From Phycisphaerae bacterium RAS1 (GTDB taxonomy: Bacteria > Planctomycetota > Phycisphaerae > UBA1845 > Fen-1342), in the NCBI GenBank assembly GCA_007859745.1, contig SMLU01000001.1:3348001-3412000 (forward strand): a stretch of 64,000 nucleotides of DNA, in the 5' to 3' direction. A program made the position numbers and the translations under genes. Below are positions 1-64,000 of this stretch, one piece after another. The notes beneath the pieces are model-generated. The model was not told the DNA's origin and did no database searches. It saw only the letters and a program-made list of their open reading frames with translations. Within the stretch, counting starts at the first letter, position 1, and every line of letters begins with the position of its first letter.

Positions 1-1596
1 GCGGGCGCGCTGGCCGCCGATCAGGAAATCACGCTGGCGCCCCTGGGCGCGCGTGAGCTGGCCGAGCTCGACGAGTCGTTTCTCGCGGGCGTCACGCTCG
101 AGCCCGACGGACTTGAGTTTTCCACGCCCGCGGAGCTGCGCGTGCCCCTGCCCGAACCATGGCCGGAGGGCTCCGAGCCGATCGAGCTCGTCTTCAAGGG
201 CAGCGATCCCACCGCCGCATCCGAAACCGGCCTGACCGTGGAGCTCTCCGCAGACCGGCGGACGGCGATCTTTCGCGTGACGCACTTCAGCGGGCGCATC
301 TGCGCCAACCAGTGCCATGCCGGCGTGCGCGAGTACCTGGCGGCCCAGTACAACGCGAAAGGTTGCCCGCGCTCCGAGTGGTCCAAGCGCGTGGTCGGCA
401 AGTACCCCGGACTGGTGCTCAGGGAGACGTGCGAATCGATCACCACCGACGACCTGAATTCCATGCTCGACTCCTTCTTCGATGAAGTCGGCGCGTACGC
501 GCCCGGCCAGGACGTGCCCGAAGACGTGATGGCCAAGCTCGTGGAATATGGCGAGGCCGGGAGGAACGTCGTCATCATCTTCGCCACCAGCGCCATGGCC
601 CGCGGCGGAGACCGGATGTTCCCCGGCGGCGTGGCGCACTCCTGCCTGATCGAGAAAAAGGACGGCATCTGGCAGATGCGGCACGTGTTTATCTTCAACA
701 ACGACAAGTTCCTGGCGCACATCGGCGGCACCAATCTCTTTCATCATCCGCTCTCCGATCTCAACAACTTCCGCCGCCAGAAAAGCGGCGTCGGCGTGGA
801 GCTGGCCTTCTGCGGAACGCCCGGCTGCTTCGGCTCCGACGACCCGGAGGATTTGCTGAAGCCTTACGACCCGCTGGAAAAGCGCGTCGTGCCCTGGGGC
901 GGCTGCCGGATTTTTGTGGAGCGGCTGCAAAACAGCCCCTGCAACCGGCTGGGCGGCTGCTGGGAGTTCGACGTCACCAGCGAAGGCGAGACGAGCACGC
1001 TGCTGGTGAAGTTCAACGATGACGGGCATCTCGACAGCCTGTGGACCAAGACCGAGGCCGCCAGCGAGGACGGCTCGATTCCGGCCGGCGCCTGGATCGA
1101 GGTTTTTCGCTTCGCCCGCAGCAACATCAGCGAGATGATGGCGCGGAATGTCGAAGAGGCCGTGTTCCTGTCTGTTCCGGACCAGGCCCAGTTCACGATG
1201 ACGGCTTCGCTCGAGCTGGCCGATGAGGACGAGGAGGGCCGCGACGTCTCCACGAGCTTCAGCTTCACGATCAACGACGCCCTGCTTTCGCAGAATCAGC
1301 CGGCCGAGACATTCAGCGGTCAGTATGTGCAGGTGGTCGAGACCGTCAGCTATGATGACGAAGGCAATCGCATGGTCGACACGCAGAACGTGACGGCGGC
1401 GATCGTCGCGCGGCGCGTGGATTGCCCGTCGCCGGAAGCCGGCACCGGCATCGCCCAGCAGGACTGGTTCGCCGCGATCAGCGTCGACCTGTGCGGCGAT
1501 GGCGCGGAACTGTCCGCGCCGCTCATCGCCGCCGGCATGCTGATGATGCGCTTCGCGTCGCGTTGGCGGATGCCCCGGCGTCGCCGGGCGGCGTAG
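1..1596 (+). CDS. Secreted/cell-surface protein, C-terminal part (5' end outside window)
   Basis: The reading frame is open from the first base and runs to a TAG at 1594-1596, so the start lies upstream. An internal GTG at 142 could be mistaken for the start, but the codons before it (ending in LEPDGLEFSTPAELRVPLPE) fit the same protein. This segment, followed by TAIFRVTHFSGRI, resembles the Ig-like/ZU5-like modules common in secreted bacterial proteins: a GPDGL-x-FSxPA-type opening and a VTHFS-type ending. The rest is acidic and cysteine-containing (CGTPGCFG, CNRLGGCW) and I do not recognise it. The final residues (LIAAGMLMMRFASRWRMPRRRR) are a short hydrophobic stretch plus basic tail, resembling a C-terminal sorting signal. 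Function unknown. Confidence 0.65.
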   Translation, partial: AGALAADQEITLAPLGARELAELDESFLAGVTLEPDGLEFSTPAELRVPLPEPWPEGSEPIELVFKGSDPTAASETGLTVELSADRRTAIFRVTHFSGRICANQCHAGVREYLAAQYNAKGCPRSEWSKRVVGKYPGLVLRETCESITTDDLNSMLDSFFDEVGAYAPGQDVPEDVMAKLVEYGEAGRNVVIIFATSAMARGGDRMFPGGVAHSCLIEKKDGIWQMRHVFIFNNDKFLAHIGGTNLFHHPLSDLNNFRRQKSGVGVELAFCGTPGCFGSDDPEDLLKPYDPLEKRVVPWGGCRIFVERLQNSPCNRLGGCWEFDVTSEGETSTLLVKFNDDGHLDSLWTKTEAASEDGSIPAGAWIEVFRFARSNISEMMARNVEEAVFLSVPDQAQFTMTASLELADEDEEGRDVSTSFSFTINDALLSQNQPAETFSGQYVQVVETVSYDDEGNRMVDTQNVTAAIVARRVDCPSPEAGTGIAQQDWFAAISVDLCGDGAELSAPLIAAGMLMMRFASRWRMPRRRRAA

Positions 1597-1614
1597 AAGC
1601 TATGCAGAGCCTTT

Positions 1615-1676
1615 CCGAGCCGCGACCGTGAGGGAGCGGAGGTCTGCAAACCGCTTGCTTACGCGCGCGGCTCGGA
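1615..1676. repeat. Family A palindrome (62 bp)
   Basis: The left arm starts TCCGAGCCGCGACCGTGAGG and ends near AGCGG. The right arm, AACCGCTTGCTTACGCGCGC then GGCTCGGA, is its imperfect reverse complement across a spacer of about 10 nt. It lies 38 bp ahead of the small gene at 1714. Other copies are near 7566, 23730, 31938, 39852, 58083 and 59629. Confidence 0.9.
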
Positions 1677-1713
1677 CCAAAGCGGCGGTTACGGGATCCG
1701 TGCGGAGGACCGA

Positions 1714-1899
1714 ATGGCATTGCGAGCGGAACCGATTCTGGCGAAGCTGAACGAGCTGCGGCACGACGCCGAAGGCGACAAGGCCGACATGGAGTACGTG
1801 GCGCTGTACCACGCGTTCTGCTTCATCTCGTACAAGATGGCCGAATTCCAGGCGTATCTGAACGAGGCGACTGCAAACAGCAGCGCAACGGACGAGTAG
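1714..1899 (+). CDS. Small acidic hypothetical protein (61 aa)
   Basis: A 61-residue frame with ATG at 1714, preceded by CGGAGGACCGA, a good Shine-Dalgarno at normal spacing. The protein is soluble, probably helical (LAKLNELRHDAEGDKADMEY), and ends in a serine/threonine/acidic tail. There is no signal peptide or membrane segment. It lies just after a family A palindrome and before a family C palindrome, so nothing in its context indicates a function. The strong ribosome binding site and ordinary composition argue that it is a real gene. I do not recognise the family. Confidence 0.55.
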   Translation: MALRAEPILAKLNELRHDAEGDKADMEYVALYHAFCFISYKMAEFQAYLNEATANSSATDE

Positions 1900-1970
1900 C
1901 GCCTCTGACCACGCAAGAAGCGGCGCTGCGCACCACGCAAGAGGCTACGCCGGGCGAGGCGCACTCAGAC

Positions 1971-2055
1971 TCAGAACGCGAAGCGCAAGCGAGCGCGGTC
2001 GCCAGGGAGCCCCAGGTCTGCCGGCGGCCGCGCTCGCTTGCGCGTCGCGTTCTGA
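1971..2055. repeat. Family C palindrome
   Basis: The arms are AGAACGCGAAGCGCAAGCGA and its near reverse complement ending GCGTCGCGTTCTGA, around a GC-rich centre. Shorter fragments of the right arm (TTCGCGCGCTGATTCGCGG, GCGTTCTGATTCCG) continue to about 2097. Other copies start at 3242, 17508, 61296 and 62292. Confidence 0.9.
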
Positions 2056-2139
2056 TTCGCGCGCTGATTCGCGGTCTGAACCGCGTTCTGATTCCGTAAG
2101 AAACAGTCAGCCGACGCCGGGCCGCCGCTCGCCGCGGGG

Positions 2140-2145
2140 TATACT
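2140..2145 (+). promoter_or_regulatory. -10 box TATACT, 8 nt before the kinase start codon
   Basis: TATACT at 2140-2145 ends 8 nt before the ATG at 2154, with no Shine-Dalgarno between them. If used, transcription would start on or next to the start codon, giving a leaderless mRNA. No convincing -35 element is visible at 17 nt. Confidence 0.45.
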
Positions 2146-2153
2146 CCGGCGTC

Positions 2154-3182
2154 ATGCAAGAGACCGTCACGGTCATGCTGAGCACTACCGGTGACGAGCC
2201 GGTATCGGGCGTCGAGGTGCCGCGCCGCATCGGCCACGTCAAGCTCGGCGACCTGCTGGGCGAGGGAACCAGCGGCGTCGTCTACGCCGGGTATGACGAG
2301 CTGCTCGCGCGGCGCGTGGCGGTCAAGCTGCTGCGCCCGACAGCGGAGCAGCTTCGGCGCGACGGTGGGCACGGGCTGGTCGATGGCGTGCGGGCGGCGG
2401 CGGGCATCAAGCACCCCAACATCGTGGGCGTGCACTCAGTCGAGATTGTCAACGGCATCCCGGTGATCGTGATGGAATTCGTCGACGGCGTCTCGCTGCG
2501 CGGGCTGCTGCAAAAGGGCGGCCCCCTGGACGCGCCGCTGACGCTCTACGTGATGCGCATGATCGCCGCCGGAATCGACGCGCTGCACGCCGCGCAAGTG
2601 GTCCATCGCGACATCAAGCCGGCCAACGTGCTGTTCGACCGCGAAGGCGCCGTGCACGTGTGCGACTTCGGGCTGGCATGCGAGACCGCCGGTCCCGGCC
2701 AGACGGCCGGGGCCGACCGCGTCGCGGGCAGCCCGCTCTACATGGCGCCGGAGGCGTTCACCGGCGTCGTTTCGCCGCAAAGCGACGTGTATTCGCTGGG
2801 CGTGATGCTGTTCGAGATGCTCGCCGCCCGCCCGCCGTTCGAGGCCGATTCGATGCATCAGATGCGGCAGGAGCACGAGACGCGCCCGGCGCCGATGGAG
2901 TGGTTGCGCGAGAAGCACACTGCCGAACCGCTCGTGGAAGTCTGCGAGCGGGCGCTGCACAAGCAGCGCATCATGCGCTACAAAACCGCCGGGCATTTTC
3001 TTCGGGCGCTGCTCGACGCGGCTCCGCCGATGAATGACGCGGCTCACAGGCAGAAGATCGCCGAGTTGGTTTGCGCCGGCGGCGCGGCGCCGCGCCAGGC
3101 CGCCGGCGACGCCCCGGCGGCGACGACGTTTGACCTGATTTCGCGGCGTGCGAAGGAAAAACGCGACTCGAAATCGCACTGA
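2154..3182 (+). CDS. Serine/threonine protein kinase (342 aa)
   Basis: A cytoplasmic Hanks-type kinase that transfers phosphate from ATP to Ser/Thr of target proteins. The glycine loop GEGTSGVVYAG is at residues 36-46 and the ATP lysine is K58 (AVKLL). The catalytic loop HRDIKPANVLF is at 151-161, DFG at 171-173 and the MAPE motif at about 197-200. All catalytic residues are present. There is no transmembrane segment or sensor domain, and the region after residue 290 is a short alanine-rich basic tail. At 342 residues it is little more than a bare kinase domain. It is probably a single gene, flanked by family C palindromes on both sides. Such stand-alone kinases are common in planctomycetes; the target is not evident. 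Confidence 0.93.
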   Translation: MQETVTVMLSTTGDEPVSGVEVPRRIGHVKLGDLLGEGTSGVVYAGYDELLARRVAVKLLRPTAEQLRRDGGHGLVDGVRAAAGIKHPNIVGVHSVEIVNGIPVIVMEFVDGVSLRGLLQKGGPLDAPLTLYVMRMIAAGIDALHAAQVVHRDIKPANVLFDREGAVHVCDFGLACETAGPGQTAGADRVAGSPLYMAPEAFTGVVSPQSDVYSLGVMLFEMLAARPPFEADSMHQMRQEHETRPAPMEWLREKHTAEPLVEVCERALHKQRIMRYKTAGHFLRALLDAAPPMNDAAHRQKIAELVCAGGAAPRQAAGDAPAATTFDLISRRAKEKRDSKSH

Positions 3183-3241
3183 ACGCGTGTTCTGAGATAG
3201 TCGCGGCGCCGATTGAGACGCCGTTCGCGGCGCACTCCGAT

Positions 3242-3342
3242 CGCGAAGCGCAAGCGAGCGCGGCCGCCAGGAAGAGTCAGGTCTGCGGGCGACCGCGCTG
3301 AGGTCTGTTGGCGGCCGCGCTCGCTTGCGCTTCGCGTTCTGA
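3242..3342. repeat. Family C palindrome, long form
   Basis: The left arm CGCGAAGCGCAAGCGAGCGC plus GGCCGCCA is matched by the right arm GGCGGCCGCGCTCGCTTGCG plus CTTCGCGTTCTGA. The central spacer itself contains a second CTGCGGGCGACCGCGCT half-copy. It lies 35 bp upstream of the hydrolase start. Confidence 0.88.
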
Positions 3343-3377
3343 CTCGGTCGCGCCGCATGAGCTTGAAAGGAGCAGTC

Positions 3378-5921
3378 ATGTTCAATCGCTGCATACGAAT
3401 CGCTAAACTCGGCCCACTTTTCGGCGTCGGCGTCGCTGTCGTTCTTGCCGCTGTGGCCATCGACGTGCGCGCCCAGAGCGCCCCCTCGCCGGCCGCCTCT
3501 CAGGCGACCTCCTCCAGCCGGCCGGCCGAGGGCCTGCCCGTCCCGCTGGCTGGTTTTTCCGACGAGGGCACGTTCTACCTCTACAAGAACGAAGACCGCA
3601 TCATCACCAGCAAGTTCAAGTGGGAGCCAAGCGGGCGTTTCGAGGCGATCAACACGCTCTCCATGGCGGGGCAGAATGCCGAGTTCAAGTTCAAGTTCAC
3701 ACCGGACGCGGACGGCCGTTTCGTCCGCATCGACATCGAGCAGCCGCAGGGCGCCGCGACCGTCGAGCGCGAAGGGTCGCTGGGCCGCATCAGCTTCAAG
3801 GAGCAGAAGGCCACCGTCACCTTCAAGCCGGACACGATCCTGTTCGAGAATTTCACGCCGGTCTTCATGACGCAGGCCGTGCAGCGCTATGACCGCAAGG
3901 CCGGGGGAAAGCAGACGTTTCCAGTGTTTATCGTCGGGCGCGTGGTGATCGACGCCTCGCTCGAATACACGGACACGATCGAGCGCAGCGTCGGCGGGCG
4001 CGACCTCAAGCTCGACCGCTACACCTACTACTTCCCCGGCGTGGACATCCACATCTGGTCCGACGCGGGCGCGAAAATCTACCTGGCGGACGTCCCCGCT
4101 CAGCGGGCCGCGTACGTCCGCGAGGGCTACGAGTCGCTGCGCAAAGCCCCGGCGGATGATCCCCTGCTCTCGCAGCCGACGTTTGAAGTCATTGAGATGC
4201 GCGGCGCCGAAATCCCGATGCGCGACGGGTTGAAGCTCTCGGCCGATTTGTATTTGCCGAAGACGGATAAGAAAGTCCCGGTGATTCTGACACGCACGCC
4301 GTACAAGAAGGAAATGAGCGAATTGGAAGGCCGTTTCTACGCCCGCCGCGGCTACGCGATGGCGATTCAGGACTGCCGCGGCCGTTTCGGCTCGCCCGGC
4401 GAGTGGGAGCCGTTCGTCAACGAGAAGCAGGACGGTTTCGACACGATCGAGTGGCTCGCAGCGCAGAGCTGGTGCGACGGCAAGGTGGGCATGATCGGCG
4501 GGTCGTACCTCGGCTGGGTGCAGTGGTGGGCGCTGTCGCAGAATCCGCCGCACCTGGTGACGATCATCCCGAACGTCGCGCCGCCCGATCCGTTCTACAA
4601 CTTCCCGTATGAATACGGCGTGTTCTTCGTCTGGGGCGGCATCTGGTGGGCGGACATCGTCGAGCAGAACGCGACCGGCGATCTTTCCGGGGCGACGATC
4701 AGCAAGATCATGGAGAAGAAATTCGGCAAGCTGCTGATGGAGCTGCCGGTGATCGAGGCGGACAAGCGCGTGCTCGGCAAGGAAAGCAAATGGTGGCGGA
4801 CGTGGATCGAGCACAACACCGCCGACACGTACTGGGCGCGGGCCAGCTTCCACGACTCGCTGACGAGCGCACGCATCCCCGTGTTTCACCAGTCCGGCTG
4901 GTTTGACGGCGACGGCATCGGCTCGAAACTGAACTATGCCGCCATGCGGAAACACGGGCATCCGAACCAAAAGCTGATCCTCGGCCCGTGGGGGCACCAG
5001 GTGGAAGCGTCGCGGGCGCTGGGTGATTGGGACTTCGGTCCGCAGGCGGCGATCGACCTGCCGCGCGAATATCTGCGCTGGTTCGACCACTGGCTCAAGG
5101 GCGTGGACAACGGCGTCGGCGCGACCGAACCGCTGGTGAAGATTTTCGTGATGAACTCCAATGTCTGGCTGGAGGGCGACACCTACCCCCTGCCGCAGAC
5201 GAAGTTGGAGAAGTGGTACATCACGAGCGGCGGCGCGGCGAACACAAGCGAAGGCGACGGCAAACTGACGCGCGAGCCGCCGGCGGCCGACTGCAAGCCG
5301 GACACGTACACCTACAACCCCGGCGATCCGACGCCGATGCCCAGCTATCGCGAGGAGACGGAGGAAGAGGAGAAAATCGAGCGGTCGCAGGAAGAGAAAA
5401 TAAAGATCGCCAAGGAGTACCACGAGAAGGTGACCGCCGGGCGGCGCGACATCCTGGTGTACACGACCGAGCCGTTCGAGAAGCCGTACACGTTCGCGGG
5501 GCCGATGTCGGCGACATTGCATGCATCGACCTCGGCCCGGGACACGGACTGGTTTGTGCGGCTGGTGATGCTCGACAAGGGCGACGCGGTGCAACTGGCC
5601 GAAGGCAAGATTCGCGCCCGCTACCGCGATTCAATGAGCGAGCCGCTGCTCCTGGAGCCGGGCAAGACGTACGAGTACACGATTGACCTGTGGCAGACGG
5701 GGATCACGATCCGCAAGGGAGCGCGGTTGCGGGTCGAAATTGCGTCGGCGTCGTTCCCGTTCTTCTCGCGGAACCTGAATACGGGCGGACACAATGAGAA
5801 GGAGTCGGAGTACATCGCCGCGGAGCAGACGGTGTATCACGACGCCGCCAGGCCGACGCATGTTCTGCTTCCGATGATCGAGATGCCGGAGGGCGAGGGG
5901 GAGGGGGAGAGTTCAGAGTAG
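3378..5921 (+). CDS. Exported CocE/NonD-family hydrolase (X-Pro dipeptidyl-peptidase type)
   Basis: A predicted 847-residue secreted serine hydrolase of the S15/CocE class, which cleaves acyl or peptide bonds. ATG 3378 is chosen because GAAAGGAG ends 6 nt before it, and the protein then begins with a signal peptide (MFNRCIRIAK, then a hydrophobic stretch ending VRAQS). Residues 40-260 are an extra N-terminal region with a beta-rich look that I do not recognise. The alpha/beta-hydrolase domain follows, with nucleophile Ser376 in GGSYLGW, Asp510 in SGWFDGDG and His540 in LGPWGH, the CocE triad. The C-terminal third is the usual jelly-roll non-catalytic domain (from roughly TFAGPMSATLHAS). A Glu/Lys-rich stretch (ETEEEEKIERSQEEKIKI) links the two. 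The substrate is unknown; a peptidase or an esterase are both possible. Confidence 0.9.
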   Translation: MFNRCIRIAKLGPLFGVGVAVVLAAVAIDVRAQSAPSPAASQATSSSRPAEGLPVPLAGFSDEGTFYLYKNEDRIITSKFKWEPSGRFEAINTLSMAGQNAEFKFKFTPDADGRFVRIDIEQPQGAATVEREGSLGRISFKEQKATVTFKPDTILFENFTPVFMTQAVQRYDRKAGGKQTFPVFIVGRVVIDASLEYTDTIERSVGGRDLKLDRYTYYFPGVDIHIWSDAGAKIYLADVPAQRAAYVREGYESLRKAPADDPLLSQPTFEVIEMRGAEIPMRDGLKLSADLYLPKTDKKVPVILTRTPYKKEMSELEGRFYARRGYAMAIQDCRGRFGSPGEWEPFVNEKQDGFDTIEWLAAQSWCDGKVGMIGGSYLGWVQWWALSQNPPHLVTIIPNVAPPDPFYNFPYEYGVFFVWGGIWWADIVEQNATGDLSGATISKIMEKKFGKLLMELPVIEADKRVLGKESKWWRTWIEHNTADTYWARASFHDSLTSARIPVFHQSGWFDGDGIGSKLNYAAMRKHGHPNQKLILGPWGHQVEASRALGDWDFGPQAAIDLPREYLRWFDHWLKGVDNGVGATEPLVKIFVMNSNVWLEGDTYPLPQTKLEKWYITSGGAANTSEGDGKLTREPPAADCKPDTYTYNPGDPTPMPSYREETEEEEKIERSQEEKIKIAKEYHEKVTAGRRDILVYTTEPFEKPYTFAGPMSATLHASTSARDTDWFVRLVMLDKGDAVQLAEGKIRARYRDSMSEPLLLEPGKTYEYTIDLWQTGITIRKGARLRVEIASASFPFFSRNLNTGGHNEKESEYIAAEQTVYHDAARPTHVLLPMIEMPEGEGEGESSE

Positions 5922-6145
5922 CGAGTTGCGAGTAGCGAGTTGCGAGCGGCGAGCGGCGAGCGGCGAAGGGCGAATAGCGAATTGTCGGGTGCCACTGGCG
6001 GCTTGCCCGCCAGTGCCGACCGGCGTGATGCTCCACTTTACGTCTAACGGCCCGTTGAAAAAGTGTAGCCCGGCCGCCCTCGGCCGGGTCTTGGTCGGGG
6101 AATTCGCCTACTTCGCGCGGCTTCGTCGCGTTTTTCAACGGGCTG
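5922..6145. repeat. Intergenic repeat cluster between convergent genes
   Basis: There is no gene here. From about 5911 there are tandem GTAGCGAGTTGCGA-type units, then GGTGCCACTGGCGGCTTGCC. Perfect 13-bp inverted arms GCCCGTTGAAAAA (6050-6062) and TTTTTCAACGGGC (6131-6143) enclose a copy of GTAGCCCGGCCGCCCTCGG (6065-6090). Because the arms sit between convergent genes and carry A/T runs they could also end transcription from both sides. Confidence 0.7.
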
Positions 6146-6406
6146 CTAAGGCGAATTCTCCACTCCCCGCACCGATGGCACCTGCGCCAGCATCAGCCGC
6201 TCCAGCCCCATCTGAAGCGTATTGAAACTCGCCGGGCAGCCGACGCAGGCGCCTTTGAGGCGGACGCGGACCATGCGGCGCGCGTCAATTCCGAGGAATT
6301 CGATGTCGCCGCCGTCGGCCAGGATGTAGGGGCGGAACTCGTCGATCACCCGCCGCACGTGCGGTTCGAGGTGGGCGAGCGCGGGGTCGATCGCTGGCGT
6401 CGGCAT
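6146..6406 (-). CDS. NifU-like C-terminal domain protein (Fe-S scaffold)
   Basis: An 86-residue protein matching the NifU C-terminal (Nfu) domain, which assembles and delivers Fe-S clusters. It has the characteristic ILADGGDIEFLGID segment and the cluster-ligand motif CVGCPAS, then a helix ending in MLAQVPSV. The start is placed at 6406 (MPTPAIDPALAHLEPHV) because upstream in-frame codons translate the family D palindrome at 6473-6536. It stands alone on the minus strand, convergent with the hydrolase gene. Length and motif are typical of a stand-alone Nfu protein. Confidence 0.88.
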   Translation of the reverse strand: MPTPAIDPALAHLEPHVRRVIDEFRPYILADGGDIEFLGIDARRMVRVRLKGACVGCPASFNTLQMGLERLMLAQVPSVRGVENSP

Positions 6407-6472
6407 TCCAGGATTGTAGTCCGAGTGCCCAACAAGACCGGGGAGTGCGGGAGTCCGTGCTCGTAAACATCC

Positions 6473-6536
6473 GGGTGGGATGGGCCTCTCGCCCGTCCCC
6501 GCGTTCTCAGGAACGAGCAAGATGCCCATTCCACCC
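6473..6536. repeat. Family D palindrome (64 bp)
   Basis: Arms GGGTGGGATGGGCCTCTCGC and, inverted, GAGCAAGATGCCCATTCCACCC. Family D is built around (G)GGTGGGACGGGCGTCTCGCC and its complement. Other copies start at 15092, 19879, 25091, 37892, 39970 and 45612. Confidence 0.88.
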
Positions 6537-6644
6537 GAACAGTTCACGGTCGCCCCCGCCGACGTGATCGATCAGGTTTTCCGGGCGACGGGTTCGGTCC
6601 GCGGGCGATGAGCGGGTGTTTCGCCACAGCGCTCCGTTCCGCGC

Positions 6645-6674
6645 TTGACAATCAATAAGCCGCTGCTTATATTT
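6645..6674 (+). promoter_or_regulatory. arsR-type promoter with overlapping operator palindrome
   Basis: TTGACA (6645-6650) is 17 nt from TTATAT (6668-6673), a near-ideal housekeeping promoter. Between and overlapping the -10 is the inverted repeat ATAAGC-CGCT-GCTTAT (6655-6670), the kind of site bound by ArsR dimers, so autorepression is likely. The start codon at 6680 is only 6 nt after the -10, implying a leaderless message. Confidence 0.72.
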
Positions 6675-6679
6675 CATGC

Positions 6680-7006
6680 ATGATCGCGGCCGTGGCCGAG
6701 AACAGGATTTTCCAGGCGCTGGCCGACCCCAGCCGGCGGCGAATCTTCGAGACGCTCACGCGCGGCGAAGCGGCGGTGAAGGACCTCACGGCTCGCTTCG
6801 ACATCTCGCAGCCGGCAGTTTCCCAGCACCTGGCCGCTCTAAAAGCCGCCGGCCTGGTGAAAGTCCGGCGCGAAGGGCGCTGTGCCTACTACCGCGTGGA
6901 GCCGCGCGGGATGAAACCTCTGATCGACTGGATCGCGCATTACCGCGCCTTCTGGACAAAGCACGTTGATCGCCTTGAAAAACTGCTGGAGAAGCTGGAC
7001 GAATGA
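6680..7006 (+). CDS. ArsR-family transcriptional regulator
   Basis: A 108-residue winged-helix repressor. It starts NRIFQALADPSRRRIFETL, the standard ArsR opening, followed by the recognition region ISQPAVSQHLAALKAAGLV and the wing VRREGRCAYYRVEP. No metal-binding cysteine cluster is present, so it belongs to the ArsR subgroup that accompanies SRPBCC proteins rather than the metal sensors. It overlaps the next gene by 4 nt (ATGA), indicating translational coupling. The palindrome in its own promoter suggests it regulates this operon. The ATG at 6680 is preferred; another ATG at 6676 is out of frame. Confidence 0.92.
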   Translation: MIAAVAENRIFQALADPSRRRIFETLTRGEAAVKDLTARFDISQPAVSQHLAALKAAGLVKVRREGRCAYYRVEPRGMKPLIDWIAHYRAFWTKHVDRLEKLLEKLDE

Positions 7007-7485
7007 ACCCCATCGACAAACCTGAAATCACCGACAAGACCGCACGCTCGCAGACCGAGTCGATTTCGTTCGAGTTCGATTTGCCGCATTCGCCGACGAA
7101 GGTCTGGCGCGCCCTCACCGACCCCGCGCTGCTCGCGGAGTGGCTCCTGCCGGTCATCGATCTCAAGCTTGAACCGGGGGCGGCGTTCACGTTCAAGGCG
7201 CCGCCGCAGCCGGGCTGGGACGGCACCGTGAACTGCCGCCTGCGCGAAATCGAAGCGCAGCGGAAGCTCAGCTACACGTGGGTCGTCGGCGACGATATGG
7301 AGATAAGCACGGTGGTGACGTTCACGCTCACGCCGACGGCCGCGCCGGATGGAAAGTCCGGCACGCGCCTGTCCCTCGTGCAGTCGGGTTTCAAGCCGGA
7401 CCAGAAGCAGGCCTTCGGCGGCGCCCGTTACGGCTGGAAGATGATGGGCGGCCGGCTCGGCGACCTGCTGGCGAGGATTCCGTAG
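7003..7485 (+). CDS. SRPBCC/AHSA1-domain protein
   Basis: A 160-residue protein of the START/Bet v1-like AHSA1 family. Recognisable pieces are the opening beta strand SISFEFDLPHSPTKVWRALTDPALLAEWLLP, LEPGAAFTFKAPPQPGWDGTVNCRLREI, and the C-terminal helix region GARYGWKMMGGRLGDLLARIP. Proteins of this group form a hydrophobic pocket; their ligand is generally unknown. The gene overlaps arsR by ATGA. The ArsR/SRPBCC pair is a widespread conserved operon. The next gene, after a family A palindrome, is a small membrane protein often seen in the same setting. Confidence 0.88.
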   Translation: MNPIDKPEITDKTARSQTESISFEFDLPHSPTKVWRALTDPALLAEWLLPVIDLKLEPGAAFTFKAPPQPGWDGTVNCRLREIEAQRKLSYTWVVGDDMEISTVVTFTLTPTAAPDGKSGTRLSLVQSGFKPDQKQAFGGARYGWKMMGGRLGDLLARIP

Positions 7486-7565
7486 CGTCGGACCTCCGAG
7501 TCCGACGACGATTTTCCCGCGCTTTTCGCACGAGCGGGTTCCTTGTCAGCCGCGACCGTTCGAAA

Positions 7566-7629
7566 TCCGAGCCGCGACCGTGAGGGAGCGGTGGTTGGAA
7601 AAACCGCTTGCTTACGCGCGCGGCTCGGA
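7566..7629. repeat. Family A palindrome
   Basis: A complete copy, with an additional partial left arm (AGCCGCGACCGTTCG) at 7548-7562. It lies between the SRPBCC gene and the small membrane-protein gene, ending 2 nt before the latter's Shine-Dalgarno. The preceding bases 7483-7511 (GTAGCGTCGGACCTCCGAGT) are a family H half-element. Confidence 0.88.
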
Positions 7630-7644
7630 TCAAAGGAGACCGCA

Positions 7645-7872
7645 ATGGGCTGGAACAAGTGGATTCGGCAGTTCCACCGCTGGCTGGGCTTGGTCTTTAC
7701 ACTGACCGTCATCGCCAACGTCGTCGCCATGTCCGCGGGACAGGGAAAGCTGCCTCCGGCCTGGGTGACCTACTCGCCGCTGCCCCCGCTCGCCTTGCTC
7801 CTGCTCAGCGGGCAGTATCTGTTCGTGTTGCCGTATCTCACCAAGTGGTGCGGCGGGGGACGGACCGCCTGA
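7645..7872 (+). CDS. Small two-helix membrane protein
   Basis: A 75-residue protein with ATG at 7645 behind AAAGGAG (7632-7638). It has a basic N-terminus (WNKWIRQFHRWLG) followed by two hydrophobic helices, approximately residues 15-30 (LVFTLTVIANVVAM) and 43-64 (LPPLALLLLSGQYLFVLPYL), ending in KWCGGGRTA. I recognise similar short proteins as companions of ArsR/SRPBCC operons but no function is established. In-frame codons upstream of 7645 translate the palindrome and are not part of the protein. Confidence 0.7.
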   Translation: MGWNKWIRQFHRWLGLVFTLTVIANVVAMSAGQGKLPPAWVTYSPLPPLALLLLSGQYLFVLPYLTKWCGGGRTA

Positions 7873-8037
7873 GCAAGCAGGCTTCCGTCCGACGGGGGTG
7901 GAACGACGGGGCGCTCGGAAACCGCTCGGTGTCGCACGTCGGCGCCGCTATACTGATTCACCGTGTACCGGCTCGTGCCGTTGTTCCGCGTCGACGGCAT
8001 CCGTGCGATTCTGTAGTTTGGCATCCGTGGGATTCTT

Positions 8038-8337
8038 GTGGCCGAAGCTGCACCAGCGCCTGAGGTGATCGAGCGGTTGGCGGCCTACTTTCGGCGCAAC
8101 GGCTACGTCCGGCGCGTGGATCCGGTCCGGCGCGTGGAGGAGGGGCAGCTCTACAAGAAGGGCGCCGAGGTCCGCCTCGTGGCGGCGTCGCGGGCCGAGC
8201 TGAACGAGATCCAGCGGTTGCTGAAGCAGGCCGGGTTCAAGGTGCCTCGGCCGTTCGCGAAAGCGCGGCAGTGGCGACAGCCAGTCTATGGAGTGGCAGA
8301 GGTCGCCCGGTTTCTGTCTTTGGTCGGGCAACGATAG
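8038..8337 (+). CDS. Conserved hypothetical protein (99 aa)
   Basis: A GTG start at 8038 gives a 99-residue basic soluble protein (EVIERLAAYFRRNGYVRR, EEGQLYKKGAEVRLVAASRAELNEIQRLLKQAGFKV, then KARQWRQPVYG). The composition and clean helix-strand pattern look like a genuine small folded protein. I recall similar short conserved proteins but can assign no function. No clear Shine-Dalgarno precedes the GTG. About 75 nt upstream, TATACT (7949-7954) precedes a 17-codon GTG frame (7963-8016), which may be a leader or chance. Confidence 0.55.
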   Translation: MAEAAPAPEVIERLAAYFRRNGYVRRVDPVRRVEEGQLYKKGAEVRLVAASRAELNEIQRLLKQAGFKVPRPFAKARQWRQPVYGVAEVARFLSLVGQR

Positions 8338-8422
8338 CCAGCGTGCGTTCGAGCCGAGCCGGGGCGGGCGCACCCTCCGGTGTGAATGTTTCTCGTTGAT
8401 GCCATTGATTCGAGTGAAGGTG

Positions 8423-9058
8423 ATGGCCAAAGCGACAACCATCATTCGCGAACTCGGCGATTCCAAAACTGCTTCTACAATCCGTTTCAGCGCGACACTC
8501 CAGCGCCCGGCGGCAACCGCGAAGCCCGTCTCCTGGACCTTTCTGACGCTGCCCAAGGAAGCCAGCAGCAAGCTCCCCTCGCGCGGCATGAACTCGATCG
8601 AGGGGACCATTAACGACCGCCCCTTTCAGGCCACGCTCGAGCCCGACGGCCAGGGCGGCCACTGGCTGAAGGTGGACCGCAAGCTCTGCGAAACGGCGGG
8701 CGCGCCCGGGACTCCATTGAAGCCGGGCGACGACATCACGCTGGAAATCGCGCCGGTGGCCCAGGAACCGGAACCCAAGGTGCCCGCCGATCTGCGGAAG
8801 GCGCTCGCGGCCGCAGCCCCGAAGGCGCGCGAGGCGTGGGCGGACATCACGCCCGCTGCGCGGCGGGATTTCATTCACTGGATCACGTCCGGCAAGCGCG
8901 CCGAGACGCGCGTGCTTCGCGTCCAGAAAGCCTGCGACATGCTCGCCAAAGGCAAGCGCCGCCCGTGCTGCTTCGATCGATCCGGGATGTATGACAAGAG
9001 CCTCAGTTGCCCCGCGGCTGCCCCCGATCGACCGATGAATGGTCGGGGAAGTTCGTGA
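8423..9058 (+). CDS. DUF1905 / YdeI-OmpD-associated domain protein
   Basis: A 211-residue two-domain protein. Residues 1-115 match DUF1905 (IRFSATLQR, SWTFLTLPKEASSKLPSRGM, the VEGTINDRPF-like strand, GGHWLKVDRKL). Residues 125-190 match the YdeI/OmpD-associated helical domain (DLRKALAAAAPKAREAWADITPAARRDFIHWI, then RVLRVQKACDMLAKGKRRPCCFD). The combination is common in bacteria. Roles in stress or bacteriocin protection have been suggested for relatives but are not certain. ATG 8423 has AAGG just upstream; ATG 8399 would add eight residues. The gene is followed by a family E palindrome. Confidence 0.8.
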   Translation: MAKATTIIRELGDSKTASTIRFSATLQRPAATAKPVSWTFLTLPKEASSKLPSRGMNSIEGTINDRPFQATLEPDGQGGHWLKVDRKLCETAGAPGTPLKPGDDITLEIAPVAQEPEPKVPADLRKALAAAAPKAREAWADITPAARRDFIHWITSGKRAETRVLRVQKACDMLAKGKRRPCCFDRSGMYDKSLSCPAAAPDRPMNGRGSS

Positions 9059-9103
9059 CCTTTGTTGCGGCGTCGCAATCCGAGCCCGAATCCGAGCCCG
9101 AAT

Positions 9104-9189
9104 CCGAGCCCCAAGCGCGAGCGCGCCGGTGTTTGCGCGATAGTCGGCCAGCCTTGAAAAACGCCCACGCGCTTGCGCTTGGGGCTCGG
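9104..9189. repeat. Family E palindrome preceded by a 12-bp tandem repeat
   Basis: AATCCGAGCCCG is repeated about three times (9077-9112) and leads into the left arm CCGAGCCCCAAGCGCGAGCG. The right arm is CGCGCTTGCGCTTGGGGCTC. The sister copy is at 15371-15454, also with a GTGTTTG and CCCACGCGCTTGCG interior. Confidence 0.85.
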
Positions 9190-9312
9190 TTTTCAATGGG
9201 CCGTCGCCCAGACTGTCGCGCACCCTGGTTGCAGCGGTTGATCGCGAATCGCTGGCAGACGCTGATGTCCCTTCGCTAGAATCACGGCCAGAAGCTCAAG
9301 GAGACGACGGCC

Positions 9313-10083
9313 ATGAACCTCAAGGAAACGATGGCGAAGCTCGAATCCCTTGGCGATGAGGGGCGACGGGAGTGGAATGTCAAGAGCGGCGCGCCGAAGG
9401 CCAAGACGTTCGGCGTTCAGACGGGCGACATCCGCGCGCTGGCCAAGAAGATCAAGGCCAATCACGAGCTGGCGCTGGAACTCTGGAAGACCGGCAACAT
9501 CGATGCGCAACTGCTGGCGATCCTGCTGATGAAGCCCAGGACGATCACAACCGCGGAGATCGATAAGATGGTGCGCGCGGCCACGTTCGTGTGGGTCGCC
9601 GACTGGTTCAACGCGTACATCGTCAAGGAGCAGCCCGTCGCCGACAAGGAGATGCTTCGCATCAAGTGGATGGAGGATAAGGACGCCTGGGCGGCCCGCG
9701 CGGGGTGGAACCTGACGGCCAGCCGGATCGCCCGATCGGCGAAGGAAGCCCAGCCGGCGCCGAAGGGAGCCAAGGCGGCGAAGCGTGCGACGGCGGTGAA
9801 GAGTTCACCGAGCCGCGACCGTGAGGGAGCGGAAGGAGATGCGCTTGATCTGCCGGCGCTGCTGGATCGCATCGAGTCGGAGATGGCTGCTGCGCCGCCG
9901 GAGGCGCAATGGACGATGAACGCCGTGCTGGCGAACATCGGCATCCACGACGCCACGCTTCGCAAGCGGGCCATCGCCATCGGCGAGAAGCTGGGAATCT
10001 ACCGCGACTATCCGTGTTCGAAGGGCTGCACGTCGCCGTTCGCGCCGATCTGGATCACCGCGATGGTGAAGCGGCAGGGGTGA
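9313..10083 (+). CDS. DNA alkylation repair protein (AlkD-like)
   Basis: A 256-residue protein of the AlkD HEAT-like repeat family, which excises or protects against alkylated bases. Typical segments are the N-terminal helix MNLKETMAKLESLGDEGRREWNVKSG, FGVQTGDIRALAKKI, the ELWKTGNIDAQLLAILLM helix and FVWVADWFNAYIV. Later comes WTMNAVLANIGIHDATLRKRAIAIGEKLG, with the cysteine-containing end YPCSKGCTSPFAPIWI. Residues 166-174 (SRDREGAEG region) are translated from one arm of a family A palindrome (9808-9832) that is inserted in frame between two helical halves. AAGGAG at 9298-9303 precedes the ATG, and TAGAAT (9277-9282) could be its -10. Confidence 0.87.
   Translation: MNLKETMAKLESLGDEGRREWNVKSGAPKAKTFGVQTGDIRALAKKIKANHELALELWKTGNIDAQLLAILLMKPRTITTAEIDKMVRAATFVWVADWFNAYIVKEQPVADKEMLRIKWMEDKDAWAARAGWNLTASRIARSAKEAQPAPKGAKAAKRATAVKSSPSRDREGAEGDALDLPALLDRIESEMAAAPPEAQWTMNAVLANIGIHDATLRKRAIAIGEKLGIYRDYPCSKGCTSPFAPIWITAMVKRQG
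9808..9832. repeat. Family A half-element inside the AlkD-like gene
   Basis: These 25 bases are the left arm of the family A palindrome, with no right arm nearby. The frame continues, giving SPSRDREGA in a linker between helices, rich in Lys and Ala, where an insertion would be tolerated. Confidence 0.85.
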
Positions 10084-10433
10084 AATCGACGCCATGGTGG
10101 ACTACACGCCGATGCCCAAGCGCTGTTTCGGGACTTCGCCCGGCGACACTCCTTCGCAATCGGGAAGGTGGACGAACAGCACGGCGAACGTTTCATGCGT
10201 GTTCCCCGGCAACCCGGTCTTTCGTTCGAACTCACCCTGGGTTCGCAGAACGGCGACGAACTGAACATCGGCTTTGAGGAGTTCGGGTCGTTCTTCTTTC
10301 CATACGAAAAAGTGCGTGACGCTGTCTCTGACCTACTCGATGCACTCGTAGCCGGCGACTGCAGGCTTGCGATACACACGCAAATTGGGCGGCCGGTGGC
10401 ACGGTCGGGAGAGCTTCGAAAGCGAGAAACGAG
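10084..10433 (+). pseudogene. Remnant of an unidentified gene, broken by a palindromic element
   Basis: The frame of GTG 10168 is open from directly behind the AlkD-like stop and reads like real protein (ADAQALFRDFARRHSFAIGK, VDEQHGERFMRVPRQPGLSF, NGDELNIGFEEFGSFFFPYE, then VSDLLDALVAGDCRLAI). There is no ATG in frame. ATG 10094 is in another frame, which suggests a frameshift or loss of the true 5' end. At 10434 the frame enters a 147-bp inverted-repeat element, and the downstream residues to 10686 read antisense through ohr, so the natural C-terminus is lost. A short protein using GTG 10168 remains possible. The family is not recognised. Confidence 0.45.
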
Positions 10434-10580
10434 GCGTGTGCCACTGCTCTGCGAGCAGTGTCTTGGACGGGCGGCGACGGTTCGGTGTCGTGGCGGCATG
10501 GACGCCGGCGAAGGACGGCGTCGACTGTCGAAGGCGTGGTCGACGGCTCAAAACACTGCTCGCAGAGCAGTGGCACACGC
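10434..10580. mobile_element. 147-bp MITE-like element with perfect 27-bp terminal inverted repeats
   Basis: The left end (10434-10460) begins GCGTGTGCCACTGCTCTGCG. The right end (10554-10580) is its exact reverse complement, beginning CACTGCTCGCAGAGCAGTGG. The inner 93 bp is GC-rich with no gene. No target duplication is obvious. It interrupts a reading frame, which is what a small non-autonomous element would do. Confidence 0.8.
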
Positions 10581-10634
10581 GGAGGGCCGGTTGGCTCGAT
10601 CGCGCCGACCCGCGTTCCGCTCGTCGGATCCAGT

Positions 10635-11042
10635 TCACTTCACCGTGATCGCGACGTCGATGTTGCCGCGGGTCGCCTTGGAGTAGGGGCAAATCTCATG
10701 CGCCGCGTGGACCAGCGCCTCGGCCGTCGCACGATCGACGCCGGGGATGCTGACGTTCAGCCGGGCGCGCAGGAAGTAGTTGGTTCCGCCGGCCTGGACC
10801 AGGTCGATCTCGGCATCGACCGACGGCGCGCCCGGCAGTTTCACCTTCTGCTGCCCGGCGGCGACGCCGATCGCCCCCATGAAGCAGGCCGACCAGGCGG
10901 CGCCGAACAGGTTCTCGGCGGCTGGATGCGGCTGCGGCACCTTGAGATCGAAAAAACCGTCGGCGCTGCGGGCGACGCCGTCGCGACCGGAGGTGTTGTG
11001 GGTTTTGCCCGTAAAGAGGAGCTTTTCGGGAGCGCTGGCCAT
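10635..11042 (-). CDS. ohr: Organic hydroperoxide resistance protein Ohr (OsmC family)
   Basis: A 135-residue thiol peroxidase that reduces organic peroxides, normally as a dimer with lipoyl-protein electron supply. Both catalytic cysteines are in place: C53 in WSACFMGA and C118 in EICPYSKATRGN. The Ohr-specific arginine (R20 in TSGRDG) and Glu43 in PAAENLFGAA are also there. Length is normal for the family. It starts at 11042 behind an AAGGAA motif. TGTCAA at 11122-11127 (TTGACA on the minus strand) may be the -35 of its promoter, though the -10 is poor. There is no OhrR regulator next to it. Confidence 0.93.
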   Translation of the reverse strand: MASAPEKLLFTGKTHNTSGRDGVARSADGFFDLKVPQPHPAAENLFGAAWSACFMGAIGVAAGQQKVKLPGAPSVDAEIDLVQAGGTNYFLRARLNVSIPGVDRATAEALVHAAHEICPYSKATRGNIDVAITVK

Positions 11043-11275
11043 GGGAGATTCCTTTCGGGTGAGCGTCGGATCGTATCGGCTTGGTTCGGCCCTGCTGCGA
11101 TCTTTGCCGCGGATTGGCCGTTGTCAAGGATTTTCCAACTGATCGGCGGGCGCGGGCGGAGCGGGGTAGGGTAGGTTGAGCGACGCGAAAACCACCAATT
11201 CCGCTGGTTCCCGGCGCGCCAGGGCCTGTGGTTTTCTTCGTGCCAAGAAATACGGTGACCTCAGGACCGGTTAGC

Positions 11276-11281
11276 TACACT
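11276..11281 (+). promoter_or_regulatory. -10 box TACACT, 7 nt before a GTG start
   Basis: TACACT is followed after 7 nt by the GTG at 11289. The arrangement is the same as at 54892 and supports the GTG as a leaderless start. The -35 region is weak. Confidence 0.35.
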
Positions 11282-11288
11282 GTCACGG

Positions 11289-12440
11289 GTGCGCCGATCG
11301 GCGTTTTCGACCATCGAGCCCAGGAGGCTGGCCCTGTCACCCCATCTGCCGCGCCGAACCGTGCGACGACATCAGGCCTTTGGCACCCTGTTCCTCATCG
11401 CCGGGCTGTCCGCCTGCACCGCGACAGAGATCAACGGCCGGGACGCCCGCCCGACACAGCCGCCCGCGCCCGCCGACGCCGCCAGCCCGCCTCCCCAGAT
11501 GGCGAGCTTCTCGCGCCTGGTCGGCGGCGAGTGGCAGGTGACATTCGCGAGCGGTGAGAGCGCATTCCACGCCTGGCACTGGGGCCCGGGCAAATATTCG
11601 CTGCGCATGATGGCCCATTCGTCCGACGCGGTCGCCAACCCGTGGGCCGGAGAGGTCATGTACTGGCACCCGGGTCGCAAGGAGGTCCGCCAGCTCAGCA
11701 TGCATGGCGACATTCCCGGCGTGGGTCGCGGCGTGGGCGAAGGGTCGATGAGGTTCGACGGCGAGACGGCGGAGGGCGTCCTCGACCTCTACCAGCCGCG
11801 CCACCTGCGAAAGCTGGGCACGCGTTGGGTCTTCGACGGCCCCGACAGGTATCACTCCACGCTGCTGGAGGACACGGGAGCGGGTCTCAAGCCGATGAAC
11901 GAATGGAACTTCGTCCGCATCACGGAACGTCCGGAATCGCGGCCGGCCACAGTCGAAGAGGCGACGCGAGAACTTTCGAAGCCACTGAAAGCGTTCGAGC
12001 CGCTCCTGGACCACATCTGGGAGGCCAAAGGCGAATTCCAAGACGACTCGGCCGCCGGGAAGGCTTTCGATATACAGTCAACGTTCGAATGGGTCGCGGC
12101 CCTCGAAGTCATCTGCGCGCGCACCATTGCCCTGGGCAGCGAGGTCGAGCCCGTTCACGTGCTCGACGCGTATGTCTATACGCACGTGAAGACCGGTACA
12201 GTGCGCTGCCTCGCGTTGTCGAACTGCGGCAATGTATATGAGGGCGACGTGACCGTGCTCGAGAGCGGCGCCTTGCAAGTCGAACTACAGGGCTACGAGG
12301 GCGACCGCGTCGTCCAGCTCGTCGTGCACTTCGACTTCGAGAACGGGCGCCTGCACCAACGCGTCTGGTCAATTCACGGCGCGGATCGCAAGTTGATGCT
12401 TGACTGTCACCACAGGACAATAAACCGGAAGAAGGACTGA
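11289..12440 (+). CDS. Hypothetical lipoprotein (383 aa)
   Basis: Begins with an unusually long basic region of about 30 residues, then the hydrophobic stretch FGTLFLIAGLSACTATE, a lipobox with the cysteine after SA. The exported part starts MASFSRLVGGEWQVTFASGE, FHAWHWGPGKYSLRMM, NPWAGEVMYWHPGRKEVRQL. This pattern resembles beta-barrel calycin-like lipoproteins that read 'residual/quality of product' domains, but I cannot name the family. The second half (residues 235-383) looks like a repeat of strands with an FVWVAALEVICART segment. The start is uncertain; a shorter start nearer the signal peptide is not available as ATG. No operon partner. Confidence 0.6.
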   Translation: MRRSAFSTIEPRRLALSPHLPRRTVRRHQAFGTLFLIAGLSACTATEINGRDARPTQPPAPADAASPPPQMASFSRLVGGEWQVTFASGESAFHAWHWGPGKYSLRMMAHSSDAVANPWAGEVMYWHPGRKEVRQLSMHGDIPGVGRGVGEGSMRFDGETAEGVLDLYQPRHLRKLGTRWVFDGPDRYHSTLLEDTGAGLKPMNEWNFVRITERPESRPATVEEATRELSKPLKAFEPLLDHIWEAKGEFQDDSAAGKAFDIQSTFEWVAALEVICARTIALGSEVEPVHVLDAYVYTHVKTGTVRCLALSNCGNVYEGDVTVLESGALQVELQGYEGDRVVQLVVHFDFENGRLHQRVWSIHGADRKLMLDCHHRTINRKKD

Positions 12441-12589
12441 TCCGCACATTCGGCGCGTTCTGGGCCAAGAGTCGTAGGTCGTATCCGTACGACTTGTGGT
12501 ATGCCAGCAGCTATCGAACCATTGAGTGTTACATCGATCTAGACTCCGCCCGACCCAATGCAGTCCTGTCAATTATTAATCCGGCCATA
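12437..12589 (+). other. Open frame without start codon upstream of the IS630 gene, possible gene remnant
   Basis: After the lipoprotein stop there are 189 bp without an accepted gene. One frame from a TGA at 12401 to the TAA-type stop near 12590 reads GLIRTFGAFWAKSRRSYPYD, LWYASSYRTIECYIDLDSAR, PNAVLSIINPAI, which looks protein-like and ends where A+T-rich sequence begins. It has no ATG. It may be the 3' end of a gene cut by the neighbouring insertion sequence. The evidence is only compositional. Confidence 0.25.
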
Positions 12590-12594
12590 TAATA

Positions 12595-12623
12595 TTGGAC
12601 ATTCTGTGGCTTTGTGATATACT
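12595..12623 (+). promoter_or_regulatory. Promoter of the IS630-type transposase
   Basis: TTGGAC (12595-12600), a 17-nt spacer, then TATACT (12618-12623). The ATG at 12630 follows after 6 nt with no Shine-Dalgarno, so the transcript would be leaderless. The surrounding 60 bp is markedly more A+T-rich than the window. Confidence 0.65.
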
Positions 12624-12629
12624 TCATGC

Positions 12630-13661
12630 ATGAGCCAACTCGATACACGCAGGCTGTCGCCGGAGGCCCAGGAGCAGATTCGCATTCGCGTCGTCACGGC
12701 GATCCGCGGCGGCACGAAGAAGTCGGTCGCGGCCCGCACGTTCGGCGTCTCGCGCACCTCGATCGACACCTGGCTGGCCAAGGTCGAGGCCGGCAACATC
12801 ACCTCGCTGCGCTCCAAGCAGCGCGGCCGGCCGCCGCAGCCGCGTCTGCCGGCGCAGCAGGCCGCGACCATCGTCCGGCAGATCACCGACCGCACGCCCG
12901 ATCAACTCAAGCTGCCCTTCGCGCTCTGGACGCGCGAGGCGGTCCGCGACCTGATCGCGCAGCGCACCGGCCTGCACGTTTCGGTGCGAACGGCGGGCCG
13001 CTACCTGAAGCGCTGGGGCTTCACGCCGCAGAAGCCGCTGCGGCGGGCGTACGAACGCGACCCGGCGGCCGTGCAGCGCTGGAAGGAGCAGGAGTATCCG
13101 GCGATCGTGAAGCAGGCCAAGGCCGAAAACGGCGAGATTCACTGGGGCGACCAGCTCGGGGCGCGCAGCGATCATCAGGCCGGCCGCAGCTACGGCCGGC
13201 GCGGCGTCACGCCAGTGATTCCCGGCACGGGGCAGCGCTTCCGGGCCAACCTGATGTCCAGCATCACCAACCGCGGCCATTTGTGCTTCCTGGTCTTCGA
13301 AGGCTCGTTCAACGCCGAGGTCTTCATCCGCTTCTGCCGCCGCTTGCTGCGCCAACGGCGGCGGCGCGTGTTCCTGATCGTGGACGGTCATCCGGTGCAT
13401 CGCTCGGCCGCGGCGCGCGATTGGCTGCACGCCCACCGACACCGCATCCGCATCTTCTTCCTGCCGGGCTACAGCCCCGAGCTGAACCCCGACGAGTACC
13501 TGAACAACGACGTCAAAACCAACGCCGTCGGCCGCCAGCGGCCCGCCACCAAACCCGAGTTGATCGCCAATCTCCAAGGCTACCTCCGCGACACGCAACG
13601 CCGACCCAACATCATCAGGAATTACTTCCAAGCCGAACCCGTGCGCTACGCCGCAGGGTAG
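12630..13661 (+). CDS. IS630-family transposase
   Basis: A 343-residue transposase of the IS630/Tc1-mariner superfamily, which inserts at TA dinucleotides. The N-terminal helix-turn-helix (GTKKSVAARTFGVSRTSIDTWLAK) is followed by an AT-hook-like RSKQRGRPPQPR and a second winged helix (WTREAVRDLIAQRTG, RTAGRYLKRWGFTPQK). The catalytic acidic residues are Asp in IHWGDQLGAR, Asp in FLIVDGHPVHRS and Glu in GYSPELNPDEYLNN, so the DDE set looks intact. Length is typical. I could not find a matching right terminal inverted repeat within 120 bp of the stop, so the element may be truncated or have short ends. Confidence 0.92.
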   Translation: MSQLDTRRLSPEAQEQIRIRVVTAIRGGTKKSVAARTFGVSRTSIDTWLAKVEAGNITSLRSKQRGRPPQPRLPAQQAATIVRQITDRTPDQLKLPFALWTREAVRDLIAQRTGLHVSVRTAGRYLKRWGFTPQKPLRRAYERDPAAVQRWKEQEYPAIVKQAKAENGEIHWGDQLGARSDHQAGRSYGRRGVTPVIPGTGQRFRANLMSSITNRGHLCFLVFEGSFNAEVFIRFCRRLLRQRRRRVFLIVDGHPVHRSAAARDWLHAHRHRIRIFFLPGYSPELNPDEYLNNDVKTNAVGRQRPATKPELIANLQGYLRDTQRRPNIIRNYFQAEPVRYAAG

Positions 13662-13670
13662 TTTGGTAGG

Positions 13671-13762
13671 CTGGGCTGAGTACTCGAAGCCCAGCGCTCG
13701 CCGCCGAACTGAACCGGCCACGGAAGCGGCGGCCGGGCCGGCCCCGCACTCCCGTGCGGGGT
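13671..13762 (+). terminator. Two hairpins downstream of the transposase
   Basis: GCTGGGCT-GAGTACTCGA-AGCCCAGC (about 13671-13697) and CCCCGCAC-TCCC-GTGCGGGG (about 13743-13762), the latter followed by TTCTG. Both lie between the convergent transposase and DUF1801 genes and could end transcription, but neither has a long U run. Confidence 0.4.
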
Positions 13763-13775
13763 TCTGAAAGGAAAT

Positions 13776-14198
13776 TCACTTCTTCAACCGCTCCAGCCTC
13801 CCCTTGCGTTTCACAATGTTCTTGTAATCCCACTGGATCGCGATCGACTTCTTCAGCCACCGTTTGAGATCCTTCGCGGCGATCTGATCTTCAGCGGTGT
13901 ACCGGACGCCGGCCGTCTTGAAGTTGCCCTCCGGCGCAAGGCCCGGCTCGTCGAAGGATCGGCCGCTCCAGAACAGCAGGCGAACGCAGTCCTTCAGTTT
14001 GTGATAGCCGACGATCGGGTTGCCGTCGATAAACCACACCGGGTGCCCGTGCCAGATTTTGCTCTCTGCGCCCGACAGGTGTTGGTTGATCGCTTTGGCG
14101 AGCGTGTCGCAGATGCGCCGGTCGCAGGCCGCCTGGGCGGCGTTGTAGGCGCCGATGTCCTCGTGCTTCGCGGATTTCATTTTCGCGGTTTTCGCCAT
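13776..14198 (-). CDS. DUF1801-domain protein
   Basis: A 140-residue protein starting at 14198 (MAKTAKMKSAKHEDIGAYNA) directly behind AGGAGG, an excellent Shine-Dalgarno. The DUF1801 (YdhG-like) fold is visible in KIWHGHPVWFIDGNPIVGYHKLKDCVRLLFWSG and the C-terminal IAAKDLKRWLKKSIAIQWDYKNIVKRK. The usual first helix with several alanines is present. The function of the family is not established. The upstream gene on the same strand, DUF1697, lies beyond a family H palindrome, so co-transcription is uncertain. Confidence 0.85.
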   Translation of the reverse strand: MAKTAKMKSAKHEDIGAYNAAQAACDRRICDTLAKAINQHLSGAESKIWHGHPVWFIDGNPIVGYHKLKDCVRLLFWSGRSFDEPGLAPEGNFKTAGVRYTAEDQIAAKDLKRWLKKSIAIQWDYKNIVKRKGRLERLKK

Positions 14199-14321
14199 GC
14201 GTCGCCTCCTGCTTGCGCGACCATTGTATTGTGGAGCTGCGTAGAGTGCGTTGCCGTCGCTTCGCTGCGCGTCGCCGTTCGAACCGGCGTATCGCGACGC
14301 CAGAGCGGTTCTGGTTCTTCT

Positions 14322-14384
14322 GTGGCGTCGGACCTCCGCGTCCGACGCTGAAATCGCCGTCGGACACAGTGGTCCGACGCTACA
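14322..14384. repeat. Family H palindrome
   Basis: GTGGCGTCGGACCTCCGCGT to GTGGTCCGACGCTACAGG, an inverted repeat made from the motif GTAGCGTCGGAC. A half copy is at 7483-7511 and a related pair (GTAGCGTCGGCCCTC) at 49789-49865. Confidence 0.75.
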
Positions 14385-14422
14385 GGATCGTTGAACCCGC
14401 ATTACGATTGCGCCAACGACCC

Positions 14423-14980
14423 TCACCGCGGCAGGCTCGGTTCAGAGCCGTCGAGAATCTTCGCCAACGCCTCCACCGTCCGCCAATTCCGCACCGTCAT
14501 CGCCACGCCGCACGCCTTCTCCATCCCGGCGGCGAATTTCGACGTGCCGAAGCCGTCCGGAGCGTGCAGGTAGACGACGCCCGCCCGGACCGAGAACGAC
14601 TCGCTGCCTCCGGTCCGCGTCAGCAGCGCCCGCAGCGCCTCCGCGTCCGGCTCGCCGTCGCAGATGCCGGCGTGCACCGTCTGGGGCAATGCGGCGCTTT
14701 GCGCGGTGTAGGGGTTCGCCCGCACCAGCGCGGCCCAGCGGACCGCGGGCAGGACCATCACGCGGGCCGCGAAGCCGAACTCTTCGACGAACCGGGTGGC
14801 GATCTTGCGGGCGATGTTCTCGGCTGCTCCGCCGGCCTCGAAGACCACATTCCCGCTCTGGATGTAGCTCTGCACGGCGTGGTGCCGGAGCCGCTCGTGC
14901 ATGGCGCGCAGCGACTCCATTTTCACGCGGTTGTTCCCGACCACATTGATGCCGCGATAAAGCGCGACGAAACGGCCCAT
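14423..14980 (-). CDS. DUF1697-domain protein
   Basis: A 185-residue protein with the unmistakable DUF1697 opening MGRFVALYRGINVVGNNRVKM. This is followed by SYIQSGNVVFEAGG, the FGFAARVMVLPAVRWAALVRANPYT segment and a C-terminal TVRNWRTVEALAKIL. The start at 14980 is fixed by this opening; in-frame codons further upstream run through a family D palindrome. No biochemical role is known for the family. No clear Shine-Dalgarno. Confidence 0.88.
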   Translation of the reverse strand: MGRFVALYRGINVVGNNRVKMESLRAMHERLRHHAVQSYIQSGNVVFEAGGAAENIARKIATRFVEEFGFAARVMVLPAVRWAALVRANPYTAQSAALPQTVHAGICDGEPDAEALRALLTRTGGSESFSVRAGVVYLHAPDGFGTSKFAAGMEKACGVAMTVRNWRTVEALAKILDGSEPSLPR

Positions 14981-15091
14981 CGCCCGGACTCCGTTCAGGC
15001 ACGCCACGGGTTCCGCGGTGGTCCGCTTCGCGGCCGCGCCGGGTCCCCCGTGGCTACAGCCATCCGCCCCTTCGAGCCTGGGATAAAAACC

Positions 15092-15155
15092 GGGTGGAAC
15101 GGGCGTCTCGCCCGTCCCGGCCGCATCCGGAACGGGCAAGATGCCCGTTCCACCC
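15092..15155. repeat. Family D palindrome
   Basis: GGGTGGAACGGGCGTCTCGC to GGGCAAGATGCCCGTTCCACCC, about 45 bp from the 3' end of the tRNA-Pro gene. Confidence 0.88.
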
Positions 15156-15199
15156 CCAAAATTTATCAGGCATCGCATCAACAAAGTTGTTCAGCCGAC

Positions 15200-15274
<75 letters not shown>

Positions 15275-15370
15275 TGCGGCTTGAGTCTAGCCGGACGCGC
15301 ACGGATTTGAAACGGCTGGAACTGCCGAGACTCGGCTCAGGGGCGTGACGGTTGTGCACGGGTCCCATTC

Positions 15371-15454
15371 GGAGCCCCAAGCGCCAGCGCGCGGGTGTTT
15401 GTGCGAGGGTCGCCCAGACCCGAAAATGCCCACGCGCTTGCGCTTGGGGCTCGG
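15371..15454. repeat. Family E palindrome, second copy
   Basis: GGAGCCCCAAGCGCCAGCGC to GCGCTTGCGCTTGGGGCTCGG, as at 9104-9189. It lies in the gap between the tRNA and the ABC permease stop. Confidence 0.85.
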
Positions 15455-15496
15455 TTCATACTGGGCCACCGCCAAAACTGTCACGCACTCCTCGGC

Positions 15497-16751
15497 TCAG
15501 GCATGCCGCAGGGCGTCGATCGGGTTCATGGCCGCGGCGCGGCGGGCGGGGTAGATGCCAAAGATGATGCCGGTGAGGCAGGAAACTCCCATGGCCAGCA
15601 GCAGCGACCAGGCGGTGATGACCGCCTGCCACTTGGTTGCGAACTCGAGCACGAAGACGCCGCCGATGCCGACCACCACGCCCAGCAGGCCGCCGATCAT
15701 CGCGAGCGTCACGGTTTCGATCAGGAACTGCCAGGTGATGTCGCTACCGCTGGCGCCGATGGCGCGGCGGACGCCGATTTCGCGGGTCCGCTCGGTGATG
15801 GAGGCCAGCATGATGTTCAGGATGCCGATTCCGCCGACGAGGAGCGAGATTCCCGCAATGATGGGGAGGACGGTGTTGAAGACCTGCTGGGTGCGCTGCT
15901 TGGACGCGAGCTCCTGCAGCGGGACAGTGACCTGGTAATCGGCCTGCTTGTGGAGAGCGGCGAGGACGGCGCGGATGCCGCGGGCGGCGGGCAGGACGTC
16001 TGCCTCGCTGCGCACGGTGCAGACGATCTGGTGCAGCTCGACGCGCGTGCTCTCGGCGCTGCCGGAGCGTTCCTGGTAGACCGCCATGCCGAAGCGGTCG
16101 GTGACGGTTTCGAAGGGGACGTAGACTTCGAGGGCGCGTTCGTCGATTCGCAGCACGGCCTTGGTCGGGCTCTGGAACTCGTAGTCCGGCAGAACGCCGA
16201 CGACGCGGAAGTACTCCATGCCGACTTTCAGGTCCAGCTTCAGCGGATCGCCGACGTAGCGGGCTTCGGAGAGCAGGCGGGCGCGGACGACGCAGACGCG
16301 GCGGCGCTCGTCCTCGTCGCGCTGCTCCAGCGCCCGGCCAACGAACGGCCGCAGGCGCAGGTGCTCGAAATACTCGGGCGTGACGCCGCGGACCTTGGCG
16401 GCGATGCGACGGCTGCGAAACCAGATCCACTTTTCGATGTCGTGGACGGGCAGAACGCGGTCAACGGCGGGGAGGGTTTCGTCGATCTGGCGCGCGTCGG
16501 CGAAGGTGAGACCGTATTCAAGCGTGCTTTTCTGGGTTTCCTTGCCGCTTTCGCTTTCCGGGGGCTTCTGGGCGTTGATGATGATGTTGCGGATGCCGAG
16601 CTCTTCGATCTGGGACAGGATGGCCTGGCGGGCGCCTTCGCCGATGGCAACCATGGACAGCACCGATGCGACGCCGAAGACGATGCCGAGAGTAGTGAGG
16701 AGCGAGCGCAGGCGGTGGCGCCAGAGGTTGCGCAGAGCCTCGTGGAGCATT

Positions 16752-16765
<14 letters not shown>
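15497..16765 (-). CDS. ABC transporter permease, MacB/FtsX type
   Basis: A 422-residue inner-membrane protein. It opens with a helix typical of the group (MLHEALRNLWRHRLRSLLTTLGIVFGVASVLSMVAIGEG), then a large periplasmic domain of about 220 residues. Three helices follow in the FtsX-like block (VLPIIAGISLLVGGIGILNIMLASITERTREIGVRRAIGA, LIETVTLAMIGGLLGVVVGIGGVFVL, and the final helix before IYPARRAAAMNPIDALRHA). MacB-like permeases work by mechanotransmission to move substrates from the periplasm or outer membrane. The start overlaps the ATPase gene by 14 nt, so the two form a transcriptional unit. No membrane-fusion partner is adjacent. Confidence 0.92.
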
Positions 16766-17465
<700 letters not shown>

Positions 17466-17507
17466 AGGGGCATTCTAAACGACGGTGCGTGATTCCGCGC
17501 CAGCGTC

Positions 17508-17569
17508 GGAACGCGAAGCGCAAGCGAGCGCACGTCGCGGTGGGCGCTCGCTTGCGCTTCGCGTTCTGA
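17508..17569. repeat. Family C palindrome, compact form
   Basis: GGAACGCGAAGCGCAAGCGA, short centre, then GCGCTCGCTTGCGCTTCGCG and TTCTGA. It lies upstream of the ABC ATPase start. Confidence 0.9.
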
Positions 17570-17593
17570 ACTGCGGCGTCAACGGGGTGCGGG

Positions 17594-17615
17594 GTGCGAG
17601 AACGGATTCTCGCAC
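17594..17615. terminator. Perfect hairpin plus 9-bp tandem repeat
   Basis: GTGCGAGAA-CGGA-TTCTCGCAC is a perfect 9-bp stem, directly followed by CAGCGTCAC three times in tandem (17616-17642). It lies 38 bp past the stop of the flavoprotein gene and may end its transcript, although no U run follows. Confidence 0.4.
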
Positions 17616-17652
17616 CAGCGTCACCAGCGTCACCAGCGTCACCGGATTGACG

Positions 17653-18936
17653 TCAGGCTGGGTTTAGGGACAACGGGTCCGGCAGCGGGCAGAGGCGGCT
17701 CATGGGTTCGAAGATGGCGAGTGCGTCGGGGGCGGAGACGTCGCCGATGAGCAGCTTGGTGAGGCCGGTTTTGCATTCGGGATGCTGGCGCGTGAACTGG
17801 CCGAAGGAGAAGCCCTTCGTATAGAAAGCATAGACAAGCTTGCGGATGGCCTGCACGCCGGAGTAGAAGTGCTCGCCCCACGCGCCGAGGCGCCGGCCCG
17901 AAAGATCGCCGGCCCGGAGCGCTTCGTGGATGGCGTCGGCGGCGAGTTCGCCGGACTTGAGGGCCAGGAAGACGCCGGAGGAGTAGATCGGGTCGAGGAA
18001 GGTGAAGGCGTCGCCGACGAGCACCCAGCCGTCTCCGGCGCAGCGTTTCGAGTTGTAGGAGAAATCGGTGAGGACGTGCACGTCGGACACGCGCGCGGCG
18101 CTCTTCACGCGCGGGACGATGAAGGGGCAGCGGCGGATTTCCTCGTCAAGCGTCTGCTCGGGCGCGGGGCGGCCCTTGATCAGGTAGTCGATGTCGCCGA
18201 CGACGCCGATGCTGACAATGTCGTCGGGCAGCGGGATGTACCAGAACCAGCCGTTCTGGGCTTCGACATGCAGGACGAGCGTGGCGCCTTCATCGCGCGG
18301 GCCGGGATCGCGAAAGGCGCCGCGGTAGTGGGCGAAGACGGCGGCTTTCCGCAGGGCCGGGTCGGGCTGGCGCAGGTCGAGCTTGCGCGAGAGCATGGCG
18401 TTTGTGCCGGTCGCATCGACGACGACTTTGGCCGCAACGGGGACGCGGCGGCCGTCGCGCTCGATGACGACGCCGACGGCGCGGGGCGATGCGGGCGCTT
18501 CGCCGGCGGCCGCGCCGTCATCAAAAACAACCTCGGCCACGTTGGCTCCCTGCCAGACTTCGGCGCCGTGCTCGGCGGCGTTGTCGAGCATCATGCGATC
18601 GAAATCGCTGCGGAGCACCTGCCACGTCTGTGAGCACTCGTGCGGATTGGCGTCGTCGAAATAGAACGGGGCCGACTCCTTTCCGGCGGCGTTGACGAAC
18701 TGGACGCTGTATTTCTTGACGAAGTTGCTGGATCGAAGCTTGGGCAGCATGCCCAGGCGCTTGAAGGTCCAGTACGTTTCGGGCATCAGCGATTCGCCGA
18801 TGTGAAAGCGGGGGAACGTCGAGCGCTCGGCGATGAGCGTCTTGCGGCCGTGCTGCGCGAGCAGCGTTCCGACGGTCGAGCCGGCCGGCCCGCCGCCGAT
18901 GACGACGACGTCATAATGGTGCGTGGGTTGGGTCAT
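17653..18936 (-). CDS. FAD-dependent oxidoreductase of the halogenase-like family
   Basis: A 427-residue flavoprotein. The dinucleotide motif GGGPAGS is at residues 14-20. This is followed by ERSTFPRFHIGESLMPETYW, the FHxGESLxP signature of flavin-dependent halogenase relatives, and later by GWFWYIPLPDD, which satisfies WxWxIP, and VLVGDAFTFLDPIYSSGVFL. Such enzymes use reduced flavin to chlorinate or hydroxylate; some relatives are geranylgeranyl reductase-like. No natural-product cluster, carrier protein or flavin reductase is nearby, so the substrate cannot be guessed. The start at 18936 excludes upstream codons that run into a family B palindrome. Confidence 0.82.
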   Translation of the reverse strand: MTQPTHHYDVVVIGGGPAGSTVGTLLAQHGRKTLIAERSTFPRFHIGESLMPETYWTFKRLGMLPKLRSSNFVKKYSVQFVNAAGKESAPFYFDDANPHECSQTWQVLRSDFDRMMLDNAAEHGAEVWQGANVAEVVFDDGAAAGEAPASPRAVGVVIERDGRRVPVAAKVVVDATGTNAMLSRKLDLRQPDPALRKAAVFAHYRGAFRDPGPRDEGATLVLHVEAQNGWFWYIPLPDDIVSIGVVGDIDYLIKGRPAPEQTLDEEIRRCPFIVPRVKSAARVSDVHVLTDFSYNSKRCAGDGWVLVGDAFTFLDPIYSSGVFLALKSGELAADAIHEALRAGDLSGRRLGAWGEHFYSGVQAIRKLVYAFYTKGFSFGQFTRQHPECKTGLTKLLIGDVSAPDALAIFEPMSRLCPLPDPLSLNPA

Positions 18937-18971
18937 GGCATCCCGATGATAACCGTCGCCGGGTGTATTTG

Positions 18972-19071
18972 TCCGAACCCGTCGCGCCAAGCGGCGGGGT
19001 GACGATCATAGGCTGATCGGCGCCACAGAAGCCTGAGTCGTCAACCCGCCGCTTGGCGCGGCGGGTTCGGA
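18972..19071. repeat. Family B palindrome (100 bp)
   Basis: The left arm is TCCGAACCCGTCGCGCCAAG plus CGGCGGGGTGACG and the right arm is CGTCAACCCGCCGCTTGGCG plus CGGCGGGTTCGGA, about 30 bp apart. Other copies start at 22041, 29378, 33023, 41229 (partial), 48119 (degenerate) and 63658. Confidence 0.9.
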
Positions 19072-19111
19072 AAAGCGGCACGGTTCCGCACGCAGTACGC
19101 GGCACCTGCCT

Positions 19112-19768
19112 TCAGACCGCGATTCCAGGCATCAGCGGGCCCTCGAGGCTTCGCCACAAGTACCAGGTGGCGTAGCTGCGGTAGGGTCGCCAGAGGTCGC
19201 CAGCGTCGGCGATTTCGCGGGCCTTGGGCATTTCGGGCAGACCGTGGTAGCGCTGCATGGCTTTGCGAAGTCCGAGGTCGTCGACCGGCCAGACGTCTGG
19301 GCGCTCGAGGCAGAAGATGAGCAGCATTTCGGCGGTCCAGCGGCCGATGCCCTTGACCGCCGTGGTGGCCTCGATGACCGCCTCGTCAGTCATTCCGCGG
19401 AGCTTGCGCGGCGTAAGCGTTCGGGCGGCGAAGGCCTCAGCGAGGCCGCGCATGTAGAGCGCCTTCTGGCGCGAGAGGCCGGCCGAGCGCAGCTTGCGCA
19501 GGTCAAGGGCCGAGATGGCGGCCGGAGTCAGGCGGCCGCGCGGGCACATCGCCTTCAGCTTTCGCTGCATCGACCGGGCGGCGCTCATCGAGACCTGCTG
19601 CTGCGTAATCGCGCCGGCGAGGGCCGCGAACGGATCGCGGGTGATGATCGGCCGGTGCGGCCCGACGCGGGCGATCAGGGCGCCCATGCGCGGATCGCCG
19701 GCGCTGAGGTGCTCGGCGGCGAGCCGCGCGGCCTGCTCACGCTGCGGCTGGAGATCGACCTTAGGCAT
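19112..19768 (-). CDS. DNA-3-methyladenine glycosylase II (AlkA-like)
   Basis: A 218-residue base-excision glycosylase of the HhH-GPD superfamily. The N-terminal helix region DPFAALAGAITQQQVSMSAA is typical of AlkA relatives. The helix-hairpin-helix is TAVKGIGRWTAEMLLI (about residues 137-151) and the catalytic aspartate is the second of VWPVDDLGLR, at about residue 164. The Fe-S cluster cysteines of the Nth/MutY branch are absent, which supports the AlkA branch. It removes alkylated purines. A second alkylation-repair gene (AlkD-like) is at 9313, so the strain appears equipped for alkyl damage. The gene is monocistronic. Confidence 0.9.
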   Translation of the reverse strand: MPKVDLQPQREQAARLAAEHLSAGDPRMGALIARVGPHRPIITRDPFAALAGAITQQQVSMSAARSMQRKLKAMCPRGRLTPAAISALDLRKLRSAGLSRQKALYMRGLAEAFAARTLTPRKLRGMTDEAVIEATTAVKGIGRWTAEMLLIFCLERPDVWPVDDLGLRKAMQRYHGLPEMPKAREIADAGDLWRPYRSYATWYLWRSLEGPLMPGIAV

Positions 19769-19878
19769 GGGGCGAATTGTGGCGGCGCTAACGCGCCGCC
19801 GCCAGTGAATTCCGTGGGTCTGCCGGCGTCTCGCCAGCCCGTTCGGCGAATGCGGACGTCTGAGCCTGTGAATTCTTC

Positions 19879-19941
19879 GGGTGGGACGGGCGTCTCGCCG
19901 TCCCTGCGATCATGGGGACGGGCGAGACGCCCGCCCCACCC
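19879..19941. repeat. Family D palindrome
   Basis: GGGTGGGACGGGCGTCTCGC to GGGCGAGACGCCCGCCCCACCC, in the 246-bp gap between selB and the alkA-like gene. I see no gene in the remaining gap. Confidence 0.88.
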
Positions 19942-20014
19942 AAATGTTCACCAGCCCGCCCGCCCGCACCGGCGGGCCAGAGGCCCGCGTTCCCCACGCA
20001 GCAACCCGCCTGAC

Positions 20015-21949
20015 TCAGGCTTGCGGAGCTTTGGGTCCAAGCAGGCGCTGATCGCCGACGCGGCGGGTGATGCCGGAAGCGTCGAGCAGCTCGACCAGCG
20101 GCACGATGAACTTGCGGGATGAGTTCAGAAGCGTGCGGACGTCCGAGACAGTTACGCCGCCCCTGGTGCGGATCAGGGCCGCGACGCGCTGCGTGGCCTC
20201 GGCCCAGCGATCGGCGTGCAGGAAGATGCCTTCGGCGACACGAACCAGCTTCTTGCGGGCGACGGCGAGAGCGATGAGTTGGGTCAGTCGCCGGGCGGTG
20301 CGCGACGTGCGACACTTGAGCGCGTCCACTTCGGGCGGCTGAAACGCGCTTTGGGCGTACTCGGCCAGGACCTGCTCCAGCAGGGCGCGATCTTCGGGCG
20401 GCAGCTCAATTCGCTCGCCGGCGGGAGTCACGAACCCATTTGTCTCGACGAAATACTCCTGGGCGATGAGCCAGCCGGCGAGCGCGGGCCGCATTCGCGG
20501 CGGGCAGGCGCGCGGCATCCACTGCGGCCATTCGCCGTGGGCGACGCCGGCGAGGCGCGGGTTGGCGGACAGATGCGCCCGCAACCGGGCTGCGAGCGTT
20601 TCGGCCGTCTGCTTGAGGTGCGAGGCGTGGATGTGCATCTGCTGCGAGGCTTCGTCGATTCGCACGACGACCTGCGCGTCGGCGAGCGCCTGGCGGGCGC
20701 GCTGCGCTTCGGCCGCGGAGGCCAGTCCGGCCTGCGACGCGAGCAGCGGCGGGTCGGGCGCGTTCCAGCCGGCGGCGCGGATCACTTCTTCGAGGCGCTG
20801 GCGCGGAGCAGCGTCTTTGAGCGTGAGAAGCGCGTCGCGCGACGGGGGTTCGCGCGTGCTGTAGCCGGGGGCCGCCGGGCGCAGCACCCAACCGCCGCCG
20901 AGCGTTCGGCTGGCGCTTTCGTCGCGCAGGATGAACCGTTGTCCCCAGGCAGCAACTATCGGCTCCTCGGTGGTGAGCTGCGCGAATCGGCCGCCCTGCG
21001 GCGTTTCGGGCGGCGGCTCCAGCCAGCGCAGCGTCGCCAGGACGTCGCTGGTGGCGATGTGCAGCCGCAGTCGAAGCCGCGTTCGGCCCGGCTTTCCGGG
21101 CGTTCGCAGGGCGGCGATGCAGGCGTCAAGGCGCTGTGTGGCGCAGAGGTATCCGGGGGTGGCGAGTTCGCAGCCACGACGGACATCGGCGAGCGAGACT
21201 CCGGCGAGATTCACGGCGAGTCGCATGCGGCCGGCGGCGGCGGCGCGCGGGTCGTTGTGCGATTGCAGGTCGCGCGTGCGGACGCGCGCGCCGGCGGGCC
21301 AGAGTTCGAGCTCATCGTCGCGGGCGACGGCGCCGTGATAGACGGTGCCGGTGACGACCACGCCGCGGCCGGCGACGTTGAACGCGCGGTCGATGGGCAT
21401 GCGGAACCACTCCGGCACGAGCTGGCTCTGATTGCGGGTTGAAGCGAGATCGGCCAGCTTGGCGCGAAGGGCGTCGAGGCCTGCGCCCGTTTCAGCGGAC
21501 GTGCGAATGCAGCCGAGCGGCTCGATGCCGACGTTGCCGAGCAGGTCGCGGGTTTCCTGCTCGACCGCGTCGGCCCAGGCGGCGTCCACCAGGTCCATTT
21601 TCGTAAGCACGATGAGACAGCGCTGGATGCCGAGCAGGCTCAGCACCTCGGCGTGCTCGCGCGTCTGCGGCATGATCGAGTCATCGGCCGCGACGACCAG
21701 CAGCGCGACGTCGATGCCGGTCGCGCCGGCGACCATATTGCGGATGAACCGCTCGTGGCCGGGGACGTCGACGAAATGGATGTCGGCGCCGTTGATTGAC
21801 GCGTGGGCGAAGCCGAGGTCGATCGTCATCCCGCGCGCCTTTTCCTCCGGCAGGCGGTCGGGATCGACGCCGGTGAGGGCGAGAACGAGCCGGCTCTTGC
21901 CGTGGTCGATGTGGCCGGCGGTGCCGACGACAAGCTGGGCGGGGAGCAT
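20015..21949 (-). CDS. selB: Selenocysteine-specific elongation factor SelB
   Basis: A 644-residue GTPase that carries Sec-tRNA to the ribosome at UGA codons with a SECIS element. The G1 motif GTAGHIDHGKS starts at about residue 9, followed by EEKARGMTIDLGFA, DVPGHERFIRNMVAG (G3) and VLTKMDLV (G4). EF-Tu-like domains 2-3 follow (AFNVAGRGVVVTGTVYHG), and the C-terminal half carries the winged-helix repeats that bind SECIS RNA (for example the last one, SDVRTLLNSSRKFIVPLVELLDASGITRRVGDQRLL). The length and order are those of bacterial SelB. Starting at 21949, it has TAGAAT 7 nt upstream. No selA, selD or tRNA-Sec is in the window. Confidence 0.93.
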   Translation of the reverse strand: MLPAQLVVGTAGHIDHGKSRLVLALTGVDPDRLPEEKARGMTIDLGFAHASINGADIHFVDVPGHERFIRNMVAGATGIDVALLVVAADDSIMPQTREHAEVLSLLGIQRCLIVLTKMDLVDAAWADAVEQETRDLLGNVGIEPLGCIRTSAETGAGLDALRAKLADLASTRNQSQLVPEWFRMPIDRAFNVAGRGVVVTGTVYHGAVARDDELELWPAGARVRTRDLQSHNDPRAAAAGRMRLAVNLAGVSLADVRRGCELATPGYLCATQRLDACIAALRTPGKPGRTRLRLRLHIATSDVLATLRWLEPPPETPQGGRFAQLTTEEPIVAAWGQRFILRDESASRTLGGGWVLRPAAPGYSTREPPSRDALLTLKDAAPRQRLEEVIRAAGWNAPDPPLLASQAGLASAAEAQRARQALADAQVVVRIDEASQQMHIHASHLKQTAETLAARLRAHLSANPRLAGVAHGEWPQWMPRACPPRMRPALAGWLIAQEYFVETNGFVTPAGERIELPPEDRALLEQVLAEYAQSAFQPPEVDALKCRTSRTARRLTQLIALAVARKKLVRVAEGIFLHADRWAEATQRVAALIRTRGGVTVSDVRTLLNSSRKFIVPLVELLDASGITRRVGDQRLLGPKAPQA

Positions 21950-21956
21950 GGGTGCA

Positions 21957-21962
21957 ATTCTA
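21957..21962 (-). promoter_or_regulatory. -10 box TAGAAT, 7 nt before the selB start
   Basis: Read on the minus strand, TAGAAT is followed after 7 nt by the selB ATG with no Shine-Dalgarno between. No clear -35. It is another candidate leaderless start. Confidence 0.4.
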
Positions 21963-22040
21963 CGTTGCGCGGTGGAGGAACGCGCCGCACCGAAAGTCAG
22001 GCCGCGATTGGAGGGGCATCCGGCTTCAGGCGCCAATCTG

Positions 22041-22139
22041 TCCGAACCCGCCGCGCCAAGCGGCGGGGTGACGCCTGCGGCCTGTCGGGCGCCGATCGCT
22101 CGCGATGGTCAACCCGCCGCTTGGCGCGGCGGGTTCGGA
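22041..22139. repeat. Family B palindrome
   Basis: TCCGAACCCGCCGCGCCAAG to GCTTGGCGCGGCGGGTTCGG. It separates selB from the sugar-ABC ATPase. Confidence 0.9.
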
Positions 22140-22161
22140 AAGACGCCGCGGTTCGCAGTCT

Positions 22162-23673
22162 CTATCGGGACGCGCCCGAGGTTGGATCACCGCGCGTGGC
22201 AGCCAGCATCAGAGAGTGCTCATTCCACTCGCTGACCGGGCGGGCCGGGCCGAGGCGGCCGCGGTGCATGACGGCGATGCGGTCGCAGACGCCGAGCAAT
22301 TCCGGAAGGTAACTGCTGGCGATCAGCACCGCCTTGCCGCGCGCCGCGAGCTGGCCGATCAGCGCGTAAATCTGGGCCTTACTCCCTACGTCGACGCCGC
22401 GCGTCGGCTCATCCAGGAGCAGAACTTCCACGTCGTGATGCAGCAGGCGGGCGAGGGCGACTTTCTGCTGGTTTCCGCCGGAAAGCTCGCGAACGGCCTG
22501 CTGCGGGCCGCGGGTTCGGATGCCGAGCTGCTCGATCCAGTGCTGCGCCGCGCGGCGCACGGCGCGCGGCCGAATCCAGCCGAGGCGCGCGAGCGGGCCG
22601 AGCCGGCTAAGCAACGCGTTGTCGGCGACCGAGCGGGCCAGGGCGAGACCCTCGCCGGCGCGATCTTCACTCAGCAGACCGACGCCCTGGATCAGACGAT
22701 CGGCGGGCGATTTTCCGCCCGAATAGGCGGCGACGCGCACGTCGCCGTGGCGGACGGCGTCAAGGCCGAAGATCGCGCGCAGCAGTTCGGTTCGGCCGGC
22801 GCCGACCAGGCCGGCCAGACCGAGCACTTCGCCGCGTCGGAGCTCCAGATCCGCTCGAACGGGCAGGCGCCGGCCGGCGAGGTTTTGGATGCGGAGTATG
22901 GCGTCGCCGGGCGTGTGCGGGACGGAGGGGAAGAAGTCGTCCAGCCGGCGGCCGATCATGTGTTCGACGAGCTGGGCGATGGAGATGTCGCGCATCGCCC
23001 CGGTCGCGAGGCTGCGGCCGTCGCGCAGCACGGTGAAGCGGTCGGCGACGCGCCGCGCCTCCTCCAGAAAGTGCGAGATATAGATGATGGAAAGGCCAGC
23101 GGCGCGGAGTGCGTCGATGACGGCGAAGAGCCGTTCGATGTCGGCGGCGCCGAGGCTGCTGGTCGGCTCATCCATGACGATGACGCGCGCGTCGGTCATC
23201 AGGGCGCGCGCGATCTCGACCATCTGCCGCCGGGCCGGCGAGAGGCGCACGACGGGCAGGTCGAGCGGCAAGTCGGATTGGCCGAGTTGGTTCAGGATTT
23301 CGAGCGCGCGGCGGCGCTGGGTTCCGCGGCGAATGATCCCGGCGGCGTGCCGCTCGATCCCGAGCGTGAGGTTCTGCGCGACCGTCAGGTGCAGGGCGAG
23401 GTTCAGCTCCTGGTAGATCATCGCCACGCCTCCGCGGCGGGCGGCGAGCGGGTTGCGCGGTGCGAAGGGCGCGGCGTCGAGCTGGATTTCGCCGGCGTCG
23501 GGGCGAATGACGCCGGCAAGGATCTTCATCAGTGTAGATTTTCCGGCGCCGTTTTCGCCGAGCAGGGCGTGGACTTCGGCGGGTTGGACGAGGAGATCGA
23601 CGCCGGACAGTGCAGCGGTGGCGCCGAAGCGCTTGTGGAGGCGGAGCATGGAGAGGCGAGGTGGAGAGTTCAA
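22162..23673 (-). CDS. Sugar ABC transporter ATPase with two cassettes (RbsA/MglA-like)
   Basis: A 503-residue protein of two fused ATPase halves, as in RbsA. The first half has Walker A GENGAGKSTLMK, signature-region LSPARRQMVEIARAL and Walker B VIVMDEPTSSLG. The second has a degenerate Walker A (GLVGAGRTELLRAI, normal for this family), signature ELSGGNQQKVALARLL and Walker B VLLLDEPTRGVDVGSK. The signature of the first half is LSPAR rather than LSVGQ. The TTG at 23673 is chosen because ATG 23649 would cut off the expected LxMxxxxKRFG opening; no Shine-Dalgarno is clear at either. The substrate-binding gene lies 168 bp upstream, but no permease gene is present. Confidence 0.88.
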   Translation of the reverse strand: MNSPPRLSMLRLHKRFGATAALSGVDLLVQPAEVHALLGENGAGKSTLMKILAGVIRPDAGEIQLDAAPFAPRNPLAARRGGVAMIYQELNLALHLTVAQNLTLGIERHAAGIIRRGTQRRRALEILNQLGQSDLPLDLPVVRLSPARRQMVEIARALMTDARVIVMDEPTSSLGAADIERLFAVIDALRAAGLSIIYISHFLEEARRVADRFTVLRDGRSLATGAMRDISIAQLVEHMIGRRLDDFFPSVPHTPGDAILRIQNLAGRRLPVRADLELRRGEVLGLAGLVGAGRTELLRAIFGLDAVRHGDVRVAAYSGGKSPADRLIQGVGLLSEDRAGEGLALARSVADNALLSRLGPLARLGWIRPRAVRRAAQHWIEQLGIRTRGPQQAVRELSGGNQQKVALARLLHHDVEVLLLDEPTRGVDVGSKAQIYALIGQLAARGKAVLIASSYLPELLGVCDRIAVMHRGRLGPARPVSEWNEHSLMLAATRGDPTSGASR

Positions 23674-23729
23674 AGCTCAGACTTCAAGTTTCGAGTTCGC
23701 GACAAGCTACCCCGTTCCCGTCGTTTCGA

Positions 23730-23792
23730 TCCGAGCCGCGCGCGTAAGCAAGCGGTTTTCACGCTTTCGCTCCCCCACGGTCGCGGCTCGGA
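23730..23792. repeat. Family A palindrome, reverse orientation
   Basis: TCCGAGCCGCGCGCGTAAGC to GGTCGCGGCTCGGA. It is followed at 23800-23827 by CGCACCGGCGAGACGCCGAT, a family F half-element also present at 56440 and 62378. Confidence 0.88.
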
Positions 23793-23841
23793 AAGAGGGC
23801 CGGCGTCGCACCGGCGAGACGCCGATGCTCCCCAAATCACT

Positions 23842-24867
23842 CTATTCGCCCGGCGGTGCGACGAGTTCTTTCATTTCGGGCGTACCGACGTTTGCCTTGG
23901 TCACCATGGCGACGCCGGTGTCGATCTTGGGATCCACGGGCTTGCCGCGCAGGTGATCGACGGCCGACTTGACGCCGAGGTAGCCCATTTTCGCTGGGTT
24001 CTGCACGACCAGGCCGTCTATCTCGCCGGCCTTGAGGGCGTCGATCAGCCCCGGGCTGGCGTCGAAGCCGACGAAGCGCACCTTGCCCGCCAGGCCGCGG
24101 CTGCGCAGCGCCAGCAGCATGCCGAACGTGGAGGATTCGTTGGGCGTGTAGATGCCCTGCATGTCGGTGTAGGCGGTGAGCAGGTTTTCGGAGGCTTCCT
24201 GGGCGGTGGCGCGGGTGGCGCCCGAGTACCGCTTGGGGTCGATGAGCTGCATCTCGGGCGTCTTGGCGAGGCCGTCGACGAAGCCGCGCTCGCGCTCGTC
24301 GGTGCTGGCCGAGCCTTCCTGGTAGCGGAGCATCAGCACTTTGCCCTTGCCGCCGAGGACTTCAATCATGCGCGCGGCGGCGAGCTGGCCGCCCTTGTAG
24401 TTGTCGGTGGCGATGAAGCTGACGAAGTCCTTGCCGGCGTCGCCCTTCAATCCTGAATCGACGACGATGACCGGGATTTTCGCGGCCATCGCCTGGCGTG
24501 CGGGGAGAAGGAGCGCCTGGTCGTCGAGCGGCGCCACGACGATCGCCGAGACTCCGCCGCTGATGAAGTTCTGCATGAGGGCGATCTGCTGATCACGGTC
24601 GTCCTCTTTTTCGGGTCCGCGGAAGATCAGCTCGACGTCGCCGAGCTCGCGCACGGCGCGCCTGGCGCCGGCGTGCATCGATTTCCAGAAGTCGTGCGTC
24701 GTGCCCTTGGGGATGAGAGCGACGCGCGTCGTAGCGGCGGCAATAGTCTTGGATGAGGCGGTGGTCGGCGCGGCGGCGGGCGGCGGCGAACCACCCGACG
24801 GGGCCGGTGAGCGGTCGCAGCCGAAGCAGGCGAGCGACGTTAACGCGAGGAAGAGGATGCGAGTCAT
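23842..24867 (-). CDS. Sugar ABC transporter substrate-binding lipoprotein (RbsB-like)
   Basis: A 341-residue lipoprotein with signal MTRILFLALTSLACFGC (lipobox ending in the modified Cys), a Pro/Ala/Ser linker and a type I periplasmic binding fold. Diagnostic pieces are RVALIPKGTTHDFWKSMHAGARRA, QIALMQNFISGGVSAIVVAPLDDQAL, IPVIVVDSGLKGDAGKDFVSFIATDNYKGGQLAA and FVGFDASPGLIDALKAGEIDGLVVQNPAKMGYLGVKSA. The family binds ribose, xylose, galactose or autoinducer-2; the ligand here is not evident. A strong GGAGG is 5 nt before the ATG. It is the first gene of a pair with the RbsA-like ATPase. Confidence 0.92.
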   Translation of the reverse strand: MTRILFLALTSLACFGCDRSPAPSGGSPPPAAAPTTASSKTIAAATTRVALIPKGTTHDFWKSMHAGARRAVRELGDVELIFRGPEKEDDRDQQIALMQNFISGGVSAIVVAPLDDQALLLPARQAMAAKIPVIVVDSGLKGDAGKDFVSFIATDNYKGGQLAAARMIEVLGGKGKVLMLRYQEGSASTDERERGFVDGLAKTPEMQLIDPKRYSGATRATAQEASENLLTAYTDMQGIYTPNESSTFGMLLALRSRGLAGKVRFVGFDASPGLIDALKAGEIDGLVVQNPAKMGYLGVKSAVDHLRGKPVDPKIDTGVAMVTKANVGTPEMKELVAPPGE

Positions 24868-25021
24868 TTTGCCTCCGAGAGAGCCGATCCGCTGCCACGG
24901 TCAAAAGGACGGGTGGCAGGGTCAAGCGGTGGCGCTGAGCGTCTCGTTGTCGTATCGATCTCGTCGCGACGGCTTGCGCGCAGGCGCCCGGAAGGCCGCC
25001 GTCGGCTCCGCACACGGGCGG

Positions 25022-25051
25022 ATAATATCGGCGTACGGGCAACACGGCCAA
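25022..25051 (-). promoter_or_regulatory. Candidate promoter of the RbsB-like gene
   Basis: On the minus strand TTGGCC (25046-25051) and TATTAT (25022-25027) are 18 nt apart. Transcription would start about 145 nt before the ATG at 24867. Confidence 0.4.
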
Positions 25052-25070
25052 GCGGTCGCGGCGGCGAGGA

Positions 25071-25236
25071 GCGGTCAGTTCGGGGGACCAGTCAGGGCGG
25101 GGTGGGACGGGCGTCTCGCCCGTCCGGCGGCGAGGCGCGGTCAGTTCGGGGGACCGGTCAGGGCGGGGTGGGACGGGCGTCTCGCCCGTCCGGCGGCGAG
25201 GCGCGGTCAGTTCGGGGGACCGGTCAGGCGGACCAG
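25071..25236. repeat. 66-bp direct tandem repeat, about 2.5 units
   Basis: GCGGTCAGTTCGGGGGACC begins at 25071, 25137 and 25203. Each full unit contains the family D core GGGTGGGACGGGCGTCTCGC, so this is a tandem amplification of a palindrome with its flank. The third unit is cut after GACCGGTCAGG. Confidence 0.9.
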
Positions 25237-25464
25237 TAAGGGGGACCGGCCTCTGGCGGGTCTCGTTCCCGCCGGCGAGCAGTTCAGAAATTTTTTGCTC
25301 ACCGCAGTTTTCTCTTGAATCGCCCTGGCCGAAACCGGTATCCTGAGGCAAGCTGCTCGGAGGAGCGAGAGGCCTCCGATCACGCATTTCGAATTTGCAG
25401 TGGCGTATGAGCTGCCCTGCGGGATTGTCTCCCGCGACGGCTGCGATTCGCCGGAGGAGCGAAG

Positions 25465-26286
25465 ATGAAACGCTTTTTGGCAGGAATGCTCGCGGTTGCG
25501 GCGGCCGGGGTTGGCGTCGCGAACGCGGGACAGGTCTATGCACTCGACCTGCGGGCGACCCCGAATCGACTGCTGTCGTTCCCCTCGAACGCGCCGGCGA
25601 ACAACATGGTCGCGCCGGTGACGCCCGATTCGTTCGCGATGGATTTCAATGCTGCGGGAACGACGCTCTACGCGATCACGCCCGGAGCGGCGCCGTTCAA
25701 CGTCGGCACGCTGAACACGACGAACGGCGTGTACACGGCGGGGCCGGTCGTGAACCTGCCCGCCGGCGAGTCCGTCACCGGGCTGAAGTACGACCCGCAG
25801 ACGTCGCTCTACTGGCTCTCAACGAACGCAACGGCCACCGGGAACCGGCTGTGGAACCTCGACGTCGGCACGGGCAATGCCACGCTGGTCTCGTCCATCA
25901 CCGGACTGGCTGCCGGCGCAATCGTGATTGACATCGCGATTGACCTGGCCGGCAACATGTACGGCCACGAGATCGGCGGCGACAACCTGATCTCGATCAA
26001 CAAGAACACCGGCCTTGCCGCGATCATCGGCCCCACCGGCCATCTTGCGAACTTCGCGCAGGGCATGGATTTCGACTACGACACGAATGAGCTCTACGCC
26101 ACGGTCTACACCGGCGGCGGCACGGGCAAGTACGTGCGGTTCAACCTCGCCACCGGGCAGGGTGTCGTCATCGGAGATACCACGCCCTGGAACTCTGAAA
26201 TGGAAATGGCGATCAACGCCCCGGTGCCCGAGCCGATGACGCTCGCGCTGCTGGGCCTTGGCGCGATGCTCCTGCGTCGCCGCTAG
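25465..26286 (+). CDS. Exported PEP-CTERM sorting-domain protein
   Basis: A 273-residue exported protein with signal MKRFLAGMLAVAAAGVGVANA and a beta-propeller-like body. It ends in the exosortase recognition tail VPEPMTLALLGLGAMLLRRR (residues 254-273): the PEP motif, a transmembrane helix and arginines. The body has repeated strands (SFAMDFNAAGTTLYAITPG, VTGLKYDPQTSLYWLSTNA, GMDFDYDTNELYATVYTGG), resembling DUF4394-type WD/NHL-like blades. PEP-CTERM proteins are cleaved by exosortase in the membrane. CGGAGGAGCGAAG precedes the ATG. No exosortase gene lies in this window. Confidence 0.9.
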   Translation: MKRFLAGMLAVAAAGVGVANAGQVYALDLRATPNRLLSFPSNAPANNMVAPVTPDSFAMDFNAAGTTLYAITPGAAPFNVGTLNTTNGVYTAGPVVNLPAGESVTGLKYDPQTSLYWLSTNATATGNRLWNLDVGTGNATLVSSITGLAAGAIVIDIAIDLAGNMYGHEIGGDNLISINKNTGLAAIIGPTGHLANFAQGMDFDYDTNELYATVYTGGGTGKYVRFNLATGQGVVIGDTTPWNSEMEMAINAPVPEPMTLALLGLGAMLLRRR

Positions 26287-26309
26287 TCGTCGTTGCCCCG
26301 AAATCGACC

Positions 26310-26343
26310 GAAGGCTTGCGCGTCGCGAGACGCGCAAGCCTTC
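26310..26343. terminator. Bidirectional terminator between convergent genes
   Basis: A perfect 15-bp stem, GAAGGCTTGCGCGTC-GCGA-GACGCGCAAGCCTTC, lies between the PEP-CTERM stop (26286) and the dxs stop (26371). The loop GCGA is a stable tetraloop. Confidence 0.75.
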
Positions 26344-26370
26344 GTGCGTTTCTGTTTGTACATCCGACCG

Positions 26371-28392
26371 CTACGGCCGTCCGCGCTCCGCGGGATTCTG
26401 CTCGCGCGGCACGTCGGTGTGCGTGCCTGCGGCACGCGCAGCTTTCACCGCGCGACGCACCGTTGCGGCGATTCCCGCCGCGTCGATCCCCGCCTCCGCG
26501 AGCTGCCCGGTGCGCGTGCCGTGGCCGTAGAAGCGATCGACCTGGTGTCCGAGGCGGATGATCGTGTCGGTCGGAAGACCGAGTTTGCTTGCCGTCTCGA
26601 GCACCGCGCTGCCAAAGCCGCCGGCCAGCGTGTGGTCTTCGACGGTCACAACTGGTCCGCCAGCGGTGATCGCGGTCATGACCATGTCTTCATCGATCGG
26701 CTTGCAGAAGCGGGCGTTGACCACGCGGACGAAAACGTCCTCAGTCGCGAGCGTGCGCGCCGCCTCAAGCGCGAACTGCACTTGCGTGCCATACGCGAGA
26801 ATCGTCGCGTCGCGACCGTCCTGCACTAGCCGGGATTTTCCGATGTAGAACGGCGGCGTTTCGGGCGCCGCGTCCGCCGCGGCCGGCTCGGCCGCTGCGC
26901 CTGTCGAACCGCCGAGTGCATAGGGATCAGGCACGCCATCGCGCGGGTAGCGCATCGCCCATGGTCCATCGAGCGCCAGTCCGAGCCTCAGCGCCGCCCG
27001 CAGCTCCGGCTCGTCCGCCGGCGCCATGACGATCATATTCTGGAAGCAGCGCAGATACGTCAGGTCGAGATAGCCGTGATGTACGGCGCCGTCCTCGCCG
27101 ACGAAACCCGCTCGGTCGATGCAGAAGCCCACCGGCAGTTTTTGGAGCACGACCTCCTGAAACACCTGGTCGAACGCGCGCTGCAGAAATGTCGAGTAAA
27201 CGCAGACGAGCGGGCGCAGGCCGGCCTTCGCCATTCCGGCCGCGATATCAACGGTTGAGCTCTCGGCGATGCCGCAGTCGAGGCAGCGATCGGGATAGAC
27301 CTTGCGAATCTTGTCGACGCCCGTGCCGTCCGGCATGGCCGCCGTCAGGGCGTAGACGCGCGCGTCTTCCTTCATCAGCTCGATCGCCGCGTCCGCGAAC
27401 GCGGTGGTCCAGCTCTTGCGGCCGCTCTTGACGACGGTGACGCTGTCGCCCTCGACGCGCAGCTTGCCGGGGCTGTGAAACGCGCACGGATCGCTGGTGG
27501 CCCAGTCGCAACCGCGGCCTTTCACCGTGTGCACGTGGAGCAGCACGGGATGCTCGACGTCCTTGAGCAGCTCCAGCGTCTCGACCAGGTGCCGCAGGTC
27601 GTGCCCGTCCACCGGGCCGACGTAAATGAACCCCATGTGCTCCCAGATCTGGTGCGGCGAGACGGTGGCCTTGATGCCCTCTTTCAGATGGTCGAGCGCA
27701 TCGAAGATGCTGGAGCCGACCGCGCCGAGCCGGGGCAGCGTGGACTTGACGTGCTGCTTGACCTCTTCGTACAGGCTGCTCAGCCGGAATCGGGACAGGT
27801 AGGACGCCAGCGCGCCCTGCGTTTTCGAAATCCCCATCGAGTTGTCGTTCAGGATGACGAGGAACTGCCGTTTCAACAAGCCGGCCTGGTTGAGTCCCTC
27901 GAACGCCACGCCGTTCACAATGCTGGCGTCGCCCACCAGCGCGACGACGCGCGAATCGCGCCCCTGGGCCTTGTCGCCTCGCGCCATGCCGACCGCGGTC
28001 GCGATGGCGGTGCCGGCGTGGCCGACGTTGAAGAGGTCGTACGGGCTTTCCTCCACGCTGGGAAAGCCGCTCGGCCCGCCCACCTGTCGCAGGAGATCAA
28101 AATGGTGCTGGCGGCCGGTGAGCAGCTTGTGGACGTAGGCCTGGTGGCCGACGTCCCAGAGCAGCCGGTCCGTCTTGAAGTCGAAGACGCGATGCAGCGC
28201 GATGGTCAGCTCGGTGACGCCCAGATTGCTGGACAGGTGACCGCCGTTCCGCACGACGGCGTCGATGATCCGCTGGCGAATCTCGCCGGCGAGGTGATCG
28301 AGTTGGTCGAACGAGAGCTTGCGAAGCTGCTCGGGGCCCGAAAGCGTAGGCAGCAGCGGCGAAGGCAGCGCGACGGGATTCATCCGATTCAT
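26371..28392 (-). CDS. dxs: 1-deoxy-D-xylulose-5-phosphate synthase
   Basis: A 673-residue thiamine-diphosphate enzyme that joins pyruvate and glyceraldehyde 3-phosphate, the first step of the MEP isoprenoid pathway. Visible blocks are GGHLSSNLGVTELTIALHRVFD, DRLLWDVGHQAYVHKLLTG, GHAGTAIATAVGMARG and the thiamine-diphosphate metal site GDASIVNGVAFEGLNQAG. The transketolase core VGPVDGHDLRHLVETLE follows, then the C-terminal half with CIDRAGFVGEDGAVHHG. GDASIVNG is a variant of the usual GDGALTGG. It is the second gene after ispA on the same strand, 24 nt apart, forming an isoprenoid-precursor operon. Confidence 0.96.
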   Translation of the reverse strand: MNRMNPVALPSPLLPTLSGPEQLRKLSFDQLDHLAGEIRQRIIDAVVRNGGHLSSNLGVTELTIALHRVFDFKTDRLLWDVGHQAYVHKLLTGRQHHFDLLRQVGGPSGFPSVEESPYDLFNVGHAGTAIATAVGMARGDKAQGRDSRVVALVGDASIVNGVAFEGLNQAGLLKRQFLVILNDNSMGISKTQGALASYLSRFRLSSLYEEVKQHVKSTLPRLGAVGSSIFDALDHLKEGIKATVSPHQIWEHMGFIYVGPVDGHDLRHLVETLELLKDVEHPVLLHVHTVKGRGCDWATSDPCAFHSPGKLRVEGDSVTVVKSGRKSWTTAFADAAIELMKEDARVYALTAAMPDGTGVDKIRKVYPDRCLDCGIAESSTVDIAAGMAKAGLRPLVCVYSTFLQRAFDQVFQEVVLQKLPVGFCIDRAGFVGEDGAVHHGYLDLTYLRCFQNMIVMAPADEPELRAALRLGLALDGPWAMRYPRDGVPDPYALGGSTGAAAEPAAADAAPETPPFYIGKSRLVQDGRDATILAYGTQVQFALEAARTLATEDVFVRVVNARFCKPIDEDMVMTAITAGGPVVTVEDHTLAGGFGSAVLETASKLGLPTDTIIRLGHQVDRFYGHGTRTGQLAEAGIDAAGIAATVRRAVKAARAAGTHTDVPREQNPAERGRP

Positions 28393-28398
28393 GTCCTT

Positions 28399-28404
28399 AC
28401 TATA
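28399..28404 (-). promoter_or_regulatory. -10 box TATAGT, 6 nt before the dxs start
   Basis: The minus strand reads GTTATAGTAAGGAC-ATG: TATAGT then 6 nt to the dxs ATG, with AAGGAC also serving as a possible Shine-Dalgarno. It lies in the gap behind ispA, so dxs may have an extra internal promoter. No clear -35. Confidence 0.4.
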
Positions 28405-28416
28405 ACGGACCGCGTG

Positions 28417-29295
28417 TCACGCGTCGCGCGACAGCACAAATCGCGCCAGCCCGCGAAGCCGATCCGCTTCCGCGCCCAGCTCCGCCAGGCTGTTAATCGC
28501 CGCGCCGACTTCCGACGCTGCGCGCCGGACGCTTTCGTCCAGCCCCAGCGCCGCCGGCAACGTCTGCTTGGCGGCTTTCTTGTCCTTCCGGACCTGCTTT
28601 CCGGTGCGCTCGACCGCGCCTGTCTCGTCCAACAGGTCGTCCGCGATCTGAAACGCCTGCCCCAGCCGCCGGCCGAATTCACCGAGCGCCTCGACTCGCG
28701 CCGGCGGGGCGCTTGCTACCCGGGCGCCCATTCGGCAGCATGCTTCGATCAGCCGCGCCGTCTTGTGCAGATGGATGAAACGCACGAGCGACTCATCCGG
28801 GGGACGAGCTTCGCCGGCCAAGTCCGCCGCCTGTCCGAAAATCATGTCCCGCGTCGCGCGGCTGAGCTCTGAAGCCAGCTTCGCGTCGCCGTGTCCGGCC
28901 AGCACCTCGAAGGCGTGAGCCAGCAGCCAGTCGCCCGCGAGAATGGCGGTCGCCTCGTCGAAGGCCCGGTGGCAGGTCGGCCGGCCGCGGCGCAGGTCGT
29001 CGTCGTCCATCGCCGGCAGGTCGTCGTGTATGAGCGAGAACGCATGAACGCACTCAACCGCAATCGCCGCGGGCATTGCCCGTGCTTCGTCGCCGCCGCA
29101 CGCGCGGCAGCACTCCAGAAGCAGCACCGGCCGGAAGCGCTTGCCGCCCGACTGCATGGAATACAGTACCGCTTCCAGCAGGGTGGAGTTCAGACAGGCG
29201 TCTTGAAATTGCTGAAAATGACCGATAACGGCACGGTCGATATTCGCCTGCCGCTCGCTGAGCCATGCGTGGAAGTCTGAATCACCCGTGGTCAC
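28417..29295 (-). CDS. Polyprenyl (farnesyl/geranylgeranyl) diphosphate synthase
   Basis: A 292-residue trans-prenyltransferase, upstream of dxs, that condenses isoprenyl diphosphates. It has SGGKRFRPVLLLE, the first aspartate-rich motif DDLPAMDDDDLRRGRPTCH, the GDWLL segment and the second motif FQIADDLLDETG, all typical of IspA. The start is taken at GTG 29295 (VTTGDSDFHAWLSERQ), which gives the usual length; ATG 29346 would add 17 residues. In-frame codons further upstream translate a family B palindrome. With dxs it would supply the polyprenyl chain used for menaquinone and undecaprenyl phosphate. Confidence 0.92.
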   Translation of the reverse strand: MTTGDSDFHAWLSERQANIDRAVIGHFQQFQDACLNSTLLEAVLYSMQSGGKRFRPVLLLECCRACGGDEARAMPAAIAVECVHAFSLIHDDLPAMDDDDLRRGRPTCHRAFDEATAILAGDWLLAHAFEVLAGHGDAKLASELSRATRDMIFGQAADLAGEARPPDESLVRFIHLHKTARLIEACCRMGARVASAPPARVEALGEFGRRLGQAFQIADDLLDETGAVERTGKQVRKDKKAAKQTLPAALGLDESVRRAASEVGAAINSLAELGAEADRLRGLARFVLSRDA

Positions 29296-29377
29296 TCGGT
29301 CAGAATAGAGCCGAGCCCGGACGCCCGCCAGCTTGGCGGGGCGCATCCCGTACTCAGTTCCTGCGCGGATTGGCTTG

Positions 29378-29475
29378 TCCGAACCCGCCGCGCCAAGCGG
29401 CGGGTTGACGTTCCTGCCCTTCAGGGCCATCCGATGCAAGGACATCACCCGGCCGCTTGGCGCGGCGGGTTCGGA
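29378..29475. repeat. Family B palindrome
   Basis: TCCGAACCCGCCGCGCCAAG to GCTTGGCGCGGCGGGTTCGG, in the divergent 290-bp gap between ispA and the CNNM gene. Nothing else is evident in the gap beyond AAGGGAG before the ATG at 29586. Confidence 0.9.
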
Positions 29476-29585
29476 AGTGCACGCGGCCGTTACCTGGATC
29501 CGGATGCACCCAGCTTGGCGGCGGCGCCTGGCGGACGATTGAGCGGCGGCGGGTCCGGCGGTAGCTTTGGCAAGGGAGAACTCGC

Positions 29586-30923
29586 ATGCACGATGCGGGG
29601 CGCGCAGCGCTCGTTCTGGCTTCGGGAGACGACGTCAGTGTGCTGACGATCCTCGTCTCGTCGCTGTTCATGCTGCTCCTGGCGATGCTCTCGGCCGCGT
29701 TCAGCGGCAGCGAGGCGGCGCTGTTCTCGCTCACGCGGGCGCAGCTCGAGCAGTTCGCCGCCGGCCCGCCGCTGCGGCGGCTGGCTGCGGCGCTGATGGA
29801 CCGGCCGCGGCAGACACTGGCCGTCATTCTGCTGGGCAACACCACGGTCAACGTGCTGCTGTTCGCGAACACGTATGTTCTGTTCAACCAGGCGCACGCG
29901 ATGCTGGGGGCGTGGTCGGATGTGCTGGCGGCGCTGGTCGGCATTCTGATCGTCACCATCGGCGGGGAGGCGATTCCCAAGACCATCGGCGTCGGCGCGG
30001 CGGAGCGCGTCGCGCCGCTCGGCGCCCTGTACGTGCGGACGGTCGGGTTCGTGTTGGCGCCGCTGTCGCGCGTCGTGGACGCCGTTCTGGTCGAGCCGGC
30101 GTCCCGGCTGCTGATCGGGCCGCAGCGGCGGGAGGGTGAGGAAAGCGAGGACGTCTCGACGGAAGAGCTGCGGACGCTTCTGGAAATGAGCCGGCGGCGC
30201 GGCGAGATCGACCCGGTCGAGGACGCGTTCGTGCGCGAGATCATTCACCTGGACGACATCCGCGTGCGCGACGTGATGATCCCACGCGTGGAGATGAAAG
30301 CGTGCGACGTCGATGCGCCGCCCGACGCCCTGCGGCGGCTGATGCGCGAGACCCGGTTCAAGAAGATCCCGGTTTACGAGAAATCGCTGGATAACATCGT
30401 CGGCCTGGTCTACGCGAAAGTGCTCTTCCTTTCGCCCGTGCGGTCGCTGCGTCAGATCGTCGTTCCGGTTCGCTTTGTGCCCGACCTGATCACCGGCGAG
30501 CAGCTTCTGGCGCACTTTCGCAGCACGAAGTCGCAGATCGCGATCGCGGTGGACGAGTACGGCGGGCTGGCCGGGCTGGTGACGCTTGAAGATGTGCTCG
30601 AGTCGATCGTCGGCGATCTGCGAAATCCGCAGGACGAGCCGGAGATCGCCGAGATCATCCAGATCAGCGACGACGAATTCGACGTCAGCGGCCGGCTGGG
30701 CGTGCGTTACTGGGCCGAGGTGTTTCACGAGCCGGAGCTGGCCGACCGCTTCGCCACGATCGGCGGACTGGTGACGGCGCAGCTCGGCCGGCCGGCCAGG
30801 GCCGGTGATCTTGTGCAGATGGGCAACGTGCAGGTGCGGGTCATGTCCGTCGCCAGGCGGCGGATTCAGCGGCTGCGCGTGCGGCGCGTGTCCGTTGCAT
30901 CCGGTGCGGGGGCGGGGCCATGA
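29586..30923 (+). CDS. CNNM/CBS/CorC_HlyC-domain membrane protein
   Basis: A 445-residue protein of the CorC/HlyC family. Residues 20-150 form the CNNM transmembrane region (VLTILVSSLFMLLLAMLSAAFSGSEAALFSL, LAVILLGNTTVNVLLF, the LVGILIVTIGGEAIPKTIGVG block). A pair of CBS domains follows (IRVRDVMIPRVEMKACDV ... FKKIPVYEKSLDNIVGLVYAK, then AIAVDEYGGLAGLVTLEDVLESIVGD), and the C-terminal CorC_HlyC domain is DEFDVSGRLGVRYWAEVF. Relatives transport or regulate Mg2+/Co2+. AGGGAG precedes the ATG. Its stop overlaps the next gene's ATG. Confidence 0.92.
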   Translation: MHDAGRAALVLASGDDVSVLTILVSSLFMLLLAMLSAAFSGSEAALFSLTRAQLEQFAAGPPLRRLAAALMDRPRQTLAVILLGNTTVNVLLFANTYVLFNQAHAMLGAWSDVLAALVGILIVTIGGEAIPKTIGVGAAERVAPLGALYVRTVGFVLAPLSRVVDAVLVEPASRLLIGPQRREGEESEDVSTEELRTLLEMSRRRGEIDPVEDAFVREIIHLDDIRVRDVMIPRVEMKACDVDAPPDALRRLMRETRFKKIPVYEKSLDNIVGLVYAKVLFLSPVRSLRQIVVPVRFVPDLITGEQLLAHFRSTKSQIAIAVDEYGGLAGLVTLEDVLESIVGDLRNPQDEPEIAEIIQISDDEFDVSGRLGVRYWAEVFHEPELADRFATIGGLVTAQLGRPARAGDLVQMGNVQVRVMSVARRRIQRLRVRRVSVASGAGAGP

Positions 30924-31906
30924 GCGTGGTCCTGGTGATCGGTGCTTTGCTGGGGCTGGTCCTATCGGCGACGGTTTCGGCCGTGGAGACGGCGGCCTAT
31001 ACACTCAATCGCGTGCGGCTAAGGGTGCGAATTGATCGCGGCGATCCGCGCGCCCGGCGGCTCAACACCCTGATGCGCCGGCCCGAGGATATCGTGATGG
31101 GGGCGCTGGTTGGGAATACGGCAGCGGATTACATCAGCACGGCCTGCCTGACGGCGCTGCTGATCTTCTGGGCCGTGCCGTCCGGACGCGTCGAGGTTTT
31201 CGTTACCGCCATTGCCACGCCGCTGGTCCTCGTATTCGGCGGGATCATCCCCAAGGAGTGGGCCCTGCGGCGCGGCGATGTGCTGATCTACCCGCTGTCG
31301 CTGTCGATCACGCTCCTGCTGCGCGCGCTTCGACTGAGCGGGTTTTTCTGGATGCGCGAGAAGCTGACCGGCGGGTTGATGCGGCGGATCAATCCGGCCC
31401 GCCTGGGCGAACCGGAGGCAGTCCTGCCGCGGCACGGTGCGCTGAAGCTGCTCAACGAGGGAGCGGTGCGCGGCGGGTTGACGCGCTTTCAGCGCGATCT
31501 CATCGACCGCGTGATGAAGATCTCAAGGATCCGGGTAGGCAGCGTGATGATCCCGCGGCAGCGCTCCGCCACCGTGGCCCGGTCGATCTCGCGCGACGAT
31601 TTTCTGCGCATCGCGCGCATGGCCCATTTCTCCCGGCTCACCGTCCATGACGGGGATTCGCGGCGGATCGTCGGGGTCGTGGCCGTCTTCAACGTCCTCA
31701 CGGACGAGGCGCGACGGCCGATCGCCGAGCACATCCAGGCGGTGACACGACTCTCGCCCGCCACCAGCGTCTCGGCGGCGCTCGTCACGCTCCAGCAGAC
31801 CGGGCATCCGATGGCCGTGGTAGAGGACAGCCGCGGGCACTGCATCGGCGTGCTGACGCTGAAGGACCTGGTCGAGGAGATCGTCGGCGACCTGGAGGCG
31901 TGGTAA
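30920..31906 (+). CDS. Second CNNM-type membrane protein with CBS domains
   Basis: A 328-residue partner protein whose ATG overlaps the previous stop (ATGA at 30920). It has a CNNM domain (LVLSATVSAVETAAYTLNRVRLRVR, GALVGNTAADYISTACLTALLIFW, FGGIIPKEWALRRGDVLIYPLS) and a CBS-like pair (VGSVMIPRQRSATVARSIS ... FSRLTVHDGDSRRIVGVVAVF; TGHPMAVVEDSRGHCIGVLTLKDLVEEIVGDLE). It lacks the C-terminal CorC_HlyC domain of its partner. Such tandem pairs suggest that the two proteins assemble together. Confidence 0.88.
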   Translation: MSVVLVIGALLGLVLSATVSAVETAAYTLNRVRLRVRIDRGDPRARRLNTLMRRPEDIVMGALVGNTAADYISTACLTALLIFWAVPSGRVEVFVTAIATPLVLVFGGIIPKEWALRRGDVLIYPLSLSITLLLRALRLSGFFWMREKLTGGLMRRINPARLGEPEAVLPRHGALKLLNEGAVRGGLTRFQRDLIDRVMKISRIRVGSVMIPRQRSATVARSISRDDFLRIARMAHFSRLTVHDGDSRRIVGVVAVFNVLTDEARRPIAEHIQAVTRLSPATSVSAALVTLQQTGHPMAVVEDSRGHCIGVLTLKDLVEEIVGDLEAW

Positions 31907-31937
31907 GAAACGAGGGTTGACGCTATCCAGATCGCAT

Positions 31938-32000
31938 TCCGAGCCGCGACCGTGAGGGAGCGGACGGTTGAAAACCGCTTGCTTACGCGCGCGGCTCGGA
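31938..32000. repeat. Family A palindrome
   Basis: A complete 63-bp copy between the CNNM pair and the convergent LTxxQ gene. Confidence 0.9.
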
Positions 32001-32045
32001 TCGAAACGACGGCCACGAGATTCGCGCCGGACGCGGGCGTTGCGA

Positions 32046-32837
32046 CTATTTTCCGGGCGGGGCGGCGCCCGGAGGTTGAGCCTCGCCGGCGGGCCTGGTG
32101 GTCACGTGGGGCGTGCGTTGAACGCTCGGCTGTGCGGCCGGCGGACGGAGCTTCTCGATCCGCTTGTCGAACTGGGCCGCCTGTTCCGGCGTCAGCATGC
32201 CGCGGATCTTGTTGGCAAAGTCTTCGACCATCGCGGAATTGTCGCCGCCGGCGCGGGCCGTCTCGGCGCGAAACTCGCGCGTCAGCATGTCCAGCGTTTC
32301 CTGCTGCTTGGCGTCGAGCTTCAGGTCGGTCGCCACGCGGATGACGTCCACCGGCTTGAGTTGAACATGCGGGTCGCGCTCCAGCCGCTCCAGCGTCGTG
32401 GCCAGGATCGGCTTTTGTTCATCGGTCAACATGCCGCGCAGCCCGGACATGAACTCATCCTCGGCCTGGAGGCCGGGCGTGGCTTCGCGCAGCCGCTTGT
32501 TGAGTTCCTTGATGCGCGCCTCGTCGCCTGCCTTTTTGGCTTCCTGAAGCTCCTGCGACAGCACTTGGATTTCCCGCAGAACCGCCAGCATCTGGTCCTT
32601 GTCTGACGCCGCGGCGATGGTGGCGGCGTAGACCGCGATCAGGCTCTCGGCCTGTTCCTTCTGTTGCGGCGTCAGGTCAAGCTGCTTGCAGATGTAGCGC
32701 AGCCTGGGTTCGCCCTGGAGCGTCGGCTGTTTTGAGGTCTTGGCGATCGCCGGCCCGGGCGTGGCGGTAGGGGCCGGCGCGGTGGTCTGCGCCAGGGCTG
32801 CCCCGGCGAGAAGGATGATCAGCGTCATACGGAACAT
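32046..32837 (-). CDS. Exported LTxxQ-motif (Spy/CpxP-like) protein
   Basis: A 263-residue exported protein: signal MFRMTLIILLAGAALAQ, then a helical body with four LTxxQ-like motifs (LDLTPQQKEQ, MLTDEQKPIL, LKLDAKQQETL, MLTPEQAAQFDKR), as in the periplasmic chaperones Spy and CpxP, and a Pro/Ala/Gly-rich tail. It probably acts in the cell envelope. Residues 30-100 are a long amphipathic helix rich in Glu, Lys and Gln. The ATG at 32837 lies after weak upstream signals. Family level only. Confidence 0.75.
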   Translation of the reverse strand: MFRMTLIILLAGAALAQTTAPAPTATPGPAIAKTSKQPTLQGEPRLRYICKQLDLTPQQKEQAESLIAVYAATIAAASDKDQMLAVLREIQVLSQELQEAKKAGDEARIKELNKRLREATPGLQAEDEFMSGLRGMLTDEQKPILATTLERLERDPHVQLKPVDVIRVATDLKLDAKQQETLDMLTREFRAETARAGGDNSAMVEDFANKIRGMLTPEQAAQFDKRIEKLRPPAAQPSVQRTPHVTTRPAGEAQPPGAAPPGK

Positions 32838-33022
32838 TGCGAGCTACTCCAAGAAATCGGTCGCACCCGTTGTACCAGCGGGCGCCGGGGTGGTGGCACT
32901 CCGACGCAGCCGAACCCGAAAGTCTATCGACAATCGGGCGGAACGCAACGTACCGGATGGCTGGGGTGCGACCACGGATTTCCGGCAGGCTCGGCGGGCC
33001 GATTTGTCCGCGGGCTTTTCTG

Positions 33023-33120
33023 TCCGAACCCGCCGCGCCAAGCGGCGGGGTGACGTCTCGACCTGTTTGGCGCCGCTGGCGTCCGGTCGTCAACCCGCCG
33101 CTTGGCGCGGCGGGTTCTGA
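33023..33120. repeat. Family B palindrome
   Basis: TCCGAACCCGCCGCGCCAAG to CGCTTGGCGCGGCGGGTTCT. The right end has TTCTGA instead of TTCGGA. Confidence 0.88.
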
Positions 33121-33130
33121 AAAACGCTCC

Positions 33131-33202
33131 GACCGGCGCCCCGACCGGCGGCCCGACCGGCGGCCCGACCGGCGGCCCGACCGGCGGCCCGACCGGCGGC
33201 AC
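33131..33202. repeat. 12-bp tandem repeat, six units
   Basis: GACCGGCGGCCC is repeated six times (the first unit GACCGGCGCCCC, the last GACCGGCGGCAC). Translation gives periodic short peptides on both strands, which explains spurious open frames here. Confidence 0.9.
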
Positions 33203-33235
33203 GGCCGGCGGCCGACCGTCAGCCGACTGTCGGCC

Positions 33236-33682
33236 TCAGCGGCAGTTGAACGTGTATGTCGTTTCGACCAGGCCCTCAAACGGATTCGACGTCAACAGGA
33301 AACCCGTGCTGGTCAGGTCGATCCTGATTCGGAAGCGCTCGTTCGCGTTCAGGTTGACCATGTCGCCATACCCGCTGGTCCCAATAATGTCGGCGGTAAA
33401 CGAATACTGCGCGACGCCGCTGTCAACCGTCCCCGCGGTTGCCAGATAGGTGGCGCCCGGCTCAACGCATGAACTGCACGGGAGCTGCTCGTACTGCACG
33501 TTCGCCGTCGCCTGCACGCCGCCGATGTCCCCCGCGTAGACGCCGCCGGGACAATTTCCGCCGACTGTAGTCGTGCCGGCGGCCGGGTTATCTCCCGTCG
33601 TCGCCGGCGGGTTCGATTGCGGCGGACAGCCCGCGGGGAGGGTCGTGCCGACGATCGTCGCGAACACGCCGAAGTTTCTCAT
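33236..33682 (-). CDS. Hypothetical exported protein (148 aa)
   Basis: Starts MRNFGVFATIVGTTLPAGCPPQ, a short signal with possible lipobox LPAGC, then a Pro/Gly/Thr linker and a beta-rich domain containing CSSCVEPGATYLATAGTVDS and ERFRIRIDLTSTGFLLTSNPFEGLVETTYTFNC. Six cysteines are consistent with an exported disulfide-bonded fold. The gene is directly upstream of (5' to) the repeat region. I do not recognise the family. It may be functionally linked to the cysteine-rich protein on the same strand, 95 bp away. Confidence 0.65.
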   Translation of the reverse strand: MRNFGVFATIVGTTLPAGCPPQSNPPATTGDNPAAGTTTVGGNCPGGVYAGDIGGVQATANVQYEQLPCSSCVEPGATYLATAGTVDSGVAQYSFTADIIGTSGYGDMVNLNANERFRIRIDLTSTGFLLTSNPFEGLVETTYTFNCR

Positions 33683-33777
33683 GATCGCGCTCTGCGCAAG
33701 CCACGGCGTCTCGTGCCAAGGGGCACGAGATCATTCGACGCCCGGATAGAAAACGCCGCCGCGACGGGCCGCTTAGC

Positions 33778-35550
33778 CTAATTCCCCTGGAGACAGGCCA
33801 CGAAAGCGTTCACATCGAGGACGTTCACGAATCCGTCATGATTCACGTCATTCGCGCACAAGTAGCCGCAGTTGAATTGGGCCTGCCAGCTCTGCTGGTT
33901 CTGCACGGCGAGAACGAAGCCATTGATGTCCAGCACGTTCACCTCGCCGTCGCAATTAGCGTCGCAGTTGAGCCCGACCGTCAGCGTGGCCGGGTCGCTG
34001 GGGGTGGACGTGCCGAACGAGGTCGCGACCACGTCATATGTCCCGGCGTCAAGCCCGGTGAGGTTGTTCCGCGTGTAGTTGGCCGACGTCGCACCGACGA
34101 TGTTGTCCCCGTTGAACCGCCACTGATACGTAACCGTGTTGCCGCAGGCGCGCGACATGAACGTCACGCTCCCGCCCTGGCAGCCGGCTTCATTGGCGGG
34201 TTGCAGGGTGAAGCGCGGCGTGTCGCAGCTCGTCAGCGGGCCGGCCCAGCTCGCGCCGGCGGCCAGGCATTCGGACTCGATCAGCGTCAGACAGAATCCG
34301 TTTGAGAAGCAGCACGCGCCCATCGGCGGCGGGCAGTTCGCACTGGCGCAGTCGGTATCGTCGCCCTGGAAGTCGCCGAATTGCTGCTGGCAATCCTCGG
34401 GACTGACCGGGCCGATGCAGGAACCGTCGATCAGGCAGCAGGCGCCCATCGGGAAGCAGATAATCTGGCCGCACTGGGTGCCGTTGCCCTGGTAGACGCC
34501 GCCGGCGCCATCGCAATTAGCCTGCGTAAGCTGGATGCAGTTGCCGGTCGATTTGAAGCAGCAGCCGCCGGTGGGCTGAGGGCAGTTCACGCCGGCGCAG
34601 GTGGTGCCGTCGCCCTGGTACGTCCCGCCGCCCTGCTGGCAGGCGGTTTGTGTGTTGATCGAACACACGCCCTGGATGCAGCAGGCGCCGACTGCCGGCT
34701 GGCATCCGGACGGCTCAACCGACAGGCGCATCACCCAGTCTCCGCTGGGGCGGCAGAAGCCCGGCAACTGGCTGAAACGGGCCCAGCCGCCATTCGCGGG
34801 GCAGCCGAATGGTCCGCAATTCACGCCAAACAGCCAGTTGTTGGCGGGTTGCTGAAGTCCGCTCGTGTCCGTCGTCGGAAACGCGTTGCAGCAGGTCGGC
34901 GGCGCGACGAAGCAGGGGTTCTGCGTCTGCTGGTTGTGGTGATCGATGCGGTAGGCGAATGAAATCGTGTTGTTGCCGGAGGGATTGGTAAACGTCACCT
35001 GCTCGGGGTCCATCGGGTCGATGGAGAACTGGACGTTTACGCCGTTGGTCCCCGGCGGAATGACGATGTGCGGCAGAATCACATCGTCGGACGAGAAACT
35101 CCCGAGCAGGTTGCCGGTGTCGGGCGTTCCATCCCAGAACAGGACGGACCACTGCGTCGTGGTCTGCACGGTGGAGTTGGACGTCGCGAAGATCATCTCG
35201 GCCAGCGCCATTCGATAGGGGAAGCGCGTCGCGGACACGACGTAGGAGGCGCCCGCCATCTCGGTCTGCGCGAATCCCCCCTGAACGACGAACGTGCCGC
35301 CGCTGAAATTGGCGTCGGTGTGGCTCTTCACTTCGGGCGGACAGTTGCCGCGTATGCCGGCGACTCCGCCGTTCACGCCGGTGTCGTCGCGGAGCACGCG
35401 GCCGAGCGAGGTGATATGCACAACCGGCAGGTCGGCAATGTTGAGCCGCGCCTGCTGCTCAACCGGAGGGCTCGCCAGTGCGGGCGCGCCAGAACCGGGT
35501 ACGTATGCGACGAGGGCGACCGCCAGGACGATGCGCAGACTAAGAGACAC
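33778..35550 (-). CDS. Secreted protein with GACC repeats, Ig-like domain and dockerin-like end
   Basis: A 590-residue exported protein. The GTG at 35550 is chosen because TTGGAGG lies just upstream and the protein then begins with a signal peptide (VSLSLRIVLAVALVAYVPGSGAPALAS). Residues of the middle carry four cysteine-rich repeats of GACC-type (VGACCIQGVCSINTQTACQQ, GGCCFKSTGNCIQLTQANCD, GACCLIDGSCIGPVSPEDCQ, GACCFSNGFCLTLIESECLA), each ending GGxYQGDGTxC. Then an Ig-like domain (RFTLQPANEAGCQGGSVTFM ... TYQWRFNGDNIVGATSANYT) and a C-terminal pair NVLDINGFVLAVQN / NVLDVNAFVACLQGN, each with the calcium-type DxNxDGxVN(V/I)LDxN signature (dockerin-like). Probably surface-attached; the binding partner is unknown. 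Confidence 0.82.
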   Translation of the reverse strand: MSLSLRIVLAVALVAYVPGSGAPALASPPVEQQARLNIADLPVVHITSLGRVLRDDTGVNGGVAGIRGNCPPEVKSHTDANFSGGTFVVQGGFAQTEMAGASYVVSATRFPYRMALAEMIFATSNSTVQTTTQWSVLFWDGTPDTGNLLGSFSSDDVILPHIVIPPGTNGVNVQFSIDPMDPEQVTFTNPSGNNTISFAYRIDHHNQQTQNPCFVAPPTCCNAFPTTDTSGLQQPANNWLFGVNCGPFGCPANGGWARFSQLPGFCRPSGDWVMRLSVEPSGCQPAVGACCIQGVCSINTQTACQQGGGTYQGDGTTCAGVNCPQPTGGCCFKSTGNCIQLTQANCDGAGGVYQGNGTQCGQIICFPMGACCLIDGSCIGPVSPEDCQQQFGDFQGDDTDCASANCPPPMGACCFSNGFCLTLIESECLAAGASWAGPLTSCDTPRFTLQPANEAGCQGGSVTFMSRACGNTVTYQWRFNGDNIVGATSANYTRNNLTGLDAGTYDVVATSFGTSTPSDPATLTVGLNCDANCDGEVNVLDINGFVLAVQNQQSWQAQFNCGYLCANDVNHDGFVNVLDVNAFVACLQGN

Positions 35551-35775
35551 GTCGAACCTCCAACAAACGGGCGACGAAATGAGCGTCGTAACACCAAGAG
35601 GGAGCCGGCCTGCCCTGCCGTGCGTTCGTCCCTCCTCCAACTCCATTATTCACGGACTTCAGTCGCCGATCAACCCAACTTGGGTGCATCGGGCGTCACG
35701 GTTACACTCCCGGCCGGCGCCGTGAAACGCCGTTTTCCGAGCGGCCCGCCGCCGCTGGGTCCGCCACGAGAACAC

Positions 35776-36453
35776 ATGCGGATAACTCTGCCGAATCAGG
35801 TCACGCTCGGCCGGCTGGTGCTGGCGATCGTCTTTTTCATCGTGCTGGCGTTTTTTCAGGCCGAGCAGCGGACGGGCACGCGCTGGGTGCTGGCCGTCAG
35901 CTTCTGGTTGTTCCTGGCGGCGGCCCTGGCGGATGTGCTCGACGGGCTTCTGGCGCGGATGATGAACCAGGTGACGTCGTTTGGCCGCGTGGTCGATCCG
36001 GTCGTCGACAAGGTCATGGTCTGCGGGGCGTTCGTCTACTTTTCAAGCCAGCATTTCAACGCCGGCGGGCGGAACATCACCGACGTCGCCCCCTGGATGG
36101 TGCTCGTCATTCTGCTCCGTGAGCTGCTGGTCTCGGCCTTGCGCGCACACAGCGAGTCTGAAGGTCGCGACTTCGGCGCCAACTGGGCCGGAAAGCTGAA
36201 AATGCTCGTCCAGTCGGCGACGGTCTGCGTCATTCTCGGACAACTTGCGTGGTACGAACCGAACCTGTCCTGGCTGCGCACCGGCTGCGTCTGGCTGACG
36301 GTCGTCGTGACGGCGCTCTCAACGCTGCCCTACGCGCGCCGCGCCCATTCATTCCTGCTGTCGGGTGAGGCGCTGGGCGGGCCGCCGCCCGCTGCGCGGC
36401 CGGACGCGGGGGTTGCCGCGCTGCTGGACCCGAGCCGGGAGACGGCGAATTGA
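35776..36453 (+). CDS. pgsA: CDP-diacylglycerol-glycerol-3-phosphate 3-phosphatidyltransferase
   Basis: A 225-residue membrane enzyme making phosphatidylglycerophosphate from CDP-diacylglycerol and glycerol 3-phosphate. It has the CDP-alcohol phosphotransferase motif DG-x2-AR-x8-G-x3-D-x3-D as DVLDGLLARMMNQVTSFGRVVDPVVDK, with several helices before and after, and opens MRITLPNQVTLGRLVLAIVFF. An approximately 30-residue Pro/Ala tail replaces the usual short end. The start ATG at 35776 has only a weak upstream signal. It is the first gene of a tight cluster with pgpA and uppP: one overlap of 4 nt (TTGA) and one 3-nt gap. Confidence 0.93.
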   Translation: MRITLPNQVTLGRLVLAIVFFIVLAFFQAEQRTGTRWVLAVSFWLFLAAALADVLDGLLARMMNQVTSFGRVVDPVVDKVMVCGAFVYFSSQHFNAGGRNITDVAPWMVLVILLRELLVSALRAHSESEGRDFGANWAGKLKMLVQSATVCVILGQLAWYEPNLSWLRTGCVWLTVVVTALSTLPYARRAHSFLLSGEALGGPPPAARPDAGVAALLDPSRETAN

Positions 36454-37022
36454 GCGCGGCGCGCGGCGACTGGGTTCGCACCGCGTGCATCACGGTGCTG
36501 GGCAGCGGCTTTGCGCCGTTTGCGTCCGGATCGTGGGGGTCGCTGGTCGCCGTCATTCTCTGGGTTGTCGCCCGTCAGGCGCTGATCGCTTCGGGAGCAG
36601 GGGGGACGGTCATCGAGGTTGCGACCGTCGGCGGCGTCCTCATCGCCAGCGCGCTGAGCGTGGCGTGGGGTGAGTGGGCCATCCGCCGCTTCGGCCGCAA
36701 GGATCCCAAGCAGTTCGTGCTGGACGAGTTCGCCGGTCAGTGGATTGCGCTGCTGTTTCTTCCGTTGCCGGCCGCGTCGGCGAGTGACGCTGCGGCAAGC
36801 GGGCCTCTTGCGTTCGTGGTGGCGATGCAGTTTGTCCTGTTCCGCGCGTTCGACGTAATCAAACCGCCGCCCGCGCGTCAGCTCGAGCGGCTGCCGGCCG
36901 GCTGGGGAATTCTGCTCGACGATTTGTTCGCCGGTTTGTATGCAAGCCTCGCCGGGCAAGCGCTGCTGCGCTACGCGGGCGTCGGCGCTGCGCTGGGCCT
37001 CCAGCCTGCGACGGGAGGTTGA
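36450..37022 (+). CDS. pgpA: Phosphatidylglycerophosphatase A
   Basis: A 190-residue membrane phosphatase removing phosphate from phosphatidylglycerophosphate, the step after pgsA. Recognisable segments are VLGSGFAPFASGSWGSLVAVILW, GEWAIRRFGRKDPKQFVLDEFAGQW and the conserved FRAFDVIKPPPARQLERLPAGWGILLDDLFAGLYA. It starts at TTG 36450, overlapping the pgsA stop (TTGA), so translation is coupled. An insert around residues 45-65 lengthens the first loop. Confidence 0.93.
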   Translation: MSAARGDWVRTACITVLGSGFAPFASGSWGSLVAVILWVVARQALIASGAGGTVIEVATVGGVLIASALSVAWGEWAIRRFGRKDPKQFVLDEFAGQWIALLFLPLPAASASDAAASGPLAFVVAMQFVLFRAFDVIKPPPARQLERLPAGWGILLDDLFAGLYASLAGQALLRYAGVGAALGLQPATGG

Positions 37023-37025
37023 GCG

Positions 37026-37829
37026 TTGGACGTCTTGCGCGCCATCGTGCTGGGGATCGTCGAGGGGCTGACCGAGTTCCTTCCGGTCAGCAGCACCGGC
37101 CATCTGATTCTGGTTGGGCCGCTCGTGGGGGCTGATCTCGAATCACCCAAGTGGCAAACCTTCATCATCGTCTGCCAGGTGGGGGCGATCGCCGCCGTGC
37201 TGCTTTACTTCTGGCGCGACTTGCTGCGGCGTCTATTTACCGTTCCGCGCGGCGGCTGGGGCCAGCATCTGCTGGTCAAGCTGCTCGCGGGCGTTCTGCC
37301 GGCGCTGCTGCTGGGGGTCGTCGTTCACGACTGGATGGAGCGGCACCTCGAAAAGCCCGTGCCCGTCGCGGTCGCGCTGATGGCGGGGGCGGCGGGAATC
37401 TGGTGGATCGACTCACGCTTTCGCCACAAGTACCACATGACGCTGGACGACGTGACGGTGCAGCAGTCGCTGGCGATCGGTCTGATTCAGTGCATCAGCA
37501 TGTGGCCGGGCGTCTCGCGGGCGGCGGCGACGATTCTGGGCGGCATGCTGGTTGGGCTGACGCCGCGCGTGGCGACCGAGTTTTCGTTCTATCTCTCGAT
37601 CCCCACCATCTTCGCCGCGGGGGCGTATTCGGCCTATAAACATCGGGCGGATTTCACGTCCGATCTTGCGTCGATCCTGCTGGTGGGCACGGGCGTGGCG
37701 TTTGTGGTGGCGCTGGCGGTCGTGGCGGGTTTCCTTCAGTTCGTGCAGCGCCGCCGGCTGACTGGGTTTGCGATCTATCGCGTGATTCTGGGCGCGGCGG
37801 TTCTGCTGTACGCACTTCTGGCGCGATAG
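37026..37829 (+). CDS. uppP: Undecaprenyl-diphosphatase
   Basis: A 267-residue membrane protein (BacA/UppP) that recycles undecaprenyl diphosphate to the monophosphate used by peptidoglycan synthesis. The two diagnostic motifs are present: EGLTEFLPVSSTGHL near the N-terminus and SMWPGVSRAAATI in the second half. Eight membrane segments are expected for the family and the hydrophobicity fits. TTG 37026 is preceded by GGGAGGT, a good Shine-Dalgarno, and is 3 nt past the pgpA stop. Confidence 0.94.
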   Translation: MDVLRAIVLGIVEGLTEFLPVSSTGHLILVGPLVGADLESPKWQTFIIVCQVGAIAAVLLYFWRDLLRRLFTVPRGGWGQHLLVKLLAGVLPALLLGVVVHDWMERHLEKPVPVAVALMAGAAGIWWIDSRFRHKYHMTLDDVTVQQSLAIGLIQCISMWPGVSRAAATILGGMLVGLTPRVATEFSFYLSIPTIFAAGAYSAYKHRADFTSDLASILLVGTGVAFVVALAVVAGFLQFVQRRRLTGFAIYRVILGAAVLLYALLAR

Positions 37830-38125
37830 TTGGATCGAGAGCATGACGGGCCAATGGCTCGCCGTTGCAGGCCGCGGGAACTTATGAGCATGTGGGTGGG
37901 ACGGGCGTCTCGCCCGTCTCCGCGGTCTCCCTGACGGGCGAGACGCCCGTCCCACCCACAATCACAAGCTCTCTGGCCCGGCGGCGCGGGCGGGACGCCC
38001 GCGCAGCTCGCGGTGGCTCGGCCCCACCTCACGCAATTGCATCCCATCTTCCCGCGAGCCGATCAAATCTTCGGAGTGTGCGTGCGCGCCCCGGCCGGGC
38101 GCGCCCGAGGTCCGCTGGAGACGGC
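37830..38125. other. Intergenic gap of 296 bp before motA
   Basis: Contains one family D palindrome (37892-37959, GTGGGTGGGACGGGCGTCTC inverted as GGGCGAGACGCCCGTCCCAC). The remaining 160 bp contains GGCGGCGCGGGCGGGACGCC and a GCGCGCCCCGGCCGGGCGCG palindrome at about 38085-38104, near the motA start. I see no gene. Confidence 0.65.
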
Positions 38126-38908
38126 ATGGATATCGCCAGTCTTATCGGAATCCTGATCGGCAGCGGCTGCCTGGGCTTTGTCTTCTACGAAGCCTCGCAC
38201 GGCCACTTGGCCATGTTCTATTCGCAGGAAGGCGTGCTGATGGTCTTCGGCGGCAGCATCAGCGTGGCCTTCATGGCCATGCCGATGGAGAAGATCAAGG
38301 CCGTCCCCGGGTTCATCAAGCGCTTCATGTTTCACAAAGGCGCCAGTACTGCGGACGTGATCAAGCTCATGTCCGGCCTGTCCGAAAAATCACGCCGCGA
38401 CGGCATCCTCTCGCTCGAGTCCGAGATTTCCAACATCAAGGACCAGTTCCTCTCCAGCGCGCTCAAGATGTGCGTCGACGGCGCGCGGGCCGAGATCATC
38501 GAGTCCACCATGCGCATGGAAGTGCTGGCCATGCAGGAACGCCACAAGGCCGGGAAAAAGTTCTTTGACCTGATCAAGCTCTACGGCCCGGGTTACGGCC
38601 TGGTCGGAACGCTGGTCGGCCAGGTCGGCATGTTCGGCAACCTCGCCAGCGGCGACATCGGCGCCATGGGCAAGATGCTCGCGGTCGCCGTCGTCGCCAC
38701 CATGTACGGCGCCGTCGTCGCCAACGCCATCGCCGGGCCGATCGGCGACAAGCTCGCCCTGCGCAGCGGCGAGGAAATCCTGAATCGCGAGATGATGCTG
38801 CAAGGCGTGCTCTCCATCCACGCCGGCGACAACCCGCGCACCACCATGGACAAGATGCTCGCCTTCCTGCCCGCCCCGCAACGAACGAAACTGAAGGCCG
38901 CCGCATGA
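38126..38908 (+). CDS. motA: Flagellar motor stator protein MotA
   Basis: A 260-residue membrane protein that forms the proton or sodium channel of the stator. It begins MDIASLIGILIGSGCLGFVFYE, with an early hydrophobic helix. The two late helices contain the conserved prolines and glycines (LYGPGYGLVGTLVGQVGMFGNL; VATMYGAVVANAIAGPIGDKLA), with the characteristic RSGEEILNREMMLQGVLSI cytoplasmic end. Between them is the cytoplasmic region with FMFHKGASTADVIKLMSGLSEKSRRDG, which interacts with FliG in the family. The ATG at 38126 follows GGAG (38116-38119). The stop overlaps the motB start (ATGA). Confidence 0.9.
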   Translation: MDIASLIGILIGSGCLGFVFYEASHGHLAMFYSQEGVLMVFGGSISVAFMAMPMEKIKAVPGFIKRFMFHKGASTADVIKLMSGLSEKSRRDGILSLESEISNIKDQFLSSALKMCVDGARAEIIESTMRMEVLAMQERHKAGKKFFDLIKLYGPGYGLVGTLVGQVGMFGNLASGDIGAMGKMLAVAVVATMYGAVVANAIAGPIGDKLALRSGEEILNREMMLQGVLSIHAGDNPRTTMDKMLAFLPAPQRTKLKAAA

Positions 38909-39825
38909 GCGATCACGAGCACGAAGAAGAATCGCACGGCGGAGGACATGGCGGCGGTCATCACGGACCGCACGCCGGCGGCGGCCACGAGGAAGCCCAC
39001 GAGGGCGCGCCCGAGTGGTTGATCTCGTTCGCCGACAACGTCGCCCTGATGATGGGCTTCTTCGTCATTCTGCTGGCCATGAAGATGAGCCTGAAGTCCG
39101 CCGAGCCGCCCGCGGCGACGGCGGGCGCGTCGTCCGAGGACTCCGGCGAGGGCGCCCCGTCCGCGGCGCTATTGGACATGGCGATTGCCATTCGTGAGGC
39201 CTTTCACAACCCGGTCGACGTTCAGTCGAACAACCCGCGCGACCGTGAGCTGATCCAGCGCATCCTGGGGCGCGAGAAGGACGGACAGGCCGTCTCGCCC
39301 GGGCAGGAGGGCAATGAGCGCGATGTGCGCAGCCTGCGGCCCAGCGACTACGTCGCATTCGGCGGCAAGTTGTCATTTGAGCAGGGCGAGGAAACGCTGA
39401 GCGCGGCGGCGCGAACGGACGTGGCCGAACTGGCGGCACGCCTCAAGGGCCGGCGCAGCGTGATCGAGGTCCGTGGTCACGCCAGCGCGGCCGAGGCGTA
39501 CCAGTCGGCGGACCACGGAATGGCGCTCTCGTATCAGCGCGCGCTGGCGGCGGCCGACGCGCTGGTGCGCGAAGGCGTCGGCTGGGAACGGCTGCGGATC
39601 GTGGCGTGCGCCGACAATGATCGCATTTCGCAGATTGCCTATGACGCGCGCGGCCACCAGTCCAACCAGCGCGTCGAAGTGATCGAGACCGACCGCTCGA
39701 CGCTGGGCGACGAGCCGGCAGGCGGGCCGAGCCCGGCGAGCGGGCCGAGTGTGCCCGCAAGCACGCCGGCCGATGCGCACGCAACGCCCGTCGAAAACAA
39801 ACCCGATCACGGCGGCGGACACTAG
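38905..39825 (+). CDS. motB: Flagellar motor protein MotB with histidine-rich ends
   Basis: A 306-residue stator protein. The single membrane helix WLISFADNVALMMGFFVILLAM carries the essential aspartate (D44 in SFADN), and the C-terminal half is an OmpA-like peptidoglycan-binding domain (VIEVRGHASAAEAYQSADHG ... SYQRALAAADALVREGVGWERLRIVACAD, then QSNQRVEVIE). The N-terminus is unusually rich in His and Gly (SHGGGHGGGHHGPHAGGGHE) and the C-terminus ends in DHGGGH. ATG 38905 overlaps the motA stop. The extra His-rich tails could bind metal. No other flagellar genes are in the window. Confidence 0.88.
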   Translation: MSDHEHEEESHGGGHGGGHHGPHAGGGHEEAHEGAPEWLISFADNVALMMGFFVILLAMKMSLKSAEPPAATAGASSEDSGEGAPSAALLDMAIAIREAFHNPVDVQSNNPRDRELIQRILGREKDGQAVSPGQEGNERDVRSLRPSDYVAFGGKLSFEQGEETLSAAARTDVAELAARLKGRRSVIEVRGHASAAEAYQSADHGMALSYQRALAAADALVREGVGWERLRIVACADNDRISQIAYDARGHQSNQRVEVIETDRSTLGDEPAGGPSPASGPSVPASTPADAHATPVENKPDHGGGH

Positions 39826-39851
39826 AAGCTACCCCAGAACCCTGTTTTCGA

Positions 39852-39914
39852 TCCGAGCCGCGCGCGTAAGCAAGCGGTTCTTCAGGCTCCACTCCCTCAC
39901 GGTCGCGGCTCGGA
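39852..39914. repeat. Family A palindrome, reverse orientation
   Basis: TCCGAGCCGCGCGCGTAAGC to GTCGCGGCTCGGA, just after the motB stop. Followed at 39970-40026 by a family D palindrome (GTGGGTGGGACGAGCGTCTC). Confidence 0.88.
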
Positions 39915-39969
39915 AGAAGTTTTGGGATAGCTTCCAGTGTCGGTGGTCACGCTGATTGCATCTTATCAG

Positions 39970-40026
39970 GTGGGTGGGACGAGCGTCTCGCCCGCCGCCT
40001 GGGACTGGCGAGACGCCCGTCCCACT
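39970..40026. repeat. Family D palindrome
   Basis: GTGGGTGGGACGAGCGTCTC to GGCGAGACGCCCGTCCCACT, 8 bp before the stop codon of the convergent dehydrogenase gene. Confidence 0.85.
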
Positions 40027-40034
40027 CAATGCCA

Positions 40035-41090
40035 TCATGGGCGCACCGACTGCCCGCCGTCGATCATGATCTCCGCACCGGTCACAAAGCTCGCCTCGTC
40101 CGACGCCAGAAACGCAATCACGGCGGCAACCTCCTCCGGCTCGCCGAAGCGGCCCAGCGGAACGCCGGCCGCCACTTTCTTCTCGTTCTCCGCACGATCC
40201 GGGCCGGTCCCGAGGTAGGCGTCCCACATCGGCGTGCGGATGGCTCCCGGCAACACGCAATTGCAGCGGATCGGGTAGCGCTTTTCGGCGCACTGCATTG
40301 CCGTGCTGCGCGTCAGGCTGCACAGGGCCGCTTTGCTGGCCGCGTACGCCGCCGCGCTCGACAACCCCAACCTCGCCGCGTAGGAGGACATGTTGACGAC
40401 CGCCCCTGCCCGGCTGCGGCGCAGCAGTGGCAGCATGGCGCGCGTGCCGAGCAGCGCCCCATCGACATTCACCGCGAGCACGGCTCGCCAGGTGTCGAGC
40501 GTGATTGACTCCGGATCCTGCGGCGCCGGTCCGCCGGGTTTTTCCGAGCCGCGACCGTGAGGGAGCGGTTCTGCATCTGCGCCGCGACCGGCGGGGAGCG
40601 GTTCTGCATCCGAGCCGCGACCGTGAGGAAGCGGTTCTGCATCCGAGTCGCGACCGTGAGCGAGCGGTTCTGCATCCGAGTCGCGACCGTGAGGAAGCGG
40701 TTCTGCATCCGAGTCGCGACCGTGAGGGAGCGGTTCTGCATCTGCGCCGCGACCGGCGGGGAGCGACCCGGCAAGCGCAAGCCCCGTGATTCCCGCCGCA
40801 TTCACGAGCACGTCGAGCCGGCCGAAGCGCTTCTCGACCAGCTCCGCCGCCGCCGCCCAGTCTGACTCGCTCGTCACATCAAGCGTCAGCGGGATGGCGC
40901 GCTCGGCGCGGTCGGCGTCCACGGAGACGTGCCCGGCATCCGCGCTCCGTTGGCCGGCGGCCGTCGTTCGAAGGTCGGCCAGCACGACCGCCGCCCCGCG
41001 ATCGAGGAGCAGGCGGGCCGTGGCGAGCCCGATCCCGGATGCAGCGCCGGTGACGAGTGCGGTTTTGTTCTGAAACTCGGTTCGCGCCAT
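40035..41090 (-). CDS. Short-chain dehydrogenase/reductase with a 75-residue repeat insert
   Basis: An NAD(P)-dependent oxidoreductase of 351 residues, about 75 longer than usual. The cofactor loop TGAASGIG is at residues 14-21, DVLVNAAG at 93-100, a catalytic-type serine in NMSS, and the YxxxK pair Y249/K253 in AYAASKAA; the C-terminus has the normal PGAIRTPMWD and IMIDGGQSVRP. The core is intact. Residues 109-183 are a repetitive insert in the loop after NAAG: about seven units of AEPLPHGRGSD-type, translated from a 33-bp tandem repeat of the family A arm. It starts at 41090. Substrate unknown; the fold may tolerate the insert because it lies in a surface loop. Confidence 0.85.
   Translation of the reverse strand: MARTEFQNKTALVTGAASGIGLATARLLLDRGAAVVLADLRTTAAGQRSADAGHVSVDADRAERAIPLTLDVTSESDWAAAAELVEKRFGRLDVLVNAAGITGLALAGSLPAGRGADAEPLPHGRDSDAEPLPHGRDSDAEPLAHGRDSDAEPLPHGRGSDAEPLPAGRGADAEPLPHGRGSEKPGGPAPQDPESITLDTWRAVLAVNVDGALLGTRAMLPLLRRSRAGAVVNMSSYAARLGLSSAAAYAASKAALCSLTRSTAMQCAEKRYPIRCNCVLPGAIRTPMWDAYLGTGPDRAENEKKVAAGVPLGRFGEPEEVAAVIAFLASDEASFVTGAEIMIDGGQSVRP
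40544..40766. repeat. 33-bp tandem array of family A arms inside the dehydrogenase gene
   Basis: Seven units of GAGCCGCGACCGTGAGGGAG followed by CGGTTCTGCATCC. The units at 40572 and 40740 have CGCGACCGGCGGGGAGCG instead. The period is 33 bp (11 codons), so every unit is in frame. On the other strand it reads as a different open frame. Confidence 0.92.
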
Positions 41091-41429
41091 TGCTCGACCT
41101 CGCAGCCCACGATGCCCATTGTAAGGTGTCGGGCTGGAGCGGAGCGCGGCACGGGACGGCAAGTAACGGGCACTGCCCACCCTAGCGCCTGTTCGCGCTC
41201 ACGTTTCGCCATTCGGCGGCGCGGCATGTCCGAACCCGCGCGGCCGTCCATCCCGCGGCCATCTGTCCGAACCCGCCGCGCCGAGCGGCGGGTTGACGCC
41301 CCTGGCCGAAACGGGCTGAAACGCCGGTTCGGTGATCAAACACCCGCGGCGGAAGCAGACATCTGTCCGCTTCCGCCGCGGTGGGTTTCGCGTGCCGCCG
41401 TTCTCAGGTCGGCATTCTCAGGCCGGCGA
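41091..41429. other. 339-bp gap between two minus-strand genes
   Basis: No gene. A partial family B element lies at 41229-41298, made of two left-arm-type fragments (TCCGAACCCGCGCGG and TCCGAACCCGCCGCGCCGAG). The terminator of the kelch gene lies at 41341-41384. Confidence 0.6.
41341..41384 (-). terminator. Hairpin terminator after the kelch gene
   Basis: CACCCGCGGCGGAAGC (41341-41356) pairs with GCTTCCGCCGCGGTG (41369-41383) around a 12-nt loop AGACATCTGTCC, which itself can fold. It lies about 50 bp past the kelch stop. It is a strong GC stem without a clear U run. Confidence 0.5.
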
Positions 41430-42500
41430 TCAGAGCACTCCGAACATCGTGATCGCGATGATGAACGGGTTGATGTCGAGGATGTTGGCCTCGCCGTCGT
41501 TGTTGATGTCGCCGTGGGCGGGGCGGGGGATGCCGGTGAACACGGTGCTTGTCCAAGTGGAGGGGCTGTCAATGCCGCCGATCACGTAGAGCTCGCCAGC
41601 CAGCGCTACGGCCGATGGGTAGCTTCGCTGCGCCGGCAGATGCGTCACGACGCGCCAATAGTCATCACGCGGGTCGTATTCCTCCACCAGTGACAAGATC
41701 GTGGAATCTGCAAGGGACCCGCCAATCGCGTAGATGCGGCCGTAATTAGCGGCCACGGCAACGTAGTACCGGGGGAAATTCAACGCCGCAGCGGTCGACC
41801 ATGAGTCGGTCTGCGGATCGTAGACGTCAGTGACGGCGTTGAAGAACCTCGGCCCATTATGCGCGAACCGGTGCGTTCCGCCGACGAGATAGATCTTTCC
41901 GTCGAGCACGGCGGCTCCATGCTGCGAGCGGGGAGTCGGCAGCGGCGCGCCGGTCGTCCACAGCGCCGTTTGGGGGTTGTAAATGTAGTTGTCGCTGAAG
42001 GTCGGCACGGTGTAGGAGTTGACGCCACCCATGACGTAGATGAGGCCATTCACCGCAACTGCACTGAGCTCTCCCCGCCCCCACGACGATTCGGGCAGCG
42101 GCGTGGGCAACGGCGGAAGCTGCGTCCACTGATCCGTCGCCGGGTCGTAGCACTCGAACGTACGCTTCCAACAGTTCGAGAAGCAGTTGTTCCCGCCCGC
42201 GACGTAGATCTTCCCATCGACGACCGCGCACGCGGCAAACCCACGCCCGGTCGGCATGTTCGCCTTCTGCGTCCACACGCCGGTGGCGGGATCAAACTCA
42301 TCAACGCGGTTGTTGTTGCCCGAGTAGTTGAAGTCGCCGAAGACGTAGAGCTTGTTGTTGACCACCGCCGAACACGTCCCGTAGCTTGGAATCGGACGCG
42401 CCGTCTCGGTGTCCCAATACCCCGGCGGGGGGTCGGCCGCGATCGTCAGGCAGGCGCCTGCCAGCAGAAGAATGGCGCTCGAAATCACGCTGCGTTTCAT
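41430..42500 (-). CDS. Exported kelch-repeat protein with dockerin-like end
   Basis: A 356-residue exported protein: signal MKRSVISSAILLLAGACLTIAA, then about six kelch blades with the standard motifs (NNKLYVFGDFNYSGNNNRVDEFDPATGVWTQ, GKIYVAGGNN, NGLIYVMGGVNSY, DGKIYLVGGTHR, YGRIYAIGGSLADS, AGELYVIGGIDS). The C-terminus has GDINNDGEANILDINPFIIAI, a dockerin-like calcium repeat as in the protein at 33778. ATG 42500 follows TGGAG at normal spacing. Kelch propellers bind carbohydrate or protein; the ligand is unknown. Confidence 0.88.
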   Translation of the reverse strand: MKRSVISSAILLLAGACLTIAADPPPGYWDTETARPIPSYGTCSAVVNNKLYVFGDFNYSGNNNRVDEFDPATGVWTQKANMPTGRGFAACAVVDGKIYVAGGNNCFSNCWKRTFECYDPATDQWTQLPPLPTPLPESSWGRGELSAVAVNGLIYVMGGVNSYTVPTFSDNYIYNPQTALWTTGAPLPTPRSQHGAAVLDGKIYLVGGTHRFAHNGPRFFNAVTDVYDPQTDSWSTAAALNFPRYYVAVAANYGRIYAIGGSLADSTILSLVEEYDPRDDYWRVVTHLPAQRSYPSAVALAGELYVIGGIDSPSTWTSTVFTGIPRPAHGDINNDGEANILDINPFIIAITMFGVL

Positions 42501-42602
42501 GGCATAATCTCCAGTTGTGAGGTGCCGCGGCGCCATTCGCCGCGGTTGGTTCATTTCTCTGGCAGTTCGTGCGACGAGTCCCGTGGCGGAGCGCAGAAAA
42601 GA

Positions 42603-43175
42603 ATGACCGATTTCGGCGTGACGCGATTACTGACACAGACGCAGGCCGGCGACGGCGACGCCCGGCGCGAGCTGTTCGCGATCGTCCACGAAGAGCTTCG
42701 CCGGCTCGCCCACTCCCAGATGAAAGGCGAAAGACGGGCGGTGACGCTCAACACCACCGTCCTGGTCAACGAGGCCTACCTGCGGCTCATGGGCGACGGG
42801 GCTGGTCCGTGGAACGGGCGGGCGCATTTCTTTGCCGCCGCCGCCGAGGCCATGCGGCGGATTCGCGTCGACGCCGCCCGGGCGCGCAGGCGTCGCAAGC
42901 GCGGCGGCGGGCCGCCGGTGTCGCTGGAGGCGGCCGGGGCGGAGGAGGCGGCGTGGGTGGACCCGGCGGATGACGATCAGTTGATCGGGATCGATGAGGC
43001 GCTGCCGAAGCTGGCGGAGCTTTATCCGCGACAGGCGGAGGTCGTCAAGTACCGCTTCTACTCGGGACTGTCGGTGGACGAGACGGCAGCGGTTTTGGAC
43101 GTCTCGCCGCGAACGGTGGATGCGGATTGGCGGCTGGCGCGGGCGTGGTTGCATCGGGAGCTGGGCGGGGAATAG
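42603..43175 (+). CDS. RNA polymerase sigma factor, Sigma70_ECF type
   Basis: A 190-residue ECF sigma factor. Region 2 is MTDFGVTRLLTQTQAGDGDARRELFAIVHEELRRLAHSQMKGE, with HFFAAAAEAMRRIRVDAARARRRRKRGGG, the long basic linker typical of PF07638/TIGR02999-type sigmas; region 4 is LPKLAELYPRQAEVVKYRFYSGLSVDETAAVLDVSPRTVDADWRLARAWLHREL. ATG 42603. Its stop is convergent with a large Ser/Thr kinase gene. In planctomycetes this sigma type usually sits next to such a kinase, so it is likely to respond to it. Confidence 0.92.
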   Translation: MTDFGVTRLLTQTQAGDGDARRELFAIVHEELRRLAHSQMKGERRAVTLNTTVLVNEAYLRLMGDGAGPWNGRAHFFAAAAEAMRRIRVDAARARRRRKRGGGPPVSLEAAGAEEAAWVDPADDDQLIGIDEALPKLAELYPRQAEVVKYRFYSGLSVDETAAVLDVSPRTVDADWRLARAWLHRELGGE

Positions 43176-43833
43176 GGAACCAGGGAACCAGGGAACAAGG
43201 GAACAAGGGAACAAGCGGATCGAGGGATCGAAGTATCTAGGGATCGAGGGATCAAGGGATGTAGCCCGGCCGCCCTCGGCCGGGCCGTAGCGGCCGACCT
43301 CCGAGTCGGCCGCCGAAGCCGCGGAGCGGCGGAAGAATAAAGCCCACGGCGTGAGCCGTGGGAACACGAGCGGGCGAAAAGGTATTTCCAAAAATCGCCC
43401 GGAGTCCCGGAGGGACCAAAGCAGCGTCGGATGGCGCGGCGCCGGACGACATCGCGCGTCGTCTCGCGTCCGCGCGCGTCGTACGTCGTCTCGAGTCGTC
43501 GCGCGGGCCGGTTCGCGCATGCCATCCGTTTCTTTTGCTCCTGCCTGGGCTGGAAATGCTCCCGAGATTCGTTTTCGCGCGCCCCCGTCCCCACGGCTTG
43601 CGACGTGGGCTTTATTCTATCGCCCTTACAGGGCTGTCCTCACCATCGGGGAGTTCCGACGGTGTAGCCCGGCCGCCCCCGGCCGGGAGTGTTTTCCGAG
43701 GTCTGTCGCACCGCCGGCCGCTACGGACCGGCCGGGGGCGGCCGGGCCACAACTTCGGACCGGCCGATGGCGGCCGGGCTACAACGGACGCGGAGGTCGG
43801 ACGCTTCGGGACGGCCGACTCGGAGGTCGGCCG
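43176..43833. repeat. Complex intergenic repeat region (658 bp) between convergent genes
   Basis: No gene is credible here. In order: GGAACAAG-type octamers (43178-43215), GGATCGAG-type repeats (43216-43260), GTAGCCCGGCCGCCCTCGGC (43261) joined to GTAGCGGCCGACCTCCGAGT (43287). Then AATAAAGCCCACGGCGTGAGCCG (about 43337), matched by an inverted CACGGCTTGCGACGTGGGCT at about 43592-43613. Finally a second cluster with GTAGCCCGGCCGCCCCCGGC at 43664 and its inverted partners at about 43740-43790. The last inverted GACTCGGAGGTCGGCCGCTA (43817) supplies the stop codon of the kinase gene. Confidence 0.75.
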
Positions 43834-46419
43834 CTACGGCGGACCCGAGTGTGGTTTCGAAGCCGGGGCGGGTTGGGTGGTGTTCTGGCCGATGGGCAGA
43901 ACCTGGTCGTCCAGCGTGTAGTACTCCGGCGGCCAGATTTTGGCCGGGTGGCCGTCGGGCAGGTTCATCCGGGCTTCCGTCAAGCGCCCTGGCTCAGGCG
44001 TACGCGGCGCGATCACGCTTCCGTCACGAGCCAACCAGACGGCGTGCGGCGTCTCTTGGTAGGCGTCAACCGTGCCGAATTGGAAGTTGATCGCCGCGCA
44101 ACATCCGTCTGGCGGGAGATTGACGGTCTCCGGGGCGGAGAGAAAACAGTTCGAGGGACGCGCGCCCAGCCGGGCATTGACGAACTTGAGCCATACCGGG
44201 CGAAGTGTCGGGTCGGGTGAGTCGGGAGAGACATACTCAGCCGCGCGAACGCCGAGCCGCGGCTCGACCGCCAGGACAGCAGCCGCGTGATTGTCAGACT
44301 TCTCGCCGAAATGTTCGCGAAGTGTATGCTTTCCGTGAACGCCGGACACGAGCAATAGACCGGGCTCGCCTGAGTGGTCGCCGGCCTGCGCCCACAAGAG
44401 ATCGTCCACTTGAAACTCAAGCCACGCCATGTAGAGCAGGTCGCCCTTGACGTTGTAGATGCACAGCGCCGCGTGGGTCCGCATGTGCTGGTGGCAGGTG
44501 ATGATCTCCCGGCCTTCGCATCCCGGCCCCATATCGGGCGCAAACACGTCCGCCGTGAGGACGTTGCGGACTGCGAATTGCCTCGGCGTGAATTCGGCGT
44601 TATCTCGCTTAGCAAGTTGCTTGGGAATGTCGGCAGGCTCGAGCGATCGCGCCCACTCGACGCGATCGCACCTGCCCTGCCAGCGCCACGCCGTCAGCGG
44701 CACGTGCGACCAATTCGTGGTTTCGTCACTATGGCAACCGACGAGCAGAAAACCGCCTCCCCAATGTGCGGGCCGCGCAACTTTCTCGATTATGGGCAGT
44801 TCGTTGCGGACGTCTGAGATTCCCTGAAAGGTGCGAAGGTCCTCGCCGACCCGCGAGAATACGATCGCATGTTGAACGGGGCTGCCTTTCACGAGTATTA
44901 GTCCACCAGGCTGGTTCCGCAGGTAGAGGAAACCCCCAACCGGTGCGCCGATCAGCAAGATGCTCGTCAGAATGGACAGTCCAGCCGTCAGCCTTACGGG
45001 ATGCTTCACCGCCCACGCCACCATCCGCGCCGCGATCCCCGGCGGGTGCGCCTCCGTCGGCTCCCCCGCCAGAAACCGCCGCACGTCGCGGGCCAGGTCG
45101 CCGGCGGAGCTGTAGCGATCCTCCGGACGGCGGGACAGGGCTTTCAGCATCACCGCCTCCAGTGGCCGGCGGATGTGGCGGTTGAACTGCGCCGGCCGCG
45201 GCGGCGGGTCGTCGCGGACCATGCGGGCCAGGGCGGAGAGGCCGACGATGCTCGAATCATCGACGAGATGCGGGCGGCGGCCGGTGAGCAGCTCGTAGAG
45301 CACGACGCCGAGCGAATACACGTCGCTGCGCGTGTCGACGCGGAGCGGGTCGCCGGCGAACTGCTCGGGGCTCATGTAGTGGACGGTGCCGACGAGCTGG
45401 CCGACGCCGGTCAGGTCTGTCGCCAGCGTGGCCTCGCGATCCAGCACGCGGGCGACGCCGAAGTCGATGATCTTCGGATTGCCGTCGAGATCGACGAGGA
45501 TGTTGGCGGGTTTCAGGTCGCGATGAATGACGCCGTTCAGGTGGCCGTGCTGGACGGCGTCGCAGACACGGGCGAAGAGTTCGAGCCGGTCGCGCAGCGG
45601 GAGCGGGGCGCGGGTGGGGTGGGCGTCTCGCCCGTCGCGGCTTCGGCAATTGGCGGGCGAGACGCCCGTCCCACCCGCGGACGATAATCGACTTGCGTGA
45701 AGGGTGAGCATTGCCCACCGATTTGCGTCCTCGCCGGTTTGCGGCGAATGGTGGGCACGGCCCACCCGACGTTCTGTTCCCTGTTCCCTGTTTCCCGTTC
45801 CCTCTCTTTCTCGATCCCTTGATCCCTCGATCCCTTGATCCCTGACGACGGGCGAGACGCCCGTCCCACCCGCGAACTGCGCAATGGTCTGCGCCCCACG
45901 CACAAGCTCCATCGCAAAGAACGGCAGCCGGCCGTGCGGCGTGTCGGCGATATCCGCTTCGAACACCTGGGCAATGCCGGGATGCTGCAGGCGGCCGAGC
46001 AGCTCCGCTTCGCGTTCAAAGCGGCGCAGGGCGGCGGGGCTGGCGAATATCGTCCGCATCACCTTCAGTGCGACGATGCGGTGCGGGTGCTCCTGCTCGG
46101 CTTCGTAGACCGTCCCCATGCCGCCGTGGCCGATGACGCCGCGGATGAAGTAGCGGCCGAAGTGTTGCCCGAGCAGCATGTCGGGATGGTCGTTCGGAGG
46201 CTGGGCCGAATGGTGCGCGGTGCCCGCCCTACGCGCCGACGGCTCGGCCGCCATGAAAGCGCCCTCCGCCGCCGCGTCGTGTGCCAACAGCGACTCGACC
46301 TCGGCTCGCAGCGCCGCGTCGCCGCCGCAGGCTGACGCCAGATACGCCGTTCGCTGCTCCGGCGGCAGCCGGAGCGCTTGCTCGAAAAGCTCGCAGGTGC
46401 GCTGGTCGTGCGTTTGCAT
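43834..46419 (-). CDS. Ser/Thr protein kinase with repeat-derived insert and a membrane anchor
   Basis: An 861-residue planctomycete-type kinase. Residues 1-60 are the usual leader (MQTHDQRTCELFEQALRLPP, EQRTAYLASACGGDAALRAEV). The kinase domain has GHGGMGTVYEAEQE (97-110), K119, a hinge near residue 172, HRDLKPANILVD (299-310) and DFG (319-321). Residues about 185-270 are a non-kinase insert of low-complexity repeats and family D palindromes, in frame. A single helix (about LTAGLSILTSILLIGAPVGGFLYL) follows the kinase domain, then an extracytoplasmic region of about 370 residues that I do not recognise. The stop TAG is inside a repeat. The start is taken at 46419; ATG 46512 (MSGVRGESG) is possible and has TATGCT 13 nt upstream. 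Confidence 0.88.
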   Translation of the reverse strand: MQTHDQRTCELFEQALRLPPEQRTAYLASACGGDAALRAEVESLLAHDAAAEGAFMAAEPSARRAGTAHHSAQPPNDHPDMLLGQHFGRYFIRGVIGHGGMGTVYEAEQEHPHRIVALKVMRTIFASPAALRRFEREAELLGRLQHPGIAQVFEADIADTPHGRLPFFAMELVRGAQTIAQFAGGTGVSPVVRDQGIEGSRDREREGTGNREQGTERRVGRAHHSPQTGEDANRWAMLTLHASRLSSAGGTGVSPANCRSRDGRDAHPTRAPLPLRDRLELFARVCDAVQHGHLNGVIHRDLKPANILVDLDGNPKIIDFGVARVLDREATLATDLTGVGQLVGTVHYMSPEQFAGDPLRVDTRSDVYSLGVVLYELLTGRRPHLVDDSSIVGLSALARMVRDDPPPRPAQFNRHIRRPLEAVMLKALSRRPEDRYSSAGDLARDVRRFLAGEPTEAHPPGIAARMVAWAVKHPVRLTAGLSILTSILLIGAPVGGFLYLRNQPGGLILVKGSPVQHAIVFSRVGEDLRTFQGISDVRNELPIIEKVARPAHWGGGFLLVGCHSDETTNWSHVPLTAWRWQGRCDRVEWARSLEPADIPKQLAKRDNAEFTPRQFAVRNVLTADVFAPDMGPGCEGREIITCHQHMRTHAALCIYNVKGDLLYMAWLEFQVDDLLWAQAGDHSGEPGLLLVSGVHGKHTLREHFGEKSDNHAAAVLAVEPRLGVRAAEYVSPDSPDPTLRPVWLKFVNARLGARPSNCFLSAPETVNLPPDGCCAAINFQFGTVDAYQETPHAVWLARDGSVIAPRTPEPGRLTEARMNLPDGHPAKIWPPEYYTLDDQVLPIGQNTTQPAPASKPHSGPP
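45612..45871. repeat. Composite repeat inside the kinase gene
   Basis: A family D palindrome (45612-45676), then non-repetitive bases. CCCTGTTCCCTGTTTCCC and GATCCCTTGATCCCTCGATC (about 45778-45842) are inverted versions of the octamers at 43178-43260. A family D half-element is at 45847-45871. All is in frame with the kinase. Confidence 0.88.
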
Positions 46420-46820
46420 CACAAGGCGGCTCGCGGCGTCTGGTCCTTTTTCGGCATCCGGGCGTCTTGACGCGTTTGGTCGTCTGCCAGATTCACCGCG
46501 CACGCCGGACATGGCCCCGGGCCGGAGCATAACACGCCATGCCGGATCGGTGGAGCAGACGGTGGCAGAGGAATGTGCGTCAGTGACGCGTGGGGGGCGC
46601 AGAAAAAAGGGCGAGAGATCGGCGCGCTGGGCATTGAGCGCTAGACACGCCGAACAACGCGCGATCACGCCGGCCCCAGCACTCTCACTCGCTACTCGCT
46701 ACTCTGAACTCGCTACTGCCCCGCTGGCACGTCGCGCGCCGTCGTGCGACAATCGGTCCTGTCGCGCGGCGGGCTGGAAGCCCGAAGCAACAGCGTGACG
46801 GGCTGGAAGCCCACACCACC
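46420..46820. other. 401-bp divergent gap between the kinase and pyrC
   Basis: No gene. TACTCGCTACTCTGAACTCGC-type units occur at about 46685-46730, similar to the inverted units at 5911. Two copies of GGGCTGGAAGCCC-type (46768-46783 and 46800-46813) precede pyrC; the second ends 8 nt before the ATG. TATGCT lies at 46526-46531 on the minus strand, a candidate promoter for the kinase. Confidence 0.5.
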
Positions 46821-48107
46821 ATGTCGAAATCACTGCTCATCAAGAACGGCCGACTCGTCGATCCCTCGCAAGCGATCGATGAAACCGCCGCGCTGCTCAT
46901 CGAGGACGGCAAGGTCGCCGCCATCGGCAAACAGGCCCGCGCCTCCGCTGACGAATTCCTCGACGCCGGCGGCCTCATCGTCTGTCCCGGCCTGATCGAC
47001 ATGCACGTCCACCTGCGCGAGCCGGGCGGCGAGGAAAATGAAACGATCGAATCCGGCACGGCGGCGGCGGCGGCAGGGGGGTTCACTGCGGTCGCGTGCA
47101 TGCCAAACACCGAGCCGGCGCTCGACAGCGACGCGACGATTGAATACGTCCTGCGGCAGGCGGCCCGGCTTGGCTCATGCCGCGTGTACCCGATCGGGGC
47201 GATCACCAAGGGGCGGGCCGGCAAGGAACTGGCCGAGATCGGGCTGATGCTGCGGGCCGGGGCGGTGGCGTTCAGCGACGACGGCGTGGGCGTGGCGGAC
47301 GCCGGCACGGCGCTGCGGGCGATGCGCTACATGCGCATGTTCGACGCGCTGTTCATCGAACACTGTGAAGACAAATCGCTGGCCGGCGGCGGGTGCATGA
47401 ACGCCGGCGTGGTCGCCACGCGGCTCGGCATGCCCGGCATTCCCGCCATCGCCGAAGAGATGATGATCCAGCGCGACCTGCTGCTGGCGCGGCAGGCGGG
47501 CGTGCGCTATCACGTCGCGCACATCTCGACGGCGGGGGCGGTGGAGCTGGTTCGGCGTGCGAAGACTGAGGCTGGGATGAAAGTCACCACGGAGGTCTGC
47601 CCGCACCACGTGCTTCTGACGGACGAATCCTGCAGCAGCTTCGACACCAACTTCAAAATGAACCCGCCGCTGCGGACGCAGAAGGACGTGGATGCCTGCA
47701 TCGCCGGCGTGCGCGACGGCACAATCGACTGCCTCGTCACCGACCACGCTCCGCACGGACAGCACAGCAAGGAGCACGAGTTTCAGGATGCCCCGTTCGG
47801 CATCGTCGGGCTGGAAACCGCTCTGGGGCTGTTCATCAAGGCGTTCATCGACACGAACGTACTCGACTGGCCGCGGCTGATCCGCGCCATGTCCACCCGC
47901 CCGGCTGAAATCCTGCGCGTTCCCGGCGGGACGCTGAAAGTTGGCGCGGCGGCGGACGTGACGCTGATCGACCCGGCGGCGGAATGGACGGTCGATCCGG
48001 GGCAGTTCAAGTCGAAATGCTCAAATACGCCGTTTGGGGGATGGAGACTGCGCGGCAAGGCGGCGGGGACGGTCGTGGGGGGTGCGTCGCGGGGAATGGC
48101 GCGTTAG
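46821..48107 (+). CDS. pyrC: Dihydroorotase
   Basis: A 428-residue amidohydrolase that cyclises carbamoyl aspartate in pyrimidine synthesis. The N-terminal LLIKNGRLVDPSQAIDETAALLIEDGKVAAIGK is followed by the zinc site GLIDMHVHLREPGGEENETIESGT (H62, H64). Further metal or ligand residues are at AFSDDG, FIEHCED, YHVAHIST and TDHAPHGQHSKEHEF, and the C-terminal strands are LKVGAAADVTLIDPAAEWTV. It resembles the type I (PyrC class of Gram-positives/Aquifex) rather than the E. coli type. It is monocistronic; the start is supported by family-typical N-terminus rather than a clear Shine-Dalgarno. Confidence 0.94.
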   Translation: MSKSLLIKNGRLVDPSQAIDETAALLIEDGKVAAIGKQARASADEFLDAGGLIVCPGLIDMHVHLREPGGEENETIESGTAAAAAGGFTAVACMPNTEPALDSDATIEYVLRQAARLGSCRVYPIGAITKGRAGKELAEIGLMLRAGAVAFSDDGVGVADAGTALRAMRYMRMFDALFIEHCEDKSLAGGGCMNAGVVATRLGMPGIPAIAEEMMIQRDLLLARQAGVRYHVAHISTAGAVELVRRAKTEAGMKVTTEVCPHHVLLTDESCSSFDTNFKMNPPLRTQKDVDACIAGVRDGTIDCLVTDHAPHGQHSKEHEFQDAPFGIVGLETALGLFIKAFIDTNVLDWPRLIRAMSTRPAEILRVPGGTLKVGAAADVTLIDPAAEWTVDPGQFKSKCSNTPFGGWRLRGKAAGTVVGGASRGMAR

Positions 48108-48118
48108 ATCGTTCACCC

Positions 48119-48178
48119 GGCCGCCGCGCCGGACGCGCTCAGACGTCCGCCCGCCGTTTGGCGCGGCGGGTCCGGACT
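48119..48178. repeat. Degenerate family B palindrome
   Basis: CCGCCGCGCCGGACGCGCTC to CCGCCGTTTGGCGCGGCGGG plus TCCGGA. It is 56-60 bp, shorter and more diverged than the other copies. Confidence 0.6.
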
Positions 48179-48317
48179 TCGGATGAGACCCTGACCGGAC
48201 AGTTGACGACGGCGCGGGGTTTGGTACGCTTCGCGAACTTTGCGCCGGGGCTTGTTGCCGCCGGCCTTTTTTTTGCCCGCGCTTCTTGCCGTTTCCCTTT
48301 CGTTCGTGGAGTCCCTC

Positions 48318-49733
48318 ATGCTGTTTTCGCGATCGAGCAAACTGGCGGCTATGTCCGCGCTCTTGTCCGTCGTCAGCCTTGCGCTCACGCTTGTGTCCGG
48401 GTGCCCGCCGGAGACGCCTTCGGGCGACGGGTCGTCCAATACCAACGACAACTCCAACGCCAACTCCGACAATTCATCGAACGACAATTCGGATGATGTT
48501 CCGTCGACCGCGTTGCGACGGGACTCTCTGCCGGGCACGCCGACGCCACGCGCGCAGAACTCCAGCGCCCGCTTCACGCGGACAAACCTGACGTACTTCA
48601 TCAACAACGTCTCGACCAAGCTTGATCGCGCCCTGCAGGAGCAGCTCATCGCGGACGCCTTCGCCCGCTGGTCGGCCGTGACGCCGCTGAACTTCACGCG
48701 CGTCAATACGCAGGCCGGGGCGGACGTTGTGATCGGCTTCGGGACGGGGCGGCACTGCGAGCTGTACGCGCCGCGGAGCCTTGAGTGCCCGACCGAGCCG
48801 TTTGAAGCGACGACGATCGGCCACGCCAACTTCCCGGTCGGCCCGGAAATAGGGCAGTTGCACATGAACGAGGCGTTCGATTTCACCGACCAGCGGCTCT
48901 ATTTCAGCACAATGGTGCACGAGATCGGGCACAACCTCGGCATCGATCACATTCCGCCGATGGACGCCGTCATGTTCGCCAATGACAACGGCCAGAGCGG
49001 AACGCTGACGCAGGCGGACATTGACGCGGCGCAGCGGTTGTATGGCTCGCGCGATGGGTCGGTCCGGCCGCAGGCCGCGACAGACCCGCCGGCCTCGGAC
49101 GAGGCCGCTCCGCGGACCGCCCCGACGACGGACCTGCCTGACGCCGACGGCGACGGCATGGACGACGCCACCGAGCGCTTTGCACTGGGCACCGATCCCA
49201 ACAACGACGACTCCGACGGCGACGGGCTGGGCGATGGCGTGGAAGCAGTCGCGGGGCTGGACGCACGCGAAGGCGACACCGACGGCGACGGCGTGTCGGA
49301 CGGCGACGAGTTCGACGGCGGCGGAAACGCCTTTCTGCCCGACTTCGAGGCGGCCGGCGACGTGAGCGCACTGCTCGGCTCCTACGCCGGCAGCGACAGC
49401 CTGGGCGCCTCGATCGCGTTCGAGGTGGCGGCGGACGGGACGGTATCGGGCACGCTCGCGGTCGAGCGCTTCGGGTTCAGCGAAGATATCAAGCTGGTCG
49501 GCGCCGTCCGGGATGACGGCACCGTCGAACTGGTCTCCAATGACTATTTCTTCGACTACTCCGGGACGATTGACGGCAGCAGCGGCGCGGCCGAGGGTGA
49601 CTTCAAGACGGACGGCGGTTCGGAAGGGACGTGGAGCGCGGCGCGCTCGACGGGAACGGATCGCGTCCGAGGCCCGGGCGCGGTTCAGCGGGTCGACTTC
49701 GGCAGCTATGCCCCGCGAGGCGCGCGACGCTGA
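48318..49733 (+). CDS. Exported matrixin-type zinc metalloprotease with TSP3-like calcium repeats
   Basis: A 471-residue lipoprotein: ATG 48318 behind GTGGAG, signal and lipobox ending LVSGC, an Asn/Ser/Asp linker, then a M10-type metalloprotease domain. The zinc signature HExxHxxGxxH is HEIGHNLGIDH, followed by a methionine region (MDAVMFANDNGQ) and ADIDAAQRLYG, as in matrixins. After it, DADGDGMDDATERFALGTDP, NNDDSDGDGLGDGVEAVAG and DGDGVSDGDE are thrombospondin type 3-like calcium-binding repeats. A last domain (ALLGSYAGSDSLGASIAFEV ... TVSGTLAVERFGF) is unrecognised and beta-rich. It probably degrades or processes extracellular protein. Confidence 0.87.
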   Translation: MLFSRSSKLAAMSALLSVVSLALTLVSGCPPETPSGDGSSNTNDNSNANSDNSSNDNSDDVPSTALRRDSLPGTPTPRAQNSSARFTRTNLTYFINNVSTKLDRALQEQLIADAFARWSAVTPLNFTRVNTQAGADVVIGFGTGRHCELYAPRSLECPTEPFEATTIGHANFPVGPEIGQLHMNEAFDFTDQRLYFSTMVHEIGHNLGIDHIPPMDAVMFANDNGQSGTLTQADIDAAQRLYGSRDGSVRPQAATDPPASDEAAPRTAPTTDLPDADGDGMDDATERFALGTDPNNDDSDGDGLGDGVEAVAGLDAREGDTDGDGVSDGDEFDGGGNAFLPDFEAAGDVSALLGSYAGSDSLGASIAFEVAADGTVSGTLAVERFGFSEDIKLVGAVRDDGTVELVSNDYFFDYSGTIDGSSGAAEGDFKTDGGSEGTWSAARSTGTDRVRGPGAVQRVDFGSYAPRGARR

Positions 49734-49788
49734 GGGCCCACGCGGCATGCGACGCTGAGAGCCGGTGCGCGAGACGGAGCCGCGCGCC

Positions 49789-49865
49789 GTAGCGTCGGCC
49801 CTCTGTGGCCGACGATGCGTGAAAAACCGGCGAAACAACCGTCGGCCGCGGAGGGCCGACGCTAC
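49789..49865. repeat. Family H palindrome (variant)
   Basis: GTAGCGTCGGCCCTCTGTGG to CGTCGGCCGCGGAGGGCCGACGCTAC, about 77 bp with imperfect arms. The centre has GTGAAAAACCGGCGAAAC. Confidence 0.75.
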
Positions 49866-49924
49866 AGTCCTGCGGCGTCGTTCGCGGCGGCGAGAGGAGC
49901 GGTCGCCCCGACGAGCCGGAAAAC

Positions 49925-49954
49925 AAAAAAGGCGGCAGCATCCTTGCTACCGCC
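49925..49954 (-). terminator. Rho-independent terminator of dnaA
   Basis: On the minus strand GGCGGTAGCA-AGGA-TGCTGCCGCC is a 10-bp stem (one mismatch), immediately followed by TTTTTTG. This is the classical shape and lies about 70 bp past the dnaA stop. Confidence 0.8.
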
Positions 49955-50025
49955 ACGGACGGGCCGGGCGCTGCGCTGTCCCGCGGAACCGCGGCCGCCG
50001 AGCAGCGTCGGCGACCGCCGCCGAT

Positions 50026-51465
50026 TCAATCGGCGTTCGTCGACGGCCGGGCGATCTGACGCTCCAGCTCGTCGAGCAGCTCCTTCAGGGGCAGGCTGTG
50101 TTCGCCCGACGCCGTCCTCCAGGCAACCGCGCCATTTGAACTGAGAATGGACTCCAAGCGGCGCTTGGCCATCAGCACCGTGGAGTGGTTCTTCTTACCC
50201 ATCATTCGGCCGATCTCGGGAAAGCTCATCTTCGTGTGGCGACGGACGAGCAGCATCGCCACCGATCGGGAAAGGCTGACCGCGCGATCGCGGGCGTCCG
50301 AGTGCATCTCCTCACGAGTTACGCCGAAACGGGCGGCGACCAGGCGCTCAATATCCGCCGCCTGCGGCGGACGCGTCGCCGTCAGGTACTCGCTCAGACA
50401 CGAACGCGCCAGGGCGACTGACACCGGCTCACGCGAGAGCCCCGAACAGGCCAGCAACTTGGACATGGCCCCTTCCAGCTCGCGCACGTTGCGGGTGATG
50501 TGCCGCGCCATGAAGTCAAGCACGTCGTCCGCCACGTCGCGGGCCGCCGACGCGGCGCGGCGGGCCAGGATTTCACGGCGGGTGGAAAAATCCGGAGCAT
50601 CCAGCCGGACAACGATGCCGGCGATCATGCGGTCGACCAGCGCCTCGGAGAACATCGACATCTCGCGCGGCGGCAGGTCGCTGGAAAAGACGACTGTCTT
50701 TCCGCCCGCCTCGATCGAATTAAAGGTGTGGAGGAATTCCTGCTGCGTGGCCTTCTTGCCGGCGAGGAAGTGAATGTCGTCGATCACCAGCAGATCGACC
50801 TTCCGGAACCGGGCACGGAACGCGTCGAGCGAGCCACCGCTGCCGCTCACCGCGTTGATGAACTGGTTGGTGAACTCTTCGCCGGAGATGTACCGCCAGG
50901 AGAGCAGCGGGTGCTGCTGGTTGACGGCGTTGCAGATCCCATGCAGCAGGTGGGTCTTGCCCAAGCCGCACCCGCCATAGATCACGAGCGGGCGCGCCGC
51001 CGATCGCGGATCGCGCGCGACGCCGCAGGCGGCGGCGTAAGCCAGCTCATTGCAGTCGCCCACCACGAAGTTGACCAGGTCCCCGCGAAGCACGTGCGCG
51101 GCGCCTTGATCGTGGCGTGGCGCAGCCCGGTCGTGTCGTGGCGCGGCGTCTCCGCGGACGGCGGCGGGCGCCGCGCAGGGCGGCGGCAGGCCATGGCCGG
51201 TGCGGGTGGGGAGCGAGGCGTCGACATCGATCTCGACCGAGGCTTCGGGACCGAGCAGGTCACGCGCCGCGTCGAGCAGGATCGAAAGGTAATTGGCGGA
51301 AATCCAGCGTCCCACGAAAGCGTTGGGGACCGCGATGTTCAGTCGGCTGCCGACGAGCGCGAACCGACTGGTTTCCTCGAACCAGGTTCGGTAACGGCTG
51401 ACGCCGATCTGATCGGAGACTTTTTTGCACAGGGTACAGAGCCTCTCCGTCACCGTCTGTGTCAC
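50026..51465 (-). CDS. dnaA: Chromosomal replication initiator protein DnaA
   Basis: A 479-residue AAA+ initiator that binds DnaA boxes at oriC and opens DNA. Domain I is the N-terminal SRYRTWFEETSRFALVGSRLNIAVPNAF. The linker (about 95-125) is a variable Pro/Arg/His stretch. Walker A is GGCGLGKTHLLHGI, Walker B LLVIDDIHFLAGK, sensor regions VVFSSDLPP and RMIAGIVVRLDAPDFSTR, and domain IV carries the DnaA signature GKKNHSTVLMAKRR. The length is slightly larger than E. coli (467). dnaN and recF are not adjacent; the neighbours are a GNAT gene and a protease. The leader between 51466 and the promoter is about 110 nt. Confidence 0.96.
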   Translation of the reverse strand: MTQTVTERLCTLCKKVSDQIGVSRYRTWFEETSRFALVGSRLNIAVPNAFVGRWISANYLSILLDAARDLLGPEASVEIDVDASLPTRTGHGLPPPCAAPAAVRGDAAPRHDRAAPRHDQGAAHVLRGDLVNFVVGDCNELAYAAACGVARDPRSAARPLVIYGGCGLGKTHLLHGICNAVNQQHPLLSWRYISGEEFTNQFINAVSGSGGSLDAFRARFRKVDLLVIDDIHFLAGKKATQQEFLHTFNSIEAGGKTVVFSSDLPPREMSMFSEALVDRMIAGIVVRLDAPDFSTRREILARRAASAARDVADDVLDFMARHITRNVRELEGAMSKLLACSGLSREPVSVALARSCLSEYLTATRPPQAADIERLVAARFGVTREEMHSDARDRAVSLSRSVAMLLVRRHTKMSFPEIGRMMGKKNHSTVLMAKRRLESILSSNGAVAWRTASGEHSLPLKELLDELERQIARPSTNAD

Positions 51466-51741
51466 GGTTTACGTCCTGTCGGGCAGTCGGCGCAAGAGCG
51501 CGCCCCAACCGCTGAACTGTCCGCTTCTGCTTATTAAGAATGACGCCGAAACTTGAACGAAAACTTGATGTTCAAGCGACCGGAATAGTAACACCGGCGC
51601 GGCGCGTTTGCAACGGCGCAGTTTTCAACAAAGCGTTGACACTCTCGTAACCTCGGACATGATGCGCCTTTGCTGCGCAGAAAAAAAATCTGACGCGAGA
51701 ATTATGAACAACGCGCGACAGCGTTACGCCGCGCCCCCCCG
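51466..51741. other. dnaA upstream region: leader, promoter and possible DnaA-binding sites
   Basis: 276 bp without a gene. It contains the dnaA promoter and an inverted repeat CTTGAAC (51552-51558) / GTTCAAG (51570-51576) in the leader. Two sequences resemble DnaA boxes (TTTTCAACA at 51622-51630 and TTATGAACA at 51702-51710, each 7 of 9 matches to TTATCCACA), near the A-rich run at 51681-51688. Autoregulation by DnaA or an origin is possible but weakly supported. Confidence 0.35.
51585..51613 (-). promoter_or_regulatory. dnaA promoter
   Basis: On the minus strand TTGCAA (51608-51613), a 17-nt spacer and TACTAT (51585-51590). The predicted start is at about 51578, with the CTTGAAC/GTTCAAG inverted repeat just inside the transcript. 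Confidence 0.65.
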
Positions 51742-52650
51742 TCAGGCCCAGCGATGGATGTACGCCAGCCGCCGACCGTACTCGCCCATCCCGAAGCGCG
51801 CGTAGAGCGCGCGGGCCGCGTCGTTACGCTCATCCACCACGAGCGTTAGCTGCTGCACACGCCGCTCGCGGCAAAGCTGCAGCGCGCGGCGCATCATCAG
51901 CGATCCCATCCCGCGCCGCCGAAACGCGCGCGGCACACCCGTGTACGCAACTTCCGCCGCGTCCGACGCCGGCAGCCGGGCCATTAGTAGAACACCGGCG
52001 TCCTGCCCGTCGCGCTGCGCGATCTGCCACAGCTCCGGGTCAAACACGCCGGCGCCGCGGTGCGCCGCGAGAACATCCTCCGCCGGTCGCAGGCCGGCCA
52101 GCTCGGGGCAGTCGCGGCTGTCGGCGTACGTGGCCAGCACCAGTCGCTCAAAACGCTCGCGCTGCGCGTCGCTGTAGGAAAGCCAGTGTGCATCCGCCGC
52201 CGGCGGCTCCACCCACGGATACGTGACGCCCCTTCGCAGGTAGAGCAGACCCGTAAGAAAAATAAACCCCGCGGCCTCGATGATCCGTCGCTGGTCAATC
52301 GCCGCCGGCTCGATCAGCGCCTGGGCGTAATACAACCCACGGTCACGCAGGCCCGCCAGCAGCTCCGCCACGCACGCGCGCTGGTCGCGCTCCTCCAGGC
52401 CGCCGCGCGACAGCGACGGCAGCATCACCACCGCCGTCCGCCCCGGCAACAGCAGCACGACGCAGACGGCCGAAAGCGCCGCGCCGCGCCGCAGCACCGC
52501 GGCCTCGCACCCGAGGCCGCACGCGGCGACATACTCGCGGAACGCGGCGACCTGCTTCGGACCGGCCAGCGCGGCGCTTCCCGGGTCGGCCAGCACGTGC
52601 GCCAGCGCGATCGCGATCTCTTCCGGTCTGAGCCGCTCAGCGTGTTGCAT
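51742..52650 (-). CDS. GNAT-family N-acetyltransferase
   Basis: A 302-residue protein with the GNAT fold in the last third. The acetyl-CoA loop is in VPRAFRRRGMGSLMMRRALQLC (R/Q-x-x-G-x-G/A type), preceded by EVAYTGV and followed by LTLVVDERNDAARALYARFGMGEYGR. The N-terminal part (residues 1-140) is another GNAT-like half, as in MshD-type tandem proteins. The start at 52650 (MQHAERLRPEEIAIAL) follows a GGGAG. A mycothiol role is not implied; the acceptor is unknown. It is transcribed in the same direction as dnaA, far upstream. Confidence 0.85.
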   Translation of the reverse strand: MQHAERLRPEEIAIALAHVLADPGSAALAGPKQVAAFREYVAACGLGCEAAVLRRGAALSAVCVVLLLPGRTAVVMLPSLSRGGLEERDQRACVAELLAGLRDRGLYYAQALIEPAAIDQRRIIEAAGFIFLTGLLYLRRGVTYPWVEPPAADAHWLSYSDAQRERFERLVLATYADSRDCPELAGLRPAEDVLAAHRGAGVFDPELWQIAQRDGQDAGVLLMARLPASDAAEVAYTGVPRAFRRRGMGSLMMRRALQLCRERRVQQLTLVVDERNDAARALYARFGMGEYGRRLAYIHRWA

Positions 52651-52760
52651 CACACTCCCGCTTCGAGTAAACATCGCCGGCGGCCCGTAGGTCAAACTCG
52701 ACGGCCGTAGAACATTGATTCGAAGTCAGGGCAGCGACGATTCTCCGGATTCGACGATCA

Positions 52761-53243
52761 GTGTGCAACTCGTCGCCGCGTCCGACCGCGTGGTGTTCGC
52801 GCGCCCGCGGGCTGATCCGTGCGTCCGCCGGGGTGACGTTGTGCATTCTCTTCGGCGCGGGCTGCGCACCGCGGATTCCCTGGAGATTCACCGACTACAA
52901 CGAAGCCCGCGAAACGGCCCAGCGCGAGAGCAAGCCGGTGTTCGTCTATTTCCGCAACTGGTACGCCGTCGAGTGCACGAAGTTTGAGGACGACGTGCTC
53001 AGCGCGCAAGCCGTGGTGGACGCCGTCTCGGGCATGATTTGCGTTCCGCTCGACCTCGACTGGGACAAACCGCTGGCGCGCGGGTGGGATATCGACTCGG
53101 CGCCGGCGGTGGTCATGACCGATCCCGCGGGCGTTCGGCTCGCCGGCCGCACGGGCGCGTGCAGCCTCGGCGAGCTGCTGGCCTTGATCCACGAGGCGCG
53201 CGAGCGTTTCTCAGCGTCCGCCTCTCAACCCACCTCGCGATGA
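52761..53243 (+). CDS. Thioredoxin-like lipoprotein lacking a CxxC motif
   Basis: A 160-residue protein from GTG 52761 with a signal-like ASAGVTLCILFGAGCAPR lipobox. The thioredoxin fold is suggested by DYNEARETAQRESKPVFVYFRNWYAVECTKFEDDVLSAQAVVDAVSGMICVPLDLDWDKPLARGWDIDSAPAVVMTDPAG (YFxxWxxxCxxFE region, cis-proline in SAPAVV). The active site is YAVEC instead of WCxxC, so there is only one cysteine. Its stop overlaps the next gene's ATG (ATGA at 53240), which suggests a joint function with the NHL protein. The redox role is doubtful. Confidence 0.75.
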   Translation: MCNSSPRPTAWCSRARGLIRASAGVTLCILFGAGCAPRIPWRFTDYNEARETAQRESKPVFVYFRNWYAVECTKFEDDVLSAQAVVDAVSGMICVPLDLDWDKPLARGWDIDSAPAVVMTDPAGVRLAGRTGACSLGELLALIHEARERFSASASQPTSR

Positions 53244-54334
53244 ACGCCCGCGCCTGCGGCTGGTCGCTCGTCCTGGCTGCCGCCGCGATGGGCGTGCCGG
53301 CGTGCGACCGCTCGGATGGCAAGCCGTCGCCGCCGCTGCGCAGCTTCGGGCGCACCGGGGCGGGCGCCGGTGAATTCGGTTACCCGCGGGCGGGGGCGTT
53401 CTTCGACCGCGAGCTCTACGTCGTCGACAAGACCGGACGCATCCAGGTTTTCTCGCCCGGCGGCGAGACGCTGCGATCCTGGCGCATGCCGGATACCAGC
53501 GCGGGGAAGCCGACCGGATTGTGCGTCGGGCCGGATGGCCGTGTGTTCGTGGCCGACACGCATTACGCGCGCGTGATGGTCTATGACCGCGAGGGCCGAT
53601 GGCTGCACGCGTTCGGGAGCTTTGGGACGGGGCCGGGACAGTTTCGCCTGCCGACGGATGTCGCGGTGGATGCGGCGGGGTTTATCTACGTCTCGGAGTA
53701 CGGCGGCAACGACCGCATCAGCAAGTTTTCGCCGGCGTTTGAATTTGCGGCGAGCTTCAGCGGGGCGGGTGAGGGCGGCGCAGCGGCGGGCAGGCCTGAC
53801 GCCGCGGCGAGCCCGTCCGACCCCGCGGCGAGCACGCCCGACGCCGCGGCGAGTACGCCTGGCGCAGCGGCGAGTACGCCCGGCGCAGCGGCGAATACGC
53901 CCGGCGCAGCGGCGAATACGCCCGGCGCAGCGCTGCCCTTCGACCGCCCGCAGTCGCTGCTCATCGATGCGGATGGAACGCTATGGGTCGCGGACGCCTG
54001 CAATCATCGCATCTGCCATCTGGACGCCGACGGCGCTTCGCTCCGCACGTTCGGCTCGGTCGGCGGCGCCCTCGGCGAGCTGCGTTTTCCCTACAGCATC
54101 GACCGGCTGAGCGACGGCTCGTTGATCGTGTGCGAATACGGCAATAACCGCGTGCAGCGCTTCTCGACCGACGGCCGCTCGCTGGGCGCCTGGGGCGTCG
54201 CCGGTCGCAAGCCGGGGGAGCTTGCGTACCCGTGGGCGGCGGTGGTCGGCGGCGACGATCTGATTTACGTCATTGACTCGGGCAACAACCGCGTGCAGGT
54301 GATCGACGGCCGAAGCGCGGGGACGTGGCGGTAG
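53240..54334 (+). CDS. NHL-repeat beta-propeller lipoprotein
   Basis: A 364-residue lipoprotein: signal ending GVPACDRS, then about six NHL blades (FGYPRAGAFFDRELYVVDKTGRIQVFSPGG, GLCVGPDGRVFVADTHYARVMVYDREG, FRLPTDVAVDAAGFIYVSEYGGNDRISKFSP, SLLIDADGTLWVADACNHRICHL, LRFPYSIDRLSDGSLIVCEYGNNRVQRFS, YPWAAVVGGDDLIYVIDSGNNRVQV). A linker of about 45 residues inside the propeller is made of tandem 7-residue units like STPGAAA (21-bp DNA repeats, 53823-53935). ATG overlaps the previous stop. NHL propellers bind proteins or sugars; the partner is likely the thioredoxin-like protein. Confidence 0.87.
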   Translation: MNARACGWSLVLAAAAMGVPACDRSDGKPSPPLRSFGRTGAGAGEFGYPRAGAFFDRELYVVDKTGRIQVFSPGGETLRSWRMPDTSAGKPTGLCVGPDGRVFVADTHYARVMVYDREGRWLHAFGSFGTGPGQFRLPTDVAVDAAGFIYVSEYGGNDRISKFSPAFEFAASFSGAGEGGAAAGRPDAAASPSDPAASTPDAAASTPGAAASTPGAAANTPGAAANTPGAALPFDRPQSLLIDADGTLWVADACNHRICHLDADGASLRTFGSVGGALGELRFPYSIDRLSDGSLIVCEYGNNRVQRFSTDGRSLGAWGVAGRKPGELAYPWAAVVGGDDLIYVIDSGNNRVQVIDGRSAGTWR

Positions 54335-54371
54335 CGAATGGCATCGGCGAATAGACGCGGTCCGAAAAGAA

Positions 54372-54398
54372 AAACGCCGGGCACCGTGCCCGGCGTTT
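54372..54398. terminator. Hairpin terminator shared by convergent genes
   Basis: AAACGCCGGGCA-CCG-TGCCCGGCGTTT, a perfect 12-bp stem with A/T ends on both sides. It lies between the NHL gene stop (54334) and the small gene stop (54446). Confidence 0.8.
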
Positions 54399-54445
54399 GC
54401 CATGGTCCGCCGGGTGCAAGGCCCCGGCCGCTCATTCAGAACCGG

Positions 54446-54778
54446 TTACCCCCAGAAGCTCTCGTCCGCGCCGAAGCCGGCGTCGAAGCCGGAGTCAAGC
54501 ATGTCCGCGTCGAACGACGGCTCGACGCTCTCGCTCAGCGGGCGGAGCGACTCTTCGCCGAAGATGCTGCTGGACGCGGCGGGCGAGAAGAGCGACTGGC
54601 CGGTCTGGGCCTGGTAGCCGAGCTCCATGCCGGTTGCGAAGAGCTGGGCGGCCTGGTCGCAGCCCATTCCGCTGCCGCCGCCCAGCCCGTTGCCGCCGCC
54701 CATCAGGCCAAGCTGGCAAACCGTCGCGCCCAGAGCCACCTTCGTCACGTTCCGCTTGATCGTCTTCAGCATCGCCAT
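54446..54778 (-). CDS. Small hypothetical protein with Gly-rich centre (110 aa)
   Basis: MAMLKTIKRNVTKVALGATVCQLGLMGGGNGLGGGSGMGCDQAAQLFATGMELGYQAQTGQ, ending in an acidic Ser/Phe/Asp-rich stretch and FGADESFWG. The start at 54778 follows CAGGAG at good spacing; ATG 54811 would add 11 residues. A basic start followed by VALGATVCQLGLMGGG suggests a short secretion or membrane signal. No family recognised. It is convergent with the NHL gene and divergent from ubiE. Confidence 0.5.
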   Translation of the reverse strand: MAMLKTIKRNVTKVALGATVCQLGLMGGGNGLGGGSGMGCDQAAQLFATGMELGYQAQTGQSLFSPAASSSIFGEESLRPLSESVEPSFDADMLDSGFDAGFGADESFWG

Positions 54779-54867
54779 CGCACGCTCCTGTCCTTGATTG
54801 CTCGGTTTCATGTTCAACACACCTACCCATAGCAGCCGCGGCCGCGACTCTGACAGAATCGAGGCGC

Positions 54868-54897
54868 TTGGGCGCGGGCGGCGGCCGTGCCTACACT
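54868..54897 (+). promoter_or_regulatory. ubiE promoter, leaderless arrangement
   Basis: TTGGGC (54868-54873), an 18-nt spacer and TACACT (54892-54897), then 7 nt to the ATG at 54905. No Shine-Dalgarno. Confidence 0.5.
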
Positions 54898-54904
54898 GCC
54901 CGGC

Positions 54905-55666
54905 ATGGTTCAGCCCGATTCGACGCCGGCCGGGTGGGACGCCCAGACGCTGCACCAGCCGCACGCGCGGGCCGACAAAGCCGCCCGCGTGCAGGCCATG
55001 TTCGACGCCATCGCGCCGACCTATGAGCGCGTGAACGCGGTGGCGACGTTTGGGCGCGATGCGGCCTGGCGCCGCAGGGCGGTCGCCGCGGTGCGGCCGG
55101 CGGCCGGCGAGGTGTTGCTCGACGTGTGCTGCGGAACCGGCGACATGATCCGCAGCTTTGCCCTGGCTCAGCCGGCCCTGCACGGCGCCATCGGAGTCGA
55201 TTTCGCCGCCAATATGCTGGCGGCGGGCCGGTATGACGGCTGCGCGGCGCGCGTGCAACTGATTCGCGGCGACGGCCTGCGGCTGCCGGTGCGCGACGCG
55301 GCCGTGGACCTTGTGAGCTGTGCCTTCGGCGTTCGGAATTTTCAGAATACGCGCGGCGGCGTGTTCGAGATGGCGCGCGTGCTGCGGCCCGGCGGGCGGG
55401 TGGTCATTCTCGAATTCGCGACGCCGGAGAATCGCCTGCTGCGCTGGGGCTACCGCCTGTACTGTGAGACGGTGTTGCCGAGGTTGGGCGGGCTGATCGC
55501 CCGCGATCGCGTGGGGGCGTACAAGTATCTGCCGCGGTCGATCGAGACGTTCGAAACGCCCTTGACGCTGATGCAGCACCTGCGCGACGCAGGGCTGGCG
55601 GAGGTTTCGTGCGTGCGGATGAATTTCGGCGGGGTGGCGCTGTACCGCGGCGTGCGACCGGCCTGA
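54905..55666 (+). CDS. ubiE: Demethylmenaquinone/ubiquinone methyltransferase
   Basis: A 253-residue SAM-dependent methyltransferase of the UbiE/MenG family, completing quinone synthesis. Markers are RVQAMFDAIAPTYERVNAVATFGRDAAWRRRAV (UbiE opening), the SAM loop LLDVCCGTGDM, GVDFAANMLAAG, LPVRDAAVDLVSCAFGVRNFQNTRGGVFEMARVLRPGGRVVILEFATPE and the end RSIETFETPLTLMQHLRDAGLAEVSCVRMNFGGVALYRG. In a planctomycete it would act on menaquinone. Start at 54905, GTG 54887 is an alternative. Confidence 0.93.
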   Translation: MVQPDSTPAGWDAQTLHQPHARADKAARVQAMFDAIAPTYERVNAVATFGRDAAWRRRAVAAVRPAAGEVLLDVCCGTGDMIRSFALAQPALHGAIGVDFAANMLAAGRYDGCAARVQLIRGDGLRLPVRDAAVDLVSCAFGVRNFQNTRGGVFEMARVLRPGGRVVILEFATPENRLLRWGYRLYCETVLPRLGGLIARDRVGAYKYLPRSIETFETPLTLMQHLRDAGLAEVSCVRMNFGGVALYRGVRPA

Positions 55667-55737
55667 TATACTCCGCGCATCGTGGCGCCGCGCGCGGCGG
55701 CGCCCCTCGCAGCTCGTGCAGGTCAAGGGAGCCGTTC

Positions 55738-56412
55738 ATGAATCGAGTCGTGTGGATCGGCGGGTTGATGCTGACGGTCCTGTCTTACGGCTGCGCGTCC
55801 CACGCGCCGCCGCGCTACTTCATGATCGACCATCGCCGCGTCCACGAGGTGATCACCGTGAAGGCGGCGGCGCCGAACGCGAAGTCGGCCGACGCCGGCG
55901 GATTCACGGCGGATGAGCGCGCGATGCTGCTTTCGATCGATGGCGAAATCCTGGAGACCAAGCCGGACGAGTATCGTGCGTTCGTCATCACGTTCGAGGA
56001 CGGTCCGTCGAACTACCGCTTCAGCTTCGTGCTCCTGGGGCCGGCGACCCGGGTGCAGGTGGGCGTGGACGCGGCGGACCTTTACGTCATGTCGGGGTTC
56101 ATCTACATCCGCGGGCACTGGGGCCGCGTGCGCGGCGAGCGCGTCTTCGCCGGGACGACCGGCAGCACGCTCATGATGCAGGTGGACACCTCGACGGCGG
56201 ACGCGGTGGACCGCGTGTTCTTTGAGGCGGGCGCGTCGGCGGGGATCGAGCGCATCAACAACGGTTATCGCGACTACTGGAGCGACAAGACCAAGTACAA
56301 AGAGATCACCCGCGACGACATCTACACCCGAACCAAACCCGGCACAACCGATCCGCTCGGCACGATGCTCTCGAACATGCGCAAAGCCGCGGTGGATTTT
56401 GATATCGACTAG
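55738..56412 (+). CDS. Hypothetical lipoprotein (224 aa)
   Basis: ATG 55738 behind CAAGGGAG; the signal MNRVVWIGGLMLTVLSYGC has a lipobox LSYGC. The mature protein is soluble and mixed alpha/beta (RYFMIDHRRVHEVITVKAAAP, MLLSIDGEILETKPDEYRAFVITFEDGPSNYRFSFVLLG, GFIYIRGHWGRVRGERVFAGTT). The end is DPLGTMLSNMRKAAVDFDID. No recognisable family. It is the only gene in its direction between ubiE and the DUF2723 gene; TATACT at 55672-55677 may be its -10. Confidence 0.6.
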   Translation: MNRVVWIGGLMLTVLSYGCASHAPPRYFMIDHRRVHEVITVKAAAPNAKSADAGGFTADERAMLLSIDGEILETKPDEYRAFVITFEDGPSNYRFSFVLLGPATRVQVGVDAADLYVMSGFIYIRGHWGRVRGERVFAGTTGSTLMMQVDTSTADAVDRVFFEAGASAGIERINNGYRDYWSDKTKYKEITRDDIYTRTKPGTTDPLGTMLSNMRKAAVDFDID

Positions 56413-56439
56413 CACGTGGTCACGGCCTTATGTTCGGGG

Positions 56440-56487
56440 AGCATCGGCGACTCGCCGGTGCGCACCGGCGGGACGCCGATGCTCCCC
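56440..56487. repeat. Family F palindrome
   Basis: GGGGAGCATCGGCGACTCGC to GGCGGGACGCCGATGCTCCCC, between the lipoprotein and the DUF2723 gene. Half copies are at about 23800-23827 and 62378-62404. Confidence 0.8.
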
Positions 56488-56514
56488 GTGGAAAGGCGAG
56501 AGCACGATGCACTA

Positions 56515-58050
56515 CTAGAACTCCATGCCTTCGAGCAGATACACATCCTCGCCAGCCACGCGCCCGAATCGGGCATTCTCCAATCCCGACGCCGGATTGT
56601 CCCGGTCCCCCGGAACGAGCACCACCGCGCGGCCGGCTGCAAACGCCTCCGCCACTTGCTGGCGCCGCCGCGCGATGCGCTGGCGATCGTCGTCCGGAAG
56701 GAAGGGCTCGATCGTGACCGTCGCCGGGGCGCGGCCGACAAACTGCTCATAAAGCACGCCGAAGGTGATGGACGTGTCGCCCACCAGCACCAGTCCGTCG
56801 CGGCCCGCCAGGCGGTAAATGACGCGGTTCAGGTCGGTCACGTGCGTCTTGTCGAATCCCCAGGGCAGGAAGAGCGCCCGGTAGCCGTCGCGATAGGGCT
56901 TGTTTCCGACCATGCCGGCGAAATAGCCGCGCGCCTTGCACACCTGGCACGCCGCCAGGTAAACGGCCGGCGTCCAGAGGGCGGTAATCGCCGCCGCGAC
57001 CACGATCGGCCGCCGCCACGCCCCGGCCCGCGCCAGCACAAACGCCAGTCCGCTGCCGCCCAGCACGGCGAGCGCCACGTAGGCGGGAAAGAGGAACGAG
57101 TATTGGTCAATCACGGAATAGCGCGTTGCGAAGAGAAGGAAGATCACAAGCTGCGCGGCGAGCACGCGACAAAGCACGCGCGGAATCGCGTTGCCGGTGA
57201 CCAGACCGAGCAACGCCGCCGGAACGGTCAGGCCGGGAAAGTTGTACGCCACAAACCCGGCGATGAAGAGCAGCATGCGCGGACTCACGCGCGTGTTCAG
57301 CACCTCGCGCTGAAAGTCGCCGAATAGCGCCGAGTGCACGGCGGCCGCGATGCTTCCGGTGCGCTGGGCCATCTCGGCGATCATCAGCGAATAGGGGAGT
57401 GTGCCCGCGATCCACGCCAGCACCGCCAGGCCCGCCGCGGCGAGGCCGAGCTTGCGCGTGAGCAGCGCCCAGAGGAAGACCGTGACGTAGACCGGCGTGA
57501 CCAGCCCGGCGATCAGGTGGTTGGCGACGCCCAGCCCGTTCAGTCCCGCCAGCAGCAGCAGCCAGCCGCTGCGTCCGCCGCGCAGGAATGCGAGCAGGCA
57601 CAGCCACTCGCTCGTCAGCAGGAGCATGACGATGCCGTATGCCTCGGTGTGCGTCGCGTGCGACCAGAAGGTGTGCGACATCATCAGGGCCGCCGCGCAT
57701 GGCAGCGCCGCGGCGAGCTGACGCGTCAGCAGCGCGATCAGCAGGGCGACATTGGCGACCACCGCGGCCGCGGGGATGCTGCTGACCAGCGTGATTGAAT
57801 ACGCCGGTTCAAACGGAAGCAGCAGGTAAGCCCAGCGCCCCAGGTAGAAATGAACCGGGTGCGTCAACACCAGTCCGCGCGGGTGGCTGACGTCGCCGGC
57901 GATCATGCGGCACTGATGCTGACCGGCGTCCTGCCACTGCGGACCGCGATCGGCGGTCGCGGCGTAGAGGACGCCGGCGGTCAGGAACGCGCCGATCCAG
58001 AGTGTCAGGGAGGCGCGCCGCGAGAGGCCTGCCGGTGTCGGAGGAGTCAT
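56515..58050 (-). CDS. DUF2723-family integral membrane protein
   Basis: A 511-residue polytopic protein with the DUF2723 pattern: LTLWIGAFLTAGVLYAATADRGPQWQDAGQHQCR, then THPVHFYLGRWAYLLLPFEPAYSITLVSS, HTFWSHATHTEAYGIVMLLLTSEWLCLLAFL, ANHLIAGLVTPVYVTVFLWALL and the C-terminal soluble part with RVIYRLAGRDGLVLVGDTSITFGVLYEQF. About ten helices. Relatives are like the PMT/GT39 group of O-glycosyltransferases; catalytic activity is unproven. The start at 58050 follows an indistinct signal. Confidence 0.85.
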   Translation of the reverse strand: MTPPTPAGLSRRASLTLWIGAFLTAGVLYAATADRGPQWQDAGQHQCRMIAGDVSHPRGLVLTHPVHFYLGRWAYLLLPFEPAYSITLVSSIPAAAVVANVALLIALLTRQLAAALPCAAALMMSHTFWSHATHTEAYGIVMLLLTSEWLCLLAFLRGGRSGWLLLLAGLNGLGVANHLIAGLVTPVYVTVFLWALLTRKLGLAAAGLAVLAWIAGTLPYSLMIAEMAQRTGSIAAAVHSALFGDFQREVLNTRVSPRMLLFIAGFVAYNFPGLTVPAALLGLVTGNAIPRVLCRVLAAQLVIFLLFATRYSVIDQYSFLFPAYVALAVLGGSGLAFVLARAGAWRRPIVVAAAITALWTPAVYLAACQVCKARGYFAGMVGNKPYRDGYRALFLPWGFDKTHVTDLNRVIYRLAGRDGLVLVGDTSITFGVLYEQFVGRAPATVTIEPFLPDDDRQRIARRRQQVAEAFAAGRAVVLVPGDRDNPASGLENARFGRVAGEDVYLLEGMEF

Positions 58051-58082
58051 CGTCGGGCGATTGTACCGCTTGAAACTGCCTG

Positions 58083-58135
58083 AACACCGCTTGCTTACGC
58101 GCGGCTCGGAGCTCTTTTCGAGCCGCGACCGTAAG
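58083..58135. repeat. Family A palindrome remnants, left flank of the IS1182 element
   Basis: A right arm (AACACCGCTTGCTTACGCGC plus GGCTCGGA, 58083-58110), then a left arm fragment CGAGCCGCGACCGTAAG (58119-58135). The left arm is cut directly by the insertion element; its other half continues at 59629. Confidence 0.85.
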
Positions 58136-59628
58136 AGACTGAGAACTTTTCCTTTGGCCGGCGTCGGTTTCCTTGTCGCATGGTCTGCGGCTCGTGATTC
58201 GCTTGTTTACTTCGGCTGCACCGGCGGGTTCATTCGCTCACCGTTGGTCAGGTGACGAGCTGCGCGGCGAAGTGCATCACGTTGTAGGCGAGGGCGGCCC
58301 AAAGGGCCTGGCAGCGTACTTTGGCCAGCCCGCGCACGACGCATTGCGCCAGTCCGCGATACCGTTTCAAGTCGGCGTTGACCGGCTCGGCGGTCGAGGC
58401 TCGCTGCTTATAGATCGTCTGGCCCGCCGGCGTTCCCATGCGCACGCGCCAGGCCGCCACGCCCGGACCGTCAGAGCGTTTGGGCGCAAAGCCCGCGGTG
58501 TCGTTCCCGGTCTTCTGCGGCGGCGCATAGATGCGCGTGCCCGCCGCTTCGGCGCGCTCGATCTCGGCCAACTGCACGTAGCCGCCGTCGAGCAGGTGCT
58601 CTACCACCTTCGCGCCGCTGCGCCGCTCCACCTGGGCGCGCAGCGGCGCTGCTTGCTGGTGGTCGCTGCGGGCCTGGGTGACGTCCACCCCCACAATCGC
58701 GCGGCTCTCCACGTCGGTTGCCAGTTGTACGTTATACGCCGGACGGTAGCCGCCGTCGGGCATCTTCATGACGCGCGCTTGCGGGTCGATCGTCGAGGCC
58801 CGCGGCTCTTTGGCACGCACGTCCGGCCGCTTGGACTGCTGCTGGTCTGCGCCAATCTTCGGCAACTCGGCCAACGCCGCTTCGATTCGCTCGACCCGCT
58901 CCCGGGCCGCACGCTCCTGCGCGGCACGCCGTCGCGCATCCGCGGCAGGGTTGTCCGACTGGGCCTTGACCGCCGCCACATGGGCGCGGGCTTCCGTCAG
59001 TTGACGCTGCAGCGTCGCCTCGCGGCGGAAGGTGTGCCGCCCGGCGTCGGCCCGCACCTTGGTTCCGTCCTGCGCAATCCGACGCACGCTCACGATCCGC
59101 TTGTGCATCAGCACCGCCAACACCTGCGAAAACAGTTCGTCCAGCGCCGCCCCGTGACCGACGCGGAAGTCATTCAACGTGTGATAGTTCACCGGCACGC
59201 CGCCGCACAGCCAGCGAAAAGCGTCCTGGCAGCCGCAGCGTCGCTCGATCTCGCGCCCACTGCCAATCCCCTCGATCGTCGCGTACAGCCACAACGCCGT
59301 CAGCAACTGCGGATCCGTCGCCGGCCGGCCCGGCTCGTCGCCGCGCGCCTTGAGCGGGGCGCTGAACGCCGAAAGATCGAGCCGCTCCACGACCGACCAA
59401 ACCGCCCGCGCCGCGTGATCCGCCGGCAGCAGATCCTCCAGACAGCACGGCAGCAGCAACGACTGCTCGCGATTCGGCCGCCGAAGCCGCGGCGGCTCCG
59501 CCAACGCACACCGCCCCGTCGATTCCGATACTGGGTCGTTCATCACGGCATCCATTCCGGCAATCAGCATCGTCGTGTCCATGTCGAATAATGTACCATC
59601 CCCGGCAAGGGGGATTTATTCTCACTCT
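58136..59628 (-). mobile_element. IS1182-family insertion sequence, 1493 bp, with 6-bp target duplication
   Basis: CGTAAG is present at 58130-58135 and again at 59629-59634, directly abutting the element, while the flanks together rebuild an uninterrupted family A arm. The ends show imperfect inverted repeats: AGACTGAGAACTTTTCCTTT at the left and, on the reverse strand, AGAGTGAGAATAAATCCCCC at the right (about the first ten bases agree at nine), each followed after some mismatches by GCCGG. The element carries one transposase. Confidence 0.85.
58248..59582 (-). CDS. IS1182-family transposase
   Basis: A 444-residue DDE transposase of the IS1182 group. N-terminal regions LLPCCLEDLLPADHAARAVWSVVERLD, ATDPQLLTALWLYATIEGIGSGREIERRCGCQDAFRWLCGG, and the transposase core follow. 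The catalytic acids are Asp in RIAQDGTKVRADAG, Asp in HLLDGGYVQLAE and Glu in STAEPVNADLKRYRG. A coiled-coil-like, Arg/Ala/Glu-rich insert lies in the middle (EARAHVAAVKAQSDNPAADA). The gene seems intact: ATG 59582 to TGA 58248. Confidence 0.93.
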   Translation of the reverse strand: MDTTMLIAGMDAVMNDPVSESTGRCALAEPPRLRRPNREQSLLLPCCLEDLLPADHAARAVWSVVERLDLSAFSAPLKARGDEPGRPATDPQLLTALWLYATIEGIGSGREIERRCGCQDAFRWLCGGVPVNYHTLNDFRVGHGAALDELFSQVLAVLMHKRIVSVRRIAQDGTKVRADAGRHTFRREATLQRQLTEARAHVAAVKAQSDNPAADARRRAAQERAARERVERIEAALAELPKIGADQQQSKRPDVRAKEPRASTIDPQARVMKMPDGGYRPAYNVQLATDVESRAIVGVDVTQARSDHQQAAPLRAQVERRSGAKVVEHLLDGGYVQLAEIERAEAAGTRIYAPPQKTGNDTAGFAPKRSDGPGVAAWRVRMGTPAGQTIYKQRASTAEPVNADLKRYRGLAQCVVRGLAKVRCQALWAALAYNVMHFAAQLVT

Positions 59629-59710
59629 CGTAAGGGAGCGGAGGTTTCAGAACCGCTTGCTTACGCGCGCGGCTCGGACAAGAACCGCTTGCTTACGCGC
59701 GCGGCTCGGA
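59629..59710. repeat. Family A palindrome, right flank of the IS1182 element
   Basis: CGTAAGGGAGCGGAGG (second half of the left arm), then two consecutive right arms (AACCGCTTGCTTACGCGCGC plus GGCTCGGA at 59651-59678 and 59683-59710). Confidence 0.88.
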
Positions 59711-59729
59711 AGGAACGCGCGCGGTCCGC

Positions 59730-61217
59730 TCAAGCGCGCGAGAGCTCGTCCAACACCGACGATAGCATTCGGTACGTCTTGGCGACCGAGTTGATGTAGA
59801 CCCGCTCGTCCGGGCTGTGCGGCCCCTCGATGTGCGGGCCGAACGAAACCATGTCCATGCCGCGAATCTGCTCATCGATGATGCCGCACTCGAGGCCGGC
59901 GTGAATCGCCGTGACGCGCGGCTTCTCGTTGAACAGCCGCTCATACACGCGGCGGCAAACCGCCAGCGTGGGCGAATTCACGTTCGGCTGCCAGCCGGGA
60001 TAGGAGTTCCCGGTTTCCGCCTGCGCGCCGGCCAGCCGGGCGACCGCTTCGATCTGCCGCACGACGCCTTGGAGTTGTGCCACGTGCGATCCGCGCGACA
60101 GGCAGCCGATGACGATTCGCATTCCGCCGGCCGAGCCGCTCCATTCGACGACGGTGACGGCGGTCGAAGTCTGGATGAGGCCGGGAATTTCGGGAACGAC
60201 AGCCAGCACGCCGCTGGGCAGCGCCGCGAGGGCCGTCAGGACGCGGCGCGTGTCGTCGATCGACAGGGCGCCGGCGGCGTCCGCCGCGCTGGCGGGTTCG
60301 ACCGTGACGCGCCCGCCTTCTTCGCCGAACACCGCAATGATCTCCTTCTGAGCCGCTTCCGCCGCCTTCTTCAGCGCCGCCGTCGAGCCGGCCGGCGCGG
60401 CGAGAAGCGCCGACGCCTCGCGCGGAATGGCGTTCCGCTTGCTCCCGCCGGTGATCTTGGCGAGTTGCAGCTTCTCGACTCCGGCCGTCGTCAGCGTCTG
60501 CGCCAGCAGCTTGATCGCGTTGCCGCGGTTCAGGTGAATGTCGCAGCCGGAGTGCCCGCCGCGCAGGCCGCCGACGCTGACCCGCAGCAGCTCGCCGCCG
60601 GCCGGCGCCGCACCGGTCTTCAGGTCGAAGATGACGCTGGCGTCGATCCCGCCGGCGCAGCCGATGTAGATCGCGTCGTCCTCTTCCGAGTCGAGGTTGA
60701 TCAGCCGGCGGCCCTTCAGGAAGCCCGGCTGAAGCGCCTTGGCCCCGGTCATGCCCGCTTCTTCGTCAATCGTGCAGAGAATCTCGAGCGGGCCGTGGCG
60801 AACGTTCGGATCGGTCGCGGCGGCGAGCGCCAGCGACACCCCGATGCCGTTGTCGGCCCCCAGCGTGGTGCCGTCGGCGCGCACAATCGGCTCGCCGCTG
60901 CGGGCGTCCTTGTCGATGACGGTGCGGATCGGGTCGCGGTCGAAGTCGAACGCGGTGTCGGAGTTCTTCTCGCACACCATGTCTAGATGGCCCTGAAGCA
61001 CCGTCACCGCCGCCTTTTCGCAGCCCGGCGAAGCGGACACGTCAATCACGATATTGCCGACAACGTCTTCGCGCGACTTGAAGCCGAGCTTCTCGGCGAC
61101 TTGCCGGACGTGGGCGCGGATGCGCTCCTCATGCTTGCTGGGCCGGGGAACGGCCGTCATTCCCGCAAAGAACCCCCACACGCCGCGAGGCTCGAGCGAT
61201 TCGATATTTATCGCCAT
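59730..61217 (-). CDS. pepD: Aminoacyl-histidine dipeptidase (PepD, M20C)
   Basis: A 495-residue metallo-dipeptidase of the M20 family that hydrolyses Xaa-His dipeptides. The first metal motif is LQGHLDMVCEKNSD, then LGADNGIGVSLALAA, TIDEEAGMTGAKAL (catalytic Glu) and further GCAGGIDAS; GGLRGGHSGCDIHLNRGNAIKL is the PepD lid region, and LECGIIDEQIRGMDMVSFGPHIEGPHSPDER is the last metal-binding part. ATG 61217 is used (MAINIESLEPRGVWGFFAG); GTG 61223 adds two residues. It is monocistronic, followed by a family A palindrome. Confidence 0.93.
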   Translation of the reverse strand: MAINIESLEPRGVWGFFAGMTAVPRPSKHEERIRAHVRQVAEKLGFKSREDVVGNIVIDVSASPGCEKAAVTVLQGHLDMVCEKNSDTAFDFDRDPIRTVIDKDARSGEPIVRADGTTLGADNGIGVSLALAAATDPNVRHGPLEILCTIDEEAGMTGAKALQPGFLKGRRLINLDSEEDDAIYIGCAGGIDASVIFDLKTGAAPAGGELLRVSVGGLRGGHSGCDIHLNRGNAIKLLAQTLTTAGVEKLQLAKITGGSKRNAIPREASALLAAPAGSTAALKKAAEAAQKEIIAVFGEEGGRVTVEPASAADAAGALSIDDTRRVLTALAALPSGVLAVVPEIPGLIQTSTAVTVVEWSGSAGGMRIVIGCLSRGSHVAQLQGVVRQIEAVARLAGAQAETGNSYPGWQPNVNSPTLAVCRRVYERLFNEKPRVTAIHAGLECGIIDEQIRGMDMVSFGPHIEGPHSPDERVYINSVAKTYRMLSSVLDELSRA

Positions 61218-61295
61218 ACTCACACCTGTCTGGTAGCGGCCGGCCCCCGTGCCGGCCGTGGAACGGCGGAACGTAGCGCGAGCCCGCGCCCAGAG

Positions 61296-61358
61296 TCAGA
61301 ACGCGAAGCGCAAGCGAGCGCAACCGGCGGGGGCGCTCGCTTGCGCGTCGCGTTCTGA
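61296..61358. repeat. Family C palindrome, compact form
   Basis: TCAGAACGCGAAGCGCAAGC to GCTCGCTTGCGCGTCGCGTTCTGA, between pepD and tsf. Preceded by GTAGCGGCCGGCCCCCGTGC (about 61232). Confidence 0.9.
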
Positions 61359-61385
61359 CAAGCGGCGGGTCATCGCGCAGACCAC

Positions 61386-62207
61386 TCAGGCGCCGCCAAC
61401 GTCAAACCGATGAAACCGGCTGACCGTGACGCCCTTGGCCCGGCTCGCCACGTACTGACCGACCGTCTGCTTGTCGTCCTTTACGAACAACTGCTCGACC
61501 AGCACGATCTCCGAGTACCACTTGTCCAGCTTGCCGGAGACAATCTTGTCCACGATCTGCGGCGGCTTGCCTTTGACCAGCTCCGCCGCGATTTCACGCT
61601 CCTTGGCGACCAGCGCCGGGTCGACCTCCTCGCGCGTGGTGCACATCGGCCGCATGGCGGCGGCGTGCATGCAGACGTCGGTGCGGACCTCGTCGGGGCA
61701 TTCGCCGCTCATCTGCACGATGACGCCGACCTGGCCGTTGTGATGCAGGTAGGAGCCGACCACGCCGGTAAGCCGGGCCGCCTTGGCGAGCTGCATGTTC
61801 TCGCGAATGCGGTTCATCGCTTCGTTCCACTCATCCTGGACGCTGCGCGATGGGTTGTCCGCCATTTTGGAGGCCATCAGCGACTCCGGCGTGGCGTTGT
61901 CGAGATTCGCCGCCTGCTTCGCGAGCAGGTTGGCAAGCTTCTGGAAATCTACGGTGTTCGCAACCGGGGCGGTCTCGCAGCGCAGGACGATGATGCCTGC
62001 CTTGCCGCCGTCGACATAACAGGCCACGCGACCCTGGGATGTTTCACGTCCGGCCAGTTTCTGTCCCACCGCCGCTCCGCCCTTGCGGAGGATGTCCGTC
62101 GCCTTGTCCATGTTCCCGCCCGCTTCGACCAGGGCTTTTTTGCACTGCATCATCGGCAGGCCGGTCTTGTTGCGGAGCTCGTTCACCATCGCCGCGGTAA
62201 TGTCCAT
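61386..62207 (-). CDS. tsf: Elongation factor Ts
   Basis: A 273-residue nucleotide exchange factor for EF-Tu. It has the N-terminal TAAMVNELRNKTGLPMMQCKKALVEAGGNMDKATDILRKGGA (UBA-like), then AGRETSQGRVACYVDGGKAGIIVLRCETAPVANTVDFQKLAN and the coiled region before GECPDEVRTDVCMHAAAMRP. Start 62207 (MDITAAM) follows GAAGGAAGG. It lies downstream of rpsB, the common rpsB-tsf arrangement, but the 231-bp gap holds a family C palindrome and may separate them. Confidence 0.95.
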   Translation of the reverse strand: MDITAAMVNELRNKTGLPMMQCKKALVEAGGNMDKATDILRKGGAAVGQKLAGRETSQGRVACYVDGGKAGIIVLRCETAPVANTVDFQKLANLLAKQAANLDNATPESLMASKMADNPSRSVQDEWNEAMNRIRENMQLAKAARLTGVVGSYLHHNGQVGVIVQMSGECPDEVRTDVCMHAAAMRPMCTTREEVDPALVAKEREIAAELVKGKPPQIVDKIVSGKLDKWYSEIVLVEQLFVKDDKQTVGQYVASRAKGVTVSRFHRFDVGGA

Positions 62208-62291
62208 CGTGCCTTCCTTCAATCTCAGAATCTGAGTGTCCTCACCAACGGTTTTGCGCCGGCTGCGGGGTCAGAATGAAGCGCGAGCGCC

Positions 62292-62355
62292 TCAGAATGC
62301 CAAGCGCAAGCGAGCGCAAACCGCAGTAGGCGCTCGCTTGCGCTTCGCGTTCTGA
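62292..62355. repeat. Family C palindrome in the rpsB-tsf gap
   Basis: TCAGAATGCCAAGCGCAAGC to GCGCTCGCTTGCGCTTCGCGTTCTGA. A family F half-element (GCGCACCGGCGGGACGCCGA) follows at 62378-62404. Confidence 0.88.
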
Positions 62356-62438
62356 CAGTTGCGCCGCGCCACGGAAGCGCACCGGCGGGACGCCGATGCT
62401 CCCCGAGTCCGGCTGGGCGTCAATCCGGCGCTGCGCGA

Positions 62439-63410
62439 TCAGGCCTGCGCCGGAGCGCCGCCGACCTCGGCCGGCGCCGCGCCGGCAGGCGCAAGTTCCG
62501 GCGGAGCAACTCCACGGTCGCCGCCGCCGCCGCCGCCACCGCCGCGATCACCGCGATCACCGCGATCACCGCGATCACCGCCGCGGTCGCCGCCGCGTCC
62601 GCCGCGATCGCCACCGCGTCCGCCGCGATCTCGGTCGCCGCCGTCACGCCGCCCGCCGCGCCGTCGCACCGGCGGCCCGCCGGCGGTCGGGTCGTGCTCT
62701 TCGGTTCGCTCGGGCATCGGCGGGCGGGCGCGCAAGCCCTCTTCGGCCGCCGTCGCCAGCTCGCGCACGATCACGTCGATCGCCCGCATGGCGTCGTCGT
62801 TGCCGGGAATGGCGATGCTGGCCATGTCCGGGTCGCTGTCCGAGTCGATCAGGCAGATGGTCGGAATGCCCAGCGACTGGGCCTCGCGGACCGAATTCTG
62901 CTCCTTGCGAACATCGACGATCACCAGCGCTCCGGGCAGGCGCGTCATCTTGCGCACGCCGCTGAGGTTCTTGCGGATTTTCTCGAGTTCGCGCGTGAGC
63001 GTGGATTTCATTTTCTTGGAGAATCCGCCTTCCCAGGTCGGCCCGGCCATGAGCCCTTCAAGCTCCTCAAGCCGCTGCAGACGGGAACGGATCGTGCGGA
63101 AGTTCGTCAGCGTTCCGCCGAGCCAACGCTCATTGACGTAGTGCATGTTGCACCGCTCGGCCTGCTTGGCGACGATGTCACGCGCCTGGCGCTTCGTGCC
63201 GACGAAAAGGATGTCTCCGTTTTCGCTCACGACGCGGCCGATGAACTTCTTGGCGCGCAGCAGACCTTTAAGCGTCTCTCGAATGTCGACAATGTGAATG
63301 CCATTCCGCTTGTCGAAGATGTAGGGCGCCATCTTCGGGTTCCAGCGGCTGGAACGATGCCCGAAGTGGATGCCCGCATCCAGGAGCTCGCGGACCAACT
63401 CAGATGACAA
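62439..63410 (-). CDS. rpsB: 30S ribosomal protein S2 with an Asp-Arg-Gly-rich C-terminal tail
   Basis: A 323-residue S2. The core (residues 1-228) has the family blocks LLDAGIHFGHRSSRWNPKMAPYIF, VDIRETLKGLLRA, ILFVGTKRQARDIVAKQAERCNMHYVNERWLGGTLTNF and ALVIVDVRKEQNSVREAQSLGIPTICLIDSDSDP. The normal end is around residue 230. Beyond it is a 95-residue tail: acidic PERTEEHDPTAGGPPVRR, then repeated GGDRG and GRGG units (252-300), then Ala/Pro. It starts at TTG 63410 behind CGGGAGGTGACG. The tail is an RGG-like low-complexity region that could bind RNA. Promoter at 63567-63595. Confidence 0.95.
   Translation of the reverse strand: MSSELVRELLDAGIHFGHRSSRWNPKMAPYIFDKRNGIHIVDIRETLKGLLRAKKFIGRVVSENGDILFVGTKRQARDIVAKQAERCNMHYVNERWLGGTLTNFRTIRSRLQRLEELEGLMAGPTWEGGFSKKMKSTLTRELEKIRKNLSGVRKMTRLPGALVIVDVRKEQNSVREAQSLGIPTICLIDSDSDPDMASIAIPGNDDAMRAIDVIVRELATAAEEGLRARPPMPERTEEHDPTAGGPPVRRRGGRRDGGDRDRGGRGGDRGGRGGDRGGDRGDRGDRGDRGGGGGGGGDRGVAPPELAPAGAAPAEVGGAPAQA
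62520..62660. repeat. Microsatellite coding the rpsB tail
   Basis: CCGCGATCA-type 9-bp and CCGCCGCGT-like units repeat in tandem across this interval, giving the periodic Gly/Asp/Arg tail. Confidence 0.8.
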
Positions 63411-63566
63411 ACGTCACCTCCCGGTAACGACACAAAGAGCCAACGGCGCCGCCGGCCACAAGCCGCCGCGGTCGCTCTCGACTCGTTTACGCCAGATCGA
63501 CAGATGCCGGCCTAATCCCGGCCGGCAGGAGCTGGCTCCGCGCAACGCCCGTCCGCGGAAAGAGCT

Positions 63567-63595
63567 AGCATACGCCCACCGGACGCCCCCGTCAA
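63567..63595 (-). promoter_or_regulatory. rpsB promoter
   Basis: On the minus strand TTGACG (63590-63595), a 17-nt spacer and TATGCT (63567-63572). This is a strong consensus fit; the start would be near 63560. Confidence 0.75.
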
Positions 63596-63657
63596 TCGAA
63601 AGCCGGGCGCCGCGATTACTTACGTGTGCCCATTTTTCCGGGCGGGCGGCTTTTCTT

Positions 63658-63777
63658 TCCGAACCCGCCGCGCCAAGCGGCGGGTCCAAGTTCGCGCGGC
63701 GCTCGGCGTCAATGTACGACGCGCCGCCGCTGATCGCGCTCGGACGTCACCCCGCCGCTTGGCGCGCCGGGTTCGGA
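63658..63777. repeat. Family B palindrome
   Basis: TCCGAACCCGCCGCGCCAAG to CCGCTTGGCGCGCCGGGTTC plus GGA, 120 bp. Just past the metK stop. Confidence 0.88.
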
Positions 63778-63817
63778 CAAGCCAGCGGGCTCGCCCGAAC
63801 CTTCTGGGCACGCCCGA

Positions 63818-64000
63818 CTACTTCGCGGCCGCCCTCAGCGCCGTCGCCTTGTCGCACTTCTCCCACGAAAACTGCGGCAGCGGCCGGCCGAAGTGGCCGT
63901 GCCGGGCCGTCTCTTTGTAGATCGGCCGGCGCAGGTCGAGATGCTCGATGATGCCGCGCGGCGTCAGCGGGAACACTTGCCGAACCGCCTTACTGATCGT
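63818..64000 (-). CDS. metK: S-adenosylmethionine synthetase, C-terminal end (cut by window edge)
   Basis: The last 60 codons: [60 protein letters not shown]. This is the conserved C-terminus of MetK ([28 protein letters not shown], FxWEKxDKxxAL). The frame is open to base 64000, so the rest lies beyond the window. The enzyme makes SAM from methionine and ATP. It is upstream of rpsB on the same strand but separated by a palindrome and the rpsB promoter. Confidence 0.95.

Follow-up and report, generated by a model that had tools for sequence, protein, structure and literature searches.

The gene of a short-chain dehydrogenase (SDR) at positions 40035..41090 (minus strand) of the window, i.e. 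of the whole 64-kb stretch of DNA analyzed, carries an in-frame array of seven 33-bp units. It is probable that this array originates from an insertion of REP-A, the name used here for a REP-like palindromic repeat with a CCGA foot, and that housekeeping enzymes of the order harbor REP/RAYT elements inserted in frame. Along these lines, a REP-A palindrome would have inserted in frame in a loop of the SDR; one arm would then have multiplied head to tail with a linker of ≈ 7 bases to give the 11-codon unit, the array presumably growing by slippage or unequal exchange. The original REP-A copy may have been brought by a RAYT transposase that acts on single strands, cutting and rejoining them in the manner of the IS200/IS605 relatives, and the RAYT would be active as a fused domain. 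Such insertions, for which splicing is not known, would be translated as part of the host protein, and selection would maintain their RAYT domain, which suggests a mobile element surviving as harmless protein filler.

The SDR gene and its seven-unit array

Starting with ATG at 41090 and with a stop codon ending at 40035, the gene encodes a protein of 351 aa, which was characterized by its ORF, Pfam assignment (adh_short_C2, E 6.6e-58, and also adh_short), homolog alignments, and an AlphaFold2 model. The Rossmann fold, the TGxxxGxG and NNAG-type motifs and the Ser-Tyr-Lys residues of the classical SDRs are all present. In line with the preliminary description, which had credited the protein with the catalytic residues, the columns of N97, S236, and Y249 show no variation among 45 sequences, and that of K253 shows almost none. 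The array itself (40542..40772, minus strand; residues 107-183) is built of units of 33 bp, or 11 codons, each derived from a REP-A arm with the CCGA foot. Read by codons, it begins with AGSLPAGRGAD, followed by six units of the type AEPL..GR.[SA][DE], and Tandem Repeats Finder returned a period of 33 for 40543-40755, with 6.5 copies, 88% matches, and 0 indels. Both the seven in-frame units and the period of exactly 11 codons, as originally described, were thus recovered; the term coding "microsatellite" has to be replaced, since a repeat unit of 33 bp is by size a minisatellite. The REP-A core, GAGCCGCGACCGTGAGGGAGCGGTTC, is matched without any mismatch at 40546..40571 (plus strand), in the unit closest to the C terminus. 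With up to three mismatches, the 26-base core has 10 matches within the window, while 100 shuffles gave 0.00 on average. In both of the two units tested, one of the six reading frames contains a stop codon. The pN/pS of 0.68 among the units stems from non-independent pairs and is not a test of selection. Upon folding as DNA, single units scored slightly better than their shuffles (z −1.39, −1.07, and −0.74), and four units taken together gave z +0.27.

A search for the SDR in 61 genomes of the bacterial family yielded five matches at E ≤ 1e-40, the own genome included. From 105 homologous ORFs, collected from 80 named contigs plus four loci of family genomes, the best 70 were aligned. None of these 70 carries the repeat peptide, and the insert is missing in all of them (≤ 2 residues in the insert columns), including the four homologs from the same bacterial family; this comparison, which had been proposed early on, argues against an old, fixed domain. 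Measured against the homologs, the insert comprises ≈ 82 residues (about residues 106-187), such that the extra segment reported earlier is real and its length of 75 residues was an underestimate. In the AlphaFold2 model, built with 44 named homologs, 216 residues have a pLDDT of at least 90, and 82 residues, mostly within 110-182, remain below 50. Foldseek matches of this model were SDRs, and a profile search gave 513 PDB sequences at E ≤ 1e-30. In the predicted structure, the insert is read as a flexible loop following strand 4 and adjoining the NAAG turn. Tolerance of the array can be rationalized by the unit being open in most of its frames and by the encoded peptide (AEPLPHGRGSD), which would form a flexible loop. 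A second, short stretch at residues ≈ 47-61 (window 40908-40952) has few matching residues in the homologs and likewise a low pLDDT.

REP-A and RAYT domains in this genome

The 19-base core of REP-A, with up to two mismatches, is present in 355 copies in the genome (G000), 172 forward and 183 reverse, compared to 0 forward and 1 reverse copies of the reversed 19-mer, and 99 inverted pairs were counted (control 0). By these genome-wide counts of copies and inverted pairs, the SDR unit is an arm of a palindrome that is common in the genome; the palindrome arm itself had been recognized from the window alone. Head-to-tail pairs amount to 33 (12 forward, 21 reverse; control 0), with spacings of 28 to 39 bases, which points to tandem growth with a linker at several sites of the genome beyond the SDR. 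The periods of those G000 arrays that have an exact head-to-tail pair were examined with respect to coding status. In frames with a Pfam host all periods are multiples of three, i.e. 33 in the SDR, 39/30 and 39 in ValRS, 30 in an Fe-S protein frame, and 39 in an S49 peptidase frame, versus three of the 11 other arrays (33, 33, and 36). A one-sided Fisher test by hand gave p ≈ 0.03 for 4 versus 11 loci, which is weak, as the arrays of the Fe-S and S49 frames precede the first domain and may lie upstream of the true start, and the 11 include several short frames without a Pfam scan. At L138:3871-4445 (G000:C1), inverted REP pairs recur at a spacing of 165 bases (5 × 33) in long open frames without a Pfam match.

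A search of G000 with Y1_Tnp yielded 20 matches, three of them in frames of more than 1200 aa. These are the ORFs of ValRS (1563 aa; L133:1735-6426, G000:C4, plus strand), GcvP (1225 aa; L134:2913-6590, G000:C1, minus strand), and IleRS (1419 aa; L135:1475-5734, G000:C3, minus strand), each with Pfam host domains on either side of an in-frame RAYT, although the Y1_Tnp score of IleRS, 20.4, is under the curated cut-off of 23. A further in-frame RAYT, in the frame of PurH (L254:2552-5434, minus strand), was missed by Y1_Tnp and recognized on reading of the frame; it scored 130 bits versus an IleRS RAYT. The RAYTs of GcvP, IleRS, and PurH each have their own type of repeat. GcvP and PurH are each represented in G000 by one matching frame. 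PF00133 is found in one ValRS frame, one IleRS frame, a frame of 980 aa that is read as LeuRS, and, weakly, a frame of 862 aa that we take to be MetRS. The LeuRS frame (L256:1960-4899, minus strand) also features an in-frame inverted pair of REP-A, translated as SRDREGAV ... EPLPHGRGSD.

The RAYT of ValRS carries the HUH motif as NHVH and the Y----Q signature as YVDEHQ. It is bordered on both sides by 33-nt inverted repeats of REP-A, and its flanks hold REP-A arrays with spacings of 39 and 30 bases. Within 600 bp of the Y1_Tnp match of ValRS there are 12 copies of REP-A (2 on the plus and 10 on the minus strand), and none was detected within the same distance of the other 18 of the 19 matches checked. 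The second-best RAYT of the ValRS type (C4:493-1005) is flanked by another repeat. Since it alone among the transposase matches checked is flanked by REP-A, the ValRS RAYT is most likely the source of the SDR repeat, as judged from sequence, and the best candidate at hand. Another source is possible, because the check covered 19 of the 20 matches and at least one RAYT, that of PurH, escaped the Y1_Tnp search.

Embedded RAYT domains across the order and the selection acting on them

The survey of the order was based on a profile from eight RAYTs, seven of them embedded, and is accordingly biased to that type. Among 114 genomes 64 match at 1e-6; in frames of at least 800 aa, 35 matches reside in 34 frames from 32 genomes. 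Counting the other three genes of G000 and three frames cut by contig ends (G034, G107, and G077), the total of embedded RAYTs is 41 domains in 40 ORFs. The hosts are AlaRS (12), PurH (10), IleRS (6), ValRS (4), GcvP (2), LeuRS (1), MmeI (2), DNA methylase (2), and a MutS frame (1). According to a reading of the domain tables, host domains lie on both sides of the RAYT in 33 of the 40 ORFs and on one side only in four (MutS in G102, methylase in G080 and G091, MmeI in G097). The assignment of the RAYT in L216, L219, L221, L225, L229, L238, and L239 rests on our own profiles, Pfam Y1_Tnp being unlisted at 1e-5. The 40 leave out four further RAYT frames of 454-658 aa (L240, L242, L243, and L245), in which a host enzyme could not be clearly recognized.

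In all 12 genomes with an embedded RAYT in AlaRS, the AlaRS matches are confined to the single RAYT-bearing frame. Among the nine PurH-bearing relatives, seven have a single matching frame, the exceptions being G014, with an extra fragment of 291 aa at a contig end, and G077, where the gene is split over two contigs. Three insertion sites were mapped in AlaRS, two in ValRS, and one in PurH, the latter used by two RAYT types; for IleRS, two sites were derived from flank sequence and domain tables. Automatic site mapping was confused where the reference itself contains a RAYT. An AlaRS ORF of 1686 aa (L223:4280-9337, minus strand, G011) houses two RAYT domains at two sites. The HUH motif is present in 40 of the 41 domains, the exception being DRVH in PurH of G018, and the tyrosine in all 41 (39 by pattern, two by eye). 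Exact inverted repeats of at least 14 nt link both flanks in 30 of the 41 embedded RAYTs, versus 35 of 1328 combinations of flanks from elements of different genes and genomes and 0 of 205 shuffled flanks. Between 25 codons upstream and 3 codons downstream of the domain start, an ATG occurs in 3 of the 41 embedded and in 8 of the 11 standalone RAYTs; any start codon occurs in 16 of the 41, and a start further upstream is possible. The Pfam matches listed for the scanned host ORFs include neither an intein nor a homing endonuclease domain.

All dN/dS values given here are simple NG86 estimates with intervals from bootstrap. In the PurH pair G036/G032, from the same genus, the RAYT has a dN/dS of 0.15 (0.09-0.24) and the host parts 0.33 and 0.12. 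The left REP linker (26 codons) has 0.41 (0.11-1.76), with no clear excess over the RAYT; the right one (46 codons) has 1.31 (0.59-3.30) and is the only linker with a clear difference from the RAYT. The dS of the RAYT (0.63) is similar to that of the host parts (0.89 and 0.63), so that both appear to be of equal age; the linkers are below, with 0.28 and 0.24, perhaps due to younger or homogenized repeats. Between the two genomes the linkers have gained or lost complete units without a change of frame (QRAAGD, LPEARGS), which is evidence, from a neighboring case, that units of this sort vary in number in frame. Seven pairs were compared in total: where the RAYT dS is finite, in five of them, its dN/dS is 0.11-0.19, dS being saturated in two AlaRS pairs, and the host parts ranged from 0.19 to 0.30 over all seven. 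At the level of these sequence comparisons, the embedded RAYT domain is under purifying selection in the tested pairs. Distances of RAYT and host correlate for PurH (r 0.72, p 0.005), compared with AlaRS (r 0.23, p 0.12) and IleRS (r −0.23, p 0.78), so that joint inheritance of RAYT and host, as opposed to re-entry of the RAYT, is supported for PurH and unsupported for AlaRS and IleRS. In the RAYT tree, the grouping follows the host gene at variable support: 0.92 for GcvP, 0.93 for the second RAYT type of PurH, and 0.86 for IleRS, down to 0.56 for the first RAYT type of PurH and 0.39 for site B of ValRS, and the RAYTs of AlaRS are intermixed with a standalone RAYT and the ValRS RAYT of G000.

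Against this background, three other explanations of the SDR array have to be weighed. An ancient functional domain of the SDR family, either a linker or a binding tail, as the identity of the repeat peptide would fit the in-frame position and the exact period, yet it is very improbable in view of its absence from the 70 aligned homologs, four of them from the same family, of a sequence that is a genome-wide repeat in both orientations, and of the disorder of the insert in the model. An assembly artefact, i.e. a collapse of repeats or a misjoin that put the repeat into the gene, is given the same very small chance: repeats are places where assemblies fail, but here the units consist of whole codons in an open frame, the genome is assembled into 7 contigs with 99.18% completeness, and equivalent in-frame inserts recur, at identical positions of the hosts, in many genomes that were assembled separately. 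A dying SDR, in which the array is tolerated since the protein is unimportant, is quite unlikely, if less so than the former two. The pN/pS of the core, 0.60-0.64 in distant comparisons with three homologs of the family, could be taken in its favor, although at such high divergence the values neither prove nor exclude constraint, and so could the small unmatched stretch at residues ≈ 47-61. On the other hand, the 351 codons are free of stops and frameshifts, the catalytic and cofactor residues are retained in conserved columns, the predicted fold is confident, and inserts of like kind are borne by the sole frames of essential enzymes.

For the embedded RAYTs, the view that they are neutral passengers landed in frame by chance draws on the one linker with a dN/dS near or above 1 and on host proteins that appear complete. 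It is improbable given the low dN/dS of the domain next to that of the hosts, the difference of domain and right linker within the same PurH insert, and the retention of HUH (40/41) and tyrosine (41/41); a passive passenger would leave the low dN/dS unexplained, which an active and a domesticated RAYT would both fit. Domestication, in which the RAYT has lost its mobility and now belongs to the host enzyme or serves a process of the host, deserves more weight, although we consider it somewhat unlikely. Purifying selection, the scarcity of a nearby ATG relative to standalone RAYTs, and the PurH distances that track the host speak for it; the patchy presence, the occurrence in several unrelated host enzymes, the PurH site shared by two RAYT types, the inverted repeats at 30 of 41 domains, as opposed to the mixed-flank control, and the abundance of REP-A in G000 speak against it. 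Returning to the reading of REP/RAYT elements as in-frame insertions, we tentatively entertain, at rather less than even chances, a more specific version, in which translation and not splicing makes the element harmless and an internal domain, e.g. of ValRS or AlaRS, spreads repeats in trans. A RAYT with stop-poor palindromic ends would enter sites of essential enzymes in frame and lose its own start and stop; from within ValRS or AlaRS it would spread repeats to other places, the SDR included, and its location in an essential gene would protect it from frameshift and loss.

Relation to known elements, and further repeats of the window

REPs are extragenic by name; here they are read as protein, and transposase domains under purifying selection reside within essential enzymes encoded by single frames. 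The principle of a coding use of palindromic repeats has been described, with in-frame REP clusters encoding 43-82 aa inside genes, those of tRNA synthetases included (Di Nocera et al. 2013, PMC3733652). These GTAG/CGTC REPs resemble the SDR array in being palindromic repeats in frame within genes; they differ in the tag, GTAG or CGTC, from REP-A with its CCGA foot and its regular 11-codon array of seven, and a transposase gene placed in frame in a host gene, as is the RAYT here, is not described in the available part of that paper. Class 3 TnpAY1 are HUH-Tyr proteins with the Y----Q signature, found mainly in Planctomycetes, Acidobacteria, and Proteobacteria, whose REPtrons have flanking structures with a CnGA foot in high copy number (PMC6006769). 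REP-A conforms to this in foot (CCGA) and copy number (355), and the ValRS RAYT in being a cognate HUH transposase with Y----Q that is flanked by the repeat. The embedded RAYTs are alike to class 3 in HUH-Tyr, Y----Q, CnGA foot, and copy number, but the class 3 proteins in the accessible portion of PMC6006769 are encoded by separate genes, whereas here the RAYT domain is internal to essential enzymes; the same source reports in-frame REPs within tnpA genes of subclass 2.4. The Rickettsia palindromic elements, ≈ 150 bp in length and in frame in many unrelated genes (Ogata et al., via the review PMC10969869), differ from the 33-bp SDR unit in size, on which alone they were compared, and a transposase inside host genes is unmentioned in the part of the review at hand.

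Inteins are selfish insertions in host genes that are rendered harmless by splicing. The same has been put forward for IStrons (excerpt of PMC4227781). In contrast to both, the RAYT insertions described here have no known splicing, and Hint/splicing or homing endonuclease domains did not appear in the Pfam matches of these hosts, as far as scanned. Clusters of REPs in frame, RAYTs of class 3, and REPs read in frame within tnpA genes have all been published, and the SDR array alone accordingly adds one more case to the known in-frame clusters. Among the matches listed in the open-access literature, judged by titles and abstract openings, no report of a RAYT within a tRNA synthetase or PurH was found, and as a whole the RAYT-in-enzyme system goes beyond the published kinds as a variant, possibly as more. 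Two questions become testable, namely how much added protein essential enzymes tolerate and how RAYT genes persist, their persistence without evident mobility being an open question as stated in the accessible text of PMC6006769. As an aid to annotation, the peptides PLPHGRGS and SRDREGAV in proteins of these genomes may mark a mobile repeat and not a protein domain.

Three further repeats were noted in the window. A 66-bp tandem repeat with 2.6 copies (25059-25228) holds the GTGGGACGGGCGTCTCGCCCGTC repeat, which flanks the IleRS RAYT as well; repeats of the type TCCGAACCCGCCGCGCC..GGCGGG (41219-41300) resemble the flanks of the standalone RAYT at G000:C4:493-1005; and a tandem repeat of 21 bp, corresponding to 7 codons in length, extends over 7.3 copies at 53779-53932.
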